From NCBI GenBank assembly GCA_002711995.1, contig PASN01000001.1:207018-271017 (forward strand): DNA of 64,000 bases, given 5' to 3'. Positions within the stretch are counted from its first letter, which is position 1, and each line of letters starts with the position of its first letter. A program made the position numbers and the translations under genes. Shown piece after piece: positions 1-64,000 of the stretch. This stretch comes from Halobacteriovoraceae bacterium (GTDB taxonomy: Bacteria; Bdellovibrionota; Bacteriovoracia; Bacteriovoracales; Bacteriovoracaceae). Under the pieces are notes generated by a model that had not been told where the DNA came from, searched no databases, and was given only the letters and a program-made list of their open reading frames with translations.

Positions 1-250
1 CATCACCTAAGAGCGATCGATAGCCCATAAATCTTTTTCTTCCGACAACCCTAAGAAGGGTATCCTCACCATTTACCCCCAAACCAACAAGTCCTACAAC
101 CCCACTAAGTATGAAGTACAATCCATCTACAGCATCATCCTTTTCAAAAAGAGTAAGCCCTCTATTAAAGATACGCACTTGACCTTGTTTTAATATACTG
201 GGTGGCAAGTCTTGATATAAATCAAAGCCCTCTTGTGTTGTAGAAAGCAT
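1..250 (-). CDS. Cyclic-nucleotide-binding (Crp/Fnr-like) protein, N-terminal fragment
   Basis: An open minus-strand frame begins with ATG at 250 and runs off the left edge, giving 83 residues. A good ribosome site (AAGGAG) lies about 8 bases before the ATG. The middle reads like the beta-roll of a cNMP-binding domain: LFEKDDAVDGLYFILSG is followed by VVGLVGLGVNGED, matching the usual pattern of a buried glycine and acidic turn. Proteins with this fold either bind cAMP-like ligands or act as Crp/Fnr transcription factors. The C-terminal part that would decide between regulator and plain sensor lies outside the window, so the DNA-binding role is unproven. Confidence 0.75.
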   Translation of the reverse strand, partial: MLSTTQEGFDLYQDLPPSILKQGQVRIFNRGLTLFEKDDAVDGLYFILSGVVGLVGLGVNGEDTLLRVVGRKRFMGYRSLLGD

Positions 251-341
251 CCTAAGGCTCCTTGAGTCTAGGTTCAAATACTTTTTAGTGAACTAACTAA
301 AAGTATAGTTTAATCGGTATGTGAAAAAATTAAATAGGAGT

Positions 342-371
342 GGCTAACCTAAATAGAACAGCTGGTTAGCC
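342..371. repeat. Inverted repeat in a gene-poor stretch
   Basis: GGCTAACC (342-349) and GGTTAGCC (364-371) form a perfect 8-bp stem with a 14-base loop. It lies in the 251-597 stretch, which has no confident gene. There is no run of T on the plus side. On the minus strand the stem is followed only distantly by a T-rich run, so it could be a weak terminator or an operator for the cNMP-binding gene to the left. Confidence 0.4.
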
Positions 372-433
372 GTTAATACAGTGCTACAGTTTTACGAGAG
401 GATATAGGTAATAAATAAGAACTTAAATTGCAC

Positions 434-550
434 ATGACTAGATATTACCAAGGGAAGGGTGAAAGTCAACATGGATTAGTAAAAAGTAACCTCCTCCACT
501 ATTGGTCTTTGGTGAAAAGGTTCAAACAATCCTTTAATGATCTTCATTAA
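434..550 (+). CDS. Possible 38-residue hypothetical protein
   Basis: A 39-codon frame runs from ATG at 434 to TAA at 548-550 in the otherwise empty stretch 251-597. It would encode MTRYYQGKGESQHGLVKSNL followed by LHYWSLVKRFKQSFNDLH, a basic, aromatic-rich peptide without a membrane segment or signal peptide. There is no clear ribosome site before the ATG. A frame of this length can occur by chance in AT-rich DNA. It is listed because composition and spacing make a small gene possible, not because a family was recognised. Confidence 0.2.
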   Translation: MTRYYQGKGESQHGLVKSNLLHYWSLVKRFKQSFNDLH

Positions 551-597
551 ATCACTTTAAAAGTTATCTCAACATTTTCAAAAACCTTGATAACTAA

Positions 598-1179
598 TTA
601 ATTAATTAGATGCATTAATCTTTTTCTAATTTTGGGAAGAGTGTCTTTTTCAAACCATTGATTCTTAGCAAGCCAAATATTATTTCTTGGAGAAGGATGA
701 GGGAGAAAAATTTGGTTACTGTCTTTTAGTGACTGGTCTTTAACCAACGACGTTAACTTCACATTTTTACCAAAATAATAATCGCACGCGTATTTACCAA
801 CATAAATCTCGCATTGAACTTGATTAAGTAGGTTTTTAATTGGATCCAGCCACCTGGGAGCACACTCCTTTCGTGGAGGCAAATCTCCCGACCTCCCCCT
901 ACCTGGATAGCATAATCCCATGGGTACAATTGCAAACCTTTTAGAATCGTAAAACTCTTGTTCTGAAACCTGCAGCCACAGCCTTAACCTTTCACCACTT
1001 TTGTCATCCCATGGGATACCCGATGTGTGGGCTTTTATACCTGGGGCCTGCCCTATAAGTAAAACCCTGGAATCTGGGGAAAATTGAAAAACTGGCCTTG
1101 GAGCACAAGGCAAGGCATTCTCACATACACCACAACTCTTAATATCTCTGATTAATTTGTAAAACTTATTTTCTTCCAT
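598..1179 (-). CDS. Uracil-DNA glycosylase family protein
   Basis: The predicted product has 193 residues and belongs to the uracil-DNA glycosylase superfamily (COG1573-like), which removes uracil from DNA in base excision repair. The N-terminal substrate loop is present as LLIGQAPG, followed by GIPWDDKSGERLRLWL. The C-terminal catalytic loop reads LPHPSPRNN, the HPSPRN signature of this subfamily. Cysteines near the start (SCGVCENALPC) could bind an Fe-S cluster as in family 4, but fewer ligands are visible than in classical family 4. An in-frame ATG at 1257 would add 26 residues containing more cysteines. I prefer 1179 because it gives the usual family length of about 195. The gene is divergent from the alternative oxidase gene. 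Confidence 0.8.
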   Translation of the reverse strand: MEENKFYKLIRDIKSCGVCENALPCAPRPVFQFSPDSRVLLIGQAPGIKAHTSGIPWDDKSGERLRLWLQVSEQEFYDSKRFAIVPMGLCYPGRGRSGDLPPRKECAPRWLDPIKNLLNQVQCEIYVGKYACDYYFGKNVKLTSLVKDQSLKDSNQIFLPHPSPRNNIWLAKNQWFEKDTLPKIRKRLMHLIN

Positions 1180-1301
1180 TGCTTTGAATACTACCACCAA
1201 ACACGACACATCGCACAACCTCTTTTTTTTACAGGTTGCACACCTGATTCCAATCATTATGTCTCTTCGAAAGCTTAGGTATACTAGCTTAGGAGGAAGT
1301 T

Positions 1302-1943
1302 ATGATTGATTATGACAAAGAGCTTGAGAAAACATTATCTACTCCCAGAATGAATTATGGAATCTTGGCTAAGATTCTATTTTCGACAATGGACATCCTC
1401 TATGGAAAGAAAGCTACTATATTGAAGTTTAAAGTTCTTGAGATTATTGCGAGAGTTCCATATCAGGCATGGGAACAAGTTGCATATGTCGCCATTACTC
1501 ACAAATATGAATCACCTGCCTTTGCTAAACGAATTTTTGAGTTTGTCAGAGAGGCCCGAGAACAACAAGACAATGAACAGTGGCACTTGTTAATAATCGA
1601 AGAGCTTGTGCTCAAGATGAACTTAAAGAAGAGCTTTTTAAAGCATAGGCTATTACCGCAATTAATTGCCTTTTTCTACTATCACGTCAGTTGGCTGTTG
1701 TATGTTATCAACCCTAAGTTGAGCTATCAATTAAACGCACACTTTGAAGATCATGCTGAACACGAGTACATGAACTTTGTAAAAGACAATGAAGAACTTA
1801 TGCAAACTCCACACTCGAGTTCTTTTGAAGAAGATTATGGAAAGTTCAATAACTTGAAAGAGTTGTTTATTCAAATTGCCATGGATGAAAGACACCACAA
1901 AGAAGAAAGCTTAAGCAAAATCTCCAACCCAAGATTCTCCTAA
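1302..1943 (+). CDS. aox: Alternative oxidase (di-iron ubiquinol oxidase)
   Basis: This 213-residue protein matches the alternative oxidase family, a non-proton-pumping ubiquinol oxidase that reduces oxygen to water at a di-iron centre on the inner face of the membrane. All six expected iron ligands can be placed: Glu58 in AWEQVAY, Glu92 and His95 in DNEQWHL, Glu149 in FEDHAEHE, and Glu196 and His199 in MDERHH. The stretch LLPQLIAFFYYHVSWLLYVI (118-137) would be the interfacial hydrophobic region. A strong site, TAGGAGGAAG, precedes the ATG. A TATACT box at 1280-1285 may be its -10 element. The protein is shorter than plant oxidases because it lacks a targeting peptide. The fold is well supported. 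The physiological role is inferred from the family. Confidence 0.85.
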   Translation: MIDYDKELEKTLSTPRMNYGILAKILFSTMDILYGKKATILKFKVLEIIARVPYQAWEQVAYVAITHKYESPAFAKRIFEFVREAREQQDNEQWHLLIIEELVLKMNLKKSFLKHRLLPQLIAFFYYHVSWLLYVINPKLSYQLNAHFEDHAEHEYMNFVKDNEELMQTPHSSSFEEDYGKFNNLKELFIQIAMDERHHKEESLSKISNPRFS

Positions 1944-2020
1944 CCTTTCAACCCTGTTGAAATCCGGTCCTAAGGATTCCTCACACGGAGTCGCTCAAGC
2001 ATTGGCATATATGAAACCTT

Positions 2021-4228
2021 TTATTCTACGCCCAGCTGCTTCAGCTTATACTGCAGCCATGGGTCCTCAACTGAAAGAAGAGGTTTTAACATTTCTTTTT
2101 CAACATCATTTACCTCGAAGAGACGGTGGTAAATATAACTTGATACATCATCCTTGAAGACTTCCTTATCCTTGTTATATAACCCTATGAGATATTTAAT
2201 TTGATATTTGGTCTCAAAATTTTCAGGAAAGTTCCATATGAAGTTTCTAAAAGCTTCGTTAGGAAATGGCTCATTCAAAATTTTATCAACAACTTCATTT
2301 TTCTGCTGTTCATCTAAGTTCATCTTTGAAATTGTACTGCCAACCCTGTAAAGTCCGCTAAAATCATCGTTACCTTGGAAGTCCTTAAGAAGGTAGGGAG
2401 TGATTTCATAAGGAATCTCTTCATCTGAGTCGTAGGTTAAGAAACTATATAAATTATGGCGAATATTTTTCTGATCAGATGTATTTGGGTCCGCCAAATA
2501 TTTAAAATATTCAGAAGGCCCGAGATTGGCTAAGGCAGAAGCAACAGACCAATCTTCTACTTCACTCCCCATTTTACCCACGTAAAACTTTAATTGCTCA
2601 TAGCTTTCAAGTTTAATGCTTCCAAAAAGGTTTGTAGCAACTTCTCTTTCAGAGGTGGTATAGCCGTTATGAGTGACTGTTCTTCTGGAATCTAAAAAAT
2701 CCTCAAAAGTTTCAAGAACAATATCATCCTCCATTTCTAATAGAGCCCCTGCAACGAAAGCTGCAACTCTATCATCAGGATTTTTTGTTTTTTTCAAACT
2801 CTTTTTTATAAATGAAGACACTTCGGAATCCTCAATTTTTACATTTCCAAGAGTAATTATGGCCTGCATTCTTAATTTTTTGTTTTTATGAGTTTTTGCA
2901 GTTTTTAAGATGGAGTGTGCAAGAGACCTGTCATAAACGCCCAAGCAATTCAAGGCCTCAATAGCGTAAAAATCGGTAGCGATAGAAGGGTCTAGATCTT
3001 TCATATCGACCTTTATATCTTCATCAGTATCCCACCTATAGCTGCATATAGCGTCTTTTGAGCCTAAGGAAACCGGTGGTTTTAAATACGAGACTATTAC
3101 ATTTTTCTCAATGTTTTTAAACTCCGCTTTGTTGAGGATCTTCAACTCAAGGGCCAACTTTGCTGTTTGAAGCTTGCCCATTCCGGTTTTTGATTCTTCA
3201 AGTAGACCTAAAATGTTGTTTTTAATTTCTGGATGTTTACTCAAAACGGACTGAATTTCATCTCCAAAGCTTTTCTCCTTTATATAATCCGAGATAACAC
3301 TTAGGTAGAGATCAAAGTCATCTCTGAGAAGAAGCTCTTTTATGTGCTCACCTGCCTCCTCTGTGCTTAAAGAGTCAGAACGTAGTTTGCATATATTGTT
3401 CAACAGCTCATAGCTTGGGTCATTTTGTGACACACCCTGAAGGCCAGCACATGGAATCAACACTCCAGAAGTTTGCGCAAAATGAGTTATTCTAAGCGCT
3501 CTGGCCAATGCCTCATTTTTTTTATTCCACTGGTCAAACTCATTCATTAAGGCAAGACCTCTTTCCAGCTCGATCTTTAAGAGGTGATCGAAATAATTTG
3601 GAACATCTTCATGATAGGATTTAAGCATTCTTTCTATTGTGTTTCCCGCAGGCCCAATAGAGTCGAAGCCGTAAATGTGTGGTACACCTTTAAAGGCCCT
3701 CCTCATATTATCTTTATAAGATGTGCCAATAGCACCATACCTTTGCTCAACAGTTCTAGAGGCTTCATCGAGAGGAATCTCATCCGCAAGTAAAACTTCA
3801 AGGTATTCTGAAGCGCTTCTATTATCTTCTTCCTTTCCTGCTAAGGTGTTGCAGCCTAAAAGAAAAACTTCTTTGGGGTCGGACATGATCCCTTGGCAAT
3901 CATTTTTACAAGAACGTGTCTCCATCTCTTTCATTTGAAGACTTTTTCCTGACTCTCCAAAAAAACTTCCACCAAAGTGACCTGAAATAACGAGAAGATC
4001 ACATCTGATGTTTTTTTCACATGCTAATTTAAACCAGTTGAATTCATCGTTCTGAGGAACTAATTCATGAAATTCAAATTTTCCCTTGTTTTCACCGGTG
4101 GAGAGCTTCTGTTTAAAAACATGCTTTTCTTCACTAGAGTTTAAAGTCATGAAACAAGCATTCATCTTCTCACTTGAAAATCCGATTGAAGATATCCACA
4201 CAACGCTTAGAAAGATCAATTTTTTCAT
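2021..4228 (-). CDS. Secreted caspase/CHAT-like protein with HEAT-like repeats
   Basis: The product is 735 residues with a signal peptide (about 1-19, ending FSS). Residues 70-210 look like a caspase-type fold. A hydrophobic strand leads into ISGHFGG, with His84 as candidate catalytic base. A second strand reads VFLLGCNTLAG, with Cys126 as candidate nucleophile, and is followed by YGAIGTSYKDNMRRAFKG and HIYGFDS. This is the His/Cys layout of CHAT and clostripain-type peptidases. The rest is helical and repeat-like, for example MQAIITLGNVKIED and VAAFVAGALLEMED, typical of HEAT repeats that bind partners. It is convergent with the alternative oxidase gene. Peptidase activity is inferred from the dyad only; an inactive caspase-fold scaffold is the main alternative. 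Confidence 0.65.
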   Translation of the reverse strand: MKKLIFLSVVWISSIGFSSEKMNACFMTLNSSEEKHVFKQKLSTGENKGKFEFHELVPQNDEFNWFKLACEKNIRCDLLVISGHFGGSFFGESGKSLQMKEMETRSCKNDCQGIMSDPKEVFLLGCNTLAGKEEDNRSASEYLEVLLADEIPLDEASRTVEQRYGAIGTSYKDNMRRAFKGVPHIYGFDSIGPAGNTIERMLKSYHEDVPNYFDHLLKIELERGLALMNEFDQWNKKNEALARALRITHFAQTSGVLIPCAGLQGVSQNDPSYELLNNICKLRSDSLSTEEAGEHIKELLLRDDFDLYLSVISDYIKEKSFGDEIQSVLSKHPEIKNNILGLLEESKTGMGKLQTAKLALELKILNKAEFKNIEKNVIVSYLKPPVSLGSKDAICSYRWDTDEDIKVDMKDLDPSIATDFYAIEALNCLGVYDRSLAHSILKTAKTHKNKKLRMQAIITLGNVKIEDSEVSSFIKKSLKKTKNPDDRVAAFVAGALLEMEDDIVLETFEDFLDSRRTVTHNGYTTSEREVATNLFGSIKLESYEQLKFYVGKMGSEVEDWSVASALANLGPSEYFKYLADPNTSDQKNIRHNLYSFLTYDSDEEIPYEITPYLLKDFQGNDDFSGLYRVGSTISKMNLDEQQKNEVVDKILNEPFPNEAFRNFIWNFPENFETKYQIKYLIGLYNKDKEVFKDDVSSYIYHRLFEVNDVEKEMLKPLLSVEDPWLQYKLKQLGVE

Positions 4229-4442
4229 TATAATCCCTAGAAAATGTACTAAACAAAGTATCGGACTGTTTTGCTCAGAACATTAGTAATATGCCCCTTT
4301 TCATATGCTTCAAAACAATAGGCGTTAGCTCTGTCTCAATAAAATCAAACACTTTGGCTAGTTTAAAGCTTCTAAACTTGACCACCTTATTTCAACTCTA
4401 TAGCATATAAAGACTTATTTTTTTTAATCTGCGGGTGGAACT

Positions 4443-4976
4443 ATGGGCTTGCGAAACTCTTTAAAAGACAGCATCAAGCATGTCCACTCTGAAGTGGAAG
4501 ACATTCAAATCATGAAGGATTATTCGTCAGGAAGAATAAGCTCTTCGAACTACGAAACCTTACTTCATAAGATGCACGAACTTTGGAGTGAGTCGTCTCC
4601 ACAGATTGATAGACTGCCAGGCCAGTTTCAGCAGTTTTTAGTTAATTACTTGGAATCCATAGGCTCGGATTGCAAACTCCAACCTCGGCCTGCCAAGAGT
4701 AAAAAGACTTATAACGAATTTTCATTTTTTTACATTTTATTGGGCTCGGCCATGGGTGCCTCTATTATCATAAAAAGATATGAGGGCGCATCTCTGCCTC
4801 ATGAGCATTTAGTTCATCTTAGCAAACAGGCAAGGCCTTTATGGGCCACATTTCTAAAAAAACTCGATGCCGAATCTTCAGGAAGTGCTTCTGATGAAAT
4901 CATTAGAGAAAGTCTTAATTTATTCAATGACTTAAAATTTAAAATACAAAGCTGTGAGGTTGTAGTTGAAGCTTGA
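4443..4976 (+). CDS. bphO: Heme oxygenase (biliverdin-producing, BphO-like)
   Basis: This 177-residue protein fits bacterial heme oxygenase, which opens heme to biliverdin, iron and CO. The N-terminal helix KDSIKHVHSEVED carries the His of the proximal heme ligand (likely His15, in the HxE motif). The distal helix appears as ILLGSAMGASII, the glycine-rich segment that bends over heme in this family. The gene lies directly before the bacteriophytochrome and overlaps it by 11 bases. This is the classical bphO-bphP arrangement, in which the oxygenase supplies the biliverdin chromophore. Length is slightly short for the family (usually about 190). I am confident of the function because fold motifs and context agree. 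Confidence 0.88.
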   Translation: MGLRNSLKDSIKHVHSEVEDIQIMKDYSSGRISSSNYETLLHKMHELWSESSPQIDRLPGQFQQFLVNYLESIGSDCKLQPRPAKSKKTYNEFSFFYILLGSAMGASIIIKRYEGASLPHEHLVHLSKQARPLWATFLKKLDAESSGSASDEIIRESLNLFNDLKFKIQSCEVVVEA

Positions 4977-7626
4977 TATAGACAAATTAGACTTTGAACA
5001 TTGTAGTGAAGAGAAGATCCACATACCAGAGTCCATACAAAGCTATGGGTACTTGTTCGCCCTAAATTCCAAAAACTACAAGATAGAAATCGTCAGCGAA
5101 AATCTAGGTACACTCCTTTCCAGCTCTCATATTCTTGGCGAGTCATTTTTTGACCACATTGCAGAGGGTGACTACGACAAGAACTTTATAATTGAAACTT
5201 TTAAAAGGGCGGAAGAACAGGATACAAGACTTCCAATTCAATTGGAGTTTAAAAAAGAGTCTGTCGCCAAGGGCAGAAATGTTTTTTTCGCGGTGGTATA
5301 TAAAAGCGGTCTTCATTATGTAGTTGAAATAGAACCTGCCCACAAGTTCAATGAAAGCTACTCGGCCAGGCAATTCACCAAAATATACGCAACCTCCATC
5401 GCTCCAAAGTTTAAACAAATAAAGTCATTGGATATCATGGCAAAAGAAATCGTCGCCACTGTAAAGAATCTGACTGGCTATGAAAGAGTCATTCTTTACA
5501 GGTTCAATGAGGATTGCTCTGGAAAGGTTATCGCTGAAGAAAAAGAAGAAGGTATGGATTCATACCTCGATCTTTTAAGCCCTCCTGGAGATATTCCTGA
5601 ACAGGCCAGAGAGCTATATAAAAAGAATTGGATTCGTTTAACCCCTGACACAGAGTTGAGTAATGTTCAACTAATTCCAAGCCTCGGACAAGGCCGCAAT
5701 CCCCCCCTCGATCTAAGTCATTCCCTGCTAAGGAGCTTGTCCCCCATCCATCTTCAATATGTGCGAAACCAAGGCATTAGATCCAGCATGTCCATGTCTT
5801 TAGTTACCCACGACAACCTATGGGGACTAATTCTGTGCCATCACCGTGAAAGCCATTATATTCCTCAAAACGTCAGGCTGGAGTGTGAGAATCTTTCACA
5901 AATCTTCAGTTGGCATCTCTACGCAAAAGAGGAAGAGCTTGCACTAGAACGCTTAAAAGAGACAGACGCCGCTATTAGCTCCTTGCTCGAACTAGTTGGG
6001 CCGTCACAATCAATTGTAGACCTACTTGTGGAGCACAAAGATCGCATTTTAAAACTCATGAATGCCGATGGTTTTATTTTTAGATCTAAGCATACCTCAA
6101 TCTCATTCGGAGTCGTTCCGGATGAAGGCGTTATTAGGAAAGTTTTAAAATCAAGTAAGAGAAGCCTAAGTGGAAGCCTAATTTCAAATCGTCTGTCAGA
6201 AACCGAATCGGATTCGGAAATAAAAGGTGCTCTCATCACTCCGTTGACAGAAAATCTGAACCACTACACAGGATGGTTTAGAAAAGAAGAAATAAAAACT
6301 CAAAAGTGGGCCGGCAACCCAGATGAAACAGACCCTCAAGGTTCAAAGAAAGAACGCCTGAGCCCAAGGAAGTCTTTTAAGGTTCATAAAAAAACGGTTT
6401 ATGGTGAATCAAGGGAATGGAGTGTGAACGACATAAACATGGCGGATCGGTTTCACAAACTATTCCTAACCCACGCCCTTGAAAACCAAGTAAAAATGAA
6501 AGATGACATAAAAAACTTGGAGGAACAGGATCAATCCAAAGATGAATTCTTAGCAACTTTGGCACACGAGCTCCGAAACCCATTATCCCCCATACTTTCA
6601 GGAGTAGAGCTACTTGAGGCTGCTTCTGATGAGGAAACGAAGTCCATGGTTTTGGATACTATGAAAAGGCAGCTCTCTCAAATGACTTCACTGGTGGATG
6701 ATCTAATGGATGTGTCCAGGATAACTCAAGGAAAAATCAACCTTAGACCAAAAGCTTGCTTCATTAATGACATCGTTTCAGGTTCACTGGAAATAGCCCA
6801 ATGCTTAATTAACGAGAAAAACCACCAGGTAAACCTTAAAGTTAAGAAAAAAGACATTAAAGTTTGGGCGGACCCCACCAGGCTCACTCAGGTCTTTGCC
6901 AATATAATAAACAATGCGGCCAAATACACCGAAAGTGGCGGTGTAATAGATATAGAAATCAATGAGCTAAATGGAAACGTCATGGCCAAAATTACTGATA
7001 GCGGCATTGGAATTCCTGAAGATCGTCTCAACTCAATTTTTGATATGTTCTCCCAAGTAAATCCTCACTCCTCCAACACACAAGGTGGTCTTGGAATTGG
7101 ATTGATGCTTGTTAAGCGTTTAGTGAATCTTCATAATGGATCAATTAGCGCATCAAGTGAGGGACAAGGACAGGGCTCGACCTTCACTTTGTCTTTTCCT
7201 ACTCTTGAAGGAGAAACTATTGAACCGGAAGTCCACAAAAATCTTAATATAGACATACTCAAAGGTAAAAAGGTTCTTTTGGTTGATGACAACAAGGATT
7301 TGGCAAAGGTTTATAAAACTCTATTTAAGACCAAAGGTATGGATATCAAGATATCTTCAAGGCCATCCCATGCCCTTGATATGTTTGAAGAGTTCAGGCC
7401 AGACATTGCAATCTTGGACATAGGCCTCCCTGAGATGAATGGCTATGAGCTACTAGATGCTTTAAAAGAGAATGAATGGTCACAGCATACAATCTTCTTT
7501 TCCCAATCTGGCTGGGGAACGGACAAACATGTTGAGCTCTCCAAAAAGCATGGTTTTAGAAAGCATCTTGTAAAGCCTGTTGACTCAGATACTTTATTCT
7601 CAATCCTGGCGAGTGAGCTAAGTTAA
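4966..7626 (+). CDS. bphP: Bacteriophytochrome hybrid histidine kinase with receiver domain
   Basis: This 886-residue red/far-red light sensor starts with TTG at 4966, overlapping bphO by 11 bases, so translation is probably coupled. Order of domains: PAS (about 10-115) with Cys13 in the biliverdin-attachment region before IHIPESIQSYG; GAF (about 135-325) with PPGDIPEQAR, a variant of the usual PASDIP, and SPIHLQYVRNQG and LILCHH; PHY (about 330-510) with the tongue pieces GWFRKEE, KWAGNP and PRKSF; HisKA with His534 in LATLAHELRNP; HATPase with NAAKYTE, DSGIGIP and GLGIGLML; and a C-terminal receiver with VDDN and Asp818 in AILDIGLPEMNG. The kinase and its own receiver are therefore fused. 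The downstream target is not visible. Light perception is well supported; the cellular output is unknown. Confidence 0.92.
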   Translation: MKLDIDKLDFEHCSEEKIHIPESIQSYGYLFALNSKNYKIEIVSENLGTLLSSSHILGESFFDHIAEGDYDKNFIIETFKRAEEQDTRLPIQLEFKKESVAKGRNVFFAVVYKSGLHYVVEIEPAHKFNESYSARQFTKIYATSIAPKFKQIKSLDIMAKEIVATVKNLTGYERVILYRFNEDCSGKVIAEEKEEGMDSYLDLLSPPGDIPEQARELYKKNWIRLTPDTELSNVQLIPSLGQGRNPPLDLSHSLLRSLSPIHLQYVRNQGIRSSMSMSLVTHDNLWGLILCHHRESHYIPQNVRLECENLSQIFSWHLYAKEEELALERLKETDAAISSLLELVGPSQSIVDLLVEHKDRILKLMNADGFIFRSKHTSISFGVVPDEGVIRKVLKSSKRSLSGSLISNRLSETESDSEIKGALITPLTENLNHYTGWFRKEEIKTQKWAGNPDETDPQGSKKERLSPRKSFKVHKKTVYGESREWSVNDINMADRFHKLFLTHALENQVKMKDDIKNLEEQDQSKDEFLATLAHELRNPLSPILSGVELLEAASDEETKSMVLDTMKRQLSQMTSLVDDLMDVSRITQGKINLRPKACFINDIVSGSLEIAQCLINEKNHQVNLKVKKKDIKVWADPTRLTQVFANIINNAAKYTESGGVIDIEINELNGNVMAKITDSGIGIPEDRLNSIFDMFSQVNPHSSNTQGGLGIGLMLVKRLVNLHNGSISASSEGQGQGSTFTLSFPTLEGETIEPEVHKNLNIDILKGKKVLLVDDNKDLAKVYKTLFKTKGMDIKISSRPSHALDMFEEFRPDIAILDIGLPEMNGYELLDALKENEWSQHTIFFSQSGWGTDKHVELSKKHGFRKHLVKPVDSDTLFSILASELS

Positions 7627-7723
7627 GTTTTTTTGGACTTAAGCACTTCCAAAAGCAATAAACATAACTAGAAAACAAATACTTAAAGCTTTAATTTATT
7701 TTTAAAATAACCGATAAGCTTAT

Positions 7724-9577
7724 ATGAGTTCACGGGTACTTGCATTTATTTTTCTGCTAAGCATGCCAACAATGGCAGAATGGTATGCCCCGTTTTGTAA
7801 GTCAGATCAAACCAACAACAAAATAGCTAGTTGCAAGTTTTCAGAGAACAACCAAATTGAGGGACTTCTTCCCGAATCTATCCAAGAATGGCACCAAGGC
7901 CCGGTGGAAGGAATCCATCAGATAGTGGAGGTCGCCGAGGGGGCCAGAGAGCTAAGCGACTCCATTACAGAACACCTTGAAGAGTGGGGTGACTTTACCC
8001 GCTGGCTTAGAGGAATGAAGACGAAAAATGGAACCTCCAAAGAGTTTCAAAAGAAGTGGGACAAGCTTGAAACTGAGGGAAGAGCTCTCCTCGAAGTTTT
8101 TTCAGAACTTGCGAAATATGAAAAAAAGCTTCAGACATGCTACGAATTTAAATGCCATCCAAGCACAATCTTAGAGTTGAGCGACAATGTAAATTTTCTT
8201 AAAAAGCTAAAGGTTAGAATGACGGCGGCCTCCCCTTGGTGGATTTCCGAAAACTTTTTAGAACTTGCAGCTCAAGAAAATAGTCAGGACCTTCCCACAG
8301 AAAAGCTTAAGGAAGTTTTTGGAAGCTCTATGGGCTCATTCTTTAAAGAGTCAATGAAGATTCAGTCAAATGCTAGAATGCTGGAGAGAGAAATAAAAGA
8401 AGGCCTGATTGACTCCAAAGATCCAAAGGCAGTTCTAACTGGCCTATTTCTTCCCTACCCTCATGTGATGGATGCGATTATAAGACGAAAGTTAATAAGC
8501 AGTACAGGTCATGATAGGGAAATGATGTGCGAAGCTGCGCGCCTAAAACAGCAATTCGACAAAGTGAAATCGGCCACTTTCAAAACTTTTCAGGTAGGAT
8601 TGCTTACAGCTGGCATGCTAGTTGGCCCTGAGTCGTTCTTGGTATCCAAGGTTGCTTCATCTGCGGCCCCAAGAGGATGGCTCGCAAAGCTAACCTCCAG
8701 ATTAACTTCTAAGCCGAAATCAATTGCCATAGGAAGCGACGTCGCCCTTTCGGGGATATTCATCACTGAATGGGCGCAAATGTCAGAGGAATGTAAAAGA
8801 GAGTTGGCCCTTACAAAGGTAAAGGCCTCAACCCAAAGCGAATGGAAACAGTGCCTTCAAAAGAAAAATACGGCAAAGATAGGAGCGATGCTATCTTCTG
8901 CGGGAACTCTTGGCAGCCTTGCATTGCCGAAGGTTCTTACTTTTGTTGGGAAAACCAATATTGTTCAGAAGAGTCCATTTTTCACTAGAGACATTGATAG
9001 TGGAAGGCTTGTATTCCTAGACCTCTCCAGAAAAAGCGAAATAGCTTCCAAAGAAATTCAGGGCCTGCCTGATAAATATTGGAACTATGTTTCCGAGACA
9101 TACAAATCTAGGTTGAACCTTTCCAAACAAGAGGTGGATGATTTTATCGCCTCAAGCCGTGCCTTTGAACCCAGAACCAACCTCATAGTCTCCACTAAAA
9201 AAGGCACTCAGACAACTGAGCTAAACGGCGGTGTGGCCATTGTTGAGTCGAAGAATGCCTCTGATCTACTACCTTTTGAGAAAGCGACTGGCGTCCGCAT
9301 GCCAAGGGATGGAAAGACGGTGGCAGAGATCGTGAGGCTCACTGCGGATAAAGAGGCAGGCGGAATGCTTTACAAAGAACTCATCACAGAGGTTGCAAAG
9401 TTTTTTAAAAGCAGACCAGATATTGACGCCGCCTATATCTACACCTCTAAAACTCACGTCAGACTTTATAAACGCTTGGGCGTGCCCGCAAAAGATATTA
9501 AAAATCATGATGGCAGGGATGTGATTGTTACAATTGAACCGAATGATCTAATTGAAAAGCTTCTAAAAGATGACTAG
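7724..9577 (+). CDS. Exported protein with GNAT/LuxI-like C-terminal region
   Basis: The product is 617 residues with a signal peptide (about 1-18, cut after TMA). The N-terminal half is helical with several cysteines (for example FCKSDQTNNKIASC). Hydrophobic stretches around 280-305 and 380-400 could be membrane segments. The last 130 residues resemble an acyl/acetyltransferase of the GNAT superfamily, such as FeeM or LuxI-type enzymes: VAEIVRLTADKE, then a helix, then AYIYTSKTHVRLYKRLGV, the typical end of that fold. An exported N-terminus combined with a CoA-type fold is odd, unless the tail faces the cytoplasm. I do not recognise the N-terminal part. Function is not assigned beyond the possible fold. 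Confidence 0.6.
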   Translation: MSSRVLAFIFLLSMPTMAEWYAPFCKSDQTNNKIASCKFSENNQIEGLLPESIQEWHQGPVEGIHQIVEVAEGARELSDSITEHLEEWGDFTRWLRGMKTKNGTSKEFQKKWDKLETEGRALLEVFSELAKYEKKLQTCYEFKCHPSTILELSDNVNFLKKLKVRMTAASPWWISENFLELAAQENSQDLPTEKLKEVFGSSMGSFFKESMKIQSNARMLEREIKEGLIDSKDPKAVLTGLFLPYPHVMDAIIRRKLISSTGHDREMMCEAARLKQQFDKVKSATFKTFQVGLLTAGMLVGPESFLVSKVASSAAPRGWLAKLTSRLTSKPKSIAIGSDVALSGIFITEWAQMSEECKRELALTKVKASTQSEWKQCLQKKNTAKIGAMLSSAGTLGSLALPKVLTFVGKTNIVQKSPFFTRDIDSGRLVFLDLSRKSEIASKEIQGLPDKYWNYVSETYKSRLNLSKQEVDDFIASSRAFEPRTNLIVSTKKGTQTTELNGGVAIVESKNASDLLPFEKATGVRMPRDGKTVAEIVRLTADKEAGGMLYKELITEVAKFFKSRPDIDAAYIYTSKTHVRLYKRLGVPAKDIKNHDGRDVIVTIEPNDLIEKLLKDD

Positions 9578-9578
9578 A

Positions 9579-9845
9579 TTATTTTTCTAGTTTCCTCACT
9601 TCCCCATTGGTCAAATCCCAATTTGAAAGTGATGTTGTGATATGGCCAAATTCTGCTAATGCGTCCACAAATCCTCGCAGCTCCGCCGCGGTGAAGTCAT
9701 CTCCATTGTACTTTTTGAGAACCCCACTCATGTCTATACAGTTGGAGTGAACACCCAGATGAAGTTGTGATATATCAATGCTGAATTTGGCAAGTATTTG
9801 CCTTACAAATTTAACTTTTTCAGCTTTAGACTTCTTGTTTTTCAT
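9579..9845 (-). CDS. Small hypothetical protein (88 residues)
   Basis: A short, soluble, lysine-rich protein begins MKNKKSKAEKVKFVRQIL. It has no signal peptide or membrane helix. The ATG is preceded by AGGAAAACTTT, a usable ribosome site. It ends one base after the convergent exported protein, and its upstream region lies before dps. The predicted helix-rich composition and one cysteine give no family. Amino-acid use looks like a real gene rather than a shadow, and no longer frame overlaps it. Confidence 0.6.
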   Translation of the reverse strand: MKNKKSKAEKVKFVRQILAKFSIDISQLHLGVHSNCIDMSGVLKKYNGDDFTAAELRGFVDALAEFGHITTSLSNWDLTNGEVRKLEK

Positions 9846-9964
9846 AAAGTTTTCCTAACATTAAATTGTAAAAAGCATTTTACATTAAATACACTTCAGG
9901 TTCATGATTTTTTGCTTTGCCACCTTAAGCTGTATTAAGAACTTAATTTTCTTAAGGAGGAAAT

Positions 9965-10462
9965 TTGAAAAACGCAGACACATTGAAGAACAGACCGATT
10001 GGAGAGATTTCGAACGAGAATGCAGGCCAAATTACTGAATTTATGAATGGCCTCCTTGCCAATGAGTATGCGCTGTTTACTAAGACATTAAATTATCACT
10101 GGAATATTACAGGTCCAAGGTTTAACAGCCTGCACAAGTTTCTTGAAGAGGCTTACAATGACCTTCTTGAAACAATGGACGCCACAGCGGAAAGAATTCG
10201 TGTAATTGGCGAAGTACCGATCAGTACGGTTGAGAAATTTAACGCAACTATGAAATTGAATGAGAGAAACGGACACGACATGTCCACTTCCCAGATGCTT
10301 GGGGATCTATTTGAAAGCAACCTTATGATCCAATCAGAGATCAAAGACTTCCTGAAAAAAGAAGATCTTATGAGCGCTGACCCAGGAACAGAGGACTTTC
10401 TAGTTGCAACATTAAGAGATCACGAAAAATTAAGTTGGATGCTGAAATCACACTTAGAATAA
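9965..10462 (+). CDS. dps: Dps-family ferritin-like DNA protection protein
   Basis: This 165-residue protein belongs to the Dps family, dodecameric shells that oxidise and store iron using hydrogen peroxide and protect DNA under stress. The ferroxidase residues have the family spacing: His45 in NYHWNI, His57 in SLHKFLEE, Asp72 and Glu76 in MDATAERI. It starts with TTG at 9965, directly after a very strong site, CTTAAGGAGG. The N-terminal tail is short and only mildly basic, so tight DNA binding is uncertain. A strong hairpin terminator follows, so the gene is probably transcribed alone. Confidence 0.92.
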   Translation: MKNADTLKNRPIGEISNENAGQITEFMNGLLANEYALFTKTLNYHWNITGPRFNSLHKFLEEAYNDLLETMDATAERIRVIGEVPISTVEKFNATMKLNERNGHDMSTSQMLGDLFESNLMIQSEIKDFLKKEDLMSADPGTEDFLVATLRDHEKLSWMLKSHLE

Positions 10463-10480
10463 TCACTTCCACTCCTAGGC

Positions 10481-10525
10481 GGCCTTGCAAGGACTGAATT
10501 GGCCTTGCAAGGCCATTTTTATTTT
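10481..10525 (+). terminator. Rho-independent terminator after dps
   Basis: GGCCTTGCAAGG (10481-10492) pairs perfectly with CCTTGCAAGGCC (10503-10514), giving a 12-bp stem and a 10-base loop, followed by ATTTTTATTTT. The same 12-base word occurs as a direct repeat because each arm is nearly self-complementary. Confidence 0.85.
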
Positions 10526-10539
10526 GGTAATTAAGGTTC

Positions 10540-11412
10540 ATGCTTCTTTGGGCCGTTTTATACACATTTTTTATTACAATTTCCTCTCATGCTGAGGACA
10601 ATCCATATCAATTGGGTCCCCAGTGGTCTAAGGCGCCGGTAAATCAATCCAACATAGAAAAGCTTCCCAAGCAACTTAGATCCAAAGCAAAATTAGTTGC
10701 AAAGTTTCTGGGCGGCACAGCTTTCTACTTAGGCAAGCACGACAACAAACACCTTATGGCCACAAACTACCACGTGCTTCCCTCCCCTCTAAACTGCTAC
10801 AGTCTCAACAAAGCTAGTTTTTCTCTTCTTAAAGTCTCCTTTGCCTGTCAAAAATTTATCATTGGGATTAAAGAAACAGACCTCACAATATTTGAGATAG
10901 AAGTTCCTCCAGAGAAAGAGAAAGTTTTCTCTAAGATCTTCATTACTTCTTCGAAAAATTTTGGTGGAAAGCTCCACTCTTTTGGGCATGGCGGTTGGGC
11001 AAACCCACGAAGATCTCTTCTTCATACAAGTGATGACTTTTGCAAAGCTTTTTCTCAAAGTTATAGGTTTATTAGCGATCCAGACACAGTCAATCCTGTT
11101 GATTATAAAGTATGGAGTGTTCCTATTGGCTGTGATTTCTCCCACGGTGATTCAGGCTCACCAGTTTTCAATGCAAATGGTGACTTTGTGGGAATCTTTT
11201 GGACAGGGAATGCGCCTAAAGAAGAGTATTTAAAAAGCTCATCCTATTTAAAAAAGATTTACATTAATAAACCGGAACAGGTTTGGCATGAGCTCTCTTA
11301 CATGTCACCCGCAGACAAAATCTTGAACGCTTTGAAACAAAGAGCTTACACTTCTCATCCAAATCAAATGGCGCTGGAATCTTTGATCAAGCAGCTCTCT
11401 TCTTCCAATTAA
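10540..11412 (+). CDS. Secreted trypsin-like serine protease
   Basis: This 290-residue exported protein has a signal peptide (about 1-18, ending SHA). It has the chymotrypsin-fold triad in the right order: His78 in ATNYHVL, Asp114 in KETDLTIFE, and Ser205 in HGDSGSPVF. The segment after the serine, GDFVGIFWTGNA, forms the usual substrate-pocket strand. Cysteines at 87, 103, 168 and 198 may form disulfides. The family is close to V8/Glu-endopeptidase-like trypsins acting in the periplasm or outside the cell. The gene follows the dps terminator and its 3' end overlaps the convergent transporter gene by 26 bases. A role in digesting prey or environmental protein is inference. Confidence 0.85.
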   Translation: MLLWAVLYTFFITISSHAEDNPYQLGPQWSKAPVNQSNIEKLPKQLRSKAKLVAKFLGGTAFYLGKHDNKHLMATNYHVLPSPLNCYSLNKASFSLLKVSFACQKFIIGIKETDLTIFEIEVPPEKEKVFSKIFITSSKNFGGKLHSFGHGGWANPRRSLLHTSDDFCKAFSQSYRFISDPDTVNPVDYKVWSVPIGCDFSHGDSGSPVFNANGDFVGIFWTGNAPKEEYLKSSSYLKKIYINKPEQVWHELSYMSPADKILNALKQRAYTSHPNQMALESLIKQLSSSN

Positions 11413-12268
11413 CTAGATTGATTCCAACGAGCACAAAAGCGGCTCCGACTATAAGACTTTCATCTACCTTTTCACCTAAGGCCAGAGCACCAATTGTCAC
11501 TCCAGCAACAGGAACAAAGTTTATAAATGAAGCTGCATTTGAGGCGCCTATTTTTTGTATCCCCTGATAAAACCAGATAAACCCTAGTCCAGTCCCCAAA
11601 GAACCTAAATAAAATAAATGCCACCACTGATTAAGGTCCGCACGCCCCATCAACTCAATACCATCATAATAGAAGGCAAAAGGAGCAAGCATCACAGTCC
11701 CACTAATACAGGCAAGAGTGGTTGCCTCAAGAGCAGAAAGCTTTTTTAAAGCAATTTTACCCAACAGAGTATAGGCCACCCAGCATATAACCGCGCATAA
11801 AAGAAAACCTTCACCTAAAGCGAACTCACTCATATCCATTTGTAGAAGTTTTCCTTTGGTAATAACTGTTAATGCTCCGGCAAGAGCTGAAATAACACCA
11901 AGCGCTTTTTTAATGGACACCCCTTCTCCCATGAAAAAAGATGCAATAAATGCAGTGATTGTTGGGTTAATTGCAATTATAACTGAGGCCTTTCCTGCCT
12001 CTACGGTGCTAAGTCCGCTGAAGAAAAAGTAGTTATAGGCAAAGACACCGCTAAGTCCTAAAAGAGCGACCTTTCCAAGTTGATATTTGTCCAAAGCAGG
12101 GAATCCTTTCGGGCTTCTAAAAAGAACAGCAGAGAGGAAGGCCGATGCTATGGCAAATCGCCAAAATGCAATCGAGAATGGATGAAAGTCTTGACTCAGT
12201 ACACGGCCAGATATAAAAGTGCCGCCCCATAATGACATGGCGACAATTAGCTTGATGTAAATTTTCAT
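11387..12268 (-). CDS. EamA/DMT-family transporter
   Basis: This 293-residue protein is strongly hydrophobic, with about ten membrane helices arranged as two EamA halves. The first half starts MSLWGGTFISGRVLSQDFHP and contains ARFxxA-like FWRFAIASAFL. The second half includes ICWVAYTLLGK and AASFINFVPV, both typical of the drug/metabolite superfamily. The family exports or imports metabolites; the substrate cannot be read from sequence. It lies 37 bases after egtD on the same strand, so it may be transcribed with egtB-egtD. A role in moving ergothioneine or a precursor is therefore possible but only inferred from context. Confidence 0.85.
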   Translation of the reverse strand: MKIYIKLIVAMSLWGGTFISGRVLSQDFHPFSIAFWRFAIASAFLSAVLFRSPKGFPALDKYQLGKVALLGLSGVFAYNYFFFSGLSTVEAGKASVIIAINPTITAFIASFFMGEGVSIKKALGVISALAGALTVITKGKLLQMDMSEFALGEGFLLCAVICWVAYTLLGKIALKKLSALEATTLACISGTVMLAPFAFYYDGIELMGRADLNQWWHLFYLGSLGTGLGFIWFYQGIQKIGASNAASFINFVPVAGVTIGALALGEKVDESLIVGAAFVLVGINLVNWKKRAA

Positions 12269-12305
12269 ATTCGCATTATAGACGAAATATGAAATTTTTC
12301 ACCTA

Positions 12306-13292
12306 TTAATGAAAATGGGCCTCAGAGTTAACCTTCCAAAGGCTGTTAACATAACCATTGGTTGAGTCGAAAAAGTTTTCAACAGTAAAGAAGCCACACG
12401 CTTTGGCCATAGTATTTATCTCAGTCATAGTGAACTTGTATGAATGTTCAAGCAGTATTGGTTCAAAAGCATCAAAATGAAAACTTACTCCATATTCTTC
12501 GATATACACATCCTGCTCTTTAAGGGATAAAAGACTACTCTCCATTGCGCCCTTTCTTGGATTGTAAAAGGCGTGATGATGAAAAGACTCCAGGTCAAAG
12601 TTTCCGCCCAACTCTCTATTTATCCTTTTTAAAAGGTTTAAATTAAATCTCTTTGTGACCCCGTGTGGGTCGTCATAGGCGTTCATAAGCTTGTTGATAT
12701 CTTTCTTAAGGTCAAAACCAATAAGAAGCATGTCTCCAGGCCTTAAAGCCTGCTTAAGATTTGTAAGAAAAGATATTCTTTCTTCGGGACCAAAGTTGCC
12801 AATATTCGATCCAAGAAAAAGAGCTAGCTTAGGATTCGTTGAGTGACTCACAACCTGGTCCAATCCTTTAAAGAAGTCTCCCACTACTGGCCTCACCTCT
12901 AATCTTTCGCTTGCGCCAATATTTTTAAGAAGCTCTCTAATGGCCTTTTCTGAAATATCAATTGGAAAGAATCGTGTTAGCTTCTTTTTCGACACCATCT
13001 CTTCAAGTAGAACCTTGGTTTTGTGTCCGTCACCTGCTCCAAGCTCAACAACATCAACATGTTCAGCTTCAACCCTTTCCACAATCGCTGACTTATTCCT
13101 CTTAAAAACATCCATTTCCAAACGAGTGGGATAGTACTCCTCCATCTGAGTAATTTCTTGAAAAATAAGACTGCCCTCATCATCGTAGAAGTACTTTGAG
13201 CTTATCTCTTTAGGCGAAGAAGTTAGACCTTTATAAACATCCAGTTTAAATGGAACGTCATGCTCTACTTGTGTAATTGTTTCTGTTTCCAA
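12306..13292 (-). CDS. egtD: L-histidine N-alpha-methyltransferase (EgtD)
   Basis: This 328-residue enzyme trimethylates the alpha-amino group of histidine with S-adenosylmethionine, giving hercynine, the first step of ergothioneine synthesis. The SAM site is visible as VELGAGDGHKTKVLLEEM (about 82-99). The N-terminal segment KYFYDDEGSLIFQEITQ and EEYYPTRLEMD is characteristic of EgtD. Downstream there is LFLGSNIGNF, another family hallmark. The gene starts 10 bases after egtB, so they form an operon. Length equals the usual value near 320. No egtA, egtC or egtE is seen next to it. Confidence 0.93.
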   Translation of the reverse strand: METETITQVEHDVPFKLDVYKGLTSSPKEISSKYFYDDEGSLIFQEITQMEEYYPTRLEMDVFKRNKSAIVERVEAEHVDVVELGAGDGHKTKVLLEEMVSKKKLTRFFPIDISEKAIRELLKNIGASERLEVRPVVGDFFKGLDQVVSHSTNPKLALFLGSNIGNFGPEERISFLTNLKQALRPGDMLLIGFDLKKDINKLMNAYDDPHGVTKRFNLNLLKRINRELGGNFDLESFHHHAFYNPRKGAMESSLLSLKEQDVYIEEYGVSFHFDAFEPILLEHSYKFTMTEINTMAKACGFFTVENFFDSTNGYVNSLWKVNSEAHFH

Positions 13293-13301
13293 CCTCGTCT
13301 C

Positions 13302-14501
13302 CTATTGCAAGTTTTTGGCAAGCCTCAGGCCGGAAAACATCCAGCGCTGCCAAGGTTCAAAAAAGTTTCTATATGTTGCTCGCAAGTGTCCTGCGGGAGT
13401 TCCATACGATCCTCCTCGCAATACAAATTGATTGCACATAAATTTTTGATTGTACTCTCCCAGACTTCCCTCATAGGAAACATAGCCTGGATATGCCTGG
13501 TACTGTGTTGAGGTCCACGACCATAAATTGTATTGGCTACTGTGGGGGTCTAGGCCGTGAAAGTCTTTGTTTGAACTTTTAGGCATCTCTTCCTTTAACA
13601 ATAGCTCAAGCTCGAACTCACTTGGCAGTCTAACCCCCCTCCACCTTGCATAAGCATCGGCTTCATAAAGAGAGATATGTTGCACCGGCCAGATTGGGTT
13701 TAATTCAACCTCTCCATGAAGTGTAAATTCCTTCCATCCACTTTCAGATTTATTCCAATACAACGGAGCTCTAATATTGTTTTCTTGAACCCAGTCCCAC
13801 CCGAGACTCAGCCAAAGTTCAGGACGCTCATAGCCACCGTCCTGCATAAACTCCACAAACTGCCCATTTGTAACTAAGATCTTGGACACCTCTGCTCCAA
13901 TCAATGATCTTTTGTGAACAGGCCCCTCATTGTCATAGTGAAAACCTTCCCTCTCAGTTCCAAATTCGTAGACCCCAGGAGCTATCGTAAACCACTCTTC
14001 GTTACCAACTTTATTCTCAGACATTGGACTTCTCTCAAGGTAAGCTGGGCGGTCTATATTGGTGGAGAGAATATGCTTAATATCCATTAAGAGCAGCTCT
14101 TGGTGTTGTTGCTCGTGTTGTATTCCAAGCTCCACTAACTTGAGTATTTCTTTATCTTCAGCCTCATTCAAAAGTTTAACCAAACACTCATCCACATACT
14201 TTCGATAATCCATCACAGTTTTAACTGTTGGCCTGCTTAACTTTCCTCTATCAACTCTCTGCCAATGCTGTCCCACTGTTTTATAATAAGAGTTAAAAAG
14301 ATAGCTAAACTTGGGGTTGAAAACCCGATAACTCGAATCGTATTTCTGAAGAATAAACTTTTCAAAGAACCAAGTCGTATGGGCCAGGTGCCATTTTGGA
14401 GGGCTAACTTCAGGACAAGTTTGTATGACCATGTCCTCAACCTCAAGAGGCTCGCAAATTTCTTCAGTTTTTGATCTGGTTTCAAGATAGGCATGCTTCA
14501 T
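13302..14501 (-). CDS. egtB: Hercynine oxygenase / sulfoxide synthase (EgtB)
   Basis: This 399-residue non-heme iron enzyme joins hercynine to cysteine or gamma-glutamylcysteine with oxygen. The N-terminal DinB-like helical domain supplies the three-histidine iron site: His41 in WHLAHTTWFFE, and His129 and His133 in IQHEQQHQELL. The C-terminal half is an FGE-sulfatase (formylglycine-generating-enzyme-like) domain, with VTNGQFVEFMQDGGYERPEL, RLPSEFELE and FVLRGGSYGTPAGH near the end. It directly precedes egtD. The absence of an EgtC amidohydrolase nearby suggests free cysteine as co-substrate, but other loci could hold egtC. Confidence 0.92.
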   Translation of the reverse strand: MKHAYLETRSKTEEICEPLEVEDMVIQTCPEVSPPKWHLAHTTWFFEKFILQKYDSSYRVFNPKFSYLFNSYYKTVGQHWQRVDRGKLSRPTVKTVMDYRKYVDECLVKLLNEAEDKEILKLVELGIQHEQQHQELLLMDIKHILSTNIDRPAYLERSPMSENKVGNEEWFTIAPGVYEFGTEREGFHYDNEGPVHKRSLIGAEVSKILVTNGQFVEFMQDGGYERPELWLSLGWDWVQENNIRAPLYWNKSESGWKEFTLHGEVELNPIWPVQHISLYEADAYARWRGVRLPSEFELELLLKEEMPKSSNKDFHGLDPHSSQYNLWSWTSTQYQAYPGYVSYEGSLGEYNQKFMCNQFVLRGGSYGTPAGHLRATYRNFFEPWQRWMFSGLRLAKNLQ

Positions 14502-14601
14502 GCAACAATCCTAAGCAGTTTCGATAGGTAAAGGAATAGTCCGCAAAGCTTTGTCTAGGCCTTATAAATGAAGTGGCATCCTAAATGCACAGAATTTGGA
14601 T

Positions 14602-15495
14602 ATGAAAGCTTTTATTCTAATTTTTTTATCTCTTCTTTTTATATCGGCCACGGCCACAAAAAATGGTTTTGAACTTAAAGACCCACTCATCCCTATAGAT
14701 GATATCTTAAGTGGCGGGCCACCAAGAGATGGGATCCCCTCTATTGATGAGCCAGAGTTTATTAGCTCAAGGAAGGCGAAAAAAGTTTTTGGGCCAGAGG
14801 AGAGGGCATTAATTATCGAAGTGGGAGGCACAAAGAAGGCGTATCCAACCTCCATTCTTAATTGGCATGAAGTAGTTAATGATAAGATTTCAGACTTCAA
14901 TATTGTTGTAACCTATTGCCCTTTATGTGGAAGTGGAATCATTTTTCTTTCAGAGTATGGGGGAAAAAACTTGGAGTTTGGAGTATCCGGACTTTTGTAT
15001 CAAAGCGATGTCTTGTTATATGATCGCCTTACTGAAAGTTTGTGGAGTCAACTTGAATTAAAGGCCATCTCCGGAAGGTACAAAGGCACTCCCATGACCC
15101 CCCTTCCATCAAAACATTTAAATCTTCACACCTACCTAGATGAAAACCCCGACGCTCTGGTTCTATCAACCAAAACAGGTTTTGTGCGAGACTACTCAAG
15201 CAGTCCTTATAAAGGTTACGAAAAGGAAAATAGAACCTACTTCCCCGTAAAGGTTACTTCCGACAAGTACCACAAAAAGGAGTGGTCTCTGCTTATTAAT
15301 GAGAAGCTAATCATCCCATTATCCAGTCTAGATGGAAAAAAGGGTACTAAAACATTCAAAGTAGGACAGGAAAGCTTTAAGGTGCGCTGGGATCAGGACA
15401 AGAAGGAGCTTTCCTGCGAGGCCCAGTCCCAAAAGTGTATTAGTGCTTACTTCTTTGCTCTTAAAACTTTCTACCCAGACGCAAAGGTGAATTAA
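14602..15495 (+). CDS. Exported DUF3179 protein
   Basis: This 297-residue protein has a signal peptide (MKAFILIFLSLLFISATA). It fits the DUF3179 family, whose core is seen as KAYPTSILNWHEVVND followed by VVTYCPLCGSGIIF and FGVSGLLYQSDVLLYDR. The paired cysteines of CPLC suggest metal or redox chemistry, but the family has no settled function. I chose ATG at 14602; an in-frame TTG at 14596 would add two residues. The gene stands alone, divergent from egtB, with no clear partner. Confidence 0.85.
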   Translation: MKAFILIFLSLLFISATATKNGFELKDPLIPIDDILSGGPPRDGIPSIDEPEFISSRKAKKVFGPEERALIIEVGGTKKAYPTSILNWHEVVNDKISDFNIVVTYCPLCGSGIIFLSEYGGKNLEFGVSGLLYQSDVLLYDRLTESLWSQLELKAISGRYKGTPMTPLPSKHLNLHTYLDENPDALVLSTKTGFVRDYSSSPYKGYEKENRTYFPVKVTSDKYHKKEWSLLINEKLIIPLSSLDGKKGTKTFKVGQESFKVRWDQDKKELSCEAQSQKCISAYFFALKTFYPDAKVN

Positions 15496-15561
15496 GTTAA
15501 AATTGGCCTAATTTTTGCTCTATTAGAAATGTAGGAAACAAACTACTTCAAGGAGGAAGTT

Positions 15562-16050
15562 ATGCAATCTAAAATTGGAACGGGGATAGTCGCTGGGCTC
15601 ATTGCTGGCGTTATTTTTGGAATTTTAATGACAATAATGAATGCTCCCACGCCAGATGGTGGAGAAACACCAATGATGAACATGGTTGCGATGGTGGTAG
15701 GATCAACGAGCTTAGTCGTTGGCTGGATTTATCATTTATTCAACAGTGCGGTAATAGGGGCCATTTTCGGTGTTTTTTTTAATAAAAGGGTTTCCACCTA
15801 CAAAAATGCTACAGGCTGGGGAGCGGCCTATGGAGTTGCCTGGTGGGTTATCGGAGGTCTAATACTTATGCAGATAATGCTAGGCGGTGAGGCCTTTGGC
15901 CCAATTGCCAATCCAGAAATGAGGTCTGTGGCAATGGGAAGTCTTATAGGCCACTTGGTTTACGGGTTAGTGCTTGGTGCCAGTTACTTGGGCATCAAAG
16001 AGAAACCTGCGAGAAGAGTGGGAAGCACCAGAGGAAGAGCGCCAGCTTAG
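15562..16050 (+). CDS. Four-helix integral membrane protein
   Basis: This 162-residue protein has four hydrophobic segments (about 5-27, 41-63, 66-77 with extension, 88-105 and 122-144) rich in glycine, and a basic C-terminal tail ending RRVGSTRGRAPA. Its ATG follows an excellent ribosome site, AAGGAGGAAG. It resembles small uncharacterised membrane proteins of the DUF1440/DUF6789 type, but I cannot assign a family firmly. A hairpin after the stop may end the transcript. Confidence 0.7.
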   Translation: MQSKIGTGIVAGLIAGVIFGILMTIMNAPTPDGGETPMMNMVAMVVGSTSLVVGWIYHLFNSAVIGAIFGVFFNKRVSTYKNATGWGAAYGVAWWVIGGLILMQIMLGGEAFGPIANPEMRSVAMGSLIGHLVYGLVLGASYLGIKEKPARRVGSTRGRAPA

Positions 16051-16060
16051 AACATATTCA

Positions 16061-16083
16061 GGCGGCGGAAACCTTTCGCCGCC
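16061..16083 (+). terminator. GC-rich hairpin, possible terminator
   Basis: GGCGGCG (16061-16067) and CGCCGCC (16077-16083) form a 7-bp GC stem with a 9-base loop just after the membrane protein gene. It is not followed by a T run, so intrinsic termination may be weak. Confidence 0.5.
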
Positions 16084-16149
16084 ACCATTCCCTTACCTAG
16101 CATAATCGAGCGACTTGCTTATATTGGGCAATATTTATATAAAACAATT

Positions 16150-16917
16150 ATGAAAACATTGATACTCCTTGGACTGCTTTTATTCTCCTCATCTTTGCTA
16201 TCAAGCGACTTTGATCACTCCCACTCCTTATTTTCAAAAGTATTGAATAAGGTTGTGATAGACAAAGGCGCGGAGTCAAAAGTAAATTACACAAAGCTTA
16301 AGACTAATCAGGGAGATTTAAAGACCTACCTCGATGCTTTAAGCGGTGTTTCCAAAGGTGACTACAAATCCTTGACCCAAGATCAAAGATTGGCATTCCT
16401 TATAAACGCCTACAATGCTTTTACACTCAAACTAATTATAGACAATTATCCAGTGGACAGTATTAAGGACATTGGGGGCTTTTTTAGCTCCCCATGGAAA
16501 AAGCGATTTTTTAAGTTACTAGATGAAAAAATGCACCTTGATCAAATAGAACATGAAATCATCAGGAAGGACTTCAATGAACCTAGAATTCACTTTGCCG
16601 TTGTGTGCGCGTCCATTGGGTGTCCTAAACTCCATAATACGGCCTACACAGCTTCAAACTTGGATTCAAAGCTAGAGTTGGCCACAAAGCAGTTCTTGAA
16701 AGATTCCACAAGAAACCGTTACAACAGGTCAAAAAACGAATTTCAAGTTTCCAAAATTTTTGATTGGTATGATGAGAACTTTGGAGATACTTTATCATTA
16801 AAGCGTTTTCTGAATAAGCATATGCAGCTTGGACTTTCAACTGACAAGCTCAAAAAAGCATCCCTCAGCTACTTGGATTACGACTGGTCGCTAAACGACT
16901 ATAAAGGAAAGAAATGA
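16150..16917 (+). CDS. Exported DUF547 protein
   Basis: This 255-residue protein has a signal peptide (about 1-18). The DUF547 core is clear: RLAFLINAYNAFTLKLIIDN, then LLDEKMHLDQIEHEIIR, then RIHFAVVCASIGCPKL. The conserved Cys and His in these motifs hint at a papain- or transglutaminase-like core, which has been suggested for the family but not proven here. Its stop overlaps the start of the next gene in an ATGA arrangement, so both are translated from one message. Confidence 0.87.
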   Translation: MKTLILLGLLLFSSSLLSSDFDHSHSLFSKVLNKVVIDKGAESKVNYTKLKTNQGDLKTYLDALSGVSKGDYKSLTQDQRLAFLINAYNAFTLKLIIDNYPVDSIKDIGGFFSSPWKKRFFKLLDEKMHLDQIEHEIIRKDFNEPRIHFAVVCASIGCPKLHNTAYTASNLDSKLELATKQFLKDSTRNRYNRSKNEFQVSKIFDWYDENFGDTLSLKRFLNKHMQLGLSTDKLKKASLSYLDYDWSLNDYKGKK

Positions 16918-19040
16918 GCACAAAAAAGAAACTCGTTGTGTTGGCTCTGATCGTTCTATCGGTTATTGTTTCATATAATTATTTTGATCTATCAAATTAC
17001 CTATCTTTGGAGTTTTTAAAACAAAACGCCAATGATCTTAATGCATACGCTCAAAGCAATCTATTTATTTCACTCACTACTTTCTTTGCAGTCTACGTCT
17101 TTGCCACGGCCCTCTCAATACCCGGGGCTGCAATATTGACCTTGGCGGGTGGCTTCATTTTTGGTTTGTGGAAGGGTCTTGTGCTTATTTCCTTTGCTAG
17201 CACAATTGGGGCGAGCCTTGCTTTCTTGGTAAGCAGATTTGTTCTACAAGACTGGGTAAAAGAAAAATTTAGAAATAAAATGAAGGAGATAGAAAAAGGA
17301 ATAGAACGGGAGGGAAAGATCTATCTTCTTTCTTTAAGATTAATACCTATATTTCCATTTTTTATCATCAATCTTGCAATGGGCCTTACCCCAATGAAGC
17401 TTTCAAGTTTCTATTGGGTAAGTCAGCTAGGAATGCTGCCGGGTACGTTTGTCTACGTTAATGCAGGCACACAACTGAGCAAGATTGAAAAGCTTTCTGA
17501 TGTTTTAAACCCCACAATTCTTTTGTCTTTCACTCTCCTTGGCATCTTCCCTATTATTGCTAATTTTATCTTGTCCTGGGTGAAGCAAAGAAAGGTTTAT
17601 CGCAATTACAAGAAACCAAGCAATTTTGACTTTAATATTGTGGCCATTGGAGCAGGTTCAGCTGGACTTGTAACTTCCTACATAGCTTCGGCAGTGAAGG
17701 CCAAGGTCGCTTTGGTTGAAAAGCACAAGATGGGTGGAGATTGCCTCAACACGGGTTGCGTACCCAGCAAGGCCCTCATCAAAAGCTCGAAAGTTGTTCA
17801 TGAAATAAGAAAGTCTGAATCCTTTGGTATATCAAGCTCTGCTCCAAAGGTGGAATTTAAAACTGTAATGAACAGGATAAAAGATGTGATTGAAAAAATT
17901 GAGCCTCATGACTCTATTGAGCGCTACACCTCATTAGGGGTCGACTGTTTTCAAGGCGAGGCAAAAATTTTGAGTCCTTGGGAAGTTAAAGTCAATGGAG
18001 AGATCCTAAGAACAAAAAACATTGTTATTGCCACAGGCGCAAGGCCACTAGTTCCACCCATCCAGGGACTAGACAACATAGACTTTCTAACCAGCGACAC
18101 CTTATGGGACCTCACAGAGCTTCCTGAAGAATTCGTAATACTTGGAGGTGGGCCAATTGGTTGCGAGATGGCGCAGGCCTTCGCAAGACTCGGATCAAAA
18201 GTCACCATAGTTGAAAAGGGCGACAGATTGATGAAGGTGGAAGACACTGAGGTGTCAGAATTTATACAAAAAAAGTTCAAGAAGGAAGGCATCAATATAC
18301 TTTGCAATCACAAGGCAGTTGGCTTTGAGAAAGATTTTCTAATTTGCGAAGGGCCGGAGGGTGAAAAAAAAGTTTCTTTTTCAAAAGTATTGCTTGCTTT
18401 AGGAAGGGCGCCAAACGTAAAAGGATTTGGACTCGAGGACATTGGAGTTAAGCTTGATGATAACAAGACCATTTCCACCAATAAATATCTTCAAACAAAC
18501 TTTCCAAATATTTACGCGTGCGGGGATGTGGCAGGTCCATACCAATTCACACACACAGCATCTCACCAGGCATGGTATGCGAGTGTGAACGCCCTATTCT
18601 CCCCCTTTAAGAAATTTAAAGTGGACTACTCTGCGGTTCCGTGGTGCACCTTCGTTGACCCAGAAGTGGCCAGAGTCGGCCTAAATGAACAGGAGGCGCT
18701 GGAGAAAGGAATAGAATTTGATATAACCACATATGGATTGGGTGATTTGGATCGCGCAATCGCAGACTCAGAAGATGTTGGCTTCATTAAGGCCTTAACA
18801 GTAAAGGGCAAAGATAAAATCTTGGGAGTGACCATTGTTGGCACTCATGCCGCTGACCTTATCTCTGAATTTACATTGGCAATGAACCATAACCTTGGAT
18901 TAAACAAAATACTGGGCACAATCCACTTGTATCCAAGCTACCCTGAGGCGAACAAGTTTTTGGCCGGCCAATGGAAAAATGAAAACAAGCCTGAAGGCCT
19001 CCTTAAGGTTGTAGAGAAGTTTCACAAGCTTAGAAGATAA
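16914..19040 (+). CDS. VTT (DedA/TMEM64-like) membrane domain fused to a mercuric-reductase-like flavoprotein
   Basis: This 708-residue fusion has two parts. Residues about 1-225 are a VTT domain with several helices, including GAAILTLAGGFIFG and SLRLIPIFPFFIINLAMG, the family signature. From about 240 it is a pyridine-nucleotide disulfide oxidoreductase: FAD motif GAGSAGLVTSYIAS, redox-active pair Cys277 and Cys282 in GDCLNTGCVPSKA, NAD site LGGGPIGCEMAQAFARLG, and the dimer domain ending TIHLYPSYPEANK. No N-terminal heavy-metal domain or C-terminal Cys pair typical of true MerA is seen, so mercury reduction is unlikely. This fusion recurs in bacteria as an uncharacterised membrane oxidoreductase. 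Confidence 0.88.
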   Translation: MSTKKKLVVLALIVLSVIVSYNYFDLSNYLSLEFLKQNANDLNAYAQSNLFISLTTFFAVYVFATALSIPGAAILTLAGGFIFGLWKGLVLISFASTIGASLAFLVSRFVLQDWVKEKFRNKMKEIEKGIEREGKIYLLSLRLIPIFPFFIINLAMGLTPMKLSSFYWVSQLGMLPGTFVYVNAGTQLSKIEKLSDVLNPTILLSFTLLGIFPIIANFILSWVKQRKVYRNYKKPSNFDFNIVAIGAGSAGLVTSYIASAVKAKVALVEKHKMGGDCLNTGCVPSKALIKSSKVVHEIRKSESFGISSSAPKVEFKTVMNRIKDVIEKIEPHDSIERYTSLGVDCFQGEAKILSPWEVKVNGEILRTKNIVIATGARPLVPPIQGLDNIDFLTSDTLWDLTELPEEFVILGGGPIGCEMAQAFARLGSKVTIVEKGDRLMKVEDTEVSEFIQKKFKKEGINILCNHKAVGFEKDFLICEGPEGEKKVSFSKVLLALGRAPNVKGFGLEDIGVKLDDNKTISTNKYLQTNFPNIYACGDVAGPYQFTHTASHQAWYASVNALFSPFKKFKVDYSAVPWCTFVDPEVARVGLNEQEALEKGIEFDITTYGLGDLDRAIADSEDVGFIKALTVKGKDKILGVTIVGTHAADLISEFTLAMNHNLGLNKILGTIHLYPSYPEANKFLAGQWKNENKPEGLLKVVEKFHKLRR

Positions 19041-19050
19041 TAGGAGGCAC

Positions 19051-19878
19051 GTGGAGTCATTTCTTCAAAATAGAACTCTCCCACTACTTCTACTCCTAAT
19101 GTTTGGAGCTGTTCTTCTTATTGTGCAAACGAAATGGCCTCTTGTTAAGCACCGTCAAAGTCTCAAAGGTAGACTTTTCACTAACGGGATTATGGCATCT
19201 TTAACCTATGTGGCAGCGATCTTCTTGGTAAGACCATCTGTGTTCTATGCAATGGAGCTGAGCTCAAATGCGAATTGGGGAATATTAAAGCTTTTACCAA
19301 ATAATATAATCATTCAGGCCTCGGCAGCTTTTCTTTTAATGGATCTGAGCTTTTACTACTGGCATCGACTCAATCATAAAGTTAACATATTGTGGAGATT
19401 TCATAATGTGCATCACATTGACAGGGATATGGATGTCTCCACCGGTTTTCGCTTTCACTTTGCAGAAGTTGCGCTATCCTCAATTTTTCGCTTCTTACAA
19501 GTTCTCGTTATAGGCCCTTCCCTTTTAATTTTTCTATCCTACGAGTTCATATTTCAAATGTGCACTTTCTTTCACCACAGTAACTTAAGACTGCCACTTG
19601 CACTCGACAACCTCTTAAAATGGTTAGTTGTGACCCCAAGGATGCACGAGATCCATCACTCAAACTTTAAAAATGAAACCGACTCAAACTACTCAGTAGT
19701 CTTTAGCTTTTGGGACAGAATTCATAAAACCTTCACTAAAAATGTTCCGATGGAAAGAGTGGTCATTGGTGTTCCCGGCTATTCCGAACCAGGGGACAAC
19801 AGTTTGAACTACCTTATAATCAGCCCTTTCAGAAAGCAAAAAGACTACTGGAGAGGTCAAATTCAAAGGCTGGATTAG
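19051..19878 (+). CDS. Sterol desaturase / fatty acid hydroxylase family protein
   Basis: This 275-residue membrane protein starts with GTG 10 bases after the flavoprotein, behind TAGGAGG. It has about four membrane helices and the di-iron histidine boxes of the family: HRLNH (box 1), HNVHH (box 2), FHHS and finally HEIHHSNFKNETDSNY. Such enzymes hydroxylate or desaturate lipids, sterols or carotenoids using oxygen. Being directly behind a membrane flavoprotein reductase, it may receive electrons from it, but that link is inference. Confidence 0.88.
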   Translation: MESFLQNRTLPLLLLLMFGAVLLIVQTKWPLVKHRQSLKGRLFTNGIMASLTYVAAIFLVRPSVFYAMELSSNANWGILKLLPNNIIIQASAAFLLMDLSFYYWHRLNHKVNILWRFHNVHHIDRDMDVSTGFRFHFAEVALSSIFRFLQVLVIGPSLLIFLSYEFIFQMCTFFHHSNLRLPLALDNLLKWLVVTPRMHEIHHSNFKNETDSNYSVVFSFWDRIHKTFTKNVPMERVVIGVPGYSEPGDNSLNYLIISPFRKQKDYWRGQIQRLD

Positions 19879-19915
19879 TTCTTGCACATTATTTCTATAA
19901 AAAAGGAGTTCTAAT

Positions 19916-20083
19916 ATGAAGTACCTTCTACTAGCAATGATGGGCATATTTGCCTTTGGATGCGGCGATATGTGGAATGAGAAAAGATATGACGAGGGTG
20001 AATTTACTCAACAACGCGAGCAAATTGAGGATGACAACGATATAATTCAAGTCCTTCCAGAGGAAAAAGAAGAGTCCGATTAG
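19916..20083 (+). CDS. Small acidic lipoprotein
   Basis: This 55-residue gene has an ATG at 19916 behind AAAAGGAG. The product starts MKYLLLAMMGIFAFGCGD. The hydrophobic segment ends in AFGC, a lipobox, so Cys16 would be lipidated. The mature part is acidic (EDDNDII, EEKEESD). It follows the desaturase gene by 37 bases and is probably in the same operon. No family is recognised. Confidence 0.75.
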   Translation: MKYLLLAMMGIFAFGCGDMWNEKRYDEGEFTQQREQIEDDNDIIQVLPEEKEESD

Positions 20084-20152
20084 AATTTGCCTATACTCCA
20101 ATTTCTAATACCTTCCAGCCCGTGTACCATGGGGGCAACTTGGAGGTGTGTC

Positions 20153-20503
20153 TTGAAAAAGCTGGCACTCGCATTGCTACTCATGCAAAACGCTATTTCG
20201 TATGAGTTCACAAAAAAATTCACAATAGAGAACGCCTCTTTAAATGGTTCTCAATTACTTTTAGAGATTACCTTTCCGCAAGGATTTAGCAGTGCTAGAT
20301 TTGAACTCATCCCATTCAATGGATGTCAGGAGTCTTTTCCCGTTCAATGCTCAGCGACTTTGGTAAGGTTGGACCACCAATATCTCGGAGAAAGAATCGG
20401 CCATAAAAAACTAAGCTTTAACACTCACAAGATATTTAATATGAATGCTCCAATGGTTTTAACAATCTTTGGGCCCAACGGTGAGTTCACTCTTAGAGAC
20501 TAA
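20153..20503 (+). CDS. Small exported protein, unknown family
   Basis: This 116-residue protein starts with TTG at 20153. I chose this start because TGGAGGTG lies just before it and it begins LKKLALALLLMQNAISYEF, a complete signal peptide. A longer frame from ATG at 20087 would put an unlikely tail ahead of the signal. The mature protein is beta-rich with two cysteines (GCQESFPVQC), probably a disulfide loop. It overlaps the convergent next gene by 4 bases. Confidence 0.65.
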   Translation: MKKLALALLLMQNAISYEFTKKFTIENASLNGSQLLLEITFPQGFSSARFELIPFNGCQESFPVQCSATLVRLDHQYLGERIGHKKLSFNTHKIFNMNAPMVLTIFGPNGEFTLRD

Positions 20504-20874
20504 TAGGCCCTAAGTTTTCTATTCTTGTTAACTTTTATAATCCTATTGCCCACCTTAACTCTTTTTGCCATCAAAAACTCCTTATCTTCAATCCTAACAA
20601 GGAAGCCTTCGACCTTAAGCCTAGTTCCCATGCGCGCTCGTTTTTGAATTCTTTCTGAATCCCCTAGATCAACAACCATTTTCTTGTGACCTCTAGGTGT
20701 CTTAATGAGAACTACAATGTTTTCTTGATCAGAATCCTTGAACTGCACTTTTTTAACCTTCAACACTTTTCCCTCAAACATCTGGCCTTGAATTTTCACC
20801 TTGGAAAAGCTCAATGTGGAACCAATCAAAATGAAAGAGAAAAGAAGCAATTTGATGTAGCGATTAAAATTCAT
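20500..20874 (-). CDS. Small exported protein with possible OB-fold
   Basis: This 124-residue protein has an N-terminal signal or anchor (IKLLLFSFILIGSTLSFS), followed by a basic, beta-rich mature domain: KIQGQMFEGKVLKVKKVQF, then GTRLKVEGFLVRIEDKEFLMA. This alternation is OB-fold-like, as in NirD/BOF-type proteins, but no family is certain. ATG at 20874 gives better spacing to GGGAG than the in-frame ATG at 20883. It overlaps the end of the upstream lipoprotein gene, so translation may be coupled. Confidence 0.65.
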   Translation of the reverse strand: MNFNRYIKLLLFSFILIGSTLSFSKVKIQGQMFEGKVLKVKKVQFKDSDQENIVVLIKTPRGHKKMVVDLGDSERIQKRARMGTRLKVEGFLVRIEDKEFLMAKRVKVGNRIIKVNKNRKLRAY

Positions 20875-21079
20875 AAAAATCATACTCCCAATCGCTTGGT
20901 CTGTATTGGCGAGTTACATCAAATGGAGCTTCATACTCTTCAATAAGGAGCTCCTTTTCACTTTTACCTTTTCGCTCCTCCACATCCTTAAACCTTTTAG
21001 GCGGTGAACTAGTGCATGAAACCATACAGAGAAACAAAACCAAAATGCTCAGATTTAAAAGTTTCACTCTTAAGAACAT
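20864..21079 (-). CDS. Small lipoprotein
   Basis: This 71-residue protein begins MFLRVKLLNLSILVLFLCMV and continues SCTSSPPKR. The hydrophobic core ends in MVSC, a lipobox, so Cys22 is the likely lipid-bearing residue. The mature part is charged and ends QYRPSDWEYDFYEF, which is rich in aromatics. The frame overlaps the start of the following minus-strand gene by 11 bases, so these two exported proteins form an operon. Unknown family. Confidence 0.65.
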   Translation of the reverse strand: MFLRVKLLNLSILVLFLCMVSCTSSPPKRFKDVEERKGKSEKELLIEEYEAPFDVTRQYRPSDWEYDFYEF

Positions 21080-21186
21080 GTGTCTTTATTATGCAGGCCG
21101 CATACCTTTGGGACAGGGGGACTTGTTTCCTAAGATAAACTTCGGCAAGATAAGGTAGTAAACTTTTTAACATGCTGCGAGGATCC

Positions 21187-21996
21187 ATGAGCAACGACAA
21201 ACTTACATCCAAACCTTTTGAAGAAGTCATTAACAATGGCCCCTATCCAATTCGTTTTCCAAAAATGAGCGAACTGGAACAAGATGAAGAATGGTGTGAG
21301 GTTTTAATAGACAACAAGTGGACTAAAGTGCGATTTCACGACTACACAGATGTCTATTCAGTGCCTGGACTCTATGAAACACTTTTTTATAGAACACTAA
21401 TGTGCAATAGCCCTAACAGAGTTACTAACCTATTGTCAGATGTTTTAAACGAACAGAATCAAAAACCCCAAGACTTAAGAGTATTGGACTTTGGCGCAGG
21501 CAACGGAATGGAAGGAGAGGCCCTTCAAGGACTCGGCATTAGAAACATAGTTGGTGTGGATATTATACCTGCAGCGAAAGAAGCTGCTATGAGAGACAGA
21601 CCTTGGGTTTATGATAAATATCTTGTGGCAGACCTCACAAACTTGACTGCTGAGCAAAATAGGTTTCTTAAGGAATATAAGTTTAACGCGCTTACAGTTG
21701 TTGCCGCATTGGGCTTTGGCGACATTCCTCCATTGGCCTTTTACAACGCTTACGACTTTATTGAACTCAACGGTTATGTCGCCTTTAACATTAGATCTGA
21801 TTTTTTAAAGTCAGGTCATGAAAGTAAATTTTCAAAGTTAATACAACACATGCTTAATGAAGAAATTCTCGAGATTGAGCTTTATAAAAGATATCAACAT
21901 AGATTAAATATTGCCGGAGAGCCTATTTACTATGTTGCAATTATCGCTAAAAAACTCAAAGAATTAAACGAATCAGATGTAAAGAGTATTTCTTAA
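21187..21996 (+). CDS. Class I SAM-dependent methyltransferase
   Basis: This 269-residue protein has a Rossmann-type SAM site: RVLDFGAGNGMEGEAL, then NIVGVDIIPAAKEAA, and YLVADLT as the adenine-contacting segment. The substrate is unknown. The start at 21187 (MSNDKLTS) follows GCGAGGA at good distance; an upstream ATG at 21172 would add five residues. The end overlaps the next gene's ATG by one base (TAATG), so they are co-translated. The sequence has no fused domains. Confidence 0.82.
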   Translation: MSNDKLTSKPFEEVINNGPYPIRFPKMSELEQDEEWCEVLIDNKWTKVRFHDYTDVYSVPGLYETLFYRTLMCNSPNRVTNLLSDVLNEQNQKPQDLRVLDFGAGNGMEGEALQGLGIRNIVGVDIIPAAKEAAMRDRPWVYDKYLVADLTNLTAEQNRFLKEYKFNALTVVAALGFGDIPPLAFYNAYDFIELNGYVAFNIRSDFLKSGHESKFSKLIQHMLNEEILEIELYKRYQHRLNIAGEPIYYVAIIAKKLKELNESDVKSIS

Positions 21997-22388
21997 TGGA
22001 TAAACCAATAGTCTTTTTTGATGGTGAATGTGCTCTTTGCGATTCCTTCGTGAGTTTTGTTTTAAAAGCTGACAAAGACCGAAATTTTTATTTTGCACCT
22101 CTTCAAGGTCACACGGCCAAAAAATATTTAACTGATAAAACACTTGGTGATGTCGATAGTGTCATTCTATTTGATGGAAATCAGACTCTAATCAAATCAG
22201 AAGCAGTCTTGGCAATAATGGCAAAACTCGGTTTCCCTTGGAGCATATTTCTAGTTTTCAAAGCAATACCTAAAGCTATAAGGGATGTCCTATATGAGCT
22301 AGTTGCAAAAAATCGGATTAAGCTTTTTGGTAAAAAAGACATGTGCAAATTGCCAAGTACCAAAGAGAGGCAACAAATCTTAGACTAA
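21996..22388 (+). CDS. DCC-family thiol-disulfide-like protein (DUF393)
   Basis: This 130-residue protein has the DCC signature at its start: VFFDGECALCDSFVSFVLKA, with a CxxC pair (Cys13, Cys16) at the place of the thioredoxin active site. YFAPLQG and SEAVLAIMAKLG follow, as in other DUF393 members. Family members are thought to act as small disulfide oxidoreductases, but the partner is unknown. Start is coupled to the methyltransferase stop. It is convergent with the PqqD-like gene, overlapping it by 4 bases. Confidence 0.85.
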   Translation: MDKPIVFFDGECALCDSFVSFVLKADKDRNFYFAPLQGHTAKKYLTDKTLGDVDSVILFDGNQTLIKSEAVLAIMAKLGFPWSIFLVFKAIPKAIRDVLYELVAKNRIKLFGKKDMCKLPSTKERQQILD

Positions 22389-22642
22389 TCAGCGCTTTCA
22401 GACAGTCTTAAGATGGATAGAGATTCGAGGTCTTTTAAAAAGCTTTTTAGCTGCTTAACTTCATCCTCTTTAAATTTTTTAGAGAGCTTTGTAAATGTTG
22501 AGTTTCCCTGAAACAGCTCGTATGAAAACTTAGCTAACGACCCACTCACCCTATACGCTTTAGCATCGGCGTTTAAGTCAGTTATTACAAGAGTCTCTTC
22601 ATCCATAAAGTACACGACATCTTTATTTAGATCAATCTTCAT
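22385..22642 (-). CDS. PqqD-like peptide-binding (RRE) protein
   Basis: This 85-residue protein looks like the PqqD fold, which binds the leader of a precursor peptide and presents it to modifying enzymes. The N-terminal half gives beta strands (VVYFMDEETLVITDL) with a helical segment, AKFSYELFQGN, then STFTKLSKKF and a final helix DEVKQLKSFLKDLESLSILRL. This matches the usual pattern of strand pair, helix, and acidic helix in PqqD and RRE domains. ATG at 22642 overlaps the stop of the oxygenase gene (ATGA). It closes a four-gene operon with the oxygenase, glycosyltransferase and a short peptide gene. Similarity is by pattern only, so a profile search should test it. Confidence 0.6.
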   Translation of the reverse strand: MKIDLNKDVVYFMDEETLVITDLNADAKAYRVSGSLAKFSYELFQGNSTFTKLSKKFKEDEVKQLKSFLKDLESLSILRLSESAD

Positions 22643-23511
22643 ATTCTTTCACCAGGTGTTGTATTCTTAATGCTAATTGACTCATTTAAATAATAGTTAA
22701 TGAACTCATCTACTGCTTGCGGTTGAGAAAATAAGGCTTTCAGCTCAACTTGCATAGCACTCATTTTATTTCCTAAGGCCTCTTTATTATAGGCATTCTC
22801 TGAAGGCATCATCTCAAATTCTTTTTGATACTTGGGTCTAAGTTTCTCCAAAAAGTATTCATACATTGAGAAGTAGTCTGGCCTATGCAATCCAAAGGTT
22901 ACATGAATAGAGGCGTCTGAGGTACACTTTGCGTAATGCGCAATATTGGCAGGTAAATAAAGAATATCACCAGCATTTAAAACAATTTTTACATCTGATT
23001 CTTTGCTCTCTTTTTCTCCATCCTCTTCATTTATATCCCCTAGGTACCACTCCTTGCTACCTTCCACTTGATAAATAAAAATATCATAACCATCTTTGTG
23101 TCTTGAAAAGCAGCATCCATTTGCAGGAGTGTAATATAGGTTGGCCGAGCAATAATGATTCGTAAGTCTTTGCAGAGATTCCCTAGTTGTCGAAACCGGC
23201 CTACTCCAACGGTTCACGCTAAAAATTTTTAATGAGCACTTATTTGAATTTACAAGCTTGAGTGCCTTCGAGCTGTCTACAATACGCTCTCTTCTATTAA
23301 ATAATGGTTTAGAGCTTAGAGAAGTAATAAGTTGTTCATTAACGAACTGTCCATTCTTAGCAAGTAAAAAATCTCTTGGCTCCAAAAATTGGTCCCTTAG
23401 AATTTTCTCAATTGAGCCTGAATTAAACTCCATATACTGGATATTTTTAAGATGATAATAAGATTTCATCCAATAATCTTCAAAAAATTTATCGTTAAGA
23501 ACTTCTTTCAC
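22639..23511 (-). CDS. JmjC/cupin-fold oxygenase
   Basis: This 290-residue protein resembles the cupin-4/JmjC group of Fe(II)- and 2-oxoglutarate-dependent hydroxylases. The metal triad can be placed as His138 and Asp140 in FSRHKDGYD and His192 in PANIAHYA, the last preceded by AGDILYLP, the strand typical of JmjC cupins. Other useful parts are ANLYYTPANGCCF before the first His and DIFIYQVEGSKEWYLGD after it. Known relatives hydroxylate amino-acid side chains in proteins or peptides, for example Arg, His, Asn or Asp. It overlaps the glycosyltransferase gene by 17 bases and the PqqD-like gene by 4, so all three are co-translated. The substrate is inferred to be the upstream short peptide. Confidence 0.72.
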   Translation of the reverse strand: MKEVLNDKFFEDYWMKSYYHLKNIQYMEFNSGSIEKILRDQFLEPRDFLLAKNGQFVNEQLITSLSSKPLFNRRERIVDSSKALKLVNSNKCSLKIFSVNRWSRPVSTTRESLQRLTNHYCSANLYYTPANGCCFSRHKDGYDIFIYQVEGSKEWYLGDINEEDGEKESKESDVKIVLNAGDILYLPANIAHYAKCTSDASIHVTFGLHRPDYFSMYEYFLEKLRPKYQKEFEMMPSENAYNKEALGNKMSAMQVELKALFSQPQAVDEFINYYLNESISIKNTTPGERI

Positions 23512-24487
23512 TTAGGCCTCTTCTTTTTTCTATGCTAATGCCAATACTCTTTAATTTTTTTGCAATATTCAAGATAAGATAACTGTTCTTGGAACCTGGG
23601 AGCATAAACTCATTTGATTCCGCCTTGCTCAAGACTGTAAATCTTAGGTTTTGAGCGTTTACGATTTTAATCTTTCCATCATTATATATAAAACTTAAAC
23701 TTCCTGTACATTTAAACTGGTCCGGTCCCAATTGAAAGGAATAGAAATCAGAGTTCTTCCAACTGACAGGATATAGAATTTCTTTTTTAAAGTTTTTACT
23801 AACTCTAATCAATCGATTGGAGAGAGAGCGAAAAAATGCATCTAAATAGTTTTTAAAGTGGTACGAGACGAGGTTTAAATCCTGAATATCTTTTTCACAA
23901 AAGATAGGAACACATTTAAACTTCGCTCCATTTAGAATGGCAACTCTCCCCCAATGACGATCTTCAAAGCGAATAAACTTTGGATCAAAGCCACCAGTAC
24001 TTTCGAAAAAAATCTTTCTAACCATAAAACAGGCACTGTCCAAGTTAGGAAGAGCAAGATCAAACCGTGATAAAGTGCAAAAGCTCCCTCTTGTTACTTG
24101 TGCATATTTTTTAAAATACAGCTTTTGAGCAATGCCTTCTCTAGAAAAAGTTGGCCTTATTCTAGGTACCACAACATCAAAGCCTGCTGGGCTTAAACAC
24201 TCCGCCTCTTCCAAAAACTCGGTTGGCACATGAACTTCTTGATCTACAAAAAGAATCGCATCACCTTTGGCAATGGAAGCTCCTAGGTTTCTTGCATAAG
24301 AGCGGTTCTTGGAAAGGTCTGACTTTATATTTTTAATTTTAGATGAAAGAGGTAAACAACTTCTCAAGTCCTTCTTAGCGTTATCCACAAGAATAACTTC
24401 CAAGACTTTAGGGTGGTTTTGCAGGCGCTTAAGATTTTCTCTTAGGCAATCTGTGACTTGCACCATAGGAACGACTATGGAGATCAT
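23495..24487 (-). CDS. Family 2 glycosyltransferase
   Basis: This 330-residue GT-A fold enzyme starts ISIVVPMVQVTDCL. The nucleotide-sugar site is visible as EVILVDN (30-36), NRSYARNLGASIAKGDAILF (61-80), and FVDQEV (80-85), which takes the DxD-like metal position. A later acidic stretch (FDPKFIRFEDRHWG) is the usual acceptor loop. It starts 6 bases after the short peptide gene and overlaps the oxygenase gene by 17 bases. In mycofactocin loci a GT2 enzyme glycosylates a matured peptide, which gives a precedent. Its acceptor here is not known and could be the short peptide. Confidence 0.85.
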   Translation of the reverse strand: MISIVVPMVQVTDCLRENLKRLQNHPKVLEVILVDNAKKDLRSCLPLSSKIKNIKSDLSKNRSYARNLGASIAKGDAILFVDQEVHVPTEFLEEAECLSPAGFDVVVPRIRPTFSREGIAQKLYFKKYAQVTRGSFCTLSRFDLALPNLDSACFMVRKIFFESTGGFDPKFIRFEDRHWGRVAILNGAKFKCVPIFCEKDIQDLNLVSYHFKNYLDAFFRSLSNRLIRVSKNFKKEILYPVSWKNSDFYSFQLGPDQFKCTGSLSFIYNDGKIKIVNAQNLRFTVLSKAESNEFMLPGSKNSYLILNIAKKLKSIGISIEKRRGLSERSS

Positions 24488-24493
24488 GAAATA

Positions 24494-24667
24494 TTAAAGG
24501 TTCACACTTGTGTCTGTACCGTCTCCATAAGGGCCGGCTCCGTCCAATAATGCTGCATAGGCATATAGATCCTGAGAATAGCCTTCACACTCTTCGGCAA
24601 CATCATCCAAATTTAAGACTTCAATTTCACCTAAGATTTTGTCACCAGCTTTATATATTTTATTCAT
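24494..24667 (-). CDS. Candidate RiPP precursor peptide
   Basis: This 57-residue gene opens the operon of glycosyltransferase, oxygenase and PqqD-like protein. The product starts MNKIYKAGDKILGEIEVLNL, an amphipathic, acidic leader-like segment that continues DDVAEECEGYSQDLYAYAA. It ends in a compact tail, LLDGAGPYGDGTDTSVNL, made of small and hydroxylated residues. That is the leader-plus-core shape of ribosomal peptide precursors. I use ATG at 24667; earlier in-frame ATG or TTG codons (24682, 24685) sit on top of a TATAAT promoter-like box and have no ribosome site. The plus-strand frame over the same DNA looks like a shadow. No peptidase or transporter is seen next to it. Confidence 0.55.
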   Translation of the reverse strand: MNKIYKAGDKILGEIEVLNLDDVAEECEGYSQDLYAYAALLDGAGPYGDGTDTSVNL

Positions 24668-24673
24668 TCTATC

Positions 24674-24679
24674 ATTATA
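24674..24679 (-). promoter_or_regulatory. Candidate -10 box for the peptide operon
   Basis: The minus strand reads TGTATAATGATAGAATG here. TATAAT is a perfect -10 match ending 7 bases before the A of the ATG at 24667, which would make the message leaderless or nearly so. No good -35 lies 16-18 bases upstream; a TTGACG lies too far upstream. AT-rich DNA yields such boxes by chance. Confidence 0.4.
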
Positions 24680-24764
24680 CATCAATTAAGGGATTAGTTC
24701 TAGACTGGTTTACGTCAAATTTGGATAAGAAGGACTCAACTTGAAGTTTCTTGCAACTTCGGGA

Positions 24765-25694
24765 TCATACAACTCCCTGTGCCTCCCGCAAGAACTGTAA
24801 AACCTCATCCTGACGTTTTTGAAATAGCGCCATGAAATTTTCTATTTTTGCAGACTCATCTTTTTGAAGCTTTACGTTTAGCATGTAATTGCCTTCGTCA
24901 ACTTCCTCATAAGACTCAATAGAGCCCTTTGTTGAAATATCCACAGAGCATCCGTCATAGACAAAACGAATTTTAACATTAACCTCTGTGTCCTTTGGAA
25001 TATCTCCCCTAGAGAAGATTTCCAGATCAATCATGTTGTCTCCAAAGTAATCAACAATGCAAGAATGGCTATGGTCAACTCCATCCATTTTCAATTGCGT
25101 CTCTAGAATCCCGGACTCCATGTTGATTCCATTGACCAATTCCTTTTTGGTTCCAATGAATGAGTCCATCTTAATTCTGGTTTCGTTTCTAATCTCGCCG
25201 CCATGGCTTTTAAAAATACGGTCAACTTCTTGACCAAAATCTTCTGAGCTTCCAAACAAGAAATCTTCTTCAATCTCCTCAGGCTCATCTGTTTTAAAAT
25301 ATGACTTAAACCAGTAGTTAAGTTTTTTCAAAAGCTTGGCCATATCCACAGAGTTAGCAAAGATATCTCTACATCCATGAAGAACAAGCATTTCTTCAAC
25401 CTGCACACTCTCCTCACTCATAAGCGCCACAGGCCTAAGTCTTTTATCATCTATGAGGTGTTTAGAGGCCTTTAAAACTGCAATCGCGGCGGCCAGTTCC
25501 TTCTTTCCATTAACTCTAAAAATGAGCACATTTTTTTCGGTGCTTTGAATACCTCTAACATATGCAAAGGCCGACTCGACACTGTCGAGAGCTTTAATAT
25601 CAAGGGATGAATCTCCCATATCGGTGATTCGTTTTAAAATGTCTTTTTTACCGCCGCAATTAAAAAGAGCGACTACAGCTTTACTCTTATTCAT
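24765..25694 (-). CDS. PilZ-like protein with receiver-like N-terminus
   Basis: This 309-residue cytoplasmic protein has no signal peptide. The N-terminal 115 residues resemble a response-regulator fold with alternating strands and helices (VVALFNCGG, NVLIFRVNG, RPVALMSEE), but the phosphorylation Asp is not obvious. The C-terminal 130 residues look like a PilZ-type beta barrel: DNMIDLEIFSRGDIPKDTEV, then VDISTKGSIESYEEVDEGNY. The RxxxR motif that binds c-di-GMP is not visible. It could be a degenerate c-di-GMP-related protein. It is transcribed in the same direction as the peptide operon but separated by about 97 bases. Confidence 0.55.
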   Translation of the reverse strand: MNKSKAVVALFNCGGKKDILKRITDMGDSSLDIKALDSVESAFAYVRGIQSTEKNVLIFRVNGKKELAAAIAVLKASKHLIDDKRLRPVALMSEESVQVEEMLVLHGCRDIFANSVDMAKLLKKLNYWFKSYFKTDEPEEIEEDFLFGSSEDFGQEVDRIFKSHGGEIRNETRIKMDSFIGTKKELVNGINMESGILETQLKMDGVDHSHSCIVDYFGDNMIDLEIFSRGDIPKDTEVNVKIRFVYDGCSVDISTKGSIESYEEVDEGNYMLNVKLQKDESAKIENFMALFQKRQDEVLQFLREAQGVV

Positions 25695-25846
25695 GAAGTA
25701 ATTTTAACACCAAAACAAGATTATCTTCATTTTTCTGAAGATAGGCCATAAGTGCCTGATATCTTGAGTAAACACAAAGGGTATGTATTAAGCAAGTTTT
25801 AATACTTTTTGCAATATGGCAGAGAAATTTGGCATTTTAGTTTTCA

Positions 25847-25875
25847 TTGTTCCAAGTCATCAAATTCCTTATAAT
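25847..25875 (+). promoter_or_regulatory. Candidate promoter of the PhoX-like gene
   Basis: A TATAAT box at 25870-25875 follows TTGTTC at 25847-25852 with a 17-base spacer. Transcription would start near 25882, leaving a leader of about 30 bases before the TTG start at 25912. The -35 match is only partial. Confidence 0.55.
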
Positions 25876-25911
25876 CCTAAACATTAACTAAATTTAAAAG
25901 AAGGCAGTGTT

Positions 25912-27450
25912 TTGGAGCATAATCGTCGTAAGTTTTTGCAGTTTCTTGGATATGGATCACTTTTAATTGGCAAGGCCACCCTCTTAGGCCCTCTTTCAGG
26001 CTGTACCAAGTTTAAGATCCCATCTCTTTCTCCCACATCTGAGGACAAACTTATTCTGGCCCCAGGGCTAAACTACTCCATCATTGCAAAGTTTGTGGAT
26101 TCGATTAATGAGAAAGAGGTTTTTGGCTTTAATAACGACTACATCGATTTTTTAGCTCTATCCCCTAATGACCTTATACTGTGGATAAATCATGAGTATG
26201 TTCATCCTCTTTGGGTAAATGGATATGAAAGAACAAAGGCCAACATGGAAAAGGAAAGAAAACTTGTTGGTGGCACATTGATGCGCGTGAAAAAAATAAA
26301 TCAAAAATGGGAGATGCAAAAAAACGACATCTACAACAGAGGCGTCAGAGGAGACACCCCTATTCCTTTTGCAGACAACGTGGAAGTGCTTGGCTCAAAG
26401 ATCGCAACTGGCACTCTTGCAAATTGCGCTGGAGGCAAAACTCCTTGGGACACAATTCTTACTTGCGAAGAAAACTATTATGGCTTTTACGGAGAGCGTT
26501 CAGCCGATGGCTCTGTTACAGAGAGTTTGCTTAACTGGCAGACCCACTTCCCCAACCCACCTGAACATTATGGATGGGTAGTTGAAGTTGAGCCTAAGAC
26601 AGGAAAGGCCAAAAAGCACACATCACTTGGCAGGTTCGCTCATGAAAGTGCCACATGCTCTATGTCCAAAAACAATAAATGTGTTGTGTATTCAGGTGAC
26701 GACAAGAATGATGAGCACCTCTATAAATTCATAAGCGACTCTTCCAACTCATTAGAGAGAGGCACATTGTATGTGGCAAACCTTGATAAAGGTGAATGGA
26801 TGCCTTTAACGATTGAGAACCCGAAACTAAAGGGGAAATTCAAAAATCAGTTGGATATTTTAATTCACGCTAGAAAGGCCTCGAAGCTTCTGGGCGCCAC
26901 CAAACTAGATCGTCCTGAAGATATAGAAATAAACAAGGCCACAGGAGATATCTTTATCGCCTGCACCAACAACAAGCCTAAAAAGAACTACCACGGACAA
27001 ATTCTTAAAATACAAGAGAGTGAAGCGGATCACGGCTCTTTAAAGTTTACAGCCAGCACATTTAAAACTGGTGGCCATGACAGTGGATTCACTTGCCCAG
27101 ACAATATGGTCTTTGATAACAATGGAAACCTGTGGTTCACAAATGATATAGCCGGCAACGCTGCTAACAAAGGACCTTATAAAGGATTCGGAAACAATGG
27201 GCTTTTCATAGTTCCTGCTGGAGGTCCTCAGGCCGGTGAAGTGATTCAGCTGGCCTCCGCGCCTATAGATGCTGAGTTAACAGGGCCTTGTTTCTCTCCG
27301 GACTACAAAACCCTTTTTCTTTCTGTCCAACATCCGGGTGAAACGAGCAAAGACTTAAAAAATCCAACAAGCACATGGCCAGACGGCAAGCGCCCCACTC
27401 CGGCCATTGTTGCGATAGAAGGTGATCTTTTAGAAAAGATCACCGGCTGA
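25912..27450 (+). CDS. Tat-exported PhoX/DUF839 family phosphatase
   Basis: This 512-residue protein starts with TTG at 25912. The N-terminus MEHNRRKFLQFLGYG is a twin-arginine signal, and the following LGPLSGC could also be lipidated. The family is DUF839/PhoX, calcium- and iron-dependent alkaline phosphatases with a beta-propeller fold. Matching segments are WINHEYVHPLWVNGY, LANCAGGKTPWDTILTCEEN, GRFAHESATC, LDRPEDIEINKATGDIFIAC and the late PDNMVFDNNGNLWFTND. Active-site residues would be Glu and Cys of TCEEN and Glu of RPEDIE. Export in a folded state agrees with a metal cofactor. Its stop abuts the convergent antiporter gene. Confidence 0.85.
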   Translation: MEHNRRKFLQFLGYGSLLIGKATLLGPLSGCTKFKIPSLSPTSEDKLILAPGLNYSIIAKFVDSINEKEVFGFNNDYIDFLALSPNDLILWINHEYVHPLWVNGYERTKANMEKERKLVGGTLMRVKKINQKWEMQKNDIYNRGVRGDTPIPFADNVEVLGSKIATGTLANCAGGKTPWDTILTCEENYYGFYGERSADGSVTESLLNWQTHFPNPPEHYGWVVEVEPKTGKAKKHTSLGRFAHESATCSMSKNNKCVVYSGDDKNDEHLYKFISDSSNSLERGTLYVANLDKGEWMPLTIENPKLKGKFKNQLDILIHARKASKLLGATKLDRPEDIEINKATGDIFIACTNNKPKKNYHGQILKIQESEADHGSLKFTASTFKTGGHDSGFTCPDNMVFDNNGNLWFTNDIAGNAANKGPYKGFGNNGLFIVPAGGPQAGEVIQLASAPIDAELTGPCFSPDYKTLFLSVQHPGETSKDLKNPTSTWPDGKRPTPAIVAIEGDLLEKITG

Positions 27451-28893
27451 TTACTCTTCAATACGCTCCATAGTCTTGTCTGTTGAAGCTAAAATGATAG
27501 AGATTATTGGAGTTAAAAGATTAAAAAAGGCAAATGGTAGATAAGTTAGCGTAGCAACACCCATAATGGATGAGAAGTAAGCGCCACATGTGTTCCAAGG
27601 CACAAGCACTGAAGTAACAGTGGCGGAGTCCTCAACAACTCTTGAAAGGTTCTTAGGCTTTAATCCGTAATCATCGTATGCTTTTTTAAACATTCTTCCG
27701 GAAACAACAATCGCGATATATTGATCACTTGTGGTTAGGTTTAAGAACACTCCAGTGCCAACAGTTGAGGCGACCAAGGATCCAAGTCCTCTAACCATTT
27801 TAAGCACGGCCTTTGCAATGGCCCCAAGCATTCCGGTTGCTTCCATTATGCCGCCAAATACCATCGCCATAAGAATTAGCCAGACAGTGTTCAACATGCT
27901 GGACATCCCACCTCTTGAAAGCAGACTATCCACAACTTTGTTGCCAGTTTCAGACTTAAAACCACCAAACAAAGTGTTCACAACCAGTTCGTAATATCCT
28001 TTAAGACTGAAATCATCCATCATCTTGGAGATCAGCTCTCCTTGAAAAATCCCAACATACAATGTCCCTATAACGGTCCCAACCAACAACGCTGGAAGAG
28101 CGGGTATTTTCTTGTAAACCATTACAAAAACAAATAGTGGAAGGGTAAAAAGCCATGGAGTGATATTAAAAGTTGTTTCCAAAAGAGCTGTGGTGGCTGC
28201 GATTTGCTCCTGATTGATCTTGTCCCCCACATAAAAAAGACCTATGCCCAAAAACGCAAAAAATGAGATAATTACCGCTGGCCCGGCCGTATAGAACATG
28301 TGGTGGATATGATCAAAAAGGTTGGATCCGGCCATAGCGGGCGCAAGGTTTGTTGTATCTGAAAGCGGAGACATTTTATCTCCGAAATAAGAACCGGAAA
28401 CTATCGCCCCAGCCACCATACCTTCAGGAATCCCCAAAGTGTTGCCGATCCCAATAAGAGCAATACCTACAGTACCCACTGTGGACCATGAGCTTCCTGT
28501 GGCCAATGAAACAATCGCACATATCACAAGGGTCACTGGAAGAAATATTGTTGGATTTATAAGCTTGATTCCATAATAAATCATGGCCGGCACAACGCCA
28601 TTTAAAATCCATACACCTATAAGGGCTCCAACTACCAATAAAATAAAAATGGCGGGAAGAGCGACCCCGATAGAATCAAATGCCTGTCTTTCGATTTTTT
28701 TATAGTTTTGCTTTAAGTGGAAAACCCCAATCCCTGCACTTATCATCGCAGCTACAAGAAGAGCAATCTGATTAGGCCCGTAAGAGGAGTCATCGCTAAA
28801 TAGGAATACATTAAGTGAGAGCATTAATATGAGGATAGCAATTGGAATAAGTGCAATCTTCAAGCTTGGGTCTCTTGGTATCTTAACGCTCAT
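27451..28893 (-). CDS. nhaC: NhaC-type Na+/H+ antiporter
   Basis: This 480-residue inner-membrane protein has about twelve helices and the NhaC family motifs SGSYFGDKMSPLSDTTNLAP and SSWSTVGTVGIALIGIG. Such antiporters exchange sodium for protons and help pH and salt homeostasis. The start at 28893 (MSVKIPRD) follows AAGGAG at good distance. A longer frame from 28980 adds a cysteine-containing tail without a ribosome site and is less likely. It abuts the PhoX-like gene end to end. Salt handling agrees with a marine host, which is inference. Confidence 0.9.
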   Translation of the reverse strand: MSVKIPRDPSLKIALIPIAILILMLSLNVFLFSDDSSYGPNQIALLVAAMISAGIGVFHLKQNYKKIERQAFDSIGVALPAIFILLVVGALIGVWILNGVVPAMIYYGIKLINPTIFLPVTLVICAIVSLATGSSWSTVGTVGIALIGIGNTLGIPEGMVAGAIVSGSYFGDKMSPLSDTTNLAPAMAGSNLFDHIHHMFYTAGPAVIISFFAFLGIGLFYVGDKINQEQIAATTALLETTFNITPWLFTLPLFVFVMVYKKIPALPALLVGTVIGTLYVGIFQGELISKMMDDFSLKGYYELVVNTLFGGFKSETGNKVVDSLLSRGGMSSMLNTVWLILMAMVFGGIMEATGMLGAIAKAVLKMVRGLGSLVASTVGTGVFLNLTTSDQYIAIVVSGRMFKKAYDDYGLKPKNLSRVVEDSATVTSVLVPWNTCGAYFSSIMGVATLTYLPFAFFNLLTPIISIILASTDKTMERIEE

Positions 28894-29183
28894 AAATAAA
28901 TTCTCCTTATTGTTTCGCTTCGTTATACACAAAAAGTTATGGATTCTAAATGAAAACTTAGGCCCAATACCTTGAAGCAACTTGCCTACATAAATTTGAG
29001 TTTCGTGAACCTATAAAATTGTCAAATTAATTGACACTTAATGGGAAGTGTTGAAGTTATTACCACTTGCCCACCCAAAACAACCCAACTTAAGTTATTA
29101 AAATCATTAACTTTATTACCTGAGCTAACTTGGCGCCAATATTGAAGTATTAGTGGGTGTACTCATAAACCGAGGAGAGAGAA

Positions 29184-30782
29184 ATGAAGACACCAAAAAT
29201 GATTAAGACGTTTGCTTTAATGGCCGTTTTATCACCTGTCGCTATTCAAGCGCTGTCACCAAGTGCAATAGCGTCCGAAGGATTAGATGACCTTAAAGAG
29301 CAGAAAGCGAAATCAATGGAGATCATGAAAGAGGCCTCAACGGTGAAGATGGAAAAGATCAAAGTTGATAAGATTGATTTTCAAAAACAAATCGCAGCTG
29401 ATCAGCAGAAAGTTAGAGAGGAACTTAATGCTGACCTTAAAAAGAGCATTGAAGAAAATGTTAAACAATCAATTGAACAAGTTAAAGCAGATATAAAGAC
29501 CGAGGAAGCTCCGGCAATTGAGAAGCAAGTGCCAGAGAACGATGCGCCTAAAGTTATCGTTGGCAAAGCTGAAAGAGTGGAGCTTCCAGAAGAGATAGAC
29601 ATGACTAAGGCCCCTGTTGAACCAGAGGAGGCCAAAGAGCTTGAGCAGAAAGAAGATCCTACAGTAATAGTGGGCAAGGCCGAAAGAATCGAGCTACCAG
29701 AAGAAATTGATCTAACAGAAAAGCCAATTGAGTCAGAAGAAGTTGCTGAGTCTGAAGAGACTGAAGCACCTACAGTTATAGTTGGCAAGGCAGAAAAAAG
29801 AAGCGTTGCCTTTGACGAAACGATTCTAACACCTTCAGAAAAAGCGCAGAACGAAGAATCTGCGGACTCTTTAAAAAAGGTTCAAGAGTCTGAAGCGCAA
29901 GTTAGTGAACAAGCTAAGCAACTTGAGAAAGAGCTAGAGGGTGAAATCACTGAAGAGCTAGTTTCAAAAGTTCAAGAGCACAATCAACTTATAAGTGATG
30001 AGATCCTATATATCGAACTTCTGGAAGAGTCCGAATCTTTCAAACTGTCTGAAGAAGACAGAGAGGGTCTAGCAGGTGCTAAAGAAGTAATTTCCTCCCT
30101 AAAGTTGGAAGTGCCAGAGATTGCAGAACCAGAAGTGACTGATGAAGCTATAGAAGTTGCTGAGGAAGAGGCTGTTGTTGAGGAAGAAGTTATAGCTGAG
30201 CACCCTGAAATCGAAAGACTTAGAAAGCAAAATAAAGGACTAGAGACCACAGTTTGTGAGCAAAAATCTCAAATTGACAGACTTGGTGAAGAGATTGAGG
30301 CACTTAAAAATGCGGCCTCTCCATCAATGGATGTGATAGGCATGATGCAACAACTCATGATGATGAACATGATGATGGGTGGACAAAATCAGATCTCTTA
30401 CGCTGGAAACACTGTGGACTCAATGGGACAGATGATGGCCCCAATGATGATGATGCAGTCAATGAACATGATGATGATGCAATCAATGGGTCTAGGCATG
30501 CAACAGTTCTCTACAAGAGATATGTACAGCAAAGTGAACGCAACACCTCAAAACATCTACAATGTGGATGGAAACTACTATGCAGGTGACTACACGGTAA
30601 CAAATCCGATGGCGCCGCAAGCTATGGCCCAACAGATTCCATACCAAGGAGCGCCATGGGCATTTGATTTCAACAACAGGCAGCCAAGCTTTGAGAATAT
30701 TAAGTCTGAAAGAGAGCTTGAGCAAACAGGAGAAGTTGAAGACAAAGGTGTTGAACTGGACACAGATGAAATGATTTCCTAA
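29184..30782 (+). CDS. Exported coiled-coil protein with internal repeats and a Met-rich segment
   Basis: This 532-residue protein has a signal peptide (about 1-30). Residues 35-110 are a charged coiled coil. A repeat then appears three times: PKVIVGKAERVELPEEIDMT (122-141), PTVIVGKAERIELPEEIDLT (159-178) and PTVIVGKAEKRS (196-207). A second helical part around 220-385 is very acidic. Then comes an unusual methionine-rich stretch (about 385-440), with MMQQLMMMNMMMGG and MMAPMMMMQSMNMMMMQSM. The tail is rich in Asn, Gln and Pro. Methionine clusters can bind copper or serve as an oxidant sink. I recognise no family. A strong ribosome site, GAGGAGAG, and a terminator frame the gene, so it is probably a well-expressed single gene. 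Confidence 0.75.
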   Translation: MKTPKMIKTFALMAVLSPVAIQALSPSAIASEGLDDLKEQKAKSMEIMKEASTVKMEKIKVDKIDFQKQIAADQQKVREELNADLKKSIEENVKQSIEQVKADIKTEEAPAIEKQVPENDAPKVIVGKAERVELPEEIDMTKAPVEPEEAKELEQKEDPTVIVGKAERIELPEEIDLTEKPIESEEVAESEETEAPTVIVGKAEKRSVAFDETILTPSEKAQNEESADSLKKVQESEAQVSEQAKQLEKELEGEITEELVSKVQEHNQLISDEILYIELLEESESFKLSEEDREGLAGAKEVISSLKLEVPEIAEPEVTDEAIEVAEEEAVVEEEVIAEHPEIERLRKQNKGLETTVCEQKSQIDRLGEEIEALKNAASPSMDVIGMMQQLMMMNMMMGGQNQISYAGNTVDSMGQMMAPMMMMQSMNMMMMQSMGLGMQQFSTRDMYSKVNATPQNIYNVDGNYYAGDYTVTNPMAPQAMAQQIPYQGAPWAFDFNNRQPSFENIKSERELEQTGEVEDKGVELDTDEMIS

Positions 30783-30796
30783 AACAAATAACCGAC

Positions 30797-30828
30797 CAAA
30801 AAGGGCTCCTACAGGGGCCCTTTTTTTG
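30797..30828 (+). terminator. Rho-independent terminator
   Basis: The stem AAAAAGGGC ... GCCCTTTTT with a short loop is followed by a T run (TTTTTTT at 30821-30827). It lies right behind the Met-rich protein gene and is the clearest intrinsic terminator in this part of the window. Confidence 0.88.
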
Positions 30829-30899
30829 TTTGAGGGGCAAATTTTTCCTAAATAAATCCTTCCGCTTTACGATGAGTTCTTTACAACAAAGGCGGAGCT

Positions 30900-31145
30900 A
30901 TGAAACCTCAACTAGAAAAAAAGAAAGTTAAAAAAGTTATCATTAGAAAGTGTCACATGTGCGGACAAGTAGTTGAAAGTCATGTTGAGCAGGACAAATG
31001 CTGTGGTTGCGGCAAGTCTTTTCTACCCCTTAACTATTTCGATAAAATCCACGGTGACAAGAATCAGAACTTCTCAGATCTTTTCGAAAGAAGTGACGAC
31101 CTGCACGAAGAAGACATGATAACAGGCGTTTACGTACTCTGGTAA
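30900..31145 (+). CDS. Small zinc-ribbon-like protein
   Basis: This 81-residue protein begins with a lysine-rich tract and carries two cysteine pairs: RKCHMCGQ and KCCGCGKS, a likely zinc-binding ribbon. The C-terminal half is acidic (DLFERSDDLHEEDM). The ATG follows GGCGGAG. It lies 42 bases before recJ on the same strand and may be co-transcribed. Such small ribbons often act as protein- or nucleic-acid-binding adaptors, but no family is named here. Confidence 0.7.
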   Translation: MKPQLEKKKVKKVIIRKCHMCGQVVESHVEQDKCCGCGKSFLPLNYFDKIHGDKNQNFSDLFERSDDLHEEDMITGVYVLW

Positions 31146-31187
31146 AAAACACCTGTCAGTTTATATCGGCCATGCTATGTTCACGGC

Positions 31188-32894
31188 ATGGCCACCACAA
31201 CAAACACAGAAACCAAAGCAATTCACCCAGTAGTTAAGTCCCTTCTTGAAAAAAGAGGATACGGAGAAGACCGTTTAGATGAGTTTTTCTCTTGGGATCT
31301 AAGACAACTCCCCGACTTAACCAATATGAAAGACATGGAAAAGACTGCCTTGAGAATCATTGAGGCGATCGACAGCGGGGAAAAGATCGGCATCTACGGC
31401 GACTATGATGTTGATGGAACCACTTCTTGCGCGCTTTTTCATCAATACTTCCAAATGCTGGATGTTGAAGTGGAGCTTTTCCAACCTAGCAGGTTTGTGG
31501 AAGGATACGGCATTCATCCCTCTTCTGTGGATAATGCCCTTGAAAAAGGTGTGAAGCTTTTAATCTCTGTTGACTGTGGGATATCCAATCTAGAAACAGC
31601 TGATTACGCCAAAGAGAAAGATTTAGACTTAATCATCACTGATCACCATAAAGATACAAAAGAGCATATTCCAAGGGCATATGCCGTTGTTAATCCTAAT
31701 AGAAGAGATGAGCCGGAAAACAGTCCTCTAAAGGCGTTGGCCGGTGTGGGAGTTGCCTTTGCAGTTTGTTTAAAAGTTAAAAACCTTTTGGCGAAAAAGG
31801 GAGTGGAGACTCCAAGCATCTACCCTCTTCTTCAGTTTGTTGGGATAGGAACCATTTGCGACATGGCGCCATTGAACCCAATGAATATGAAACTAACAAG
31901 ACATGGACTAAAGCAAATACCATCTACTCAATTTGCAGGCATTGAGTGCTTCTTCTCTGACGAAGATCGACAAGCGCAGGTGATTCCAAGTGAAAAAATA
32001 TCATTTTACGTCGGACCTTTAATAAATTCAAAAGGAAGACTGGACCACCCCGAAAAAGCGCTAAACCTTCTTATCTCCAAAGAGCATAAAGAGGCCTTCC
32101 AATATTATAGCCACTTGGAAATCTCAAATAGAGAGAGAAAGCTCATTCAGGCCCAGGTTTTTGAAGAGGCAAAAAAACAAGTCATCAGCGAAATGCGGGG
32201 CACTGAACATTTAATCAGTGTAGTTTACTCTCCAGAATGGCATGAGGGTGTCATTGGAATTGTTGCAAGCAAATTGGTGGAAACTTTTGGCGTTCCAGCA
32301 GTGGTCTTCACCGACAGCGAAGACAAAAATGTTATCAAAGCAAGTGCTAGAAGCGCGGGAGATTTAGATCTATTTCAGAACTTGAAAGAGTGTGAAGAGC
32401 TTTTTTTAAAGTTTGGCGGGCATAAAGCGGCGGCAGGCCTTTCAATGCCAAAAGACAACTTTACAGACTTCAAGAACAAGATCAATATGCTCCTCTCTCA
32501 AATACCTCCAATTGCAAGAACCAAGCAAGATGTGTTTGATGCTCAGATATCTTTTATCGATATTGACCGTCGGCTTTTAAAGCAGCTTGATATGTTGGAG
32601 CCATTTGGAATGGGCAATGCCAAGCCTCTTTTTAGAATGGAAGATGCAAGACTTGACTCATACACGATTTTAAAAGATGTTCATGTTAAGTGGGTATTCA
32701 CGCATAAGGACAATCCAAGAATTAAACTTGGCGGTATAAGCTTTAACTTTGTGGGAAAATGGGGCGCTCAATCCCCAGAAGAAATCTTCCAAGCGCAGTC
32801 TCAAGGTTTAACAATATACTTTAGTCTTGGAATTAATCGCTTTAGAGGCAATGAGATAATCCAATTAATGGTTGAGAAGATCTACACACCTTAA
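31188..32894 (+). CDS. recJ: Single-stranded-DNA exonuclease RecJ
   Basis: This 568-residue enzyme degrades single-stranded DNA 5' to 3' in recombination and repair. The DHH phosphoesterase motifs are seen in order: IYGDYDVDGTTS (motif I), SVDCGISN (II), ITDHHKDT (III, the DHH itself), and DHHA1 KASARSAGDLD and KFGGHKAAAGLSM. The C-terminal OB-like domain starts with DMLEPFGMGNAKPLF. Length is typical for RecJ. Three bases separate it from the pseudouridine synthase gene, so they are co-transcribed. Confidence 0.95.
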   Translation: MATTTNTETKAIHPVVKSLLEKRGYGEDRLDEFFSWDLRQLPDLTNMKDMEKTALRIIEAIDSGEKIGIYGDYDVDGTTSCALFHQYFQMLDVEVELFQPSRFVEGYGIHPSSVDNALEKGVKLLISVDCGISNLETADYAKEKDLDLIITDHHKDTKEHIPRAYAVVNPNRRDEPENSPLKALAGVGVAFAVCLKVKNLLAKKGVETPSIYPLLQFVGIGTICDMAPLNPMNMKLTRHGLKQIPSTQFAGIECFFSDEDRQAQVIPSEKISFYVGPLINSKGRLDHPEKALNLLISKEHKEAFQYYSHLEISNRERKLIQAQVFEEAKKQVISEMRGTEHLISVVYSPEWHEGVIGIVASKLVETFGVPAVVFTDSEDKNVIKASARSAGDLDLFQNLKECEELFLKFGGHKAAAGLSMPKDNFTDFKNKINMLLSQIPPIARTKQDVFDAQISFIDIDRRLLKQLDMLEPFGMGNAKPLFRMEDARLDSYTILKDVHVKWVFTHKDNPRIKLGGISFNFVGKWGAQSPEEIFQAQSQGLTIYFSLGINRFRGNEIIQLMVEKIYTP

Positions 32895-32897
32895 TCG

Positions 32898-33671
32898 ATG
32901 GAAAAGTGGCATTACCTTCTTAAATTTCAGTATCTGGGTTTCCGCTATCATGGTTGGCAAAAACAGCCTCAAGTGAAAACAGTTCAATTTATGTTGGATA
33001 GAACCTTGGAGTTTATCTTAGGCCATTCAAACTTTAAAACTCTTGGCTCAAGTAGAACGGACTCGATGGTCTCAGCGATGAAAACGGCCTGCACCATCAC
33101 TATTAAAGATCAAAATGTTGAACCAAAATGGCTTTTCTCAAAGCTAAATGAAAACCTTCCAGCAGACATTAAGGCGTTAAGTCTTGAAAGAGTCGATAAA
33201 AACTTTCAAATCATAAACCACGCGAAGCTTAAAACTTACTACTATCTTTTCTCCAATGAAAGCAAGGCCTATCCCTTTGCTGCTCCATACATGTGCAATA
33301 TTGTTGAAGATCTTGATATTGAAATCATGAAAGAAGGCGCAAAGCTCTTTGAAGGGAGTCATCACTTTAGAGCATATTGTTACAAGCCCACTCCAGGAAA
33401 GGTTTTCGATAGAGAGATTATTCATTCACAGATTGCAGAGAATGACCTCTTGAACGCAAACTTCTTTCCAGAAAAAACGTTCCTTTACACTGTGAAAGGC
33501 GAAGGTTTTATGAGGCATCAAATACGTTTAATGATGGGAGCTTTATTTAGGCTTGGCAGAGGTGAAATAACTCTGACCGATATTCGAGACTCTTTAAAAG
33601 AAGAATCCGAATGCATCGGCTTTGTCGCTCCTGCATCCGGACTCATTTTAGGTGATTTAAAATTCAAATAA
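32898..33671 (+). CDS. TruA-family tRNA pseudouridine synthase (divergent)
   Basis: This 257-residue protein has the TruA fold. The N-terminal strand HYLLKFQYLGFRYHGWQKQP is a good match. The catalytic loop reads SSRTDSMVSAMKTA with Asp55; classical TruA has GRTDxGVHA, so two conserved glycines are replaced. Later parts FEGSHHFRAYC and VKGEGFMRHQIRLMMGAL match TruA well. It would modify uridines 38-40 of tRNA anticodon arms. The altered loop and the lack of a second RNA-contacting region leave room for a different RNA target. It sits 3 bases after recJ. Confidence 0.82.
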   Translation: MEKWHYLLKFQYLGFRYHGWQKQPQVKTVQFMLDRTLEFILGHSNFKTLGSSRTDSMVSAMKTACTITIKDQNVEPKWLFSKLNENLPADIKALSLERVDKNFQIINHAKLKTYYYLFSNESKAYPFAAPYMCNIVEDLDIEIMKEGAKLFEGSHHFRAYCYKPTPGKVFDREIIHSQIAENDLLNANFFPEKTFLYTVKGEGFMRHQIRLMMGALFRLGRGEITLTDIRDSLKEESECIGFVAPASGLILGDLKFK

Positions 33672-34205
33672 TCAGCGGATAATTTCCACTTTTTCCATAA
33701 CCACGTCTTCAAGTGGACGATCCATAGCATCTGTGGACACCTGGCCAATTTTTTCAACCACGTCCATTCCCTCAGTAACTTTTCCAAAGACAGTGTGTCT
33801 TCCGTTTAAGTGAGGAGTTGGCGCAAGAGTAACGAAAAACTGAGAACCGTTTGTTCCAGGGCCAGCATTCGCCATTGAAAGAACTCCAGCGCTGTCATGC
33901 TTAAGAGAGTCAACGATCTCGTCTTTAAAGTTGTAGCCAGGTCCACCACGGCCAGTGCCTTCCGGGCATCCACCTTGAATAACAAAGTTTTCAATAACTC
34001 TGTGGAAAACAAGGCCATCGTAATAAGGGCCTTCCTTTACAGTTTCTTGTCTTCCCTCTGCCAAGTTAACAAAGTTCCAAACTGTTTCAGGGCATTCTTT
34101 TGCGTAGAGCTCTGCGCTGAATTCTCCCATGTTAGTTTTAAATTTAACGGTTAATCTATCTAGATCTTCCTTGTGCTCTGATTTTTTAAAGCTAGGACCA
34201 AACAT
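33672..34205 (-). CDS. Cyclophilin-type peptidyl-prolyl isomerase
   Basis: This 177-residue cytoplasmic protein has no signal. It has the cyclophilin core: FVNLAEGR, YDGLVFHRVIENFVIQGG, YNFKDE, LSMANAGPGTNGSQFFVTL and HLNGRHTVFGKVTEG. The arginine of FHRV and the QFFVTL strand form the active site. The residue corresponding to the cyclosporin-contacting Trp is His in LNGRH, as in many bacterial enzymes. The ATG follows TAGGGAGGA. It is convergent with, and abuts, the TruA-like gene. Confidence 0.93.
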   Translation of the reverse strand: MFGPSFKKSEHKEDLDRLTVKFKTNMGEFSAELYAKECPETVWNFVNLAEGRQETVKEGPYYDGLVFHRVIENFVIQGGCPEGTGRGGPGYNFKDEIVDSLKHDSAGVLSMANAGPGTNGSQFFVTLAPTPHLNGRHTVFGKVTEGMDVVEKIGQVSTDAMDRPLEDVVMEKVEIIR

Positions 34206-34214
34206 AATTCCTCC

Positions 34215-34946
34215 CTAATTGTTTATTAATTTTATCATGCCTTTAAAGTGCTTTGGTTTATATGGCGCAAACAGGTATAGTGCCTTGTTTGGCAGAAACT
34301 TTGAAAAGTTCAACGAGTAGTCATGGCCTAATTCAACTTCGGCATCATATGGGGAAAACATTTCAGATCCGATGTGTTTTACACCAAATCTGTCCCACCC
34401 CTTTTTCTCGGAGAGCTTCTCCAACTCTTTTGTATTCAAACAAGCGCTTACTAAAACAGGGTGCCCTTTCCCCACTTCTTCTTTATTTAATGTAGAGTCT
34501 ACTTTTTCAAGACTATTTAAGTGAGGATCGATCCACACCAAGCTTACTCTGTCGAAGTTTGGCGTCACAAAATCTTTACTTCCACCGGCCACTTGCTCAT
34601 ACACATTATAGAAGATGAAGGCCTCATCCTTTAAATACAGAGGTTGGTCACTCTGGCTTCTAAATAGTTCAAATCTTCTATTGAGCATGTGCTGAAAGTG
34701 AATAAGGTTTTGATAGCTTAAAGAGTAGCTTGCCTTAAGTGTGGAGAAGTTTAAGAATTTGATTGGAGTGCTTCTCTGGCAACTTGAAGATGAGGAAAAA
34801 TTGGCCCACTCAGGTAGATCAGGGAGAAAGTAACGCTCAACGCCAGCTCCTTGATAAAGCTGTTCAAGATCTCTTCCCTCTACTGATGTGCTCTTAGTGG
34901 CACAAGAGCTAAATAAAAATGTTGCGATGAGAAATAGTAACTTCAT
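34215..34946 (-). CDS. Lipoprotein of unknown function
   Basis: This 243-residue protein begins MKLLFLIATFLFSSCATKS. The hydrophobic stretch ends in FSSC, a lipobox with Cys15. The mature part has a central FEL and an ending KALYLFAPYKPKHFKGMIK, without a recognised domain. The start is 10 bases upstream of the cyclophilin gene on the same strand, so the pair may be an operon. It is presumably anchored in the outer or inner membrane. Confidence 0.7.
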   Translation of the reverse strand: MKLLFLIATFLFSSCATKSTSVEGRDLEQLYQGAGVERYFLPDLPEWANFSSSSSCQRSTPIKFLNFSTLKASYSLSYQNLIHFQHMLNRRFELFRSQSDQPLYLKDEAFIFYNVYEQVAGGSKDFVTPNFDRVSLVWIDPHLNSLEKVDSTLNKEEVGKGHPVLVSACLNTKELEKLSEKKGWDRFGVKHIGSEMFSPYDAEVELGHDYSLNFSKFLPNKALYLFAPYKPKHFKGMIKLINN

Positions 34947-35023
34947 TCATCCAATTTAATCTAAGTGAGTAATACCTTAGCTTACTAAATTGGATGAATA
35001 TTAGCCATTATTTTTTAAATTGC

Positions 35024-35479
35024 TTAAAGAAAGTAAACCCTGGATTCACCCTTGTCTACACAAGAGAACTCAGCGAACTTGTACAGAAAATCAATGAAAG
35101 GCTCAAATGCCTTGAAGCTTGGCAGAGACTTGTCAAACTCTCCACCATAACGCATGTAAGCATCGCCTTTTTCATCGATATACTCTTTGCCGTGCTTAAC
35201 CTTTACCACTACTGGCAAAAAGTCGTCTTTGGTGAAGTAAACTCTTATGGTCACATCTTCATTGTCTTTAAATTTATGATTGGAGAACTTGGCAAAAGGA
35301 ACTTGAAATTGGCATCCGTCTTTCGAGATATCCACCAAATTCACGCTATACTTGCTGCCATTGTCATCGATTTCGGCGTAGGAGCCTAAAAACTCTGAGA
35401 ATAGTACCCTTTCGAAGTTTCTTTTTCTTTTCTCAATTGAGTCTTTTCTCTTTTCCTGAAAATTAATAACCTTGGACAT
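35024..35479 (-). CDS. PilZ domain protein
   Basis: This 151-residue soluble protein has the PilZ c-di-GMP-binding motif: KRKRNFERV gives the basic motif and YSVNLVDISKDGCQFQVPF provides the DxSxxG part (DISKDG). The remaining beta strands (VTIRVYFTKDDFLPVVVKV, AYMRYGGEFD) complete the barrel. It would respond to cyclic di-GMP to control motility or secretion. It starts behind CAGGAGCGCCC and lies upstream of, and on the same strand as, the lipoprotein gene, 77 bases away. Confidence 0.82.
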   Translation of the reverse strand: MSKVINFQEKRKDSIEKRKRNFERVLFSEFLGSYAEIDDNGSKYSVNLVDISKDGCQFQVPFAKFSNHKFKDNEDVTIRVYFTKDDFLPVVVKVKHGKEYIDEKGDAYMRYGGEFDKSLPSFKAFEPFIDFLYKFAEFSCVDKGESRVYFL

Positions 35480-35622
35480 GGGCGCTCCTGAAGTTTAAAG
35501 TCTACCATCCTTTTCGGCAGACAGTTTTGAACCTTTAAATTTTTCCTCCCTATGCATAAAAGAATGTTTAATGGAATTTTAAAGACTTGGGCGCTATAAT
35601 TGATCGCCTAAGGATATAAAAA

Positions 35623-36543
35623 ATGGAAAATCAAAAACTTGAACAATATCTATATGAGCTGGAAAAACACCTAAGTGATATTTCTCCAAGTAAGAGAAGC
35701 AAAATTGTGACCGAGAATCACCAGCACATCCTTGAGGCCAAAGAGAAATTCCCAGAAAAAAGCATGACTGAGATACTCAGGGATATAGGTTCACCTCAAA
35801 AGGTAGCGAACCATTACAGACTAGATATGGGGCTAAAGACCTTTAGGCCTAAAAAACATCCTTTTCTAAAGTGGTTTTCCATTACTGTACTGGGATCCAT
35901 AGCAATCTTCTTTATGTTTATAACAGTTCTTGTTTGGAAGTTCACTCCCCTAGCAAAGTTTGACGAGGAAGAACAGAGAGTCATTCTTTTAGGAGGGCTT
36001 ATCGATATAAATGGAAATTCAGGAAAGATTAAAATTTTTGACCAGTACCAATTTGTTGAGAACAGGTTCACAAATCAATTCGACGGATCCTTCGAGCTCA
36101 CTCCTGACATGAACGAAATTCTAGTAAACTTTGAAACGGGAATGTTCACCTTCAACACCACCACCAGCAAAAGGGCATCTTGGAATTGCAAACTTCAAAT
36201 GCCTCCAGAAAAGGATATCGTAAGTGTTCTTCCACATGCTTTAGAGATAAACCTTGAGGCCTATGGTGGAGGAAGCTGTGAAATAGAAGTTCCAGTGGAT
36301 GCAACTTTAACGGTTGTTGGCGACGATGCTCAGATCAATATCCAAGATGCGGAGTTTGACGTCATGGCGGAATTTGAAAATGGCAATATTAATTGGATGC
36401 CTAATCCTGAAGTAGAGTACACATATGATATTCGATTGGAAAAAGGCCATGCTGATGAGTTTACTTCATCAACCCAGCCAAATGCATATGAAGTAAAGTT
36501 CTACCTAGAGAATGGAAACATAAGGAAGTCACGTGGACCTTAA
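35623..36543 (+). CDS. HAAS-domain membrane protein with beta-rich C-terminus
   Basis: This 306-residue protein has three parts. Residues 1-72 are a soluble helical HAAS/DUF1700-like domain (LEQYLYELEKHLSDISPSKR, then MTEILRDIGSPQKVANHYR), which usually works with PadR-type regulators. Residues 80-105 are one membrane helix (WFSITVLGSIAIFFMFITVL). The exported part is beta-rich and DUF4097-like, with IEVPVDATLTVVGDDAQINI. No PadR gene lies next to it. The last 11 bases overlap the pdxH start, so the two genes may be translated together. Confidence 0.7.
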   Translation: MENQKLEQYLYELEKHLSDISPSKRSKIVTENHQHILEAKEKFPEKSMTEILRDIGSPQKVANHYRLDMGLKTFRPKKHPFLKWFSITVLGSIAIFFMFITVLVWKFTPLAKFDEEEQRVILLGGLIDINGNSGKIKIFDQYQFVENRFTNQFDGSFELTPDMNEILVNFETGMFTFNTTTSKRASWNCKLQMPPEKDIVSVLPHALEINLEAYGGGSCEIEVPVDATLTVVGDDAQINIQDAEFDVMAEFENGNINWMPNPEVEYTYDIRLEKGHADEFTSSTQPNAYEVKFYLENGNIRKSRGP

Positions 36544-37165
36544 AAAAGTTGGACAGCAATACGAGAGACAAGAGTTAAAAAGGGAGACTTTAAAAGAGTC
36601 CCCTATCGAGCAGCTTGAAGAGTGGATGCAGCTTGCGATCACAGCAAAAATCCCATATGCAAACGCTGCCAATCTTGCAACTGTTGGAACTGACGGATTT
36701 CCAAAGTCCAGGATCATTCTTATTAAAGAAATAAAAGACTCATCAGTTGTCTTTTTCACCAACTACAATTCTGCCAAGGCCCAAGACATTGCCAAGAACA
36801 ATAAAGTTTCACTCAATATTTATTGGAAAGAACTTGATAGACAGGTTCGAATTACAGGTACAGCCAAAAAGAGTCCTGTTGAAGAATCCAAGGAATACTT
36901 TTTCTCGAGACCTAGAGAATCTCAAATCAGCGCTATCGCTTCCGACCAAAGTCACATTGTTGAAAAAGAAGAGCTCTATCAGAAAGTAAAGGAACTTGAG
37001 AAAAAATTCGAAGGCAAAGATGTTGAGTTTCCAAGCTTCTGGGGAGGCTACAATGTTGAAATTGAAAGCATCGAATTCTGGCAAGGTCGTCCCAACCGTC
37101 TTCACGATAGATTTCAATACACTAAAGATGGCGCTAACTGGAAAATTGATCGGTTAGCGCCGTAG
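36533..37165 (+). CDS. pdxH: Pyridoxamine 5'-phosphate oxidase (PdxH)
   Basis: This 210-residue FMN enzyme oxidises pyridoxine or pyridoxamine phosphate to pyridoxal phosphate. Typical parts are PYANAANLATVGTDGFPKSR, VVFFTNYNSAKAQDI, RQVRITGTAKK, YFFSRPRESQISA and the closing WQGRPNRLHDRFQY. It starts with GTG at 36533, behind AAGGAAG and overlapping the upstream membrane protein by 11 bases. Length is normal. The 3' end forms an inverted repeat across the stop codon. Confidence 0.94.
   Translation: MDLKKVGQQYERQELKRETLKESPIEQLEEWMQLAITAKIPYANAANLATVGTDGFPKSRIILIKEIKDSSVVFFTNYNSAKAQDIAKNNKVSLNIYWKELDRQVRITGTAKKSPVEESKEYFFSRPRESQISAIASDQSHIVEKEELYQKVKELEKKFEGKDVEFPSFWGGYNVEIESIEFWQGRPNRLHDRFQYTKDGANWKIDRLAP
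37130..37161 (+). repeat. Inverted repeat at the 3' end of pdxH
   Basis: GGCGCTAAC (37130-37138) and GTTAGCGCC (37153-37161) form a perfect 9-bp stem inside the last codons of pdxH. No T run follows. It could act as a termination or mRNA-protection hairpin. Confidence 0.6.
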
Positions 37166-37213
37166 AACTGGCATCATAATTGAAATTTCACTTCCCCTCT
37201 ACAGGAGGCAAAA

Positions 37214-38068
37214 GTGAAATATTTTGGTGCACACGTCAGTATCTCAGGTGGAGTGGAGAACGCTCCGGAAAGGGCAAGCGAATTAGGTGCGAATGCCTTT
37301 GCCATGTTTAGCAAAAATCAAAGACAGTGGAGTGCTCGCCCCTACACTAAAGAACAGGCCAACAAATTTAAATCCAACCTTAAAAAGTATAATATCAAAG
37401 CTAATAAAGTTTTAGTGCACGATAGCTACCTCATAAACCTAGGCAGTCCAAAGGTGGCCGTGCGACAAAAGTCCCTTCAGGCATTCTTGGATGAAGCTAC
37501 AAGACTAGAGCAACTAGGACTATCGCTATTAAACTTTCATCCTGGCGCGCATCTTAATCAAATCCCTGAGGATGAATGCTTTGATTTAATTGCTGACGGG
37601 GTAAACAAAGCGATAGCTCACAGCTCTAATGTAACATTCATTATTGAAAACACCGCCGGCCAGGGAAGCAATACAGGTTTTAGATTTGAACAAATCAAAA
37701 GCATCATCGACCGCATTAAAAACAAAAATAGAATAGGTGTTTGCATCGACACTTGCCACGCTTTCGCTGCCGGTTACGACTTGGCCACCTCAAAAGAGAG
37801 CTTTAACCAAGTATTTAAAGAGTTTGATGAAGTCATAGGACTCTCCTACTTGAAGGGGATGCACTTGAATGACAGCAAGACCCCTCTCAACAGTCATAGA
37901 GACAGACATGCGAGCTTGGGGCATGGCACAATGGGGAAAGAGTGTTTTGAATGGATGGCCAAGGATGAACGGGTCGATGACATGCCCCTAATTTTGGAGA
38001 CACCCCAAAAAGAGTTATGGAAGGGGGAAATAAACTTTCTGAGAAGTTATGCTGCGGATGCCCATTGA
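37214..38068 (+). CDS. nfo: Endonuclease IV (apurinic/apyrimidinic endonuclease)
   Basis: This 284-residue TIM-barrel enzyme cuts DNA at abasic sites. Zinc-binding motifs are all visible: FGAHVSISGG, LNFHPGAH, FIIENTAGQGSNTG, CIDTCHAFAAGYD, MHLNDSK, RHASLGHG and LILETP. It starts with GTG at 37214 behind ACAGGAGGC. It lies 48 bases after pdxH and may share its transcript. With recJ and the uracil glycosylase, it gives this window several repair enzymes. Confidence 0.95.
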   Translation: MKYFGAHVSISGGVENAPERASELGANAFAMFSKNQRQWSARPYTKEQANKFKSNLKKYNIKANKVLVHDSYLINLGSPKVAVRQKSLQAFLDEATRLEQLGLSLLNFHPGAHLNQIPEDECFDLIADGVNKAIAHSSNVTFIIENTAGQGSNTGFRFEQIKSIIDRIKNKNRIGVCIDTCHAFAAGYDLATSKESFNQVFKEFDEVIGLSYLKGMHLNDSKTPLNSHRDRHASLGHGTMGKECFEWMAKDERVDDMPLILETPQKELWKGEINFLRSYAADAH

Positions 38069-38148
38069 CTAGGATTCAAAAAGAAGACAAAACGACTCAA
38101 GTTTAGTAGCCTTATCTTCACACATTAAGAAAGATAATTGGAGAATAG

Positions 38149-39438
38149 ATGAAGAAACTTGTTTTGTTAGTCACAATGCTTTTTGTGGTTTACTACGCTC
38201 GGGCCAATCAACCGGAAATAATGTTTCAGCCAGAGTCTAGTGTTCCTGAACTTGGAAAGCCATATAAGGCCAAAATCAATAAAAGTTTTATAAAATCTCT
38301 AAGAGTAAAAGTTTTTCCACACACATTAAAAAATGACTGGGTCCACGGGAAGGCCGACGATGCAAGCACAGTCACTCTCTTAGGAAAGAACATCACATTT
38401 AATGAACACTCTACTAATAAAATAACTTTTACTACTGAGAACGGTAAACTATTCGCCAAGTCAGGTGGAGTGAAAAAGCTTATAAACAAAGCTTTTATTA
38501 AATCAGACTTCCCCGTAAGAGTTCAGCGAAAAATCAATCCTGATAAAAGTCACAGCTATAATGGGGTGTTAGAGGTACTCCTTCAAGACAACAAAATTCT
38601 TGTTATCAATCATATAAATATAGAAGAATATTTAAAAGGAGTTGTACCCAAAGAAAGTGTGGATACCTGGCCATTAGAGGCCTTAAAAGCGCAGGCTGTG
38701 GCCGCAAGGTCCTATGCCTATTACCACCTCCTAACTTCTACAGGCAAGTTATATGATGTGGATGATACTGCGAGATACCAGGTATACGCAGGCCAGAGCG
38801 CCCAATCGGAGACGACCAATCAAGCGATCAGTGATACTAGAGGTGAGGTATTAACTCATGATGACAGTGTAATCGTTGCTTTCTTTCATGCTTATAGCGG
38901 GGGAAGAACTGACTCTGCTCTAAACATTTTTGGAAACAGTGTAGATTATTGTTTGCCAAAGGATGAGATTTTTTCAAGAGAAGATTTAAAAAGGGAACTT
39001 TCACCGAGATCCCAATGGATTGTGGAGTGGACCACTGACCCACTAACCCATTCAGAACTTCTAAAAAAATTAAAATCCAATAGCAAGCTTTCGAAAAAGC
39101 TAAAGCTCTTTAGTCCAAAGAGGAAGTTTACGTTATCCGAAGTTGAGTTCAACCAAGACTTTGACAGCGTAAAAACTCTGAAACTAAGTCAAGAGAGCAA
39201 GGTGACATCCATTAACTTTATTGACGTGAGAAGAGCAATCGGATGGTCAGAGTTTCCTTCCTACCACTTTCGTTTAAACCCAATTAAAAATGGCAAGTTC
39301 ACCTTCAGTGGAAGTGGCTGGGGACATCACGTTGGCCTATCACAATGGGGAGCTTTCATGATGGCAAAAAATTATGGGCGCACACACGCTGAGATCTTGA
39401 AGCACTATTACAGCAACGTTTCTCTGGAAAAATTTTAA
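38149..39438 (+). CDS. SpoIID/LytB-type lytic transglycosylase-like protein
   Basis: This 429-residue exported protein has a signal peptide (about 1-19, ending ARA). The SpoIID core is clear: YLKGVVPKESVDTWPLEALKAQAVAARSYA, followed by FHAYSGGRTDSA and SGWGHHVGLSQWGAFMMAKN near the C-terminus. In spore formers SpoIID cuts glycan strands; in Gram-negative bacteria such proteins are thought to act on denuded peptidoglycan. The catalytic Glu is the one in VVPKES. An insertion (about 260-350) lengthens it compared with plain SpoIID. A hairpin follows the stop codon. Confidence 0.9.
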   Translation: MKKLVLLVTMLFVVYYARANQPEIMFQPESSVPELGKPYKAKINKSFIKSLRVKVFPHTLKNDWVHGKADDASTVTLLGKNITFNEHSTNKITFTTENGKLFAKSGGVKKLINKAFIKSDFPVRVQRKINPDKSHSYNGVLEVLLQDNKILVINHINIEEYLKGVVPKESVDTWPLEALKAQAVAARSYAYYHLLTSTGKLYDVDDTARYQVYAGQSAQSETTNQAISDTRGEVLTHDDSVIVAFFHAYSGGRTDSALNIFGNSVDYCLPKDEIFSREDLKRELSPRSQWIVEWTTDPLTHSELLKKLKSNSKLSKKLKLFSPKRKFTLSEVEFNQDFDSVKTLKLSQESKVTSINFIDVRRAIGWSEFPSYHFRLNPIKNGKFTFSGSGWGHHVGLSQWGAFMMAKNYGRTHAEILKHYYSNVSLEKF

Positions 39439-39459
39439 GGCCGTATAGTAGCCGGCCTT
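39437..39459. terminator. Hairpin between convergent genes
   Basis: AAGGCCG (39437-39443) and CGGCCTT (39453-39459) form a 7-bp stem with a 9-base loop over the stop codon of the SpoIID gene. It is usable in both directions, although T runs are short. Confidence 0.6.
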
Positions 39460-39467
39460 TACTATGT

Positions 39468-39593
39468 TTATCTTTTGGAAAAAGTAAATTGTGATGGCAT
39501 AAACTCACGGAAAGTACTCGAGTCGTCACTCTCAACCTTATTGGTTCCATCAACCACAAATAAACCGATCTCAGTGCCTGACACGACATACAT
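39468..39593 (-). CDS. Possible 41-residue hypothetical protein
   Basis: A minus-strand frame starts with ATG at 39593 and stops at 39468-39470. It would encode MYVVSGTEIGLFVVDGTNKV followed by ESDDSSTFREFMPSQFTFSKR. The composition is unlike a shadow frame and the hairpin at 39437-39459 would terminate it. The ribosome site is weak (TAGG about 12 bases upstream) and no family is recognised. An overlapping plus-strand frame (39475-39666) looks less protein-like. Confidence 0.3.
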   Translation of the reverse strand: MYVVSGTEIGLFVVDGTNKVESDDSSTFREFMPSQFTFSKR

Positions 39594-39685
39594 CGTTTAT
39601 AAAACCTATAAAAAACAAAAAGTAAGAGAACACTCGTGCTTAAAAATCGTCTTAAATTGGCGCTGACCTTGCTTAATATAAATCC

Positions 39686-40036
39686 ATGGAAAACGTACTA
39701 GTCAATTACTTACACTTAATAGCGATTGTAATAGAGAGTATAGGAGTTGCCGTAATCATATTAAGTGCTATTGGATCCTTACTATTATTTATAAAGCATT
39801 TAACTGAAGAGGTTTCTTGGCCTGAAAGCTATCATGCTTTTAGAACCAACTTTGCTAAAGGAATTCTTCTAGGTCTAGAATTTTTAGTTGCTGGAGATAT
39901 TATTGAGACTGTGACGGTAAAGCCCAGTCTCAATAGTTTGTATATATTGGCCCTGATTGTTTTAATAAGAACCTTCTTAAGCTTTTCCCTCTCAATTGAA
40001 ATTGAAGGAAAGCTTCCGTGGAAACGTAAAGCTTAG
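39686..40036 (+). CDS. DUF1622 membrane protein
   Basis: This 116-residue protein has three hydrophobic segments (about 8-37, 58-70 and 82-102). It fits the DUF1622 family: IESIGVAVIILSAIGSL, then FRTNFAKGILLGLEFLVAGD and ALIVLIRTFLSFSLSIEIEG. The charged RTNF and IEIEG motifs mark the family. No function is known. It stands alone, convergent with the GbsR-like gene. Confidence 0.88.
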   Translation: MENVLVNYLHLIAIVIESIGVAVIILSAIGSLLLFIKHLTEEVSWPESYHAFRTNFAKGILLGLEFLVAGDIIETVTVKPSLNSLYILALIVLIRTFLSFSLSIEIEGKLPWKRKA

Positions 40037-40078
40037 CTTTTCACACTTGAAGATTATTCTCTATGTAATTGTTTAGTC

Positions 40079-40609
40079 TCAGTTGCCTAACTTCAGGAAC
40101 TTTAAACCTCTCTCAAGAAGCTTCCTCCAATCACTTACGCTATTTACATTTTTTTTAACTACCATAGAAAGTAAATTGCGGTGAGAGGATGTAAGACCTA
40201 AAAGCTCTTGAGCTTTTTCTTTTGAGAGATTTAAGTCTCTGCAAGATTGTGCATTTAATTTTGAGAGTGCTTTAAGGCTGGATTCAGTATTCTTTAAGAT
40301 TTGGATTTCTCTGTTTTTTAAAACCTCTCTTACTGTAGAGGCGGGGGCGCTTGCAGCCACATAGGTCAGAGCTCCGTACTTGGCCTTGTCTAGCTGTACA
40401 ATGAGTTTATATTCCAACAACTCATTGATAGCGACACTTACAAGCCCCTTGGAAACACCCAAAAATTCTACAATTTGTGGGGTTGAGACGGGCTCTTCTG
40501 ATAGGTAAATAAAACCCCAAATTTTGCCGTGTACACTTTTAAAACCCCAATATTGAATAAAGGTGCCTAAGTTATTGATTGTATTTAAATATTCTTGTTT
40601 TCCACTCAT
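40079..40609 (-). CDS. GbsR/MarR-type transcriptional regulator
   Basis: This 176-residue DNA-binding protein has a winged helix-turn-helix. It begins TINNLGTFIQYWGF, then GKIWGFIYLSEEPVSTPQIV, and has the recognition helix EFLGVSKGLVSVAINELLEY. This is the GbsR-like branch of MarR proteins. The C-terminal helices (LKNREIQILKNTESSL) would dimerise. The divergent region 40610-40710 contains an inverted repeat with AATCGTT/AACGATT arms, a natural operator for it. The ligand is unknown. GbsR relatives respond to choline or other small molecules. Confidence 0.85.
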   Translation of the reverse strand: MSGKQEYLNTINNLGTFIQYWGFKSVHGKIWGFIYLSEEPVSTPQIVEFLGVSKGLVSVAINELLEYKLIVQLDKAKYGALTYVAASAPASTVREVLKNREIQILKNTESSLKALSKLNAQSCRDLNLSKEKAQELLGLTSSHRNLLSMVVKKNVNSVSDWRKLLERGLKFLKLGN

Positions 40610-40622
40610 AGTTTAAACAATA

Positions 40623-40698
40623 CTAAACGATTTTCTATTGAATTTAAATTAAAAATCTGAGATAAAGAGTCAAATCGTTCACAACGAACTAAACGATT
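40623..40698. promoter_or_regulatory. Candidate operator of the GbsR-like regulator
   Basis: CTAAACGATT occurs at 40623-40632 and again at 40689-40698. The second copy pairs with AATCGTT at 40673-40679 to form an inverted repeat AATCGTT-N12-AACGATT. The sites lie between the regulator gene and the divergent small ORF, so they could control both. Confidence 0.6.
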
Positions 40699-40710
40699 CA
40701 AAAGTAATAT

Positions 40711-40889
40711 ATGAACGTACTTGATAACATGAATGAGGGTAGTGAGAATCTTAGGGTTGCCATTAACGAAGACTCCAAAAACCTAGACCCCTAAGATATG
40801 TAAGCATCTCATTTCCGGGCTTCGACGCTGAAAACCAAGGTCTTTCCGCCGATGTGGTTAAGAACTACCTCCTAAACGAATTGGTGTAG
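40711..40889 (+). CDS. Small ORF, apparently continued by a -1 frameshift
   Basis: A short frame starts with ATG at 40711, reads MNVLDNMNEGSENLRVAINE and SKNLDP, and stops at TAA 40792-40794. The -1 frame continues LRYVSISFPGFDAENQGL and SADVVKNYLLNELV to TAG at 40887-40889, and looks coding. The switch is at GAC CCC TAA, where Pro-tRNA could slip from CCC to CCC over a C4 run just at the stop. The joined product would be 59 residues. It may be a programmed frameshift, a pseudogene or a sequencing error. No clear ribosome site was found before the ATG. It is divergent from the GbsR-like gene. Confidence 0.35.
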
Positions 40890-40924
40890 GGCAAAGTTCT
40901 TGCAGTGTCGAAGCTTCGTTTTTG
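40819..40924 (+). terminator. Long-range inverted repeat with T run
   Basis: GCTTCGACGCTG (40819-40830) and CAGTGTCGAAGC (40903-40914) match in 11 of 12 positions around a 72-base loop, followed by TTCGTTTTTG. It may end transcription of the small ORF, or be a structured RNA element. Confidence 0.45.
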
Positions 40925-40937
40925 AATAAAGGCCACT

Positions 40938-41402
40938 ATGAATACTGAACAAATTAAACAGCTCCTTCATCACCGTGAACCCTACCTAATGGTTAGTGAG
41001 GTCTTGAGCCTAAATTCAAATTCAATTCATACAAAAAAGATTCACACAGGAAATGAGGCGCACCTTAAAGGACACTTCCCAGGCGCTCCAGTGGTACCCG
41101 GAGCAATGTTACAAGAGCTATGCACTCAGTCTGCGGGCATACTTATCACTAGACACCACTCCCCTGTTGATGATTATAACTCTAATACTACTAAGGGTTA
41201 TGCCTTGGGTGTTCTTAATAAAGTAAACTTTTCTAAGTTTCTTGAAATTGTAAAACCTGACCACCCGATTGAAGCAAAGATAAAACTGGAAGAAAAAGAG
41301 GGTCCCCTATTTAAATTTAGCGCAAAAGTACTTCAGCAAAACAAATTAAAAGCGAAACTAAGCTTTAATTTAGTGAATGCTTCTGATGAGATTTTATCAT
41401 GA
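40938..41402 (+). CDS. FabZ/FabA-like hotdog dehydratase
   Basis: This 154-residue protein has the beta-hydroxyacyl-ACP dehydratase core: LLHHREPYLMVSEVL at the N-terminus, then LKGHFPGAPVVPGAMLQE. That segment carries the catalytic His in GHFPG and the Glu in MLQE used by the FabZ family. Its beta strands end AKLSFNLVNAS. It would dehydrate a 3-hydroxyacyl thioester. Since the housekeeping fabZ normally lies beside lpxA or fabH, this lone copy may serve a special acyl chain. ATGA overlap couples it to the next membrane protein. Confidence 0.85.
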   Translation: MNTEQIKQLLHHREPYLMVSEVLSLNSNSIHTKKIHTGNEAHLKGHFPGAPVVPGAMLQELCTQSAGILITRHHSPVDDYNSNTTKGYALGVLNKVNFSKFLEIVKPDHPIEAKIKLEEKEGPLFKFSAKVLQQNKLKAKLSFNLVNASDEILS

Positions 41403-41836
41403 ATGTTGTTTTAATTATAAATCTCTGCGCCTCACTTTATTTAGCAGGTCTTATATGGACAATCCAACTTGTTCACTATCCTGGATTTAACTATATATCT
41501 AAAAAAAGTTTTAAAGACTTTCATAGAATGCACACTAGGGGTATGGGCCTAATTGTTGCGATCCCAATGATTGCTGAGCTAGCTTCCTCTACTTTACTGG
41601 CGATTAGGTTTCAATCAGTGTTTTTCTACATAAATCTCACACTGGTTATTCTAACTTGGGTATGTACTGGGCTTTTGAGCGTCCCTAGGCATCAAAGACT
41701 TCAACATGGTAAAGATAAAAATGTAATAAAAGAGCTTATTCTTACAAACTATCCCAGAACAGCTCTTTGGACCATTAGGTCCTTTTTAATAGTTGGCTAT
41801 TTCTTAAGTATGGAAAGCAGCCTTTTAAAACAGTAG
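41399..41836 (+). CDS. Four-helix membrane protein
   Basis: This 145-residue protein has four hydrophobic helices (about 2-23, 49-69, 72-92 and 122-138). The first loop carries HYPGFNYISKKSFKDFHRMH, the sort of loop seen in DUF1772-like small membrane proteins. The start overlaps the dehydratase stop by 4 bases. Co-translation with a lipid-type dehydratase suggests a membrane role, but nothing more can be said. Confidence 0.75.
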   Translation: MNVVLIINLCASLYLAGLIWTIQLVHYPGFNYISKKSFKDFHRMHTRGMGLIVAIPMIAELASSTLLAIRFQSVFFYINLTLVILTWVCTGLLSVPRHQRLQHGKDKNVIKELILTNYPRTALWTIRSFLIVGYFLSMESSLLKQ

Positions 41837-41844
41837 GAGAATTT

Positions 41845-42021
41845 ATGTTTGGTTGGTTATTTACCTCAAAAGAAAAATCGCTTACAAAAAAGCGCAATCT
41901 CATCATGACCCAGGCCGTGGAAGCTCAAAGAAATGGCAATCTTGAACTTTACGCCAATCTGACGCATGAAGCGAACCAGGTACAAAAACAAATTGACGAG
42001 TTAAAGGAAAAAGAAAAATAG
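41845..42021 (+). CDS. DUF6435-like small protein
   Basis: This 58-residue gene starts at ATG 41845 behind TAGGAGA. The product begins MFGWLFTSKEKSLTKKRNLI and continues through QAVEAQRNGNLELYANL to HEANQVQKQIDELKEKEK. The order of a short hydrophobic start, a basic segment and an AQRNG motif resembles the DUF6435 family of small soluble proteins in gamma-proteobacteria. Function of the family is unknown. It lies 8 bases after the membrane protein gene and likely shares the transcript. Confidence 0.7.
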   Translation: MFGWLFTSKEKSLTKKRNLIMTQAVEAQRNGNLELYANLTHEANQVQKQIDELKEKEK

Positions 42022-42025
42022 TGTC

Positions 42026-42313
42026 TTAAAGCTCTTTGCAGACGGCCTCGTTATTGCGAACGGCCTTGACGCACTCCTTGCTGGAGATGCTGGATGATTC
42101 ACATTTGTTTATTAGATTTTTAAGGGCCATTCCCCTTGAAAATCCCTCCCCATGCTCAGAAACTTTAAACATCCCTCGAGTAAAATCCACAGAGCAACTA
42201 ATAAGAATTTCTGAAGAGCATGATTCGATTCCAGCCTTGTACCCCTCCTTAAAGACTTCACTGCCGTGTGCAAAAGACAAAAATACAATAAAAGCTACAA
42301 GGTACTTAATCAT
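42026..42313 (-). CDS. Small exported cysteine-containing protein
   Basis: This 95-residue protein starts at ATG 42313, which follows TTGGAGGA, and begins with the signal peptide MIKYLVAFIVFLSFAHG. The mature part has six cysteines (ESCSSEILISCSVD, NKCESSSISSKECVKAV, EAVCKEL), likely disulfide-bonded in the periplasm. A longer frame from 42343 would bury the signal. The gene is convergent with the DUF6435-like gene, with only four bases between. Unknown family. Confidence 0.7.
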   Translation of the reverse strand: MIKYLVAFIVFLSFAHGSEVFKEGYKAGIESCSSEILISCSVDFTRGMFKVSEHGEGFSRGMALKNLINKCESSSISSKECVKAVRNNEAVCKEL

Positions 42314-42479
42314 CAAAATCCTCCAATAAGAATATTTTCTCATTAGATTAATAAAGTCTAAATAGAGTGTTTATCAATTACATGGTGGTGTTAAAAACTT
42401 GGCACTGCCAACGACTAGACTCAACTCCAGTCCGTTGAGATAGGCCAGTCTTTGGGGATACACAAATGATTGGCATTAA

Positions 42480-43844
42480 TTAGTGAAAAACCTCGTAGCA
42501 GCCTTTTTGCCCTTTTTCTAAAACTGATTTAAGTCCAATCTTAAATATGTCGTCCATACTTCTTTCTATATATTTAGGTAAATAGCGACCATTTTCATTC
42601 TCAAATCTCAAAAGTAAGTACTTCTTTCCTTTTTGTCCTACCACTCTGTAGCCATCGGCCGTGAGATACCCATCCGGCAAAAGCGCTCTTCCCTGCTTTG
42701 CCCTAGAAACAACCTTACCATTAGGAAGTTTAGACTCAATTTGTGTGCCGGAAGGGTCTAATTTTATTAGTGGAAGTTCGGGGCTCGCCGCTGCGGACAC
42801 ATCACTCATAATAAGCTCAAAGTTTTGATTTTTGACCATAGTTGCAAACTCTCCAACAGGAGTGTGAGCACTTACGGCACGTCTAACGTTTGACTTAGCA
42901 AACTTCTTAAGCAGAGTTGAAGAAGGTAGTTTGGGGTTGCCACTCGCATCTGAGTATCGGTGGTAAAAAACGCTCTCCTTACTATTCTTTCCAGAGATTT
43001 TAGGAGCATGATAGTTTAAAAGGTCTGTTCCTCTTCTATAGTCCTCGCCCCAATTAATGATCTCCGAGCGTGCCCACTCATTCATCTCCTTAACCCAGAC
43101 CTTCAAATTATTAAAGCGCACGGATTTTCCAGGCACCTTTCCATAGTTTTCATGGGAGATCCCCCCGTGAACAAATACAGTGTCGTCCACCAAATCCAAA
43201 ACTTTCCCAAGCTTTAAAAACTCGAAAAATTCTCCACCCTTTTCCATTGAACGCATAAATTCTTTGTACACCAATGAATCATTCACATCAGAGCGTCCCA
43301 ACACCTCTTTTAACTCTTCTCGAAGATATTCGAAGGCCTTACTCGCGTTCATCCCCTTAAAAATGACTTTTAACCTCAATTCTTTAGAATCAAAGGGCTC
43401 TATAAATTCTTGTAGCTCCCTTAAAGTCATCGACTCACTCAGGTTCATACCTTTTTCATTAAGATACTTAATATATGGCAGACGTAAAAGTTCGTTAGGT
43501 CCAAGATCTTGCGTTTTCTTGATAAGCCTATAAACAAGCATTTTATTAATGTCTCTATTTCCTAAAATTAGGGAGACCTGACCTGGTTGTGACTTTTTAA
43601 GCTGCGTAAGAAGTCTTACAATTTTAATACCGCCTGGACCTTTATCAACTGCATCGCCCATGAATACTAATTTATGCCCATCCTTTATTCTCCACTCACC
43701 ATCAGTGCCTTTTTCAAAGAACTTGGGGTGAGCTTCAAGGTAGTTTTTAAGTTTGAGAAAGTTTCCCTCAAGATCGCCAACTACTAAAACCGAGCTTCGC
43801 GCCCAGCTTCCAATCAAAAATAAAGTCAGGATAAACAATTTCAT
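42480..43844 (-). CDS. Exported metallophosphoesterase
   Basis: This 454-residue protein begins with a signal peptide (MKLFILTLFLIGSWARS). The calcineurin-like metal motifs are GDLEGN (23-28), where the second motif residue is Glu rather than the usual His, FMGDAVDKGPGG, and LILGNRDINKML. Later VFVHGGIS and VSAHTPVGEFA complete the di-metal site, as in Ser/Thr phosphatases of the PPP type. I chose ATG at 43844; a TTG-started extension from 43871 would displace the signal peptide. A C-terminal region about 330-454 has no domain I can name. Confidence 0.82.
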   Translation of the reverse strand: MKLFILTLFLIGSWARSSVLVVGDLEGNFLKLKNYLEAHPKFFEKGTDGEWRIKDGHKLVFMGDAVDKGPGGIKIVRLLTQLKKSQPGQVSLILGNRDINKMLVYRLIKKTQDLGPNELLRLPYIKYLNEKGMNLSESMTLRELQEFIEPFDSKELRLKVIFKGMNASKAFEYLREELKEVLGRSDVNDSLVYKEFMRSMEKGGEFFEFLKLGKVLDLVDDTVFVHGGISHENYGKVPGKSVRFNNLKVWVKEMNEWARSEIINWGEDYRRGTDLLNYHAPKISGKNSKESVFYHRYSDASGNPKLPSSTLLKKFAKSNVRRAVSAHTPVGEFATMVKNQNFELIMSDVSAAASPELPLIKLDPSGTQIESKLPNGKVVSRAKQGRALLPDGYLTADGYRVVGQKGKKYLLLRFENENGRYLPKYIERSMDDIFKIGLKSVLEKGQKGCYEVFH

Positions 43845-44012
43845 ATAATACTCTATGCTTCTTATCGGCAAAGTGACTAATATCTTGATTTCTTAATGCT
43901 GTGTTAAGCTTATATTTTCGACAACTTAGCTAGAATTCTTGTCTTAAATTGGAACGAATTGGTGTTTATTTTGCATCTTTAAATATTCAACAAACTAAAC
44001 AAAGGATCAAAC

Positions 44013-44129
44013 ATGGGAATAGCGTCAAAGTTTTTAAAATTCAAGTTCCTTAAAAAAGGTTATGAGTATTATAAGAAATATAAGAACCAAAATAAGCGGA
44101 GCCATCAAAGACGTAGGGCCGAGACTTAA
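44013..44129 (+). CDS. Very basic 38-residue peptide
   Basis: A short frame starts at ATG 44013 behind AAGGA with good spacing. The product is MGIASKFLKFKFLKKGYEYY followed by KKYKNQNKRSHQRRRAET, with about fifteen Lys/Arg residues and few acids. The first part could form an amphipathic helix and the tail is arginine-rich. It might bind nucleic acid or membrane. No family is recognised and no neighbour gives a hint. Confidence 0.5.
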   Translation: MGIASKFLKFKFLKKGYEYYKKYKNQNKRSHQRRRAET

Positions 44130-44218
44130 AAAAAAACTACCTCCAACTACCAACTTCGGTTGAGTAAGGGGATTCAATAGTTGCAAGCAAATCGTTATTA
44201 CAACCAAGGAGTCTAGAA

Positions 44219-44608
44219 ATGCAAGAAATTGATGAAATGCTTAAAACTCACCCGATGTCCGACCAAGCAAAAAAAGTTCAAAACCTAATGGCAAAAGCGG
44301 TATTATGCTCAACAACTTGCTACACCTGTGCTGATGCTTGTTTATCTCAGCAAGAAACTAATAAGCTTACAGACTGCATAAGAATAAACTTAGACTGTGC
44401 AACTATCTGTGAAGCGACTACACAAATACTTGCTCGTCCTGCGAGTTACAACACAAGTTTTGCGAAAAAGATGATAGAGGCCTGTAAAGAGGTCTGTCGG
44501 GCCTGCGCTGAGGAATGTGAAAAGCATGCAAACATGCATGAGCATTGTAAAATTTGTGCTCAATCATGTCGAACGTGTGTTAAGGCATGCCAAGAATTTT
44601 TAAATTAA
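44219..44608 (+). CDS. DUF326/Csp-like four-helix-bundle copper-binding protein
   Basis: This 129-residue protein carries 16 cysteines in a helical pattern: LCSTTCYTCADACL, DCATICEA, ACKEVCRACAEECEKH and HCKICAQSCRTCVKACQ. This regular spacing lines the inside of the four-helix bundles of copper storage proteins (Csp). With no export signal it is most like cytosolic Csp3. It would bind many Cu(I) ions. The ATG follows AAGGAG. A bidirectional terminator separates it from the convergent ahpF gene. Copper handling here may tie to peroxide defence, but that is inference. Confidence 0.9.
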   Translation: MQEIDEMLKTHPMSDQAKKVQNLMAKAVLCSTTCYTCADACLSQQETNKLTDCIRINLDCATICEATTQILARPASYNTSFAKKMIEACKEVCRACAEECEKHANMHEHCKICAQSCRTCVKACQEFLN

Positions 44609-44631
44609 TGGTTTTTTAATTATAAAAATTT

Positions 44632-44648
44632 GGGCCAATTATTGGCCC
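44632..44648. terminator. Bidirectional terminator between copper protein and ahpF
   Basis: GGGCCAA TTA TTGGCCC forms a perfect 7-bp stem. On the minus strand it is followed by AAATTTTTAT; on the plus side a T-rich stretch lies before it. It suits two genes that converge here. Confidence 0.7.
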
Positions 44649-44654
44649 GAAATA

Positions 44655-46202
44655 TTATGCATTGACCATGGTTAGGTCCTCAAATGCCGCAAGTGCCGCC
44701 TTTGCTCCTTCTCCCATAGCAATTATAATTTGCTTATAAGGTGTGGTGGTTACATCACCCGCAGCGTAAATACCCTCTACGCTAGTTTTACATTTCTCAT
44801 CAGTTTCAATCTCTCCAAAGCGATTTGTTTCAACGATATCTCTAACAAACCCACTATTAGGCGCAAGACCAATTTGCACAAACACCCCATCAACTTCAAT
44901 ATTGTTGATTTGCTTGTTGGCCAAATCCTCGTATTCAAGACCAACAACCTTGTCTTCATCACCAAGAATTTGGGTGGACTTGGCATTTGTTATTATTGAT
45001 ATATTCTTGATCGACTTTGCTTTCTCAACTAGAACTTGATCTGCCTTGAGTTCAGGTCCAAATTCTAAGAGTGTCACACTATTCACAATTCCTGAAAGAT
45101 CTATCGCCGCCTCAACTCCAGAGTTCCCCCCTCCAACAACAGCAACATTTTTTCCTTTATACATTGGCCCATCACAGTGAGGGCAATATGCAACTCCTCT
45201 ACCAATATACTCTTTTTCACCGGGCACTCCCAGCTCTCTCCATTTGGCCCCGGTAGTGACAATCAAAGCTTTTGTATTTAACCTTTCTCCACTGTCAAGA
45301 TCTACGGTTTTTAGAGTATCATTAACAACGTTCTTAACCCTTCTGTGCTCTAGAACTTGAATATCGTATTCTGCAATATGCTTGGCCAACTGGGCAGACA
45401 ACTGTGGGCCTTCAGTGTAGGTAACAGATATTAAATTTTCGATACCTTTGGTATCTTGTACTTGCCCACCAATTTTTTCTGCAATTATTGCTGTCTTAAG
45501 ACCCTTTCTTGCTGAATAAATAGCTGCTGAAGCGCCAGCGGGGCCACCACCTACAACGACGACATCATAATCTCCAAGTGTTTGCGTTTCAGACTGACTC
45601 GAACCAAACTCGTCTTCAAGTTTTGACAAAAGCTCACCTAAACCGGTTTTCCCAGCACTCAGGAGCCTTCCATCGCTTTGAACCACACTTGGAACACTTT
45701 GAATATTTAAAGACTCAACCTCATCTCTGGAAAAGGCACCGTCTACCATTTCATGTTGAAAGTCTGGATGAAAAATCGCCATTAAATTTAGGGTCTGAAC
45801 AACCTCGGGGCAGTTTTCACAAGAAAGCGAGATAAACGTTCTTAATCTGATAGGGCCCTTGAGTCTTTGAATTCTTCCAATAATACTTTCGTCAGGAAGC
45901 TTTCCTTTTTTATCTGAGTTCAGAATTGCCAAAACAAGGGAGCTGAACTCGTGCCCTCCGGGAATACCTGAAAATACCACACCATTGAATGCTCCGTTTG
46001 CTCTTAATCTGAAGCGCGGGGTTTGTGAAATTTGATCACTTTGCCGAACATTAATTTTTTCCGAGGTTTTGGCCACGGCCGATAGCATGTCTACTAACTC
46101 TTCTTGCTTAGAATTGTCGCACTGGTCATAGACCAACTCAACAGTGTTTTCAAGTCTTTTAAAAACTTCTTTCAATTGATTCAGCATATTTGTATCGATC
46201 AT
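44655..46202 (-). CDS. ahpF: Alkyl hydroperoxide reductase subunit F (AhpF)
   Basis: This 515-residue flavoprotein reduces AhpC with NADH. The N-terminal thioredoxin-like part has the redox pair in LSCENCPEV. The FAD site is [20 protein letters not shown], the central disulfide is in [10 protein letters not shown], and the NADH site reads [12 protein letters not shown]. The end has [14 protein letters not shown]. Length is the same as classical AhpF (about 520). It lies behind ahpC with a strong hairpin between them, which may set the relative amounts of the two proteins. Confidence 0.96.
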
Positions 46203-46220
46203 AATATTTTCCTTTTAAAG

Positions 46221-46245
46221 AAAGGGTCTCAATACGAGACCCTTT
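46221..46245 (-). terminator. Attenuator-like hairpin between ahpC and ahpF
   Basis: A perfect 10-bp stem, AAAGGGTCTC ... GAGACCCTTT, with a 5-base loop lies between ahpC and ahpF. On the minus strand it is followed by CTTTAAAAGG rather than a long T run, so partial termination or mRNA protection is likely. Confidence 0.7.
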
Positions 46246-46251
46246 AAGATT

Positions 46252-46818
46252 TTAAATTTTACCTACAAGGTCTAGTCCTGGCGTAAGAGTTTCTGCGCCT
46301 TCCTTCCACTTGGCAGGACATGCCTCATTAGGGTTTGCAGCTATAAATTGTGCCGCTTTTGTTTTTCTTAAAAGCTCATCAGCATTTCTTCCAATTCCAT
46401 TGTCATTTATCTCAGCGAGCTTCACCTCCCCTTCAGGGTTGATTAAGAATGTTCCTCTATAGGCAATGCCTTCTTCGTCAATATGGACACCGAACTCCCG
46501 TGTTAGTTTTCCAGTAGGGTCTGCAAGCATAGGAAATTGTATTTTTTTGATAGTTTCAGAGGCATCATGCCATGCCTTATGCGTGAAGTGCGTATCAGTG
46601 CTTACTGAGTAAACTTCCACACCCATGTTTTTAAATTCTTCGTAGTTGTCTGCCATATCACCTAGCTCTGTGGGACAAACAAAAGTAAAGTCTGCAGGGT
46701 AAAAGAAAAGAATGGACCATTTACCTAGTAGGTCTTCGTGGGTGACTGTCTTGAAGTCGTCCTTATGGTAGGCCTGTACTTTAAACTCTGGTAATTTTTT
46801 GTTAATAAGATTTTGCAT
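46252..46818 (-). CDS. ahpC: Peroxiredoxin AhpC
   Basis: This 188-residue peroxiredoxin starts at ATG 46818 (MQNLINKKLPEF), behind ATGGAGAAA; an upstream ATG at 46830 would add four residues. Peroxidatic Cys48 lies in FTFVCPTELG, with DPTGKLTREFGV and the resolving Cys in NEACPAKWKEG near the end. It removes hydrogen peroxide and organic peroxides and is recycled by AhpF. Upstream is a 16-base palindrome that may be an operator. The gene is probably in one regulon with the catalase and ankyrin genes. Confidence 0.96.
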   Translation of the reverse strand: MQNLINKKLPEFKVQAYHKDDFKTVTHEDLLGKWSILFFYPADFTFVCPTELGDMADNYEEFKNMGVEVYSVSTDTHFTHKAWHDASETIKKIQFPMLADPTGKLTREFGVHIDEEGIAYRGTFLINPEGEVKLAEINDNGIGRNADELLRKTKAAQFIAANPNEACPAKWKEGAETLTPGLDLVGKI

Positions 46819-46880
46819 AATTTTCTCCATTTTTTTGTTTTAGCTCTGTTAGTAATTTAGCGATGATCTTTTTTTTTATC

Positions 46881-46896
46881 TAATTCTAAAGAATTA
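46881..46896. promoter_or_regulatory. Palindrome upstream of ahpC
   Basis: TAATTCTAAAGAATTA is a perfect 16-base palindrome in the short gap between ahpC and the ankyrin gene. Its place suggests an operator for a peroxide-responsive regulator such as PerR or a Fur relative. The arms fit the PerR consensus only partly. Confidence 0.5.
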
Positions 46897-46910
46897 TAAG
46901 TCCATAGTTT

Positions 46911-47516
46911 TTACTTATCGATCGCCGCCTTCTTCTTGTTTTTTAATAGCGTGGCCATCTTAAAGTTACCTTGTTTTTTGGCCAACTCAATTGCTGTATT
47001 GCCTTGATTGTCGGAAGCCTCAATTTTTGCGCCTTCTTCTACCAATTTCTCAACTAGCCTCTCTCTATCAAACAAAGAGGCATACATAAGCGCCGTTTGG
47101 TTTGAGTTGTTCCTCTGATCAACATCGCAATCACTTTTTATAAGTCGATAGGCAATTCTAAAATTTCCTTTAAATACGGCCCCCATTAGGGCCGTATTTC
47201 CTCTTTTATCTTCTAGACAAGGGTTTGCTCCTGCATCCAAAAGTGTTTCAACCATAGAGGCATGGCCGTAATAAGCCGCGAAGATTAATGGTGTATAACC
47301 TTTTTCATCATGGATATTAAGGTCTCCGCCAAGCTTGATATATTCATCAATTAACGCTTTGTTATCGCTTTTGGCCGCCCTTAACACCATGTCGTTTAAC
47401 TTTTCTTTAGTAGTTTTAGGTTTACTCCACTCACTTTTATAATTCGCTTTCGCAATATCGTCTTTAGCGAATGCCGAAGTAAGAGTGAACGCCAGAATCA
47501 ACGCTGCCTTTTTCAT
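46911..47516 (-). CDS. Exported ankyrin-repeat protein (AnkB-like)
   Basis: This 201-residue protein has a signal peptide (about 1-17). It is followed by ankyrin repeats, for example GYTPLIFAAYYGHASMVETL, GNTALMGAVFKGNFRIA and QTALMYASLFDRERLV. Such repeats bind proteins. It directly follows an exported catalase, with the ribosome site AAAGGAG inside the catalase stop region. In Pseudomonas AnkB supports the periplasmic catalase KatB, which makes the same role likely here. That link is known for the family, not shown by the sequence. Confidence 0.85.
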   Translation of the reverse strand: MKKAALILAFTLTSAFAKDDIAKANYKSEWSKPKTTKEKLNDMVLRAAKSDNKALIDEYIKLGGDLNIHDEKGYTPLIFAAYYGHASMVETLLDAGANPCLEDKRGNTALMGAVFKGNFRIAYRLIKSDCDVDQRNNSNQTALMYASLFDRERLVEKLVEEGAKIEASDNQGNTAIELAKKQGNFKMATLLKNKKKAAIDK

Positions 47517-49103
47517 TTATTCTCCTTTCTTTTTAGGGTCGTCTTGAACATTTGCAGCTATCTTCTTAACTGTGGACAAGTTGGTTTTTGTAGCCTTCGC
47601 CAGTCTTGTGCCGTAGTCTTCATCCGCTGCAAATGCGTATGCCACCATTTGTTGAACAATTTTTTTGTTCTTGATTTGATTTAGATCGCCTGCAAAGTTC
47701 ATGATCAAGTGTCTTCTATCTTCTTCACTAAAGCCTTTATATGTTTCTCCGGCCTGTCTAAAATTTAGTGTTTTCTTGATCATTTCTTGTTGAGTTGTTC
47801 CAGACAGTTTTTTCTTGCTGTACTTATGTCTTGTATTTTCAGACATAGTCCCGCGGTCACGATTTAGGCTGCCGTCAAAAGAGTTAGGTTGATAATTTAT
47901 ATGATCATCATTAGCAACTCTTGTTGAATAAGAGCCATCCTGGGCAAAAGTATTAATTTCACTCTTGGCCTTGTTAACCGGTAAGTATTGATAGTTAACC
48001 CCAAGTCTGTATCTTTGAGTGTCTGAGTAAGAAAAAAGTCGCCCCTGTAGCAATCGATCTTCACTAGGCTCAATCCCTGGAACAAAAACCGCTGGTGAGA
48101 AGGCAGCTTGTTCAGTGAACTGGAAAAAGTTCTTAGGAACTTTTGTTAAAGTCATTACACCAAGCTTTGTGCATTCGACATGCTGAGTGCTGCATTTCCA
48201 ATCCTTTGTTGGATCAAGTGGATTAAAGTCATGCTTGTTTAAATCTTCTTCATCCATCACAAGGCCAACAAGCTCCCAACTTGGATAATTCTTTTTCTTA
48301 ATAGCGTTATAAAGATCTGTTGTTGCGTGGCTAAAATCTTTAGCTTGAATTTCTGACGCTTCCTTTACGCTTAGATTTTTTACACCTTGCATAGACTTCC
48401 ATCTAAACTTTACATATCTAACCTCGTTTTTCTTATTTACAAATTTGTAGGCATGGACACCATTTCCATCCATCTGCCGAAGATTTGCAGGTATTCCGTA
48501 GTTAGACATTAAGTGAGTCCACATATGAATTGATTCTGGATGGTGGGCCATAAAATCAAAGATTCGATTTGGGTCTTGCTTGTTTGTTTTAGGATCAGGC
48601 TTGAGAGAGTTCACCATATCTGGAAACTTTATAGCGTCTCTTATAAAGAACACTGGCAAGTTGTTGCCAACCAAGTCCCAATTTCCTTGGTCGGTATAGA
48701 ATTTGACTGCAAATCCCCTTGGGTCTCTTAAAGTCTCAGGTGATCCTTTTGAATGAATTACTGTTGAGAATCTTGTAAATACTGGTGTTACTTTGTCTTT
48801 TTTAGAAAACAGTGAAGCTTTGGTGAGCTCAGAAAAATCACCGTAGGACTTAAAAACTCCATGTGCTCCAGTTCCTCTAGCATGAACCACTCTTTCAGGG
48901 ATTCTCATTCGGTCAAATCTGGCCAACTTTTCGATCAAGTGGGCATCCTCCAATAAAACACCACCACCTGGCCCGGCCGTTTTGGAGTTTTGATTATCCC
49001 CCACAGGGGCTCCGGTTTCTCTGGTAAGGGTTTTAGAAAATACATTTGTGGATGAAAGGCCAACCACCAAGGTCAATGCATAAAATAGTTTTTTATGGTC
49101 CAT
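47517..49103 (-). CDS. Exported catalase (KatB-like)
   Basis: This 528-residue heme catalase has a signal peptide (about 1-23), so it works in the periplasm. His74 in RVVHARGTGAHGVF is the distal catalytic residue, and the proximal heme segment is RLFSYSDTQRYRLG. Other catalase parts are PVFTRFSTV, RDPRGFAVKFYT and GNNLPVFFIRDA. Without its signal peptide the chain is close to the small-subunit catalases (about 480-500). It starts the unit catalase-ankyrin-ahpC-ahpF on one strand. ATG follows AAGGAGGA. Confidence 0.95.
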   Translation of the reverse strand: MDHKKLFYALTLVVGLSSTNVFSKTLTRETGAPVGDNQNSKTAGPGGGVLLEDAHLIEKLARFDRMRIPERVVHARGTGAHGVFKSYGDFSELTKASLFSKKDKVTPVFTRFSTVIHSKGSPETLRDPRGFAVKFYTDQGNWDLVGNNLPVFFIRDAIKFPDMVNSLKPDPKTNKQDPNRIFDFMAHHPESIHMWTHLMSNYGIPANLRQMDGNGVHAYKFVNKKNEVRYVKFRWKSMQGVKNLSVKEASEIQAKDFSHATTDLYNAIKKKNYPSWELVGLVMDEEDLNKHDFNPLDPTKDWKCSTQHVECTKLGVMTLTKVPKNFFQFTEQAAFSPAVFVPGIEPSEDRLLQGRLFSYSDTQRYRLGVNYQYLPVNKAKSEINTFAQDGSYSTRVANDDHINYQPNSFDGSLNRDRGTMSENTRHKYSKKKLSGTTQQEMIKKTLNFRQAGETYKGFSEEDRRHLIMNFAGDLNQIKNKKIVQQMVAYAFAADEDYGTRLAKATKTNLSTVKKIAANVQDDPKKKGE

Positions 49104-49282
49104 AAATCCTCCTTATAGAACAGGACAACAATTACGATTAATTGATGATCGCCGTAGACAGGATAAATTTGAATTATTAAAAAACTATCACACCATAGAG
49201 AGGATTTATGAAGATGTATCTTATTTTAGAGCGTTTTTATAGGTGCTTGGGGTATTTGATTTAAGGGACACGTACACCTGGA

Positions 49283-50716
49283 TTAATCAACACCTCCTCC
49301 AAGCACTTTATATAGTGAGGCCAAGTTTGAAAGATACTTTAATCGTTGGTTGACCAAACCCCTTTGGGCCGTATAAAGAGATCGTCTAGCATCAAGTGCG
49401 TTTAAATAACTGTCCACTCCTACTTGATAGCGCAATCTACTCAACCGACTCGCCTTTCGTGCCGCCTTTACGACTTCGGACTGTTTCTGAAGTTGTTTTT
49501 CTAGAAGTGTATTGGAAACTAAAGCGTCGGCCGCTTCCCTAAAAGCGTCCTGTATGGCCTTTTCATACTCAACTACGCTTTTTTCTTTTCTCAATTCTAC
49601 AAGTCTAAGTCTTGCCTTATTCCTTCCAGCGGTAAAAATGGGAACGTTTATGCTTGGGGAGAATAACCATGTATTCGAATCCTCTTCAAACAGGTCCTTA
49701 GTGTCTGCCGAAAGCTTTCCTATACTAGTTGTCAGGGCAACGGAAGGGAAAAAAGCTGCACGGGCGGCACCTATAACAGCATGAGAAGCTTTAAGATTTC
49801 GTTCGGCTTCTTTAATATCAGGTCTATTTAACAAGATTGAGGAGCTCAGTCCTAAATGGAGCTCTTTCATAGAATTCATAGAGTCCTCTAGTCCTGAGGA
49901 AATATCTGTTAAGTCCACAGGGCCACCCACCAGAAAACTGAGAACATTTTTTGCTAATTCAGTTTCCCTTTTGAATGCCAATGCGTCCGCCTCAGCACTC
50001 TCTAATAAAACTTGTGCTTGTCTTAATTCAAGCTCTGAATCAACACCGGATTTAAAGCGTTTGCTTATAATTTCAAGGGTCTCCTTTTGCGACTTCACGG
50101 TATTTCTAGCGATGAGCTCCAACTCTTTATTTGCTAGTAAGCGCAGGTAGGTGCTTGCAACCTGAGAAATTAGGGCAACCCTAGCACTTCTCTGAGCCTC
50201 CCGAGAGGCCAGATACTCTTGGAGTGCGGCTTCGCTTAAGCTTCTAAGTTTCCCAAATAAATCTAATTCGTAGGCAGTGATTCCCAAGCTCAATTCATTT
50301 TGTTCTTGGATAAAACCATCCCCCTCGTCGGCACTTAATCCTGCCCCCTGAAAACCGCCTCCCCCCTGTAAGAGATTAGGTGGCAGTTTTTGACGTCGAT
50401 GTGAGGCCTTTAGATTTATATCGGGGAAAAGAGCACTTTTTTGGATACCGTAGCTCTGTCTCACCATTTCGGCATTTAGGACAGCGATTTTTAAATCTCT
50501 ATTATTCTCAAGTGATTTCTCAATAAGAGAAACAAGTCTTTGAGACTTATAGAAATCCTTCCAACTAGGAAGCTCTACTTCCTTTTTTGTTTCACTAAGA
50601 GTGCCATCAGAAAAAGTAGTAGGCAGTTTATCGGGAACGGGGGGTTTTACTTTTCTAAGTTCAGAACTCAATGTGCATCCAGAAAGTATTAAAACAAAGA
50701 GAAGATGATTTTTCAT
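49283..50716 (-). CDS. Outer-membrane efflux lipoprotein (TolC/NodT family)
   Basis: This 477-residue protein has a lipobox at LILSGCTLS, so Cys14 is lipidated. The two OEP repeats are seen as LEVEL-type starts: LVSLIEKSLENNRDLKIAVL (first) and LSSSILLNRPDIKEAERNLKASHAVI (second), with SINVPIFTAGRNKARL and YQVGVDSYLNALDARRSL. It would be the channel through the outer membrane of an RND pump. It overlaps the permease gene by 4 bases, making one operon of adaptor, permease and channel. Confidence 0.92.
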   Translation of the reverse strand: MKNHLLFVLILSGCTLSSELRKVKPPVPDKLPTTFSDGTLSETKKEVELPSWKDFYKSQRLVSLIEKSLENNRDLKIAVLNAEMVRQSYGIQKSALFPDINLKASHRRQKLPPNLLQGGGGFQGAGLSADEGDGFIQEQNELSLGITAYELDLFGKLRSLSEAALQEYLASREAQRSARVALISQVASTYLRLLANKELELIARNTVKSQKETLEIISKRFKSGVDSELELRQAQVLLESAEADALAFKRETELAKNVLSFLVGGPVDLTDISSGLEDSMNSMKELHLGLSSSILLNRPDIKEAERNLKASHAVIGAARAAFFPSVALTTSIGKLSADTKDLFEEDSNTWLFSPSINVPIFTAGRNKARLRLVELRKEKSVVEYEKAIQDAFREAADALVSNTLLEKQLQKQSEVVKAARKASRLSRLRYQVGVDSYLNALDARRSLYTAQRGLVNQRLKYLSNLASLYKVLGGGVD

Positions 50717-53700
50717 TGCAGCTCCCCCCTATGTTCCACATCTTTTGAGTGTTCCTTAAGCGGACCTCTCTTTATTGCATTGTATTCTCTGTTTTTAGGT
50801 GGGTGCTTTACGTTTTGATCAACACTTTCATCTATACTTCCAAACTTATTGGTTAAGCTCACTACTCCAGTGAAAAATACCGGCGAGAAAAAGATTATCA
50901 AAAGTGTCGTTGAAGTAATGCCCCCAACTAACCCTATACCAATTGAATTTTGAGCGCCAGAGCCCGGGCCGCTAGCAAAAGCAAGGGGAAGAACGCCAAG
51001 GACAAAGGTAAAGGATGTCATTAGGATTGGCCTGAATCTTCTTTTGCACGCCTCTATTGCGGCTTCTTTTGGACTCACCCCTCGCTCTCGAATGTTTCTT
51101 GCAAATTCCACAATAAGGATTGCATTCTTAGCGGCAAGGCCCATTGTGAGAAGCACGCCGACTTTAAAATAAACATCATTTGACTGTCCCGTCAGCCAGG
51201 TCGCTAATGCAGCTCCAAAAACCCCCAATGGTAAAACTAAAATAATAGAAAAAGGAATCGACCAACTCTCGTATAGGGCAGCAAGGCTTAAAAATATTGC
51301 GAATATGGACAGTCCATAAAGTGCAAATACTTGCCCTTGAGCTTGGCGTTGTTCATAGGAAAGACCAGTCCACTCAATTCCTATTCCATCAGGAAGTTTC
51401 TTTATTAGTGACAAGATCTCCTTCATTGCCTCTCCAGCGCTCGAGCCTGGAGCCGCCTCTCCTTGAATTTCATAAGCTGGTTGGCCGTTAAAGCGCTGTA
51501 ACTGAGGAGATCCAAAAATCCACTTACCTGTCGAGAAATCGCTAAACGATACCATTTCGTTTTTATCATTCTTTGCATACCACAATGACAAATCAGAAGG
51601 TGTCATTCTGTAAGGGGCCTGCCCTTGGAGAAATACTCTTTTAACTCTTCCATTCTCTATGTAATCATTTACGTAAAGGCCTCCCCACGCAATAGCAAGA
51701 GTATTGTTCATAACTGAGGTCGGTATTCCCATAGCGCGCGCCTTAACATCGTCCAGTTCGACTTTGTATTGCGGGTTGTCCTCCAAAGCATTGGCCCTTA
51801 CGTTGGTAATAACTGGATTTTTCCTAGCAAGCCCTAGGAGTTGGTCTTTGGATTCAACAAGTTTTTCATGGCCTAGTCCAACTCTGTCCACCAGCCTAAA
51901 TTGAAAACCGCTAGCATTCCCCAATTGAGATATAGGAGGGGGCACCACCGCAAAAACCATAGCATCTTTAATTTGGGAAAACTTTTGATTTGCTTTGTCC
52001 GCAATTGAAAAAACACTGGCCTCTCCCTCCTTGCGCTCCTCATAAGGCCTTAATAAAGAGAATCCAATTGCGGTGTTTTGCCCCTGCCCACTAAAACTGA
52101 AGCCCGCTACTGTGAAAAGATCCGCAATCACATCTTCACTTTCATCAAGGTAAAACTTTTCCACTTCTTTGACAGTTTTCATCGTTCTATCAAAGGAAGC
52201 TCCTGGCGGTCCTTGCACAATGGTAATTAAACGTCCCTGATCTTCATTAGGTAAAAACTCTTCAGGAATGAGGAGAAAGATAAAAATGGTAGCGGCCACA
52301 ATACCTAAGAAGACCAAGACTGCAAGTTTCCATTGTTTAAGCGTCCACTTAACAGCTGAGTCGTATCCCTTTGCGACCTTGTCATAGCCCTTGTTGAACC
52401 ATCCAAAAAGCTTGGAGCTTTTGCCATTGCCTTTCAAAAGACTCCCCGCCAAGGAGGGAGCAAATGTTAAGGCCATAAATAGTGAAATAGTCATAGAGCA
52501 GAGAATTGTTACAGAAAACTGACGGTAAATGACACCAGTAGAACCAGAGAAAAATGTCATTGGGGTAAATACCGCCCATATAACAACTGTGGTGCCTATC
52601 AGGGCTCCTGTTAACTCTTTCATTGATTTTTTAGCAGCTTCCTTTGCGCCATCTTCGCCATTGTTTTCCAAAGAACTTTTAACATTTTCTGTAACAACGA
52701 TTGCATCATCAACAAGCATTCCTATGGAAAGAACTAAAGCGAACATTGTGAGAATATTTATAGAGTATCCTAAGACAGAAAGAGCAGCGAGTGTTCCCAA
52801 AAGCACTACAGGTATGGCCACTCCTGGAATCAGTGTCGCTCTGCCACTTTGTAAAAAGAGGTACATTACGGCCAAAACAAGAATGAGCGCCAACCCAAGA
52901 GTTCTACCCACCTCCCACATAGATGTTTTAATAAAGGGCGAAACATCAACAGGGTAAGAGACCCTCATGTCCTTTGGAAAATTGGGGCGAATTTGCTCAA
53001 TCCTATCTTTCACACCTTGAATAGTTTCTAAAGCGTTTGCACCAGAGGCTAAACTGATGCCAAAGCCCGCGGCGGCCTTTCGATTGAAGCGCCGAATAGA
53101 CCCATAATTCTCTGCTCCAACCTCAATCTTAGCGACATCTCCCAGTTTAACCGATGATCCATCTGGGAGTGTTCTGAGAATAATGTCAGAAAACTCACCA
53201 GGTGTTTCCATCAGCGTTTGAGACATAATTGTGGCGTTGACTTGAGTTCCCTCCACAGCGGGGGCTCCTCCTAACTGACCGGCCGCAAGTTGCAGATTTT
53301 GGGAGCGAATAGCACTGACAACCTCAGGTGCCGTGACTTTATAGTTAAACATACTTGAAGGATCCAGCCATATTCTCATGGCGTGCTGAGATCCAAAATT
53401 TTGAACTCGGCCAACTCCTTTGACACGACTAACAGGCTCCACAATATTGGATGAAACGTAGTCAGATATTTTAACCTGGTCAAGCTCCCCTTTTTCAGAG
53501 TAAAAGCCCGCCACAAGCAGAAATGTCCCACTGGATTTAGTGACTGAGATTCCCAGTTCCTGTGCCTGAGAAGGCAGTTGAGGAAGGGCCTGAGACAATT
53601 TATTTTGAGTTTGAACTTGTGCAATATCTGGATCTGTCCCAGTTTCAAAAGTTAAAATGATTTCAGAGACACCTGAGCTTGAACTGATGGACGTAAAGTA

Positions 53701-53931
53701 TCTTAAGTTATCGATACCGGTTAGATTTTGCTCAATAACTTGGGTAACAGTATTTTTCAATGTTTCGGCCGATGCTCCAGGGTAGGTAGCTCGCACAGTA
53801 ACTTGAGGCGGAGCGATTTCAGGATATTGCGCAATGGGAAGTGACTGGAATGCCAACATGCCAGCAGCAGATATCAAAATAGCTATAACCCACGCGAAGA
53901 CTGGCCGATCAATAAAGAAGTTTGACAACAT
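50713..53931 (-). CDS. RND multidrug efflux permease (AcrB/HAE1 family)
   Basis: This 1072-residue inner-membrane pump exports drugs, dyes or bile-like substances using protons. It begins FFIDRPVFAWVIAILISAAG, and has PQVTVRATYPGASAETL and the proton-relay aspartates (about 406-407) in SIGMLVDDAIVVTENV. The later part includes FPPPISQLGNASG-like VVPPPISQLGNASGFQF and LVEFARNIRERG. Twelve helices are expected. The 3' end overlaps the channel gene and the 5' end lies 4 bases from the adaptor gene. The last 35 residues form a charged tail, longer than usual. Confidence 0.96.
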   Translation of the reverse strand: MLSNFFIDRPVFAWVIAILISAAGMLAFQSLPIAQYPEIAPPQVTVRATYPGASAETLKNTVTQVIEQNLTGIDNLRYFTSISSSSGVSEIILTFETGTDPDIAQVQTQNKLSQALPQLPSQAQELGISVTKSSGTFLLVAGFYSEKGELDQVKISDYVSSNIVEPVSRVKGVGRVQNFGSQHAMRIWLDPSSMFNYKVTAPEVVSAIRSQNLQLAAGQLGGAPAVEGTQVNATIMSQTLMETPGEFSDIILRTLPDGSSVKLGDVAKIEVGAENYGSIRRFNRKAAAGFGISLASGANALETIQGVKDRIEQIRPNFPKDMRVSYPVDVSPFIKTSMWEVGRTLGLALILVLAVMYLFLQSGRATLIPGVAIPVVLLGTLAALSVLGYSINILTMFALVLSIGMLVDDAIVVTENVKSSLENNGEDGAKEAAKKSMKELTGALIGTTVVIWAVFTPMTFFSGSTGVIYRQFSVTILCSMTISLFMALTFAPSLAGSLLKGNGKSSKLFGWFNKGYDKVAKGYDSAVKWTLKQWKLAVLVFLGIVAATIFIFLLIPEEFLPNEDQGRLITIVQGPPGASFDRTMKTVKEVEKFYLDESEDVIADLFTVAGFSFSGQGQNTAIGFSLLRPYEERKEGEASVFSIADKANQKFSQIKDAMVFAVVPPPISQLGNASGFQFRLVDRVGLGHEKLVESKDQLLGLARKNPVITNVRANALEDNPQYKVELDDVKARAMGIPTSVMNNTLAIAWGGLYVNDYIENGRVKRVFLQGQAPYRMTPSDLSLWYAKNDKNEMVSFSDFSTGKWIFGSPQLQRFNGQPAYEIQGEAAPGSSAGEAMKEILSLIKKLPDGIGIEWTGLSYEQRQAQGQVFALYGLSIFAIFLSLAALYESWSIPFSIILVLPLGVFGAALATWLTGQSNDVYFKVGVLLTMGLAAKNAILIVEFARNIRERGVSPKEAAIEACKRRFRPILMTSFTFVLGVLPLAFASGPGSGAQNSIGIGLVGGITSTTLLIIFFSPVFFTGVVSLTNKFGSIDESVDQNVKHPPKNREYNAIKRGPLKEHSKDVEHRGELQ

Positions 53932-53934
53932 TGA

Positions 53935-55089
53935 TTATTCGCCCAGTTTCATGTTTTCATTCTCTAACTCAGGGATGGCCTTTACTTTAATGTTTGGTCG
54001 AAGCTTAAAGAAGTTGTTAACTACAACTCTCTCACCTCCTTTAAGTCCATCACGCACCATCCAGAACTTTTCAAACATAGAACTGGTTCTCACGGCCTGC
54101 TTGTTTAAATTGTTATTTTGATCAATAGTCCAAACGTAGGCCTGACCACTTCTATCTCTGGTTACGGCCTTTTGAGGCACGAGGGTCACCATGCTCTTTC
54201 CAATATTCTCCACCGAGGCGCGAACAAACATTCCTGGAAGCAGCGCTCTATTTGGATTGGGGAAAACAGCTCTTAATTCAACGGTTCCGCTGCTCTCATT
54301 AACGGAAAGCTCCCTGGCCTCAAGTTGACCTTTATGAGGGTACTCCTCTTTTAACTCATTCAATATGAGGGAAACACTGATTGAATCCTTTCCATTCTCA
54401 TATCCACCAAAACGATTTCTCAAACCTAACATTTCTGAGCTTGGTTGAGAGAGATCAACATACACCGGATCAAGTTGCCTTATAACAGCAAGGGGCCGTG
54501 CTTGATTAAGAGTTACCAATGCACCCTCTGTAAAAGCTGTCTTGCCAATAAATCCGGAGATGGGGGCATAAACTTTGGTATACTTTAGATCAATCTCTGC
54601 GTTTCTAACTTCCGCTTTAAAGAGAGAAACTTGCGCCTTGGCCTCACCAAGTCCTGCCACAGCATCGTCTAACTCCTGTCGACTGATGGCGTTTTGGCCT
54701 ACCAGTTTTCTATACCTTTTTGCTAGAGAACTTCGGTTCTTCAAAGTAGCCTTAGCACTTTTTAGGTTGGCCTTGGCCCTTGATAGCGCAGCCTCGTATC
54801 TTTCGGGATCTATTTGGTAGAGCTGTTGCCCTTTTTGAACCTCACTTCCCTGTTTGAATAAACGTTTTTGAATTATCCCACTCACTTGGGGTCTTATTTC
54901 TGCACTTTTGAATGCGGCAACACGTCCCGGAAGCTCTGTCGTGACAGGAACTTCTCGAGAAACAGCTTTAACAAACTCGACTTCCAAGCTCTGCTCAGGG
55001 GGACGCCCCTCGCTTTGCTGTTTTTGAGCTTGCTGATCACAACTTATGTGGAGAATTAAGAAAATAATAAGTAAAAAGCGCTCAAACAT
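53935..55089 (-). CDS. RND efflux adaptor (AcrA-like membrane fusion protein)
   Basis: This 384-residue periplasmic adaptor starts at ATG 55089 behind GAGGCG. It has a lipobox in LILHISCDQ, so it is anchored by lipid. The lipoyl halves are VAAFKSAEIRPQVSGIIQKR and YTKVYAPISGFIGKTAFTEG, with a hairpin of helices (LSRAKANLKSAKATLKNRSS) between. A long frame from 55122 would displace the lipid site and is rejected. Adaptor, permease and channel are adjacent, so this is a full tripartite pump. Confidence 0.94.
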   Translation of the reverse strand: MFERFLLIIFLILHISCDQQAQKQQSEGRPPEQSLEVEFVKAVSREVPVTTELPGRVAAFKSAEIRPQVSGIIQKRLFKQGSEVQKGQQLYQIDPERYEAALSRAKANLKSAKATLKNRSSLAKRYRKLVGQNAISRQELDDAVAGLGEAKAQVSLFKAEVRNAEIDLKYTKVYAPISGFIGKTAFTEGALVTLNQARPLAVIRQLDPVYVDLSQPSSEMLGLRNRFGGYENGKDSISVSLILNELKEEYPHKGQLEARELSVNESSGTVELRAVFPNPNRALLPGMFVRASVENIGKSMVTLVPQKAVTRDRSGQAYVWTIDQNNNLNKQAVRTSSMFEKFWMVRDGLKGGERVVVNNFFKLRPNIKVKAIPELENENMKLGE

Positions 55090-55252
55090 ATCGCCTCGTC
55101 CGCACATTAAAGGATGAATCATACCAGTCTACTTTGTGGTGCCCAAGATTTAGAGTTGGACTGCGGCCAGATAAACTTTGATTTGCGCTTATGCTAGAGC
55201 GGGAATAGTTTTTGCATCCTTACAAAGTTAAATACGTGTATAAGGCTAATGA

Positions 55253-58015
55253 ATGCAGGATGAGAAAAAAACTCTTAATAGAGTATGTAAATTAATAGAG
55301 GTCTCAATACCTGACTTGGAACTTAATCAAATAAAAGTTCAAAAGAATACTTCCCTGTCTCAGGAACTGGGCATGGACAGTTTGACGCAGGTAGAACTTC
55401 TTCACAGAGTGGAAAAAGAATTTGAGACAGGCATCGATCAAGATGATTTTATTGAAATTGACACACCCAGCGATATAGCAAAACTTTTAACCTCCAAGGC
55501 CGGCCTAAATAGCATAAAGGTTCCTAGGAGAACAAAAATACAAACGACAGGCGCTAGGTTAGATTGTAAACCAAAATCTCTCCAGCACCTTTTAAAAGTT
55601 CGAGCCACCAACTCGCCCGAATCCACATGCCTTCACATTAAAAATGATGATGAGTCCTACTTCGAGATAACCTACATGCTCTTATGGGAGAAGAGTTTGC
55701 TATTTGCAAGTTCCATAAAAAAGCGTGGTATCAATTTGGGGGACCGGGTCGCAATTATGCTTCCAACCTCCCCAGAGTATTTTTACAGCTTTCTTGGTGT
55801 TTTATTGGCCGGTGGGGTTCCCGTGCCGGCCTATCCTCCCATGAAGAAAGGTCAACTCAAAGAACACCTCAACCGTCATGTAAAAATTTTTAATAATTGC
55901 CAGGCACGAGGATTAATTGCAGCGAAAGAGCTTTCCCCATTCCTGGCAGGTTTAAGAACAAAGGCTGATTCGGTTTCTTGGAGTGTGTCTCCCAACCAGT
56001 TGGGCAACAAAATAACCGAGAGGACCTTCTCCCCTGAACTTGCAGACCTAGATGACCGAGCGCTAATTCAATACACTTCTGGAAGCACAGGAGATCCAAA
56101 AGGAGTAAGTCTTACCCACAGACAGTTGTTTGAAAATATAAAGGCCATGGGAAAAGCACTGGAAATAAGTCAAGAAGACATTGTTGCCAGTTGGCTTCCC
56201 CTATACCACGATATGGGTTTAATTGGTGCCTGGATGAGTTCGTTATACTTCGGATGCCCATTAGTATTAATGTCTCCAATTCAATTTATAATTCGCCCCC
56301 TTGACTGGCTTTGGATGATTCATCATTTTAAGGCCACGATCTCAGCGGCTCCAAGCTTTGCCTACGAGCTTTGTCTAAAGCGTGCCCAAGAAGATATGCT
56401 TGAAGGACTTAATCTCTCATCTTGGAGGGCCGCACTAAATGGTTCAGAGCCGGTTAGCACAGCAACCATCAAGAATTTTCATAAGCAGTTTTCAAAATAT
56501 GGGTTTAAAAAAGAGGCATTCATGCCTGTTTATGGGCTGGCCGAGAATGCGGTGGGACTTTCATTTACACCCATCAATAGGGGGCCACTTATAACCTGCT
56601 TTGACCGTGATAGTCTTATGAAGAAAGGATTTGCAGCACCAGGCACAGAGAGTGGTCCTAGTATTGAGCTACCTTCTTGTGGACGGTCTTTGCCCTCAAA
56701 CTTGATTAGGGTCGTTGGGAAGAATGGACATACTCTGCACGAAGGGATGGAGGGAGAAATAGAATTTATAGGTCCCTCCACAACTAACGGATACTTTAAC
56801 TCGCCAAAGAAAAACCAAGAATTATTTCACAACTCTTGGGTCAGGAGTGGAGACTTAGGCTTCTTTTACCAAGGTGAGTTGTATATTAGCGGACGAAAAA
56901 AAGACATGATCATTAAGGCCGGTAAAAATATATTCCCGCAGGAGCTAGAGGAAAGAGTTGGAGATCTAAATGGAATCAGAAAGGGATGTGTGGCAGTTTT
57001 TGGACTGTCTCCAACCCAAGGCCATGGGGAGGAGAAACTTGCAGTTGTCGCAGAAACAAGGGTTAAGGATAAAAAAACAAGGCAGAAGATAGTTAGCAAC
57101 ATAAAAAGGCTAACATGGAGCTTGCTTGAAACAAGTGCGGATGTAGTCATACTCTCACCTCCCCACACGGTATTAAAAACCTCAAGCGGAAAGATTAGAA
57201 GAGCTGCTGTTAAGAATGCCTATCAAGAAGGTCAACTGAGCAAGAACCGGCCGCTCAACGATAAAATTTTTACTCTTGGTAAAAAGGCACTGGCCATGCT
57301 TTGGAAATTATACTTAGTCATGGTGGCTTTTTTTATAGGGATCCCTGCTGTTATTTTAATAAAGCTCGTGCCTGAGAAACAAAGATGGAAAACTGCCCGG
57401 ACTGCCATCAAGTTTTTACTATTTGTGGCATTTATAAAAATAGAACGTGAAGTTGCACAAAACAACGTTAGAGCGCCTTTAATATTTGTATCCAATCATA
57501 GAAGTTTTTTGGACCCATTTCTTCTTTTTGCGCACCTCGAAACTCCTGTTGTATTTCTTGCTAAGAAAGAACTGTCACATAATTATCTAGTTCACTCCCT
57601 TCTCAGTTCTTTTGGCACATTGTTTGTTGATCGTGAAAATCCCACAAGTGCCTTAAAGACTCTAAGACAAGCTAAACAGATCTTAAAAGACTCTGGAAAA
57701 TCACTATGTTTTTTCCCGGAAGGAAGGATTGCTCCTTCAAATGATCTAATTCGCTTTCGCTCCGGCGCATTCGACCTTGCCGCAGATTTAGACGTTTGCG
57801 TTGTTCCAGTCGTAATAATAGGAAGTGAGCACGCTTTCTCAAAAGAGACTTTCTGGCCAAGGCCACGCATAACCATTTCAATTAAAATCTTAAAGCCCAT
57901 AAGTCCCCCTAGGGATAAAACCCTACCAACATGGGATAGGGTTTCTTGGTTAAAAAACCAGTCTAAAGAGGAAATGTTCAAAGGCCTGAATTCCACTTCA
58001 TCGGGAACAAGTTAG
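55253..58015 (+). CDS. ACP - fatty-acyl-AMP ligase - PlsC acyltransferase fusion
   Basis: This 920-residue protein joins three functions. Residues 1-85 are an acyl carrier domain, with Ser43 in LGMDSLTQVEL as the phosphopantetheine site. Residues about 105-650 are an adenylating ligase of FAAL type: QYTSGSTGDPKGVSLTH (from about 273), MPVYGLAENAVGLSF, VRSGDLGFFYQGELYISGRKKD and IIKAGKNIFPQELE. A membrane helix lies around 675-700. Residues about 725-900 are a PlsC-type acyltransferase with SNHRSFLDP (His749, Asp754) and CFFPEGRIAPS. It could activate a fatty acid, load it on its own carrier and pass it to a lipid. The gene stands alone and divergent from the efflux operon. Confidence 0.9.
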   Translation: MQDEKKTLNRVCKLIEVSIPDLELNQIKVQKNTSLSQELGMDSLTQVELLHRVEKEFETGIDQDDFIEIDTPSDIAKLLTSKAGLNSIKVPRRTKIQTTGARLDCKPKSLQHLLKVRATNSPESTCLHIKNDDESYFEITYMLLWEKSLLFASSIKKRGINLGDRVAIMLPTSPEYFYSFLGVLLAGGVPVPAYPPMKKGQLKEHLNRHVKIFNNCQARGLIAAKELSPFLAGLRTKADSVSWSVSPNQLGNKITERTFSPELADLDDRALIQYTSGSTGDPKGVSLTHRQLFENIKAMGKALEISQEDIVASWLPLYHDMGLIGAWMSSLYFGCPLVLMSPIQFIIRPLDWLWMIHHFKATISAAPSFAYELCLKRAQEDMLEGLNLSSWRAALNGSEPVSTATIKNFHKQFSKYGFKKEAFMPVYGLAENAVGLSFTPINRGPLITCFDRDSLMKKGFAAPGTESGPSIELPSCGRSLPSNLIRVVGKNGHTLHEGMEGEIEFIGPSTTNGYFNSPKKNQELFHNSWVRSGDLGFFYQGELYISGRKKDMIIKAGKNIFPQELEERVGDLNGIRKGCVAVFGLSPTQGHGEEKLAVVAETRVKDKKTRQKIVSNIKRLTWSLLETSADVVILSPPHTVLKTSSGKIRRAAVKNAYQEGQLSKNRPLNDKIFTLGKKALAMLWKLYLVMVAFFIGIPAVILIKLVPEKQRWKTARTAIKFLLFVAFIKIEREVAQNNVRAPLIFVSNHRSFLDPFLLFAHLETPVVFLAKKELSHNYLVHSLLSSFGTLFVDRENPTSALKTLRQAKQILKDSGKSLCFFPEGRIAPSNDLIRFRSGAFDLAADLDVCVVPVVIIGSEHAFSKETFWPRPRITISIKILKPISPPRDKTLPTWDRVSWLKNQSKEEMFKGLNSTSSGTS

Positions 58016-58021
58016 AAATAA

Positions 58022-58729
58022 CTACAGTTTGAAACTTTTATGCCTTCTCATTTTCTGAGTAAAACCTAAGCTCATAAGCGTAGACAGGTGCATGTTGGGA
58101 TTTTCACTCAGTCTTTTCTTCATAAGTAGAATCATAATATTAATATGATCAAGACTGGGGTATTTTTGAAATACCTCATTATAGTTTTTAACATCTATTC
58201 GATGAGACCAAAGATCGGCCACATCAATGCCCGCTCCATAGTGTAAGTACTTAAGCTCCTTATTCTTATTCTCTGCTTGTCCCACGGCATCATGAAGAAG
58301 TATCATTTCATGTAAAATTTCTAATTCCTTCTTGTTAAACGTGTCTTTGCAATGGCCACAGGCCTCGTCTGCGCCTACGACCTCAAATGTGGTGCCAGTG
58401 CAATTTCTCATGAGTCCTAAATCATGGAGGAGCGAACCTGCGAAAAATACTTCTTCATCCACTCTCTCTCCTGCAATGGACATCATTATCTTTCCAAACG
58501 AATAACTTCTAAGTCCATGATTAAAAAGTGCTGGATGATTCAAATCCTTTGCCAACTTCAAAATGTTTGAAACCCTATCGCTTTTTGGAATCTCCCAATC
58601 TTTCACACTGATGTATCCTCCCCTACTAGACCCCAGGAGCTTTTTTGCCTTATAAAATGTTTCATGAACCTCATGCTTTACCAGATTTTTAATTAGCCCA
58701 CACTTGCTTGGCGCTTTTAATGCTTTCAT
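58022..58729 (-). CDS. HD-domain phosphohydrolase-like protein
   Basis: This 235-residue protein starts at ATG 58729, behind AAAGGAGTTGG. The HD metal motif is seen as FNHGLRSYSFGK (His71) and GSLLHDLGLM (His102, Asp103), with a later LHEMILLHDAVGQ. HD proteins hydrolyse phosphomonoesters or nucleotides. Cysteines in ACGHCKDTF could bind an extra metal. A longer frame from 58840 overlaps the divergent regulator and adds an unlikely hydrophobic start. The gene is divergent from the AraC-type regulator. Confidence 0.82.
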   Translation of the reverse strand: MKALKAPSKCGLIKNLVKHEVHETFYKAKKLLGSSRGGYISVKDWEIPKSDRVSNILKLAKDLNHPALFNHGLRSYSFGKIMMSIAGERVDEEVFFAGSLLHDLGLMRNCTGTTFEVVGADEACGHCKDTFNKKELEILHEMILLHDAVGQAENKNKELKYLHYGAGIDVADLWSHRIDVKNYNEVFQKYPSLDHINIMILLMKKRLSENPNMHLSTLMSLGFTQKMRRHKSFKL

Positions 58730-58763
58730 TCCAACTCCTTTTTCTATGCATTTTAGAAAAATC

Positions 58764-58792
58764 TTGACCAAAAAGGCATTGGCATATACGAC
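58764..58792 (+). promoter_or_regulatory. Candidate promoter of the GlxA-type regulator
   Basis: TTGACC (58764-58769) is followed 17 bases later by TACGAC (58787-58792), with TATACG overlapping it at 15 bases. Either would place the transcript start within a few bases of the ATG at 58800, so the message may be leaderless. No ribosome site is seen before that ATG. Confidence 0.4.
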
Positions 58793-58799
58793 ATATTCT

Positions 58800-59684
58800 A
58801 TGCAAAACACGCCAATAGATTTACATATTTTAGATTTCAAGGGCTCACTTCAAAGTGTGCCCTTTACCTTTAAGGATCACTTTGAAATCGCGCAAAAGAT
58901 TATTTCAGGTTTTGAGTTTCGCTTAAGTTTGGAATCAGAGACTCCAAGGAAGTCGGCCAGAAAGGGAGCTTATTTACTTATTCCCCCCACCCTTGCACCA
59001 TCCCCCCCAACAAAGCGTGAGGCCTCTCTTATAAAATCATATCTTAGTAAAGGAAAAGTAATCGCCTGCTGTGGAGGAGTTATAAAGTTAGCGCACTTAG
59101 GTGTGTTAGATGATAAAGAGGTGACTTCTCATTGGATGTTTCAAGAATCGTTGAAGAGAAATTTTCCAAGGGTCAGGCCATCACTTCACAAAACTTTGGT
59201 TCAAGATCAAAACATCATCACCACCGGTGGTATCCAAAGCTATTTAGATGTTATTTGTTTCATCGTTAAGAGTACAATGGGTACAGCAGCGGCACGAAAG
59301 TACAACCAATTTGTCCAAGGTTATGGTGTTAGAGATTTTCAAATACCCACAATTGAAAAGAAAGAAACGGAGCTAGAGAAATTGTTTAAAGTGTTCGACA
59401 GATACAGATCTGAGGAGCTTCATTTAAAGTTCATGGCAAATGAGCACAATATGAGTACTAGAAGCTTTCAAAGACACATAAAGCTTAACTACAAAATCAA
59501 TTTGAGGAAAGCACTAAAGGAGTATCGCATCCAGAAGATTAAATCTTTACTGGAAAAAGGTTTTCCCATCAAACAGATTTCACACGAAGTTGGTTTCCAG
59601 GACGACGTAAGTCTAAGACGTTTTTTTAAACAAGAATTCAAGATGCCAATATCTGAGTACAGAAAACTCCTACAGTTAATCTAA
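58800..59684 (+). CDS. GlxA-type AraC family transcriptional regulator
   Basis: This 294-residue protein has a DJ-1/PfpI-like N-terminal domain (IDLHILDFKGSLQSVPF, KVIACCGGVIKLAHLGVLDD, SHWMFQESLKRNFP) and an AraC-type double helix-turn-helix at the end: MSTRSFQRHIKLNYKINLRK and IKQISHEVGFQDDVSLRRFF. GlxA-like proteins sense small nitrogen compounds. Two cysteines sit side by side at the usual nucleophile position (ACCGG). I take ATG at 58800, which starts at the first clear DJ-1 strand; the frame from 58704 would run through the divergent gene's start. The target is not known. Confidence 0.85.
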   Translation: MQNTPIDLHILDFKGSLQSVPFTFKDHFEIAQKIISGFEFRLSLESETPRKSARKGAYLLIPPTLAPSPPTKREASLIKSYLSKGKVIACCGGVIKLAHLGVLDDKEVTSHWMFQESLKRNFPRVRPSLHKTLVQDQNIITTGGIQSYLDVICFIVKSTMGTAAARKYNQFVQGYGVRDFQIPTIEKKETELEKLFKVFDRYRSEELHLKFMANEHNMSTRSFQRHIKLNYKINLRKALKEYRIQKIKSLLEKGFPIKQISHEVGFQDDVSLRRFFKQEFKMPISEYRKLLQLI

Positions 59685-59739
59685 AGTTAAGATCAAAGCC
59701 CTTTACTCTTAGAACTACATAGATGGCAAGCGACATGCA

Positions 59740-59773
59740 TAAGGAGGTGATCATACCTTCGTACAAGGAGGAG
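59740..59773 (+). promoter_or_regulatory. Tandem extended Shine-Dalgarno-like sites
   Basis: TAAGGAGGTGATC (59740-59752) would pair with the full 3' tail of typical 16S rRNA over 13 bases, but no start codon is placed 5-9 bases after it. A second site, AAGGAGGAG, follows at 59765-59773, right before an ATG at 59774 that opens a 17-codon frame overlapping the next gene. This may be a ribosome standby region. Confidence 0.4.
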
Positions 59774-59796
59774 ATGGCCCTACGAGGAATTCAGAA

Positions 59797-60369
59797 ATGT
59801 TATCACTTTCCACAAGTCTGCTTTTGATCTTACTTATAGCTTCCTGCTCAACTAGCGTTCGTTGTCCTCAGTCAAGGCCTTCTAAGCAATTTGCTTTAAT
59901 TGATCATGGCAAGCATGCAAGCCTAGTTCTTCCCGTTAAAGATGGTAAGCTTATTCGTTATGTCTACGGAGATTGGAGCTATTACGCTTTGAATGATACT
60001 AGTCTGCTTTCAGGTATTAAGGCCCTTCTATGGCCAACAGAGTCCGCCATTGGGATGATGAGTTTGCCTGGCCCTATAAGTAAAAAAAATATAACTGAAC
60101 AGCTTAAGGTCGGAATTGAGAATAGTTACATTTTAAATGCCCATCCAGAAGCTATTAGGAAGTTAAATCAAAGCTTGAACGCACTTTTTTTGAAACACTC
60201 AGACAAGATGATCTATAACTCTAAATATGATTTGAACTTTGTACCGCTAGGCCGTGCTTATTGGATCTTCAATAACTCAAACCAAAAGACAGCTTCGTGG
60301 ATTGAGGAGCTCGGCTGCGAAGTTAAAGGCCTAACTCTTTCATCCTCTTGGCGGGTGCTTGATCCGTAG
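59797..60369 (+). CDS. DUF2459-like lipoprotein
   Basis: This 190-residue protein starts MLSLSTSLLLILLIASCSTS; the lipobox IASC gives Cys17 as the lipidated residue. The mature part, FALIDHGKHASLVLP followed by LIRYVYGDWSYYAL, resembles the DUF2459 family, in which a histidine after a glycine and a tyrosine-rich segment recur. The C-terminal section ends CEVKGLTLSSSWRVLDP. Function of the family is unknown. ATG is preceded by CGAGGA. The long, site-rich leader before it is unusual. Confidence 0.65.
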   Translation: MLSLSTSLLLILLIASCSTSVRCPQSRPSKQFALIDHGKHASLVLPVKDGKLIRYVYGDWSYYALNDTSLLSGIKALLWPTESAIGMMSLPGPISKKNITEQLKVGIENSYILNAHPEAIRKLNQSLNALFLKHSDKMIYNSKYDLNFVPLGRAYWIFNNSNQKTASWIEELGCEVKGLTLSSSWRVLDP

Positions 60370-60401
60370 TGGGCACCATTCATTCAGGCACTTGCCAATG
60401 G

Positions 60402-60438
60402 ATAAAAATAAAAAGTCTCTGCCTTAACATACAGAGAC
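60402..60438 (-). terminator. Terminator after the 132-residue secreted protein
   Basis: On the minus strand GTCTCTG ... CAGAGAC forms a 7-bp stem with a 10-base loop followed by TTTTTATTTTTAT. It lies right behind the stop of the secreted protein gene at 60489. Confidence 0.8.
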
Positions 60439-60488
60439 CTATTCGTTGGAAATATCATCTTAGGAAAAGACCAAGAAGGCTCTAAAAG

Positions 60489-60887
60489 CTATTTTTTAAT
60501 ACAAAGAGCTTCCAAGGAATATCCTTGTCCAAATCCAATATATTTAGAACCACTTTCAGCATATGCAGTCCCAACAGAACCATTCTGATTTGGTGCTTTC
60601 AGCGTAAGTACAAGAGGACTCTCTCCACCATCGCGTTCGTTGCTAATAGAAATTGCCCATGGCATAACTTCAGGTCTAGTATCCCATCTGTGTTCGGGCT
60701 CTTGCTCTCTGCCAAATAGAGTTGATCTATTGGCATCAACTGAAACAACAATGTTGTTAACACCTACAGTTGCTGTCTCATTATCTAAATTTGTAAACTC
60801 ACCTCTTACACTGCAGGAGTATTTGTCGGCAGAAAAGGCCGAAATGCTTGTAAGTGCTAGTAAACCGATTAATAGTGTTTTCATCAT
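60489..60887 (-). CDS. Short secreted protein (132 residues)
   Basis: The product has a signal peptide (about 1-20, MMKTLLIGLLALTSISAFSA). The mature part starts DKYSCSVRGEFTNLDN and ends GQGYSLEALCIKK, with two cysteines likely in one disulfide. It is beta-rich, with no named family. The start has two ATG codons in a row, behind AGGAGATT. Its terminator is clear. It belongs to a run of three short secreted proteins on the same strand next to an insertion sequence. Confidence 0.7.
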   Translation of the reverse strand: MMKTLLIGLLALTSISAFSADKYSCSVRGEFTNLDNETATVGVNNIVVSVDANRSTLFGREQEPEHRWDTRPEVMPWAISISNERDGGESPLVLTLKAPNQNGSVGTAYAESGSKYIGFGQGYSLEALCIKK

Positions 60888-60897
60888 AATCTCCTAG

Positions 60898-61288
60898 TTT
60901 TAAAGAATAATCTTTGTTTTCTCTATTCAATTCTTAAAATTTAAGCTCTCGCCCGCGAAACATTCTAAATACCACTTAAATTGCTTCCCAGACCTAAGTG
61001 AAATGAAACTTACCACAGATAAACGCACTGTAGCAAATCTAATAAATAATCAAGTAAAACTTATATGAAAATCAGAATTCTATGAGGTGATAAAAGTGAA
61101 GAATTTTTCATCAAGAAGAACCACTTAAATATATAAATACCACCTAAAGTCTTTAGGTGATATTTACAAGGAGCCGACTTCTTAAAATAATTTCATGTGC
61201 TCACACCCAACCTATTTCGAGCATTGACAAAGTCATTTTAAGATTAAAGCTTTATACTTTCAGCTAATTTGAAGTCTTTCTGGTTAAA
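60898..61288. other. 391-base stretch without a clear gene
   Basis: No frame above about 25 codons is convincing here. A hairpin CACCTAAA-N3-TTTAGGTG lies at 61141-61159 and is followed on the minus strand by TATTTATATATTT; it could end the transcript of the 111-residue secreted protein. The word CCACTTAAAT recurs near 60972 and 61121. Confidence 0.5.
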
Positions 61289-61624
61289 CTAGTTCGTATA
61301 ATTATACAGAGGAACTACTGCTCCGTTTATAATTTCAAACAACATGACTCCCTTGTCTCCACTTTCAGCGTGCCATTCAAAAAGACATCTATTGTTATCA
61401 TTATGGGTAGTACAAGAAATTCCCATATCTACCACTTCAACTTTGGAAATATCTCCTGCTATATGACTAGTTGAAATGTACTCTTCTATTTTCTTTGCTT
61501 CTGCATAATTTAAGGAGTACTTACCACTTTCTTTGATATTCAAAGATTTTCCATTAACATTTCCAGAAGTTGAATTTGCCGAAAATGACAGCACTAATAG
61601 GAAACTAAAAAAAATTGCTTTCAT
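61289..61624 (-). CDS. Short secreted protein (111 residues)
   Basis: It starts at ATG 61624 (MKAIFFSFLLVLSFSANS), after GTGGAGAATAGC; a longer frame from GTG 61636 adds four residues. A signal peptide is followed by a mature chain with TSGNVNGKSLNIKESGKY and two cysteines (ISCTTHNDNNRCLFEW). The end, VMLFEIINGAVVPLYNYTN, is beta-rich. I recognise no family. It may be one of several related periplasmic or secreted proteins beside it. Confidence 0.65.
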   Translation of the reverse strand: MKAIFFSFLLVLSFSANSTSGNVNGKSLNIKESGKYSLNYAEAKKIEEYISTSHIAGDISKVEVVDMGISCTTHNDNNRCLFEWHAESGDKGVMLFEIINGAVVPLYNYTN

Positions 61625-61816
61625 GCTATTCTCCACTGATTTGAAACATAAATGGTTAAAGTGAAACCGTTTTTATGGTTTCTTCGTTTTGTTAAAAAAA
61701 TCATTAAACCGTGATTTTAAAGACGATCTTTCGTGATCGAAGTAGATTTTATTTCAAGTTTTATGCCTTTATAAACAGAGACTTGTTCGTTACCCAGTAT
61801 TAAGTGAGCTCAAATC

Positions 61817-62239
61817 TTACTTTTCTATGCACTTAAACGTATCATTACCTTCAGCAGAGCTACGCATTACTAATCCAAAACCATCATTAGTTTTAGCAAA
61901 GCTGACAAAATATTTATCTACAAATCTTTCACCTTCTATAATTGCCAGAAACTCTGTTACTAAGAGATCGTTTTCACATGTTGATTCAGCAATAATTCTC
62001 ATTGGTGATTCTGAGCTCTGAGGCTTATCAGAAATAACTATTTTTCCGATAACCGCAGTATAGCTAACAGTATTATCTGCATTAATCACTATAGAGTACT
62101 CAAGTCCATCGGAAGAACTGTGTTGTGCAATCTCGACTTCGAGATTTTCACCGCAAGTATACTCACCTTCTAAATTGGGGCATGCATAGCTTAATGTGCT
62201 AAAAAAACTAATCATTATAAGAACGCCAATTTTTTTCAT
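61817..62239 (-). CDS. Short secreted cysteine-containing protein (140 residues)
   Basis: The signal peptide MKKIGVLIMISFFSTLSYA is cut before CPNLEGEYTCGENLEVEI, so the mature chain may start at a cysteine. Cysteines in CPNLEGEYTC and ESTCEN, and the last in FKCIEK, could form disulfides. The pattern of paired strands (FVDKYFVSFAKTNDGFGLVM) suggests a lipocalin-like or beta-barrel fold. No family is certain. It lies 128 bases left of an insertion sequence. Confidence 0.7.
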   Translation of the reverse strand: MKKIGVLIMISFFSTLSYACPNLEGEYTCGENLEVEIAQHSSSDGLEYSIVINADNTVSYTAVIGKIVISDKPQSSESPMRIIAESTCENDLLVTEFLAIIEGERFVDKYFVSFAKTNDGFGLVMRSSAEGNDTFKCIEK

Positions 62240-62363
62240 GTAAACCGCCTTTTCATTTAAGTAACGATTAATATCAAAATCGTGTTTATTATTTCTCTGT
62301 CTTTTTATTCGTGGTCAGGAAAGCAGTCTTTCTCGATCAAACGTTATGTTTTTTATTTCTAAG

Positions 62364-62367
62364 CTTT
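62364..62367. repeat. Left copy of 4-bp target duplication (CTTT)
   Basis: CTTT stands directly before the left inverted repeat of the IS and again directly after the right one (63699-63702). A 4-bp duplication is within the range known for IS3-family elements. Confidence 0.65.
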
Positions 62368-62392
62368 TGGAGTGAACCCCGTTGGTTGGACA
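62368..62392 (+). repeat. Left terminal inverted repeat of the IS
   Basis: Twenty-one of 25 bases match the reverse complement of 63674-63698, beginning TGGAGTGAACCCC in both. The ends are TG and CA, as in IS3-family elements. Confidence 0.9.
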
Positions 62393-62418
62393 GATCTTCG
62401 GGCACTTTCTGAACAAGC

Positions 62419-63288
62419 CTAACTAGCTTTGTCAGTTAATTCTTTTTCATATGCCAAAGGACTTTTATACCCCAAAGAGGAATGAAGTCTTTTGGCGTTG
62501 TATACTTCCTCGATAAATTTTGGAAGCTTTTTCATCACATCGTGGAAGGTTTTATATCCTTTAAAGTAGATTTCTTCATACTTGAGAGTCTTAAAAAATG
62601 ACTCGATAAAAGCATTTTGAGTTGGGCTACCTTTGTCTGACATACTAATCCGAAATCCAGACTCTTTTAAATACCTAACGTATTCTTCAGATCGATACTG
62701 GGCACCTTGATCACTATGGTGAATACAACCTTCTTTGATTGTTCTTCGAGAGAGTGCTGAGTCCAAAGCATTTATGCAGAGAACGTAATCCATCTTCTTT
62801 GAAATCGCCCACCCAACTACGACTCGTGAATATATGTCTATAATTGCGGCCAGGTAAACAAAACCGCTCTCAAGCCTTATAAAGGTAATGTCTGTCGCCC
62901 ATGCTTGGCCGGTAGCTGTAACTTCAAAATCTCTTAAAAGGTTTTCGAATGGCCTTCCATCGTTAAGCTTTTGATAAACTTGAAATTGATTTTTCTTTCT
63001 GACATGGCAACTTTCAATTCCAAACTTCTTCATCAAGCGAAGAACCTTTTTATGATTAATCAAATGGCCTTTAGACCTCAGCTCCCGCTCAATCCGCCTA
63101 TATCCATAGCCTGGAAAGTCTCCATTTATTTCCACTATCAATTTCTTCCACTCAAGGTCTGAGGTTACTTTTTCCTTATTTGTTTTATGGTAAAAGCTAC
63201 TTCTTGAAATACCCATTACTTCGCATCCTCTTTGAATTGTTCCCAATTCTCTGAGGTGATTACGGATGAAGATTCGCTTTTCAGCCAC
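62419..63288 (-). CDS. IS3-family transposase, OrfB (DDE integrase part)
   Basis: This 289-residue frame has the rve integrase core: WATDITFIRLESGFVYLAAI (first Asp), IHHSDQGAQYRSEEYVRYL (second Asp), and QNAFIESFFKTLKYEEIY (Glu). N-terminal parts CEVMGISRSSFYHK and GYGYRRIERELRSKGH belong to HTH_21 of the IS150 group. It is likely made as an OrfAB fusion through a -1 frameshift in orfA; the GTG at 63288 may also start it alone. It ends near the left inverted repeat. Confidence 0.95.
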   Translation of the reverse strand: MAEKRIFIRNHLRELGTIQRGCEVMGISRSSFYHKTNKEKVTSDLEWKKLIVEINGDFPGYGYRRIERELRSKGHLINHKKVLRLMKKFGIESCHVRKKNQFQVYQKLNDGRPFENLLRDFEVTATGQAWATDITFIRLESGFVYLAAIIDIYSRVVVGWAISKKMDYVLCINALDSALSRRTIKEGCIHHSDQGAQYRSEEYVRYLKESGFRISMSDKGSPTQNAFIESFFKTLKYEEIYFKGYKTFHDVMKKLPKFIEEVYNAKRLHSSLGYKSPLAYEKELTDKAS

Positions 63289-63605
63289 TGTATGTAACTT
63301 TCCGCTTTTTTTAACATCTTAACTTGCAGATACAGGTCTCCAAGTTCGGCCTTCAGAGATAGATTTTCTCTTTCAAGAGACTTCTCTCGCTCTGACTTAG
63401 TTTGTTCTTCTGCCCACTTTGGAGGATTGCTTTTCTTAATTCCGCTTCCTTTAAATTCCTTCACACAGCTGGCCACTGCACCTGGAGAAACTTGATATTT
63501 AGCAGCGGCCTGCCTGTAGGTCATTTCTTTAGCGACAACGGCCTCAGCAATGGATTTTCTGACTTCGTGGGGCAGTTTGTGAGGCCTGCCAATTGATTTT
63601 TTCAT
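63216..63605 (-). CDS. IS3-family transposase, OrfA (helix-turn-helix part)
   Basis: This 129-residue frame encodes the DNA-binding part. It starts MKKSIGRPHKLPHEVRKSIA, has the helix-turn-helix TYRQAAAKYQVSPGAVASCV, and ends in a leucine-rich helix LSLKAELGDLYLQVKMLKK. It overlaps orfB by 73 bases. The A-rich TTAAAAAAAGC at the end of the coiled coil is the frameshift site. Start follows TATGAGGAG. Confidence 0.93.
   Translation of the reverse strand: MKKSIGRPHKLPHEVRKSIAEAVVAKEMTYRQAAAKYQVSPGAVASCVKEFKGSGIKKSNPPKWAEEQTKSEREKSLERENLSLKAELGDLYLQVKMLKKAESYIQWLKSESSSVITSENWEQFKEDAK
63305..63312 (-). other. Slippery site for -1 frameshifting in the IS
   Basis: On the minus strand AAAAAAAG lies in orfA at Leu-Lys-Lys-Ala. 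Slipping back by one base leads to AGC GGA AAG TTA CAT and then into orfB before its GTG. This is the usual way IS3 elements make the full transposase. Confidence 0.82.
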
Positions 63606-63673
63606 CTTAAACTCCTCATATTTATTATAGCTGAGAAGCTAAGTTGGTCTTGTTCAGAAACTATTGCCTAGAG

Positions 63674-63698
63674 TGTCCAGTCGATGGGGTTCACTCCA
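63674..63698 (-). repeat. Right terminal inverted repeat of the IS
   Basis: TGTCCAGTCGATGGGGTTCA is the inner part, followed by CTCCA. It pairs with the left repeat in 21 of 25 positions. The CTTT target copy follows at 63699-63702. Confidence 0.9.
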
Positions 63699-63716
63699 CT
63701 TTGTCGCTCATACTAT

Positions 63717-64000
63717 CTATCGAAACCTAGTGTTTTGATATACCGCCACGAAATCAAAAAGGTTTGAATATATGTTTCTGAGGGAAGTATTTACAGTGTT
63801 GAAAGTATCAATTCTCCATTTTACAGTGTCATAGAGATTTACTAGATCTAGGACCTCTGTTTCAACATTAGCCGGAAACTTTCCATTGTAGTAATCATTG
63901 TATAAATTATTATAAAACGAATCTATTGCCATTATAATAGGAGGCAAAGAAATATTCGATACTTCATTCCGATTCGTAACATCCCAACCATCTTGCCAAC
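63717..64000 (-). CDS. C-terminal part of an unknown protein, cut by the window edge
   Basis: An open minus-strand frame comes in from the right edge and stops at TAG 63717-63719. At least 93 residues are visible, beginning WQDGWDVTNRNEVSNISLPP and ending FDFVAVYQNTRFR. It is rich in Asn, Tyr and Asp, for example YNNLYNDYYNGKFPANVETE. The beginning lies outside the window, so the internal TTG at 63947 is not the real start. It ends 18 bases from the insertion sequence, which may have landed just behind the gene. Unknown family. Confidence 0.55.
   Translation of the reverse strand, partial: WQDGWDVTNRNEVSNISLPPIIMAIDSFYNNLYNDYYNGKFPANVETEVLDLVNLYDTVKWRIDTFNTVNTSLRNIYSNLFDFVAVYQNTRFR

Follow-up and report, generated by a model that had tools for sequence, protein, structure and literature searches.

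A candidate RRE-guided RiPP operon combining a short peptide with a JmjC oxygenase and a glycosyltransferase in a Halobacteriovoraceae bacterium

Four packed minus-strand genes at positions 22385-24667 of the window (the 64,000-nucleotide stretch of contig PASN01000001.1 analysed here, from the 3.7-Mb, 23-contig assembly of a Halobacteriovoraceae bacterium, a relative of predatory bacteria) probably constitute an RRE-guided RiPP pathway, in which the Asp/Pro/Gly-rich tail of a 57-residue peptide is hydroxylated by a JmjC oxygenase and glycosylated by a glycosyltransferase (GT). The RiPP architecture of the operon is well supported. The combination of a short precursor, an RRE, a JmjC protein and a GT, which formed the core of the first-pass annotation, withstood tests of the RRE fold, of the recurrence of the gene set and of the leader and tail pattern. 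The coordinates, strands and sizes of the four genes were all reproduced. These genes and the parts of the peptide are:

24494..24667, minus strand: putative precursor peptide gene (57 aa; ATG at 24667; sequence MNKIYKAGDKILGEIEVLNLDDVAEECEGYSQDLYAYAALLDGAGPYGDGTDTSVNL)
24554..24667, minus strand: leader, residues 1-38, with an inferred boundary
24608-24634, minus strand: leader stretch LGEIEVLNL, common to related precursors
24554-24571, minus strand: motif DLYAYA at the end of the leader, common to related precursors
24497..24553, minus strand: candidate core, residues 39-57, ALLDGAGPYGDGTDTSVNL, the variable region of the alignments
23495..24487, minus strand: GT2 glycosyltransferase gene (330 aa; PF00535, 1.5e-9)
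22639..23511, minus strand: JmjC_2 oxygenase gene (290 aa; GTG start; PF08007, 2.6e-20)
22385..22642, minus strand: gene for a stand-alone PqqD-like RRE (85 aa; assigned by a leave-one-out profile and the predicted fold)

The junctions are likewise as described initially: a 6-base gap separates the peptide and GT genes, the GT and JmjC genes overlap by 17 bases, and the JmjC gene overlaps that of the 85-aa protein by 4 bases (ATGA). In-frame TTG and ATG codons are present immediately 5' of the ATG chosen for the peptide (24667). The operon is followed downstream by convergent genes for a DCC1-like protein and a methyltransferase, and preceded upstream by a gene for an unrelated 309-aa protein. 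In agreement with the annotation, no radical SAM enzyme, cyclase, protease or exporter was recognised among the neighbouring genes inspected; the missing protease and exporter do not rule out a RiPP because many RiPPs rely on genes encoded elsewhere. The number of sites in a promoter and terminator scan was not above that in shuffles. No close ortholog of the operon was found in the same-genus genomes G001 and G002 (81-82% complete), and the sole match in single-protein and two-sequence scans of genome contigs was a same-genus contig, a Bacteriovoracaceae MAG.

Judged by its predicted fold and by a profile of related proteins, the 85-aa protein is an RRE. It matches no Pfam model, PF05402 included, and none of the NCBIfam PqqD models, so that the PqqD identity proposed at the outset found no support from standard HMMs. 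It did find support from a profile of PqqD-like proteins that relatives encode next to JmjC or GT genes: built without the window protein, this profile recovered the 85-aa protein with an E-value of 3.4e-5 among 3603 ORFs. Related proteins match PF05402 itself (L027, 1.9e-9; L029, 2.6e-6; L115, 3.5e-10; L125, 6.8e-8; L028, 3.5e-12). The AlphaFold2 model of the 85-aa protein, predicted from the single sequence (pLDDT 83), consists of strands followed by helices and meets the definition of the RRE fold (three strands and three helices, PqqD/TbiB1-like). In a Foldseek comparison with the PDB, the best matches of this model were the TbiB1-leader complexes 5v1v and 5v1u (E 7e-5, probability 1.00, TM ~0.7), followed by the lasso B1 protein 6jx3, ThcOx, the PbtF RRE and MccB. 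RREs take up leaders by strand addition, as established for the complexes matched here; binding of a leader by the window protein is inferred. Because the RRE family is defined by fold, the lack of Pfam and NCBIfam matches is not counted as exclusion. A cas2 reading of the protein (E 0.008) is under the cut-off and receives no support from the fold.

The JmjC_2 metal triad is present in the window oxygenase (H138-x-D140 ... H192), and the H/D/H residues are invariant across the RiPP-type JmjC set. Its PDB relatives are NO66 (5e-9), YcfD (2e-6) and MINA53 (3e-6), enzymes that hydroxylate His and Arg. At 290 aa, it compares with 370-490 aa for ribosomal oxygenase (ROX) chains, which have a C-terminal winged helix, and its AlphaFold2 model, based on two sequences, is too poor for use (pLDDT 48). 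JmjC genes of many relatives (loci L030-L046 and L110-L118, except L115) lack a PqqD-like neighbour; they were classed as ROX-like or other and left out of consideration. The window GT is a GT2 enzyme (GT-A) that aligns, with GT-A features kept, with the GT2 proteins of loci L057, L058 and L026 described below. It contains an ED motif (FEDRHW) and, replacing DxD, a D-x-E motif (VDQE), which is unusual and which we count against the RiPP reading. The parallel with MftF drawn initially goes no further than the resemblance of a generic GT2 (41 bits with the MftF model, against a cut-off of 280).

The recurrence of the same four functions in another neighbourhood, proposed as a check at the outset, was found at L057, ~73 kb away on the same contig. 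There, the gene for a 51-aa peptide is followed first by a PqqD-like gene, from which one opposite-strand ORF separates it, and then by GT2 and JmjC/Cupin_8 genes. In the same genome, L025 combines JmjC and PqqD-like genes with a gene for a 70-aa peptide and with LanC and LanB-like genes; the tail of this peptide is DUF6229-like (a match under the cut-off), and it contains the DLxAYA motif found in the window peptide. At L058, a peptide gene is accompanied by LanM-like, PqqD-like and GT2 genes, without a JmjC gene. That a 3.7-Mb genome should contain three pairs of JmjC and PqqD-like genes by chance is improbable (p ~3e-5, a rough Poisson estimate), and since, in addition, the four functions recur at L057, the window gene set is not a chance assembly. 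A DNA pattern for D-L/F-x-A-Y-A has five matches in the genome, three of them in the small peptides of the window, L057 and L025 and the other two in large proteins; the pattern was derived from the same peptides that it matched.

Other genera of the family also have loci with JmjC, RRE-like and GT (GT2 or GT4) genes. L115 encodes PqqD, JmjC_2, GT4 and a peptide; L120, a peptide immediately ahead of JmjC, followed by GT4 and a PqqD-like protein; L125, JmjC, a Pro-rich peptide, PqqD and GT4; and L122, JmjC, YcaO and GT4 together with an RRE-like protein of 155 aa, the end of which is a fused precursor-like peptide. PqqD, GT4 and JmjC genes lie together at L029. JmjC is also paired with GT2 at L026. 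No recognisable member of the window peptide family was detected at the JmjC/RRE-like loci L027, L028 and L029, and we count this against the RiPP reading, as we do the lack of a close ortholog in G001 and G002. As expected of a RiPP operon, JmjC and GT are co-encoded with a precursor at the window, L057, L115, L120, L122 and L125, and the occurrence of two unrelated GT families beside JmjC and an RRE argues that glycosylation belongs to the chemistry.

The window peptide, to which no Pfam or NCBIfam family could be assigned, belongs to a family of precursors with a common leader (consensus LGE-I-x-V..L/F ... L-x-A-Y-A) and differing tails. The annotation had predicted such a constant leader and variable tail among homologues, and the alignments bear this out, most strongly in the relative G110 and, for the window peptide, through pairwise scores. 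The four G110 precursors have KKxYxFxxL...LLLRAYARI in common (leaders such as KKEYNFGELEVENF...LLLKAYARIPA) and diverge beyond it into unrelated tails (VIDDGGCGSDGGGDGGPPYC; DCSDSMPADFCMAP; GDSDFSPGDPKP; and a Gly/Asp-rich tail of 28 residues). Two of them (L170 and L171) stand alone elsewhere in the genome, and the sequence examined around them contains neither a JmjC nor a PqqD-like gene. The leader motif of the window peptide is also present in the peptides of L057, L025, L058 and L122 and, more loosely, in those of L115, L120, L170 and L171. The end of the window leader was placed at residue 38 because conservation stops there. The candidate core that follows contains 3 Asp, 1 Pro, 1 Tyr, 2 Thr, 1 Ser and 1 Asn, and no His, Arg, Lys or Cys; across the non-lanthipeptide tails of the family, D, G, P and C are over-represented (tail boundaries were set after inspection). 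Leaders of the window type are also found at lanthipeptide-like and YcaO loci, in one case fused to an RRE-like domain.

In pairwise alignments, the window peptide is related to those of L057, L120 and L115 (shuffle p 0.001-0.008) and to the L122 fusion (p 0.007); for the latter, none of 5000 shuffles scored as well against L057. The summed alignment score of the window peptide to the other precursors exceeds those of all 2114 decoy small ORFs, and the two highest-scoring decoys proved to be peptides of RRE loci, those of L125 and L058. When 5108 small ORFs were ranked with self-matches removed, the ten precursors occupied ranks 1-10, the window peptide being sixth; this ranking is partly circular because the set includes the L125 and L058 peptides found by the decoy test. 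The L120 peptide and a second L115 peptide were recovered as held-out matches of a peptide profile. A profile built from G110 and G155 peptides alone had no match in the window genome at E<=10, and the leave-one-out profile reached the window peptide with an E-value of only 1.5. With profile support this weak, the link of the window peptide to the leader family rests on pairwise scores, motif and context. Most of the weak profile matches elsewhere were ORFs of 150-170 aa aligned over the N-terminal 25 positions only. The definition of a RiPP precursor (encoded, with a conserved leader and a variable core) is met most strongly inside G110 and more weakly by the window peptide.

The following pathway can be proposed by inference from the genes and models. 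The 57-aa peptide would be the precursor, its N-terminal ~38 residues serving as a leader held by the 85-aa RRE, with the LGEIEVLNL stretch probably joining the RRE as an extra beta strand, in the manner known from solved RRE-leader complexes. The RRE would offer the Asp/Gly/Pro-rich tail to the JmjC enzyme for hydroxylation of a side chain, and to the GT2, which would glycosylate either the hydroxyl thus formed or a Ser, Thr or Tyr. Asp or Pro is the likeliest target, an inference drawn from the lack, in the window tail, of the His, Arg and Lys residues on which the closest characterised JmjC enzymes act, and from the richness of non-lanthipeptide tails in Asp, Pro, Gly and Cys. Hydroxylation ahead of glycosylation is plausible, the order not having been shown. 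The leader may be cut near ...AYA, and the product possibly exported, by enzymes encoded elsewhere. Catalysis by both enzymes, the nature of the product and its biological role are inferred as well; no modified peptide has been observed so far, which counts against the RiPP reading.

An RRE-guided RiPP pathway could also exist with only one of the enzymes acting on the peptide, either the GT directly on Ser, Thr or Tyr, with JmjC acting elsewhere, or the reverse. Loci with an RRE-like gene and only one of the two enzymes do exist (GT2 and LanM-like without JmjC at L058; JmjC without GT at L027 and L028), but this arrangement is unlikely for the window given that GT and JmjC occur together there and at L057, L026, L029, L115, L120, L122 and L125, and that the GTs belong to two unrelated families.

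The remaining alternatives dispense with a RiPP altogether. The affinity of the window JmjC protein to NO66, YcfD and MINA53, along with the extra C-terminal sequence in the JmjC proteins of L025 and L026, would fit a split ROX (JmjC plus winged helix) in which the JmjC and 85-aa proteins jointly modify a ribosomal protein, the peptide ORF being spurious or regulatory. We give this very little credence: the model of the 85-aa protein resembles leader-bound RREs rather than ROX winged helices, a separate JmjC gene of ROX-like length is present elsewhere in the genome (L041, beside cytochrome-type genes), and the peptide family shows both tail variation and dispersed copies. It is also highly unlikely that the genes make a surface polysaccharide or glycoprotein, with the peptide as a small structural or regulatory protein. 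The GT2 is indeed generic, matching models for EPS and arsenosugar enzymes, and L115 adjoins other GT and methyltransferase genes; however, the RRE, the common leader and the attachment of lanthipeptide-type tails to leaders of this kind (L058 and L025) would all be left unexplained.

Returning to the RRE-guided hydroxylation and glycosylation of the peptide, we suggest tentatively, and with somewhat more doubt than conviction, that one leader/RRE system is a common docking module for several chemistries in the family, that a single enzyme set in G110 may modify, in trans, scattered precursors whose tails are unrelated, and that the window product is a linear hydroxylated glycopeptide of a RiPP class not found in the literature searched. 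Under such a scheme, the module would serve hydroxylation with GT2 or GT4 glycosylation at the window, L057, L115, L120 and L125, and other chemistries at L025 (class I lanthipeptide-like with JmjC), L058 (LanM-like with GT2) and L122 (YcaO with JmjC). If the proposal is true, a RiPP family with an oxygenase and a glycosyltransferase would be gained in a bacterial group with few such products described, and its recognisable leader (…L-x-A-Y-A) would be a handle for finding more members. A leader common to hydroxylase/GT, lanthipeptide and YcaO-type gene sets would allow testing of one docking system for combined chemistries, and the four G110 precursors would make up a natural library of substrates for a single enzyme set.

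Among known systems, the stand-alone RREs of lasso peptide pathways (TbiB1, TfuB1) are alike in predicted fold, with 12-15% identity, but the window encodes no lasso cyclase or B2 protease. Mycofactocin membership was rejected given the absence of a radical SAM gene and of MftA and the MftF score reported above. In glycocins (SunS-type, such as sublancin), a GT2-family enzyme glycosylates a ribosomal peptide; the window operon has the GT2 in common with them but fails as a member, with no Cys in the core and no adjacent transporter, protease or thioredoxin genes, and with an RRE and an oxygenase instead. Membership among lanthipeptides was also rejected, as the core lacks Cys and LanB, LanC and LanM are missing; such genes are found at L025 and L058. 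DUF6229 proteins have been reported as lanthipeptide precursors (rhodanocins, PMC9576775), and the L025 peptide joins a DUF6229-like tail to the DLxAYA motif of the window peptide.

The biphenomycin pathway resembles the window in that a JmjC Fe/2OG enzyme (BipG/BpmG; PMC12707348, PMC12257519) acts on a side chain of a ribosomal peptide. BipG is an ornithine hydroxylase (PMC12707348) that acts after an arginase, whereas the window tail has no Arg, Orn or Lys; biphenomycin formation also uses MNIO and B12-radical SAM enzymes, with no GT in the gene list given. RRE-JmjC (PF08007) fusions from fish and algae and RRE-GT2 (PF00535) fusions have been described, while bacterial homologs of the JmjC proteins are merely stated to occur in RiPP-like contexts (PMC12710340). 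The window shares with these systems a PF08007 JmjC protein associated with an RRE fold; unlike in the JmjC-RRE fusions, its RRE is a separate 85-aa protein, and the operon that encodes it also has a GT2 gene and a precursor of an identified family. Because these contexts and BipG have already been reported, the original statement that the operon matches no known RiPP class has to be softened; what remains of it is that no description of this gene set or leader was found in the open-access literature searched, subscription papers being outside the scope. Taken with the related gene sets found across its bacterial family, whose peptides keep the leader but differ widely in their tails, the window operon looks like a member of a real, little-described family of modified-peptide pathways.

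One protein in the relative G110 apparently fuses an RRE, the PqqD-like leader-docking fold, to a precursor, and two orphan precursor genes there carry leaders of the type seen at L115 (the locus of that genome with PqqD, JmjC_2, GT4 and a peptide); positions here and below are counted within the locus named on each line:
8297-8764, minus strand, contig C109: 155-aa protein (L122)
2761-2916, minus strand: orphan precursor gene (L170)
5542-5745, minus strand: orphan precursor gene (L171)
The N-terminal part of the 155-aa protein is RRE-like and its C-terminus (...LGEMSIVSLDALLGVEDELAAYATGCCGCYSSGC) precursor-like; JmjC, YcaO and GT4 genes lie close to its gene. No JmjC or PqqD-like genes were detected around either orphan within the 9-12 kb fetched, and these precursors may be modified in trans.

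Other loci encode additional candidates:
7300-7563, minus strand: 87-aa ORF, related leader, very Pro/Gly-rich tail (L125)
7940-8071, minus strand: 43-aa ORF, MSKSKVTKDSKKTAKKKPYNKPKVKVVKIEKSHVYATNNCGGY (L028)
280-1683, minus strand, contig C4 of the window's genome: 137-aa protein and adjoining YcaO gene (L176)
For the peptide of the 87-aa ORF, which sits within a JmjC/PqqD/GT4 locus, glycosylation of hydroxyproline is conceivable. The 43-aa ORF, with PqqD, YcaO-like and JmjC genes nearby, looks like a RiPP precursor of a different type, and the 137-aa protein weakly matches the PqqD profile.

Two JmjC loci from different genera have neighbours in common:
5663-10769: JmjC locus L029
400-4006: JmjC locus L047
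Both contain an 'HKG' phosphodiesterase-like gene and share two more neighbours of similar size and order; a radical SAM gene is present at L029.

The window's genome also harbors lanthipeptide-like loci:
6153-12930, contig C19: JmjC, PqqD-like, DUF6229-like precursor, LanC and LanB-like genes (L025)
6430-9688, minus strand, contig C10: LanM-like (DUF4135), PqqD-like, GT2 and 57-aa precursor genes (L058)
At the former, GT4 and a second PqqD-like protein follow the LanC and LanB-like genes. The 57-aa precursor of the latter has the same kind of leader as the window peptide and ends in AESVACMTTFMCGPVTTSCTT; its product is possibly a glycosylated lanthipeptide.
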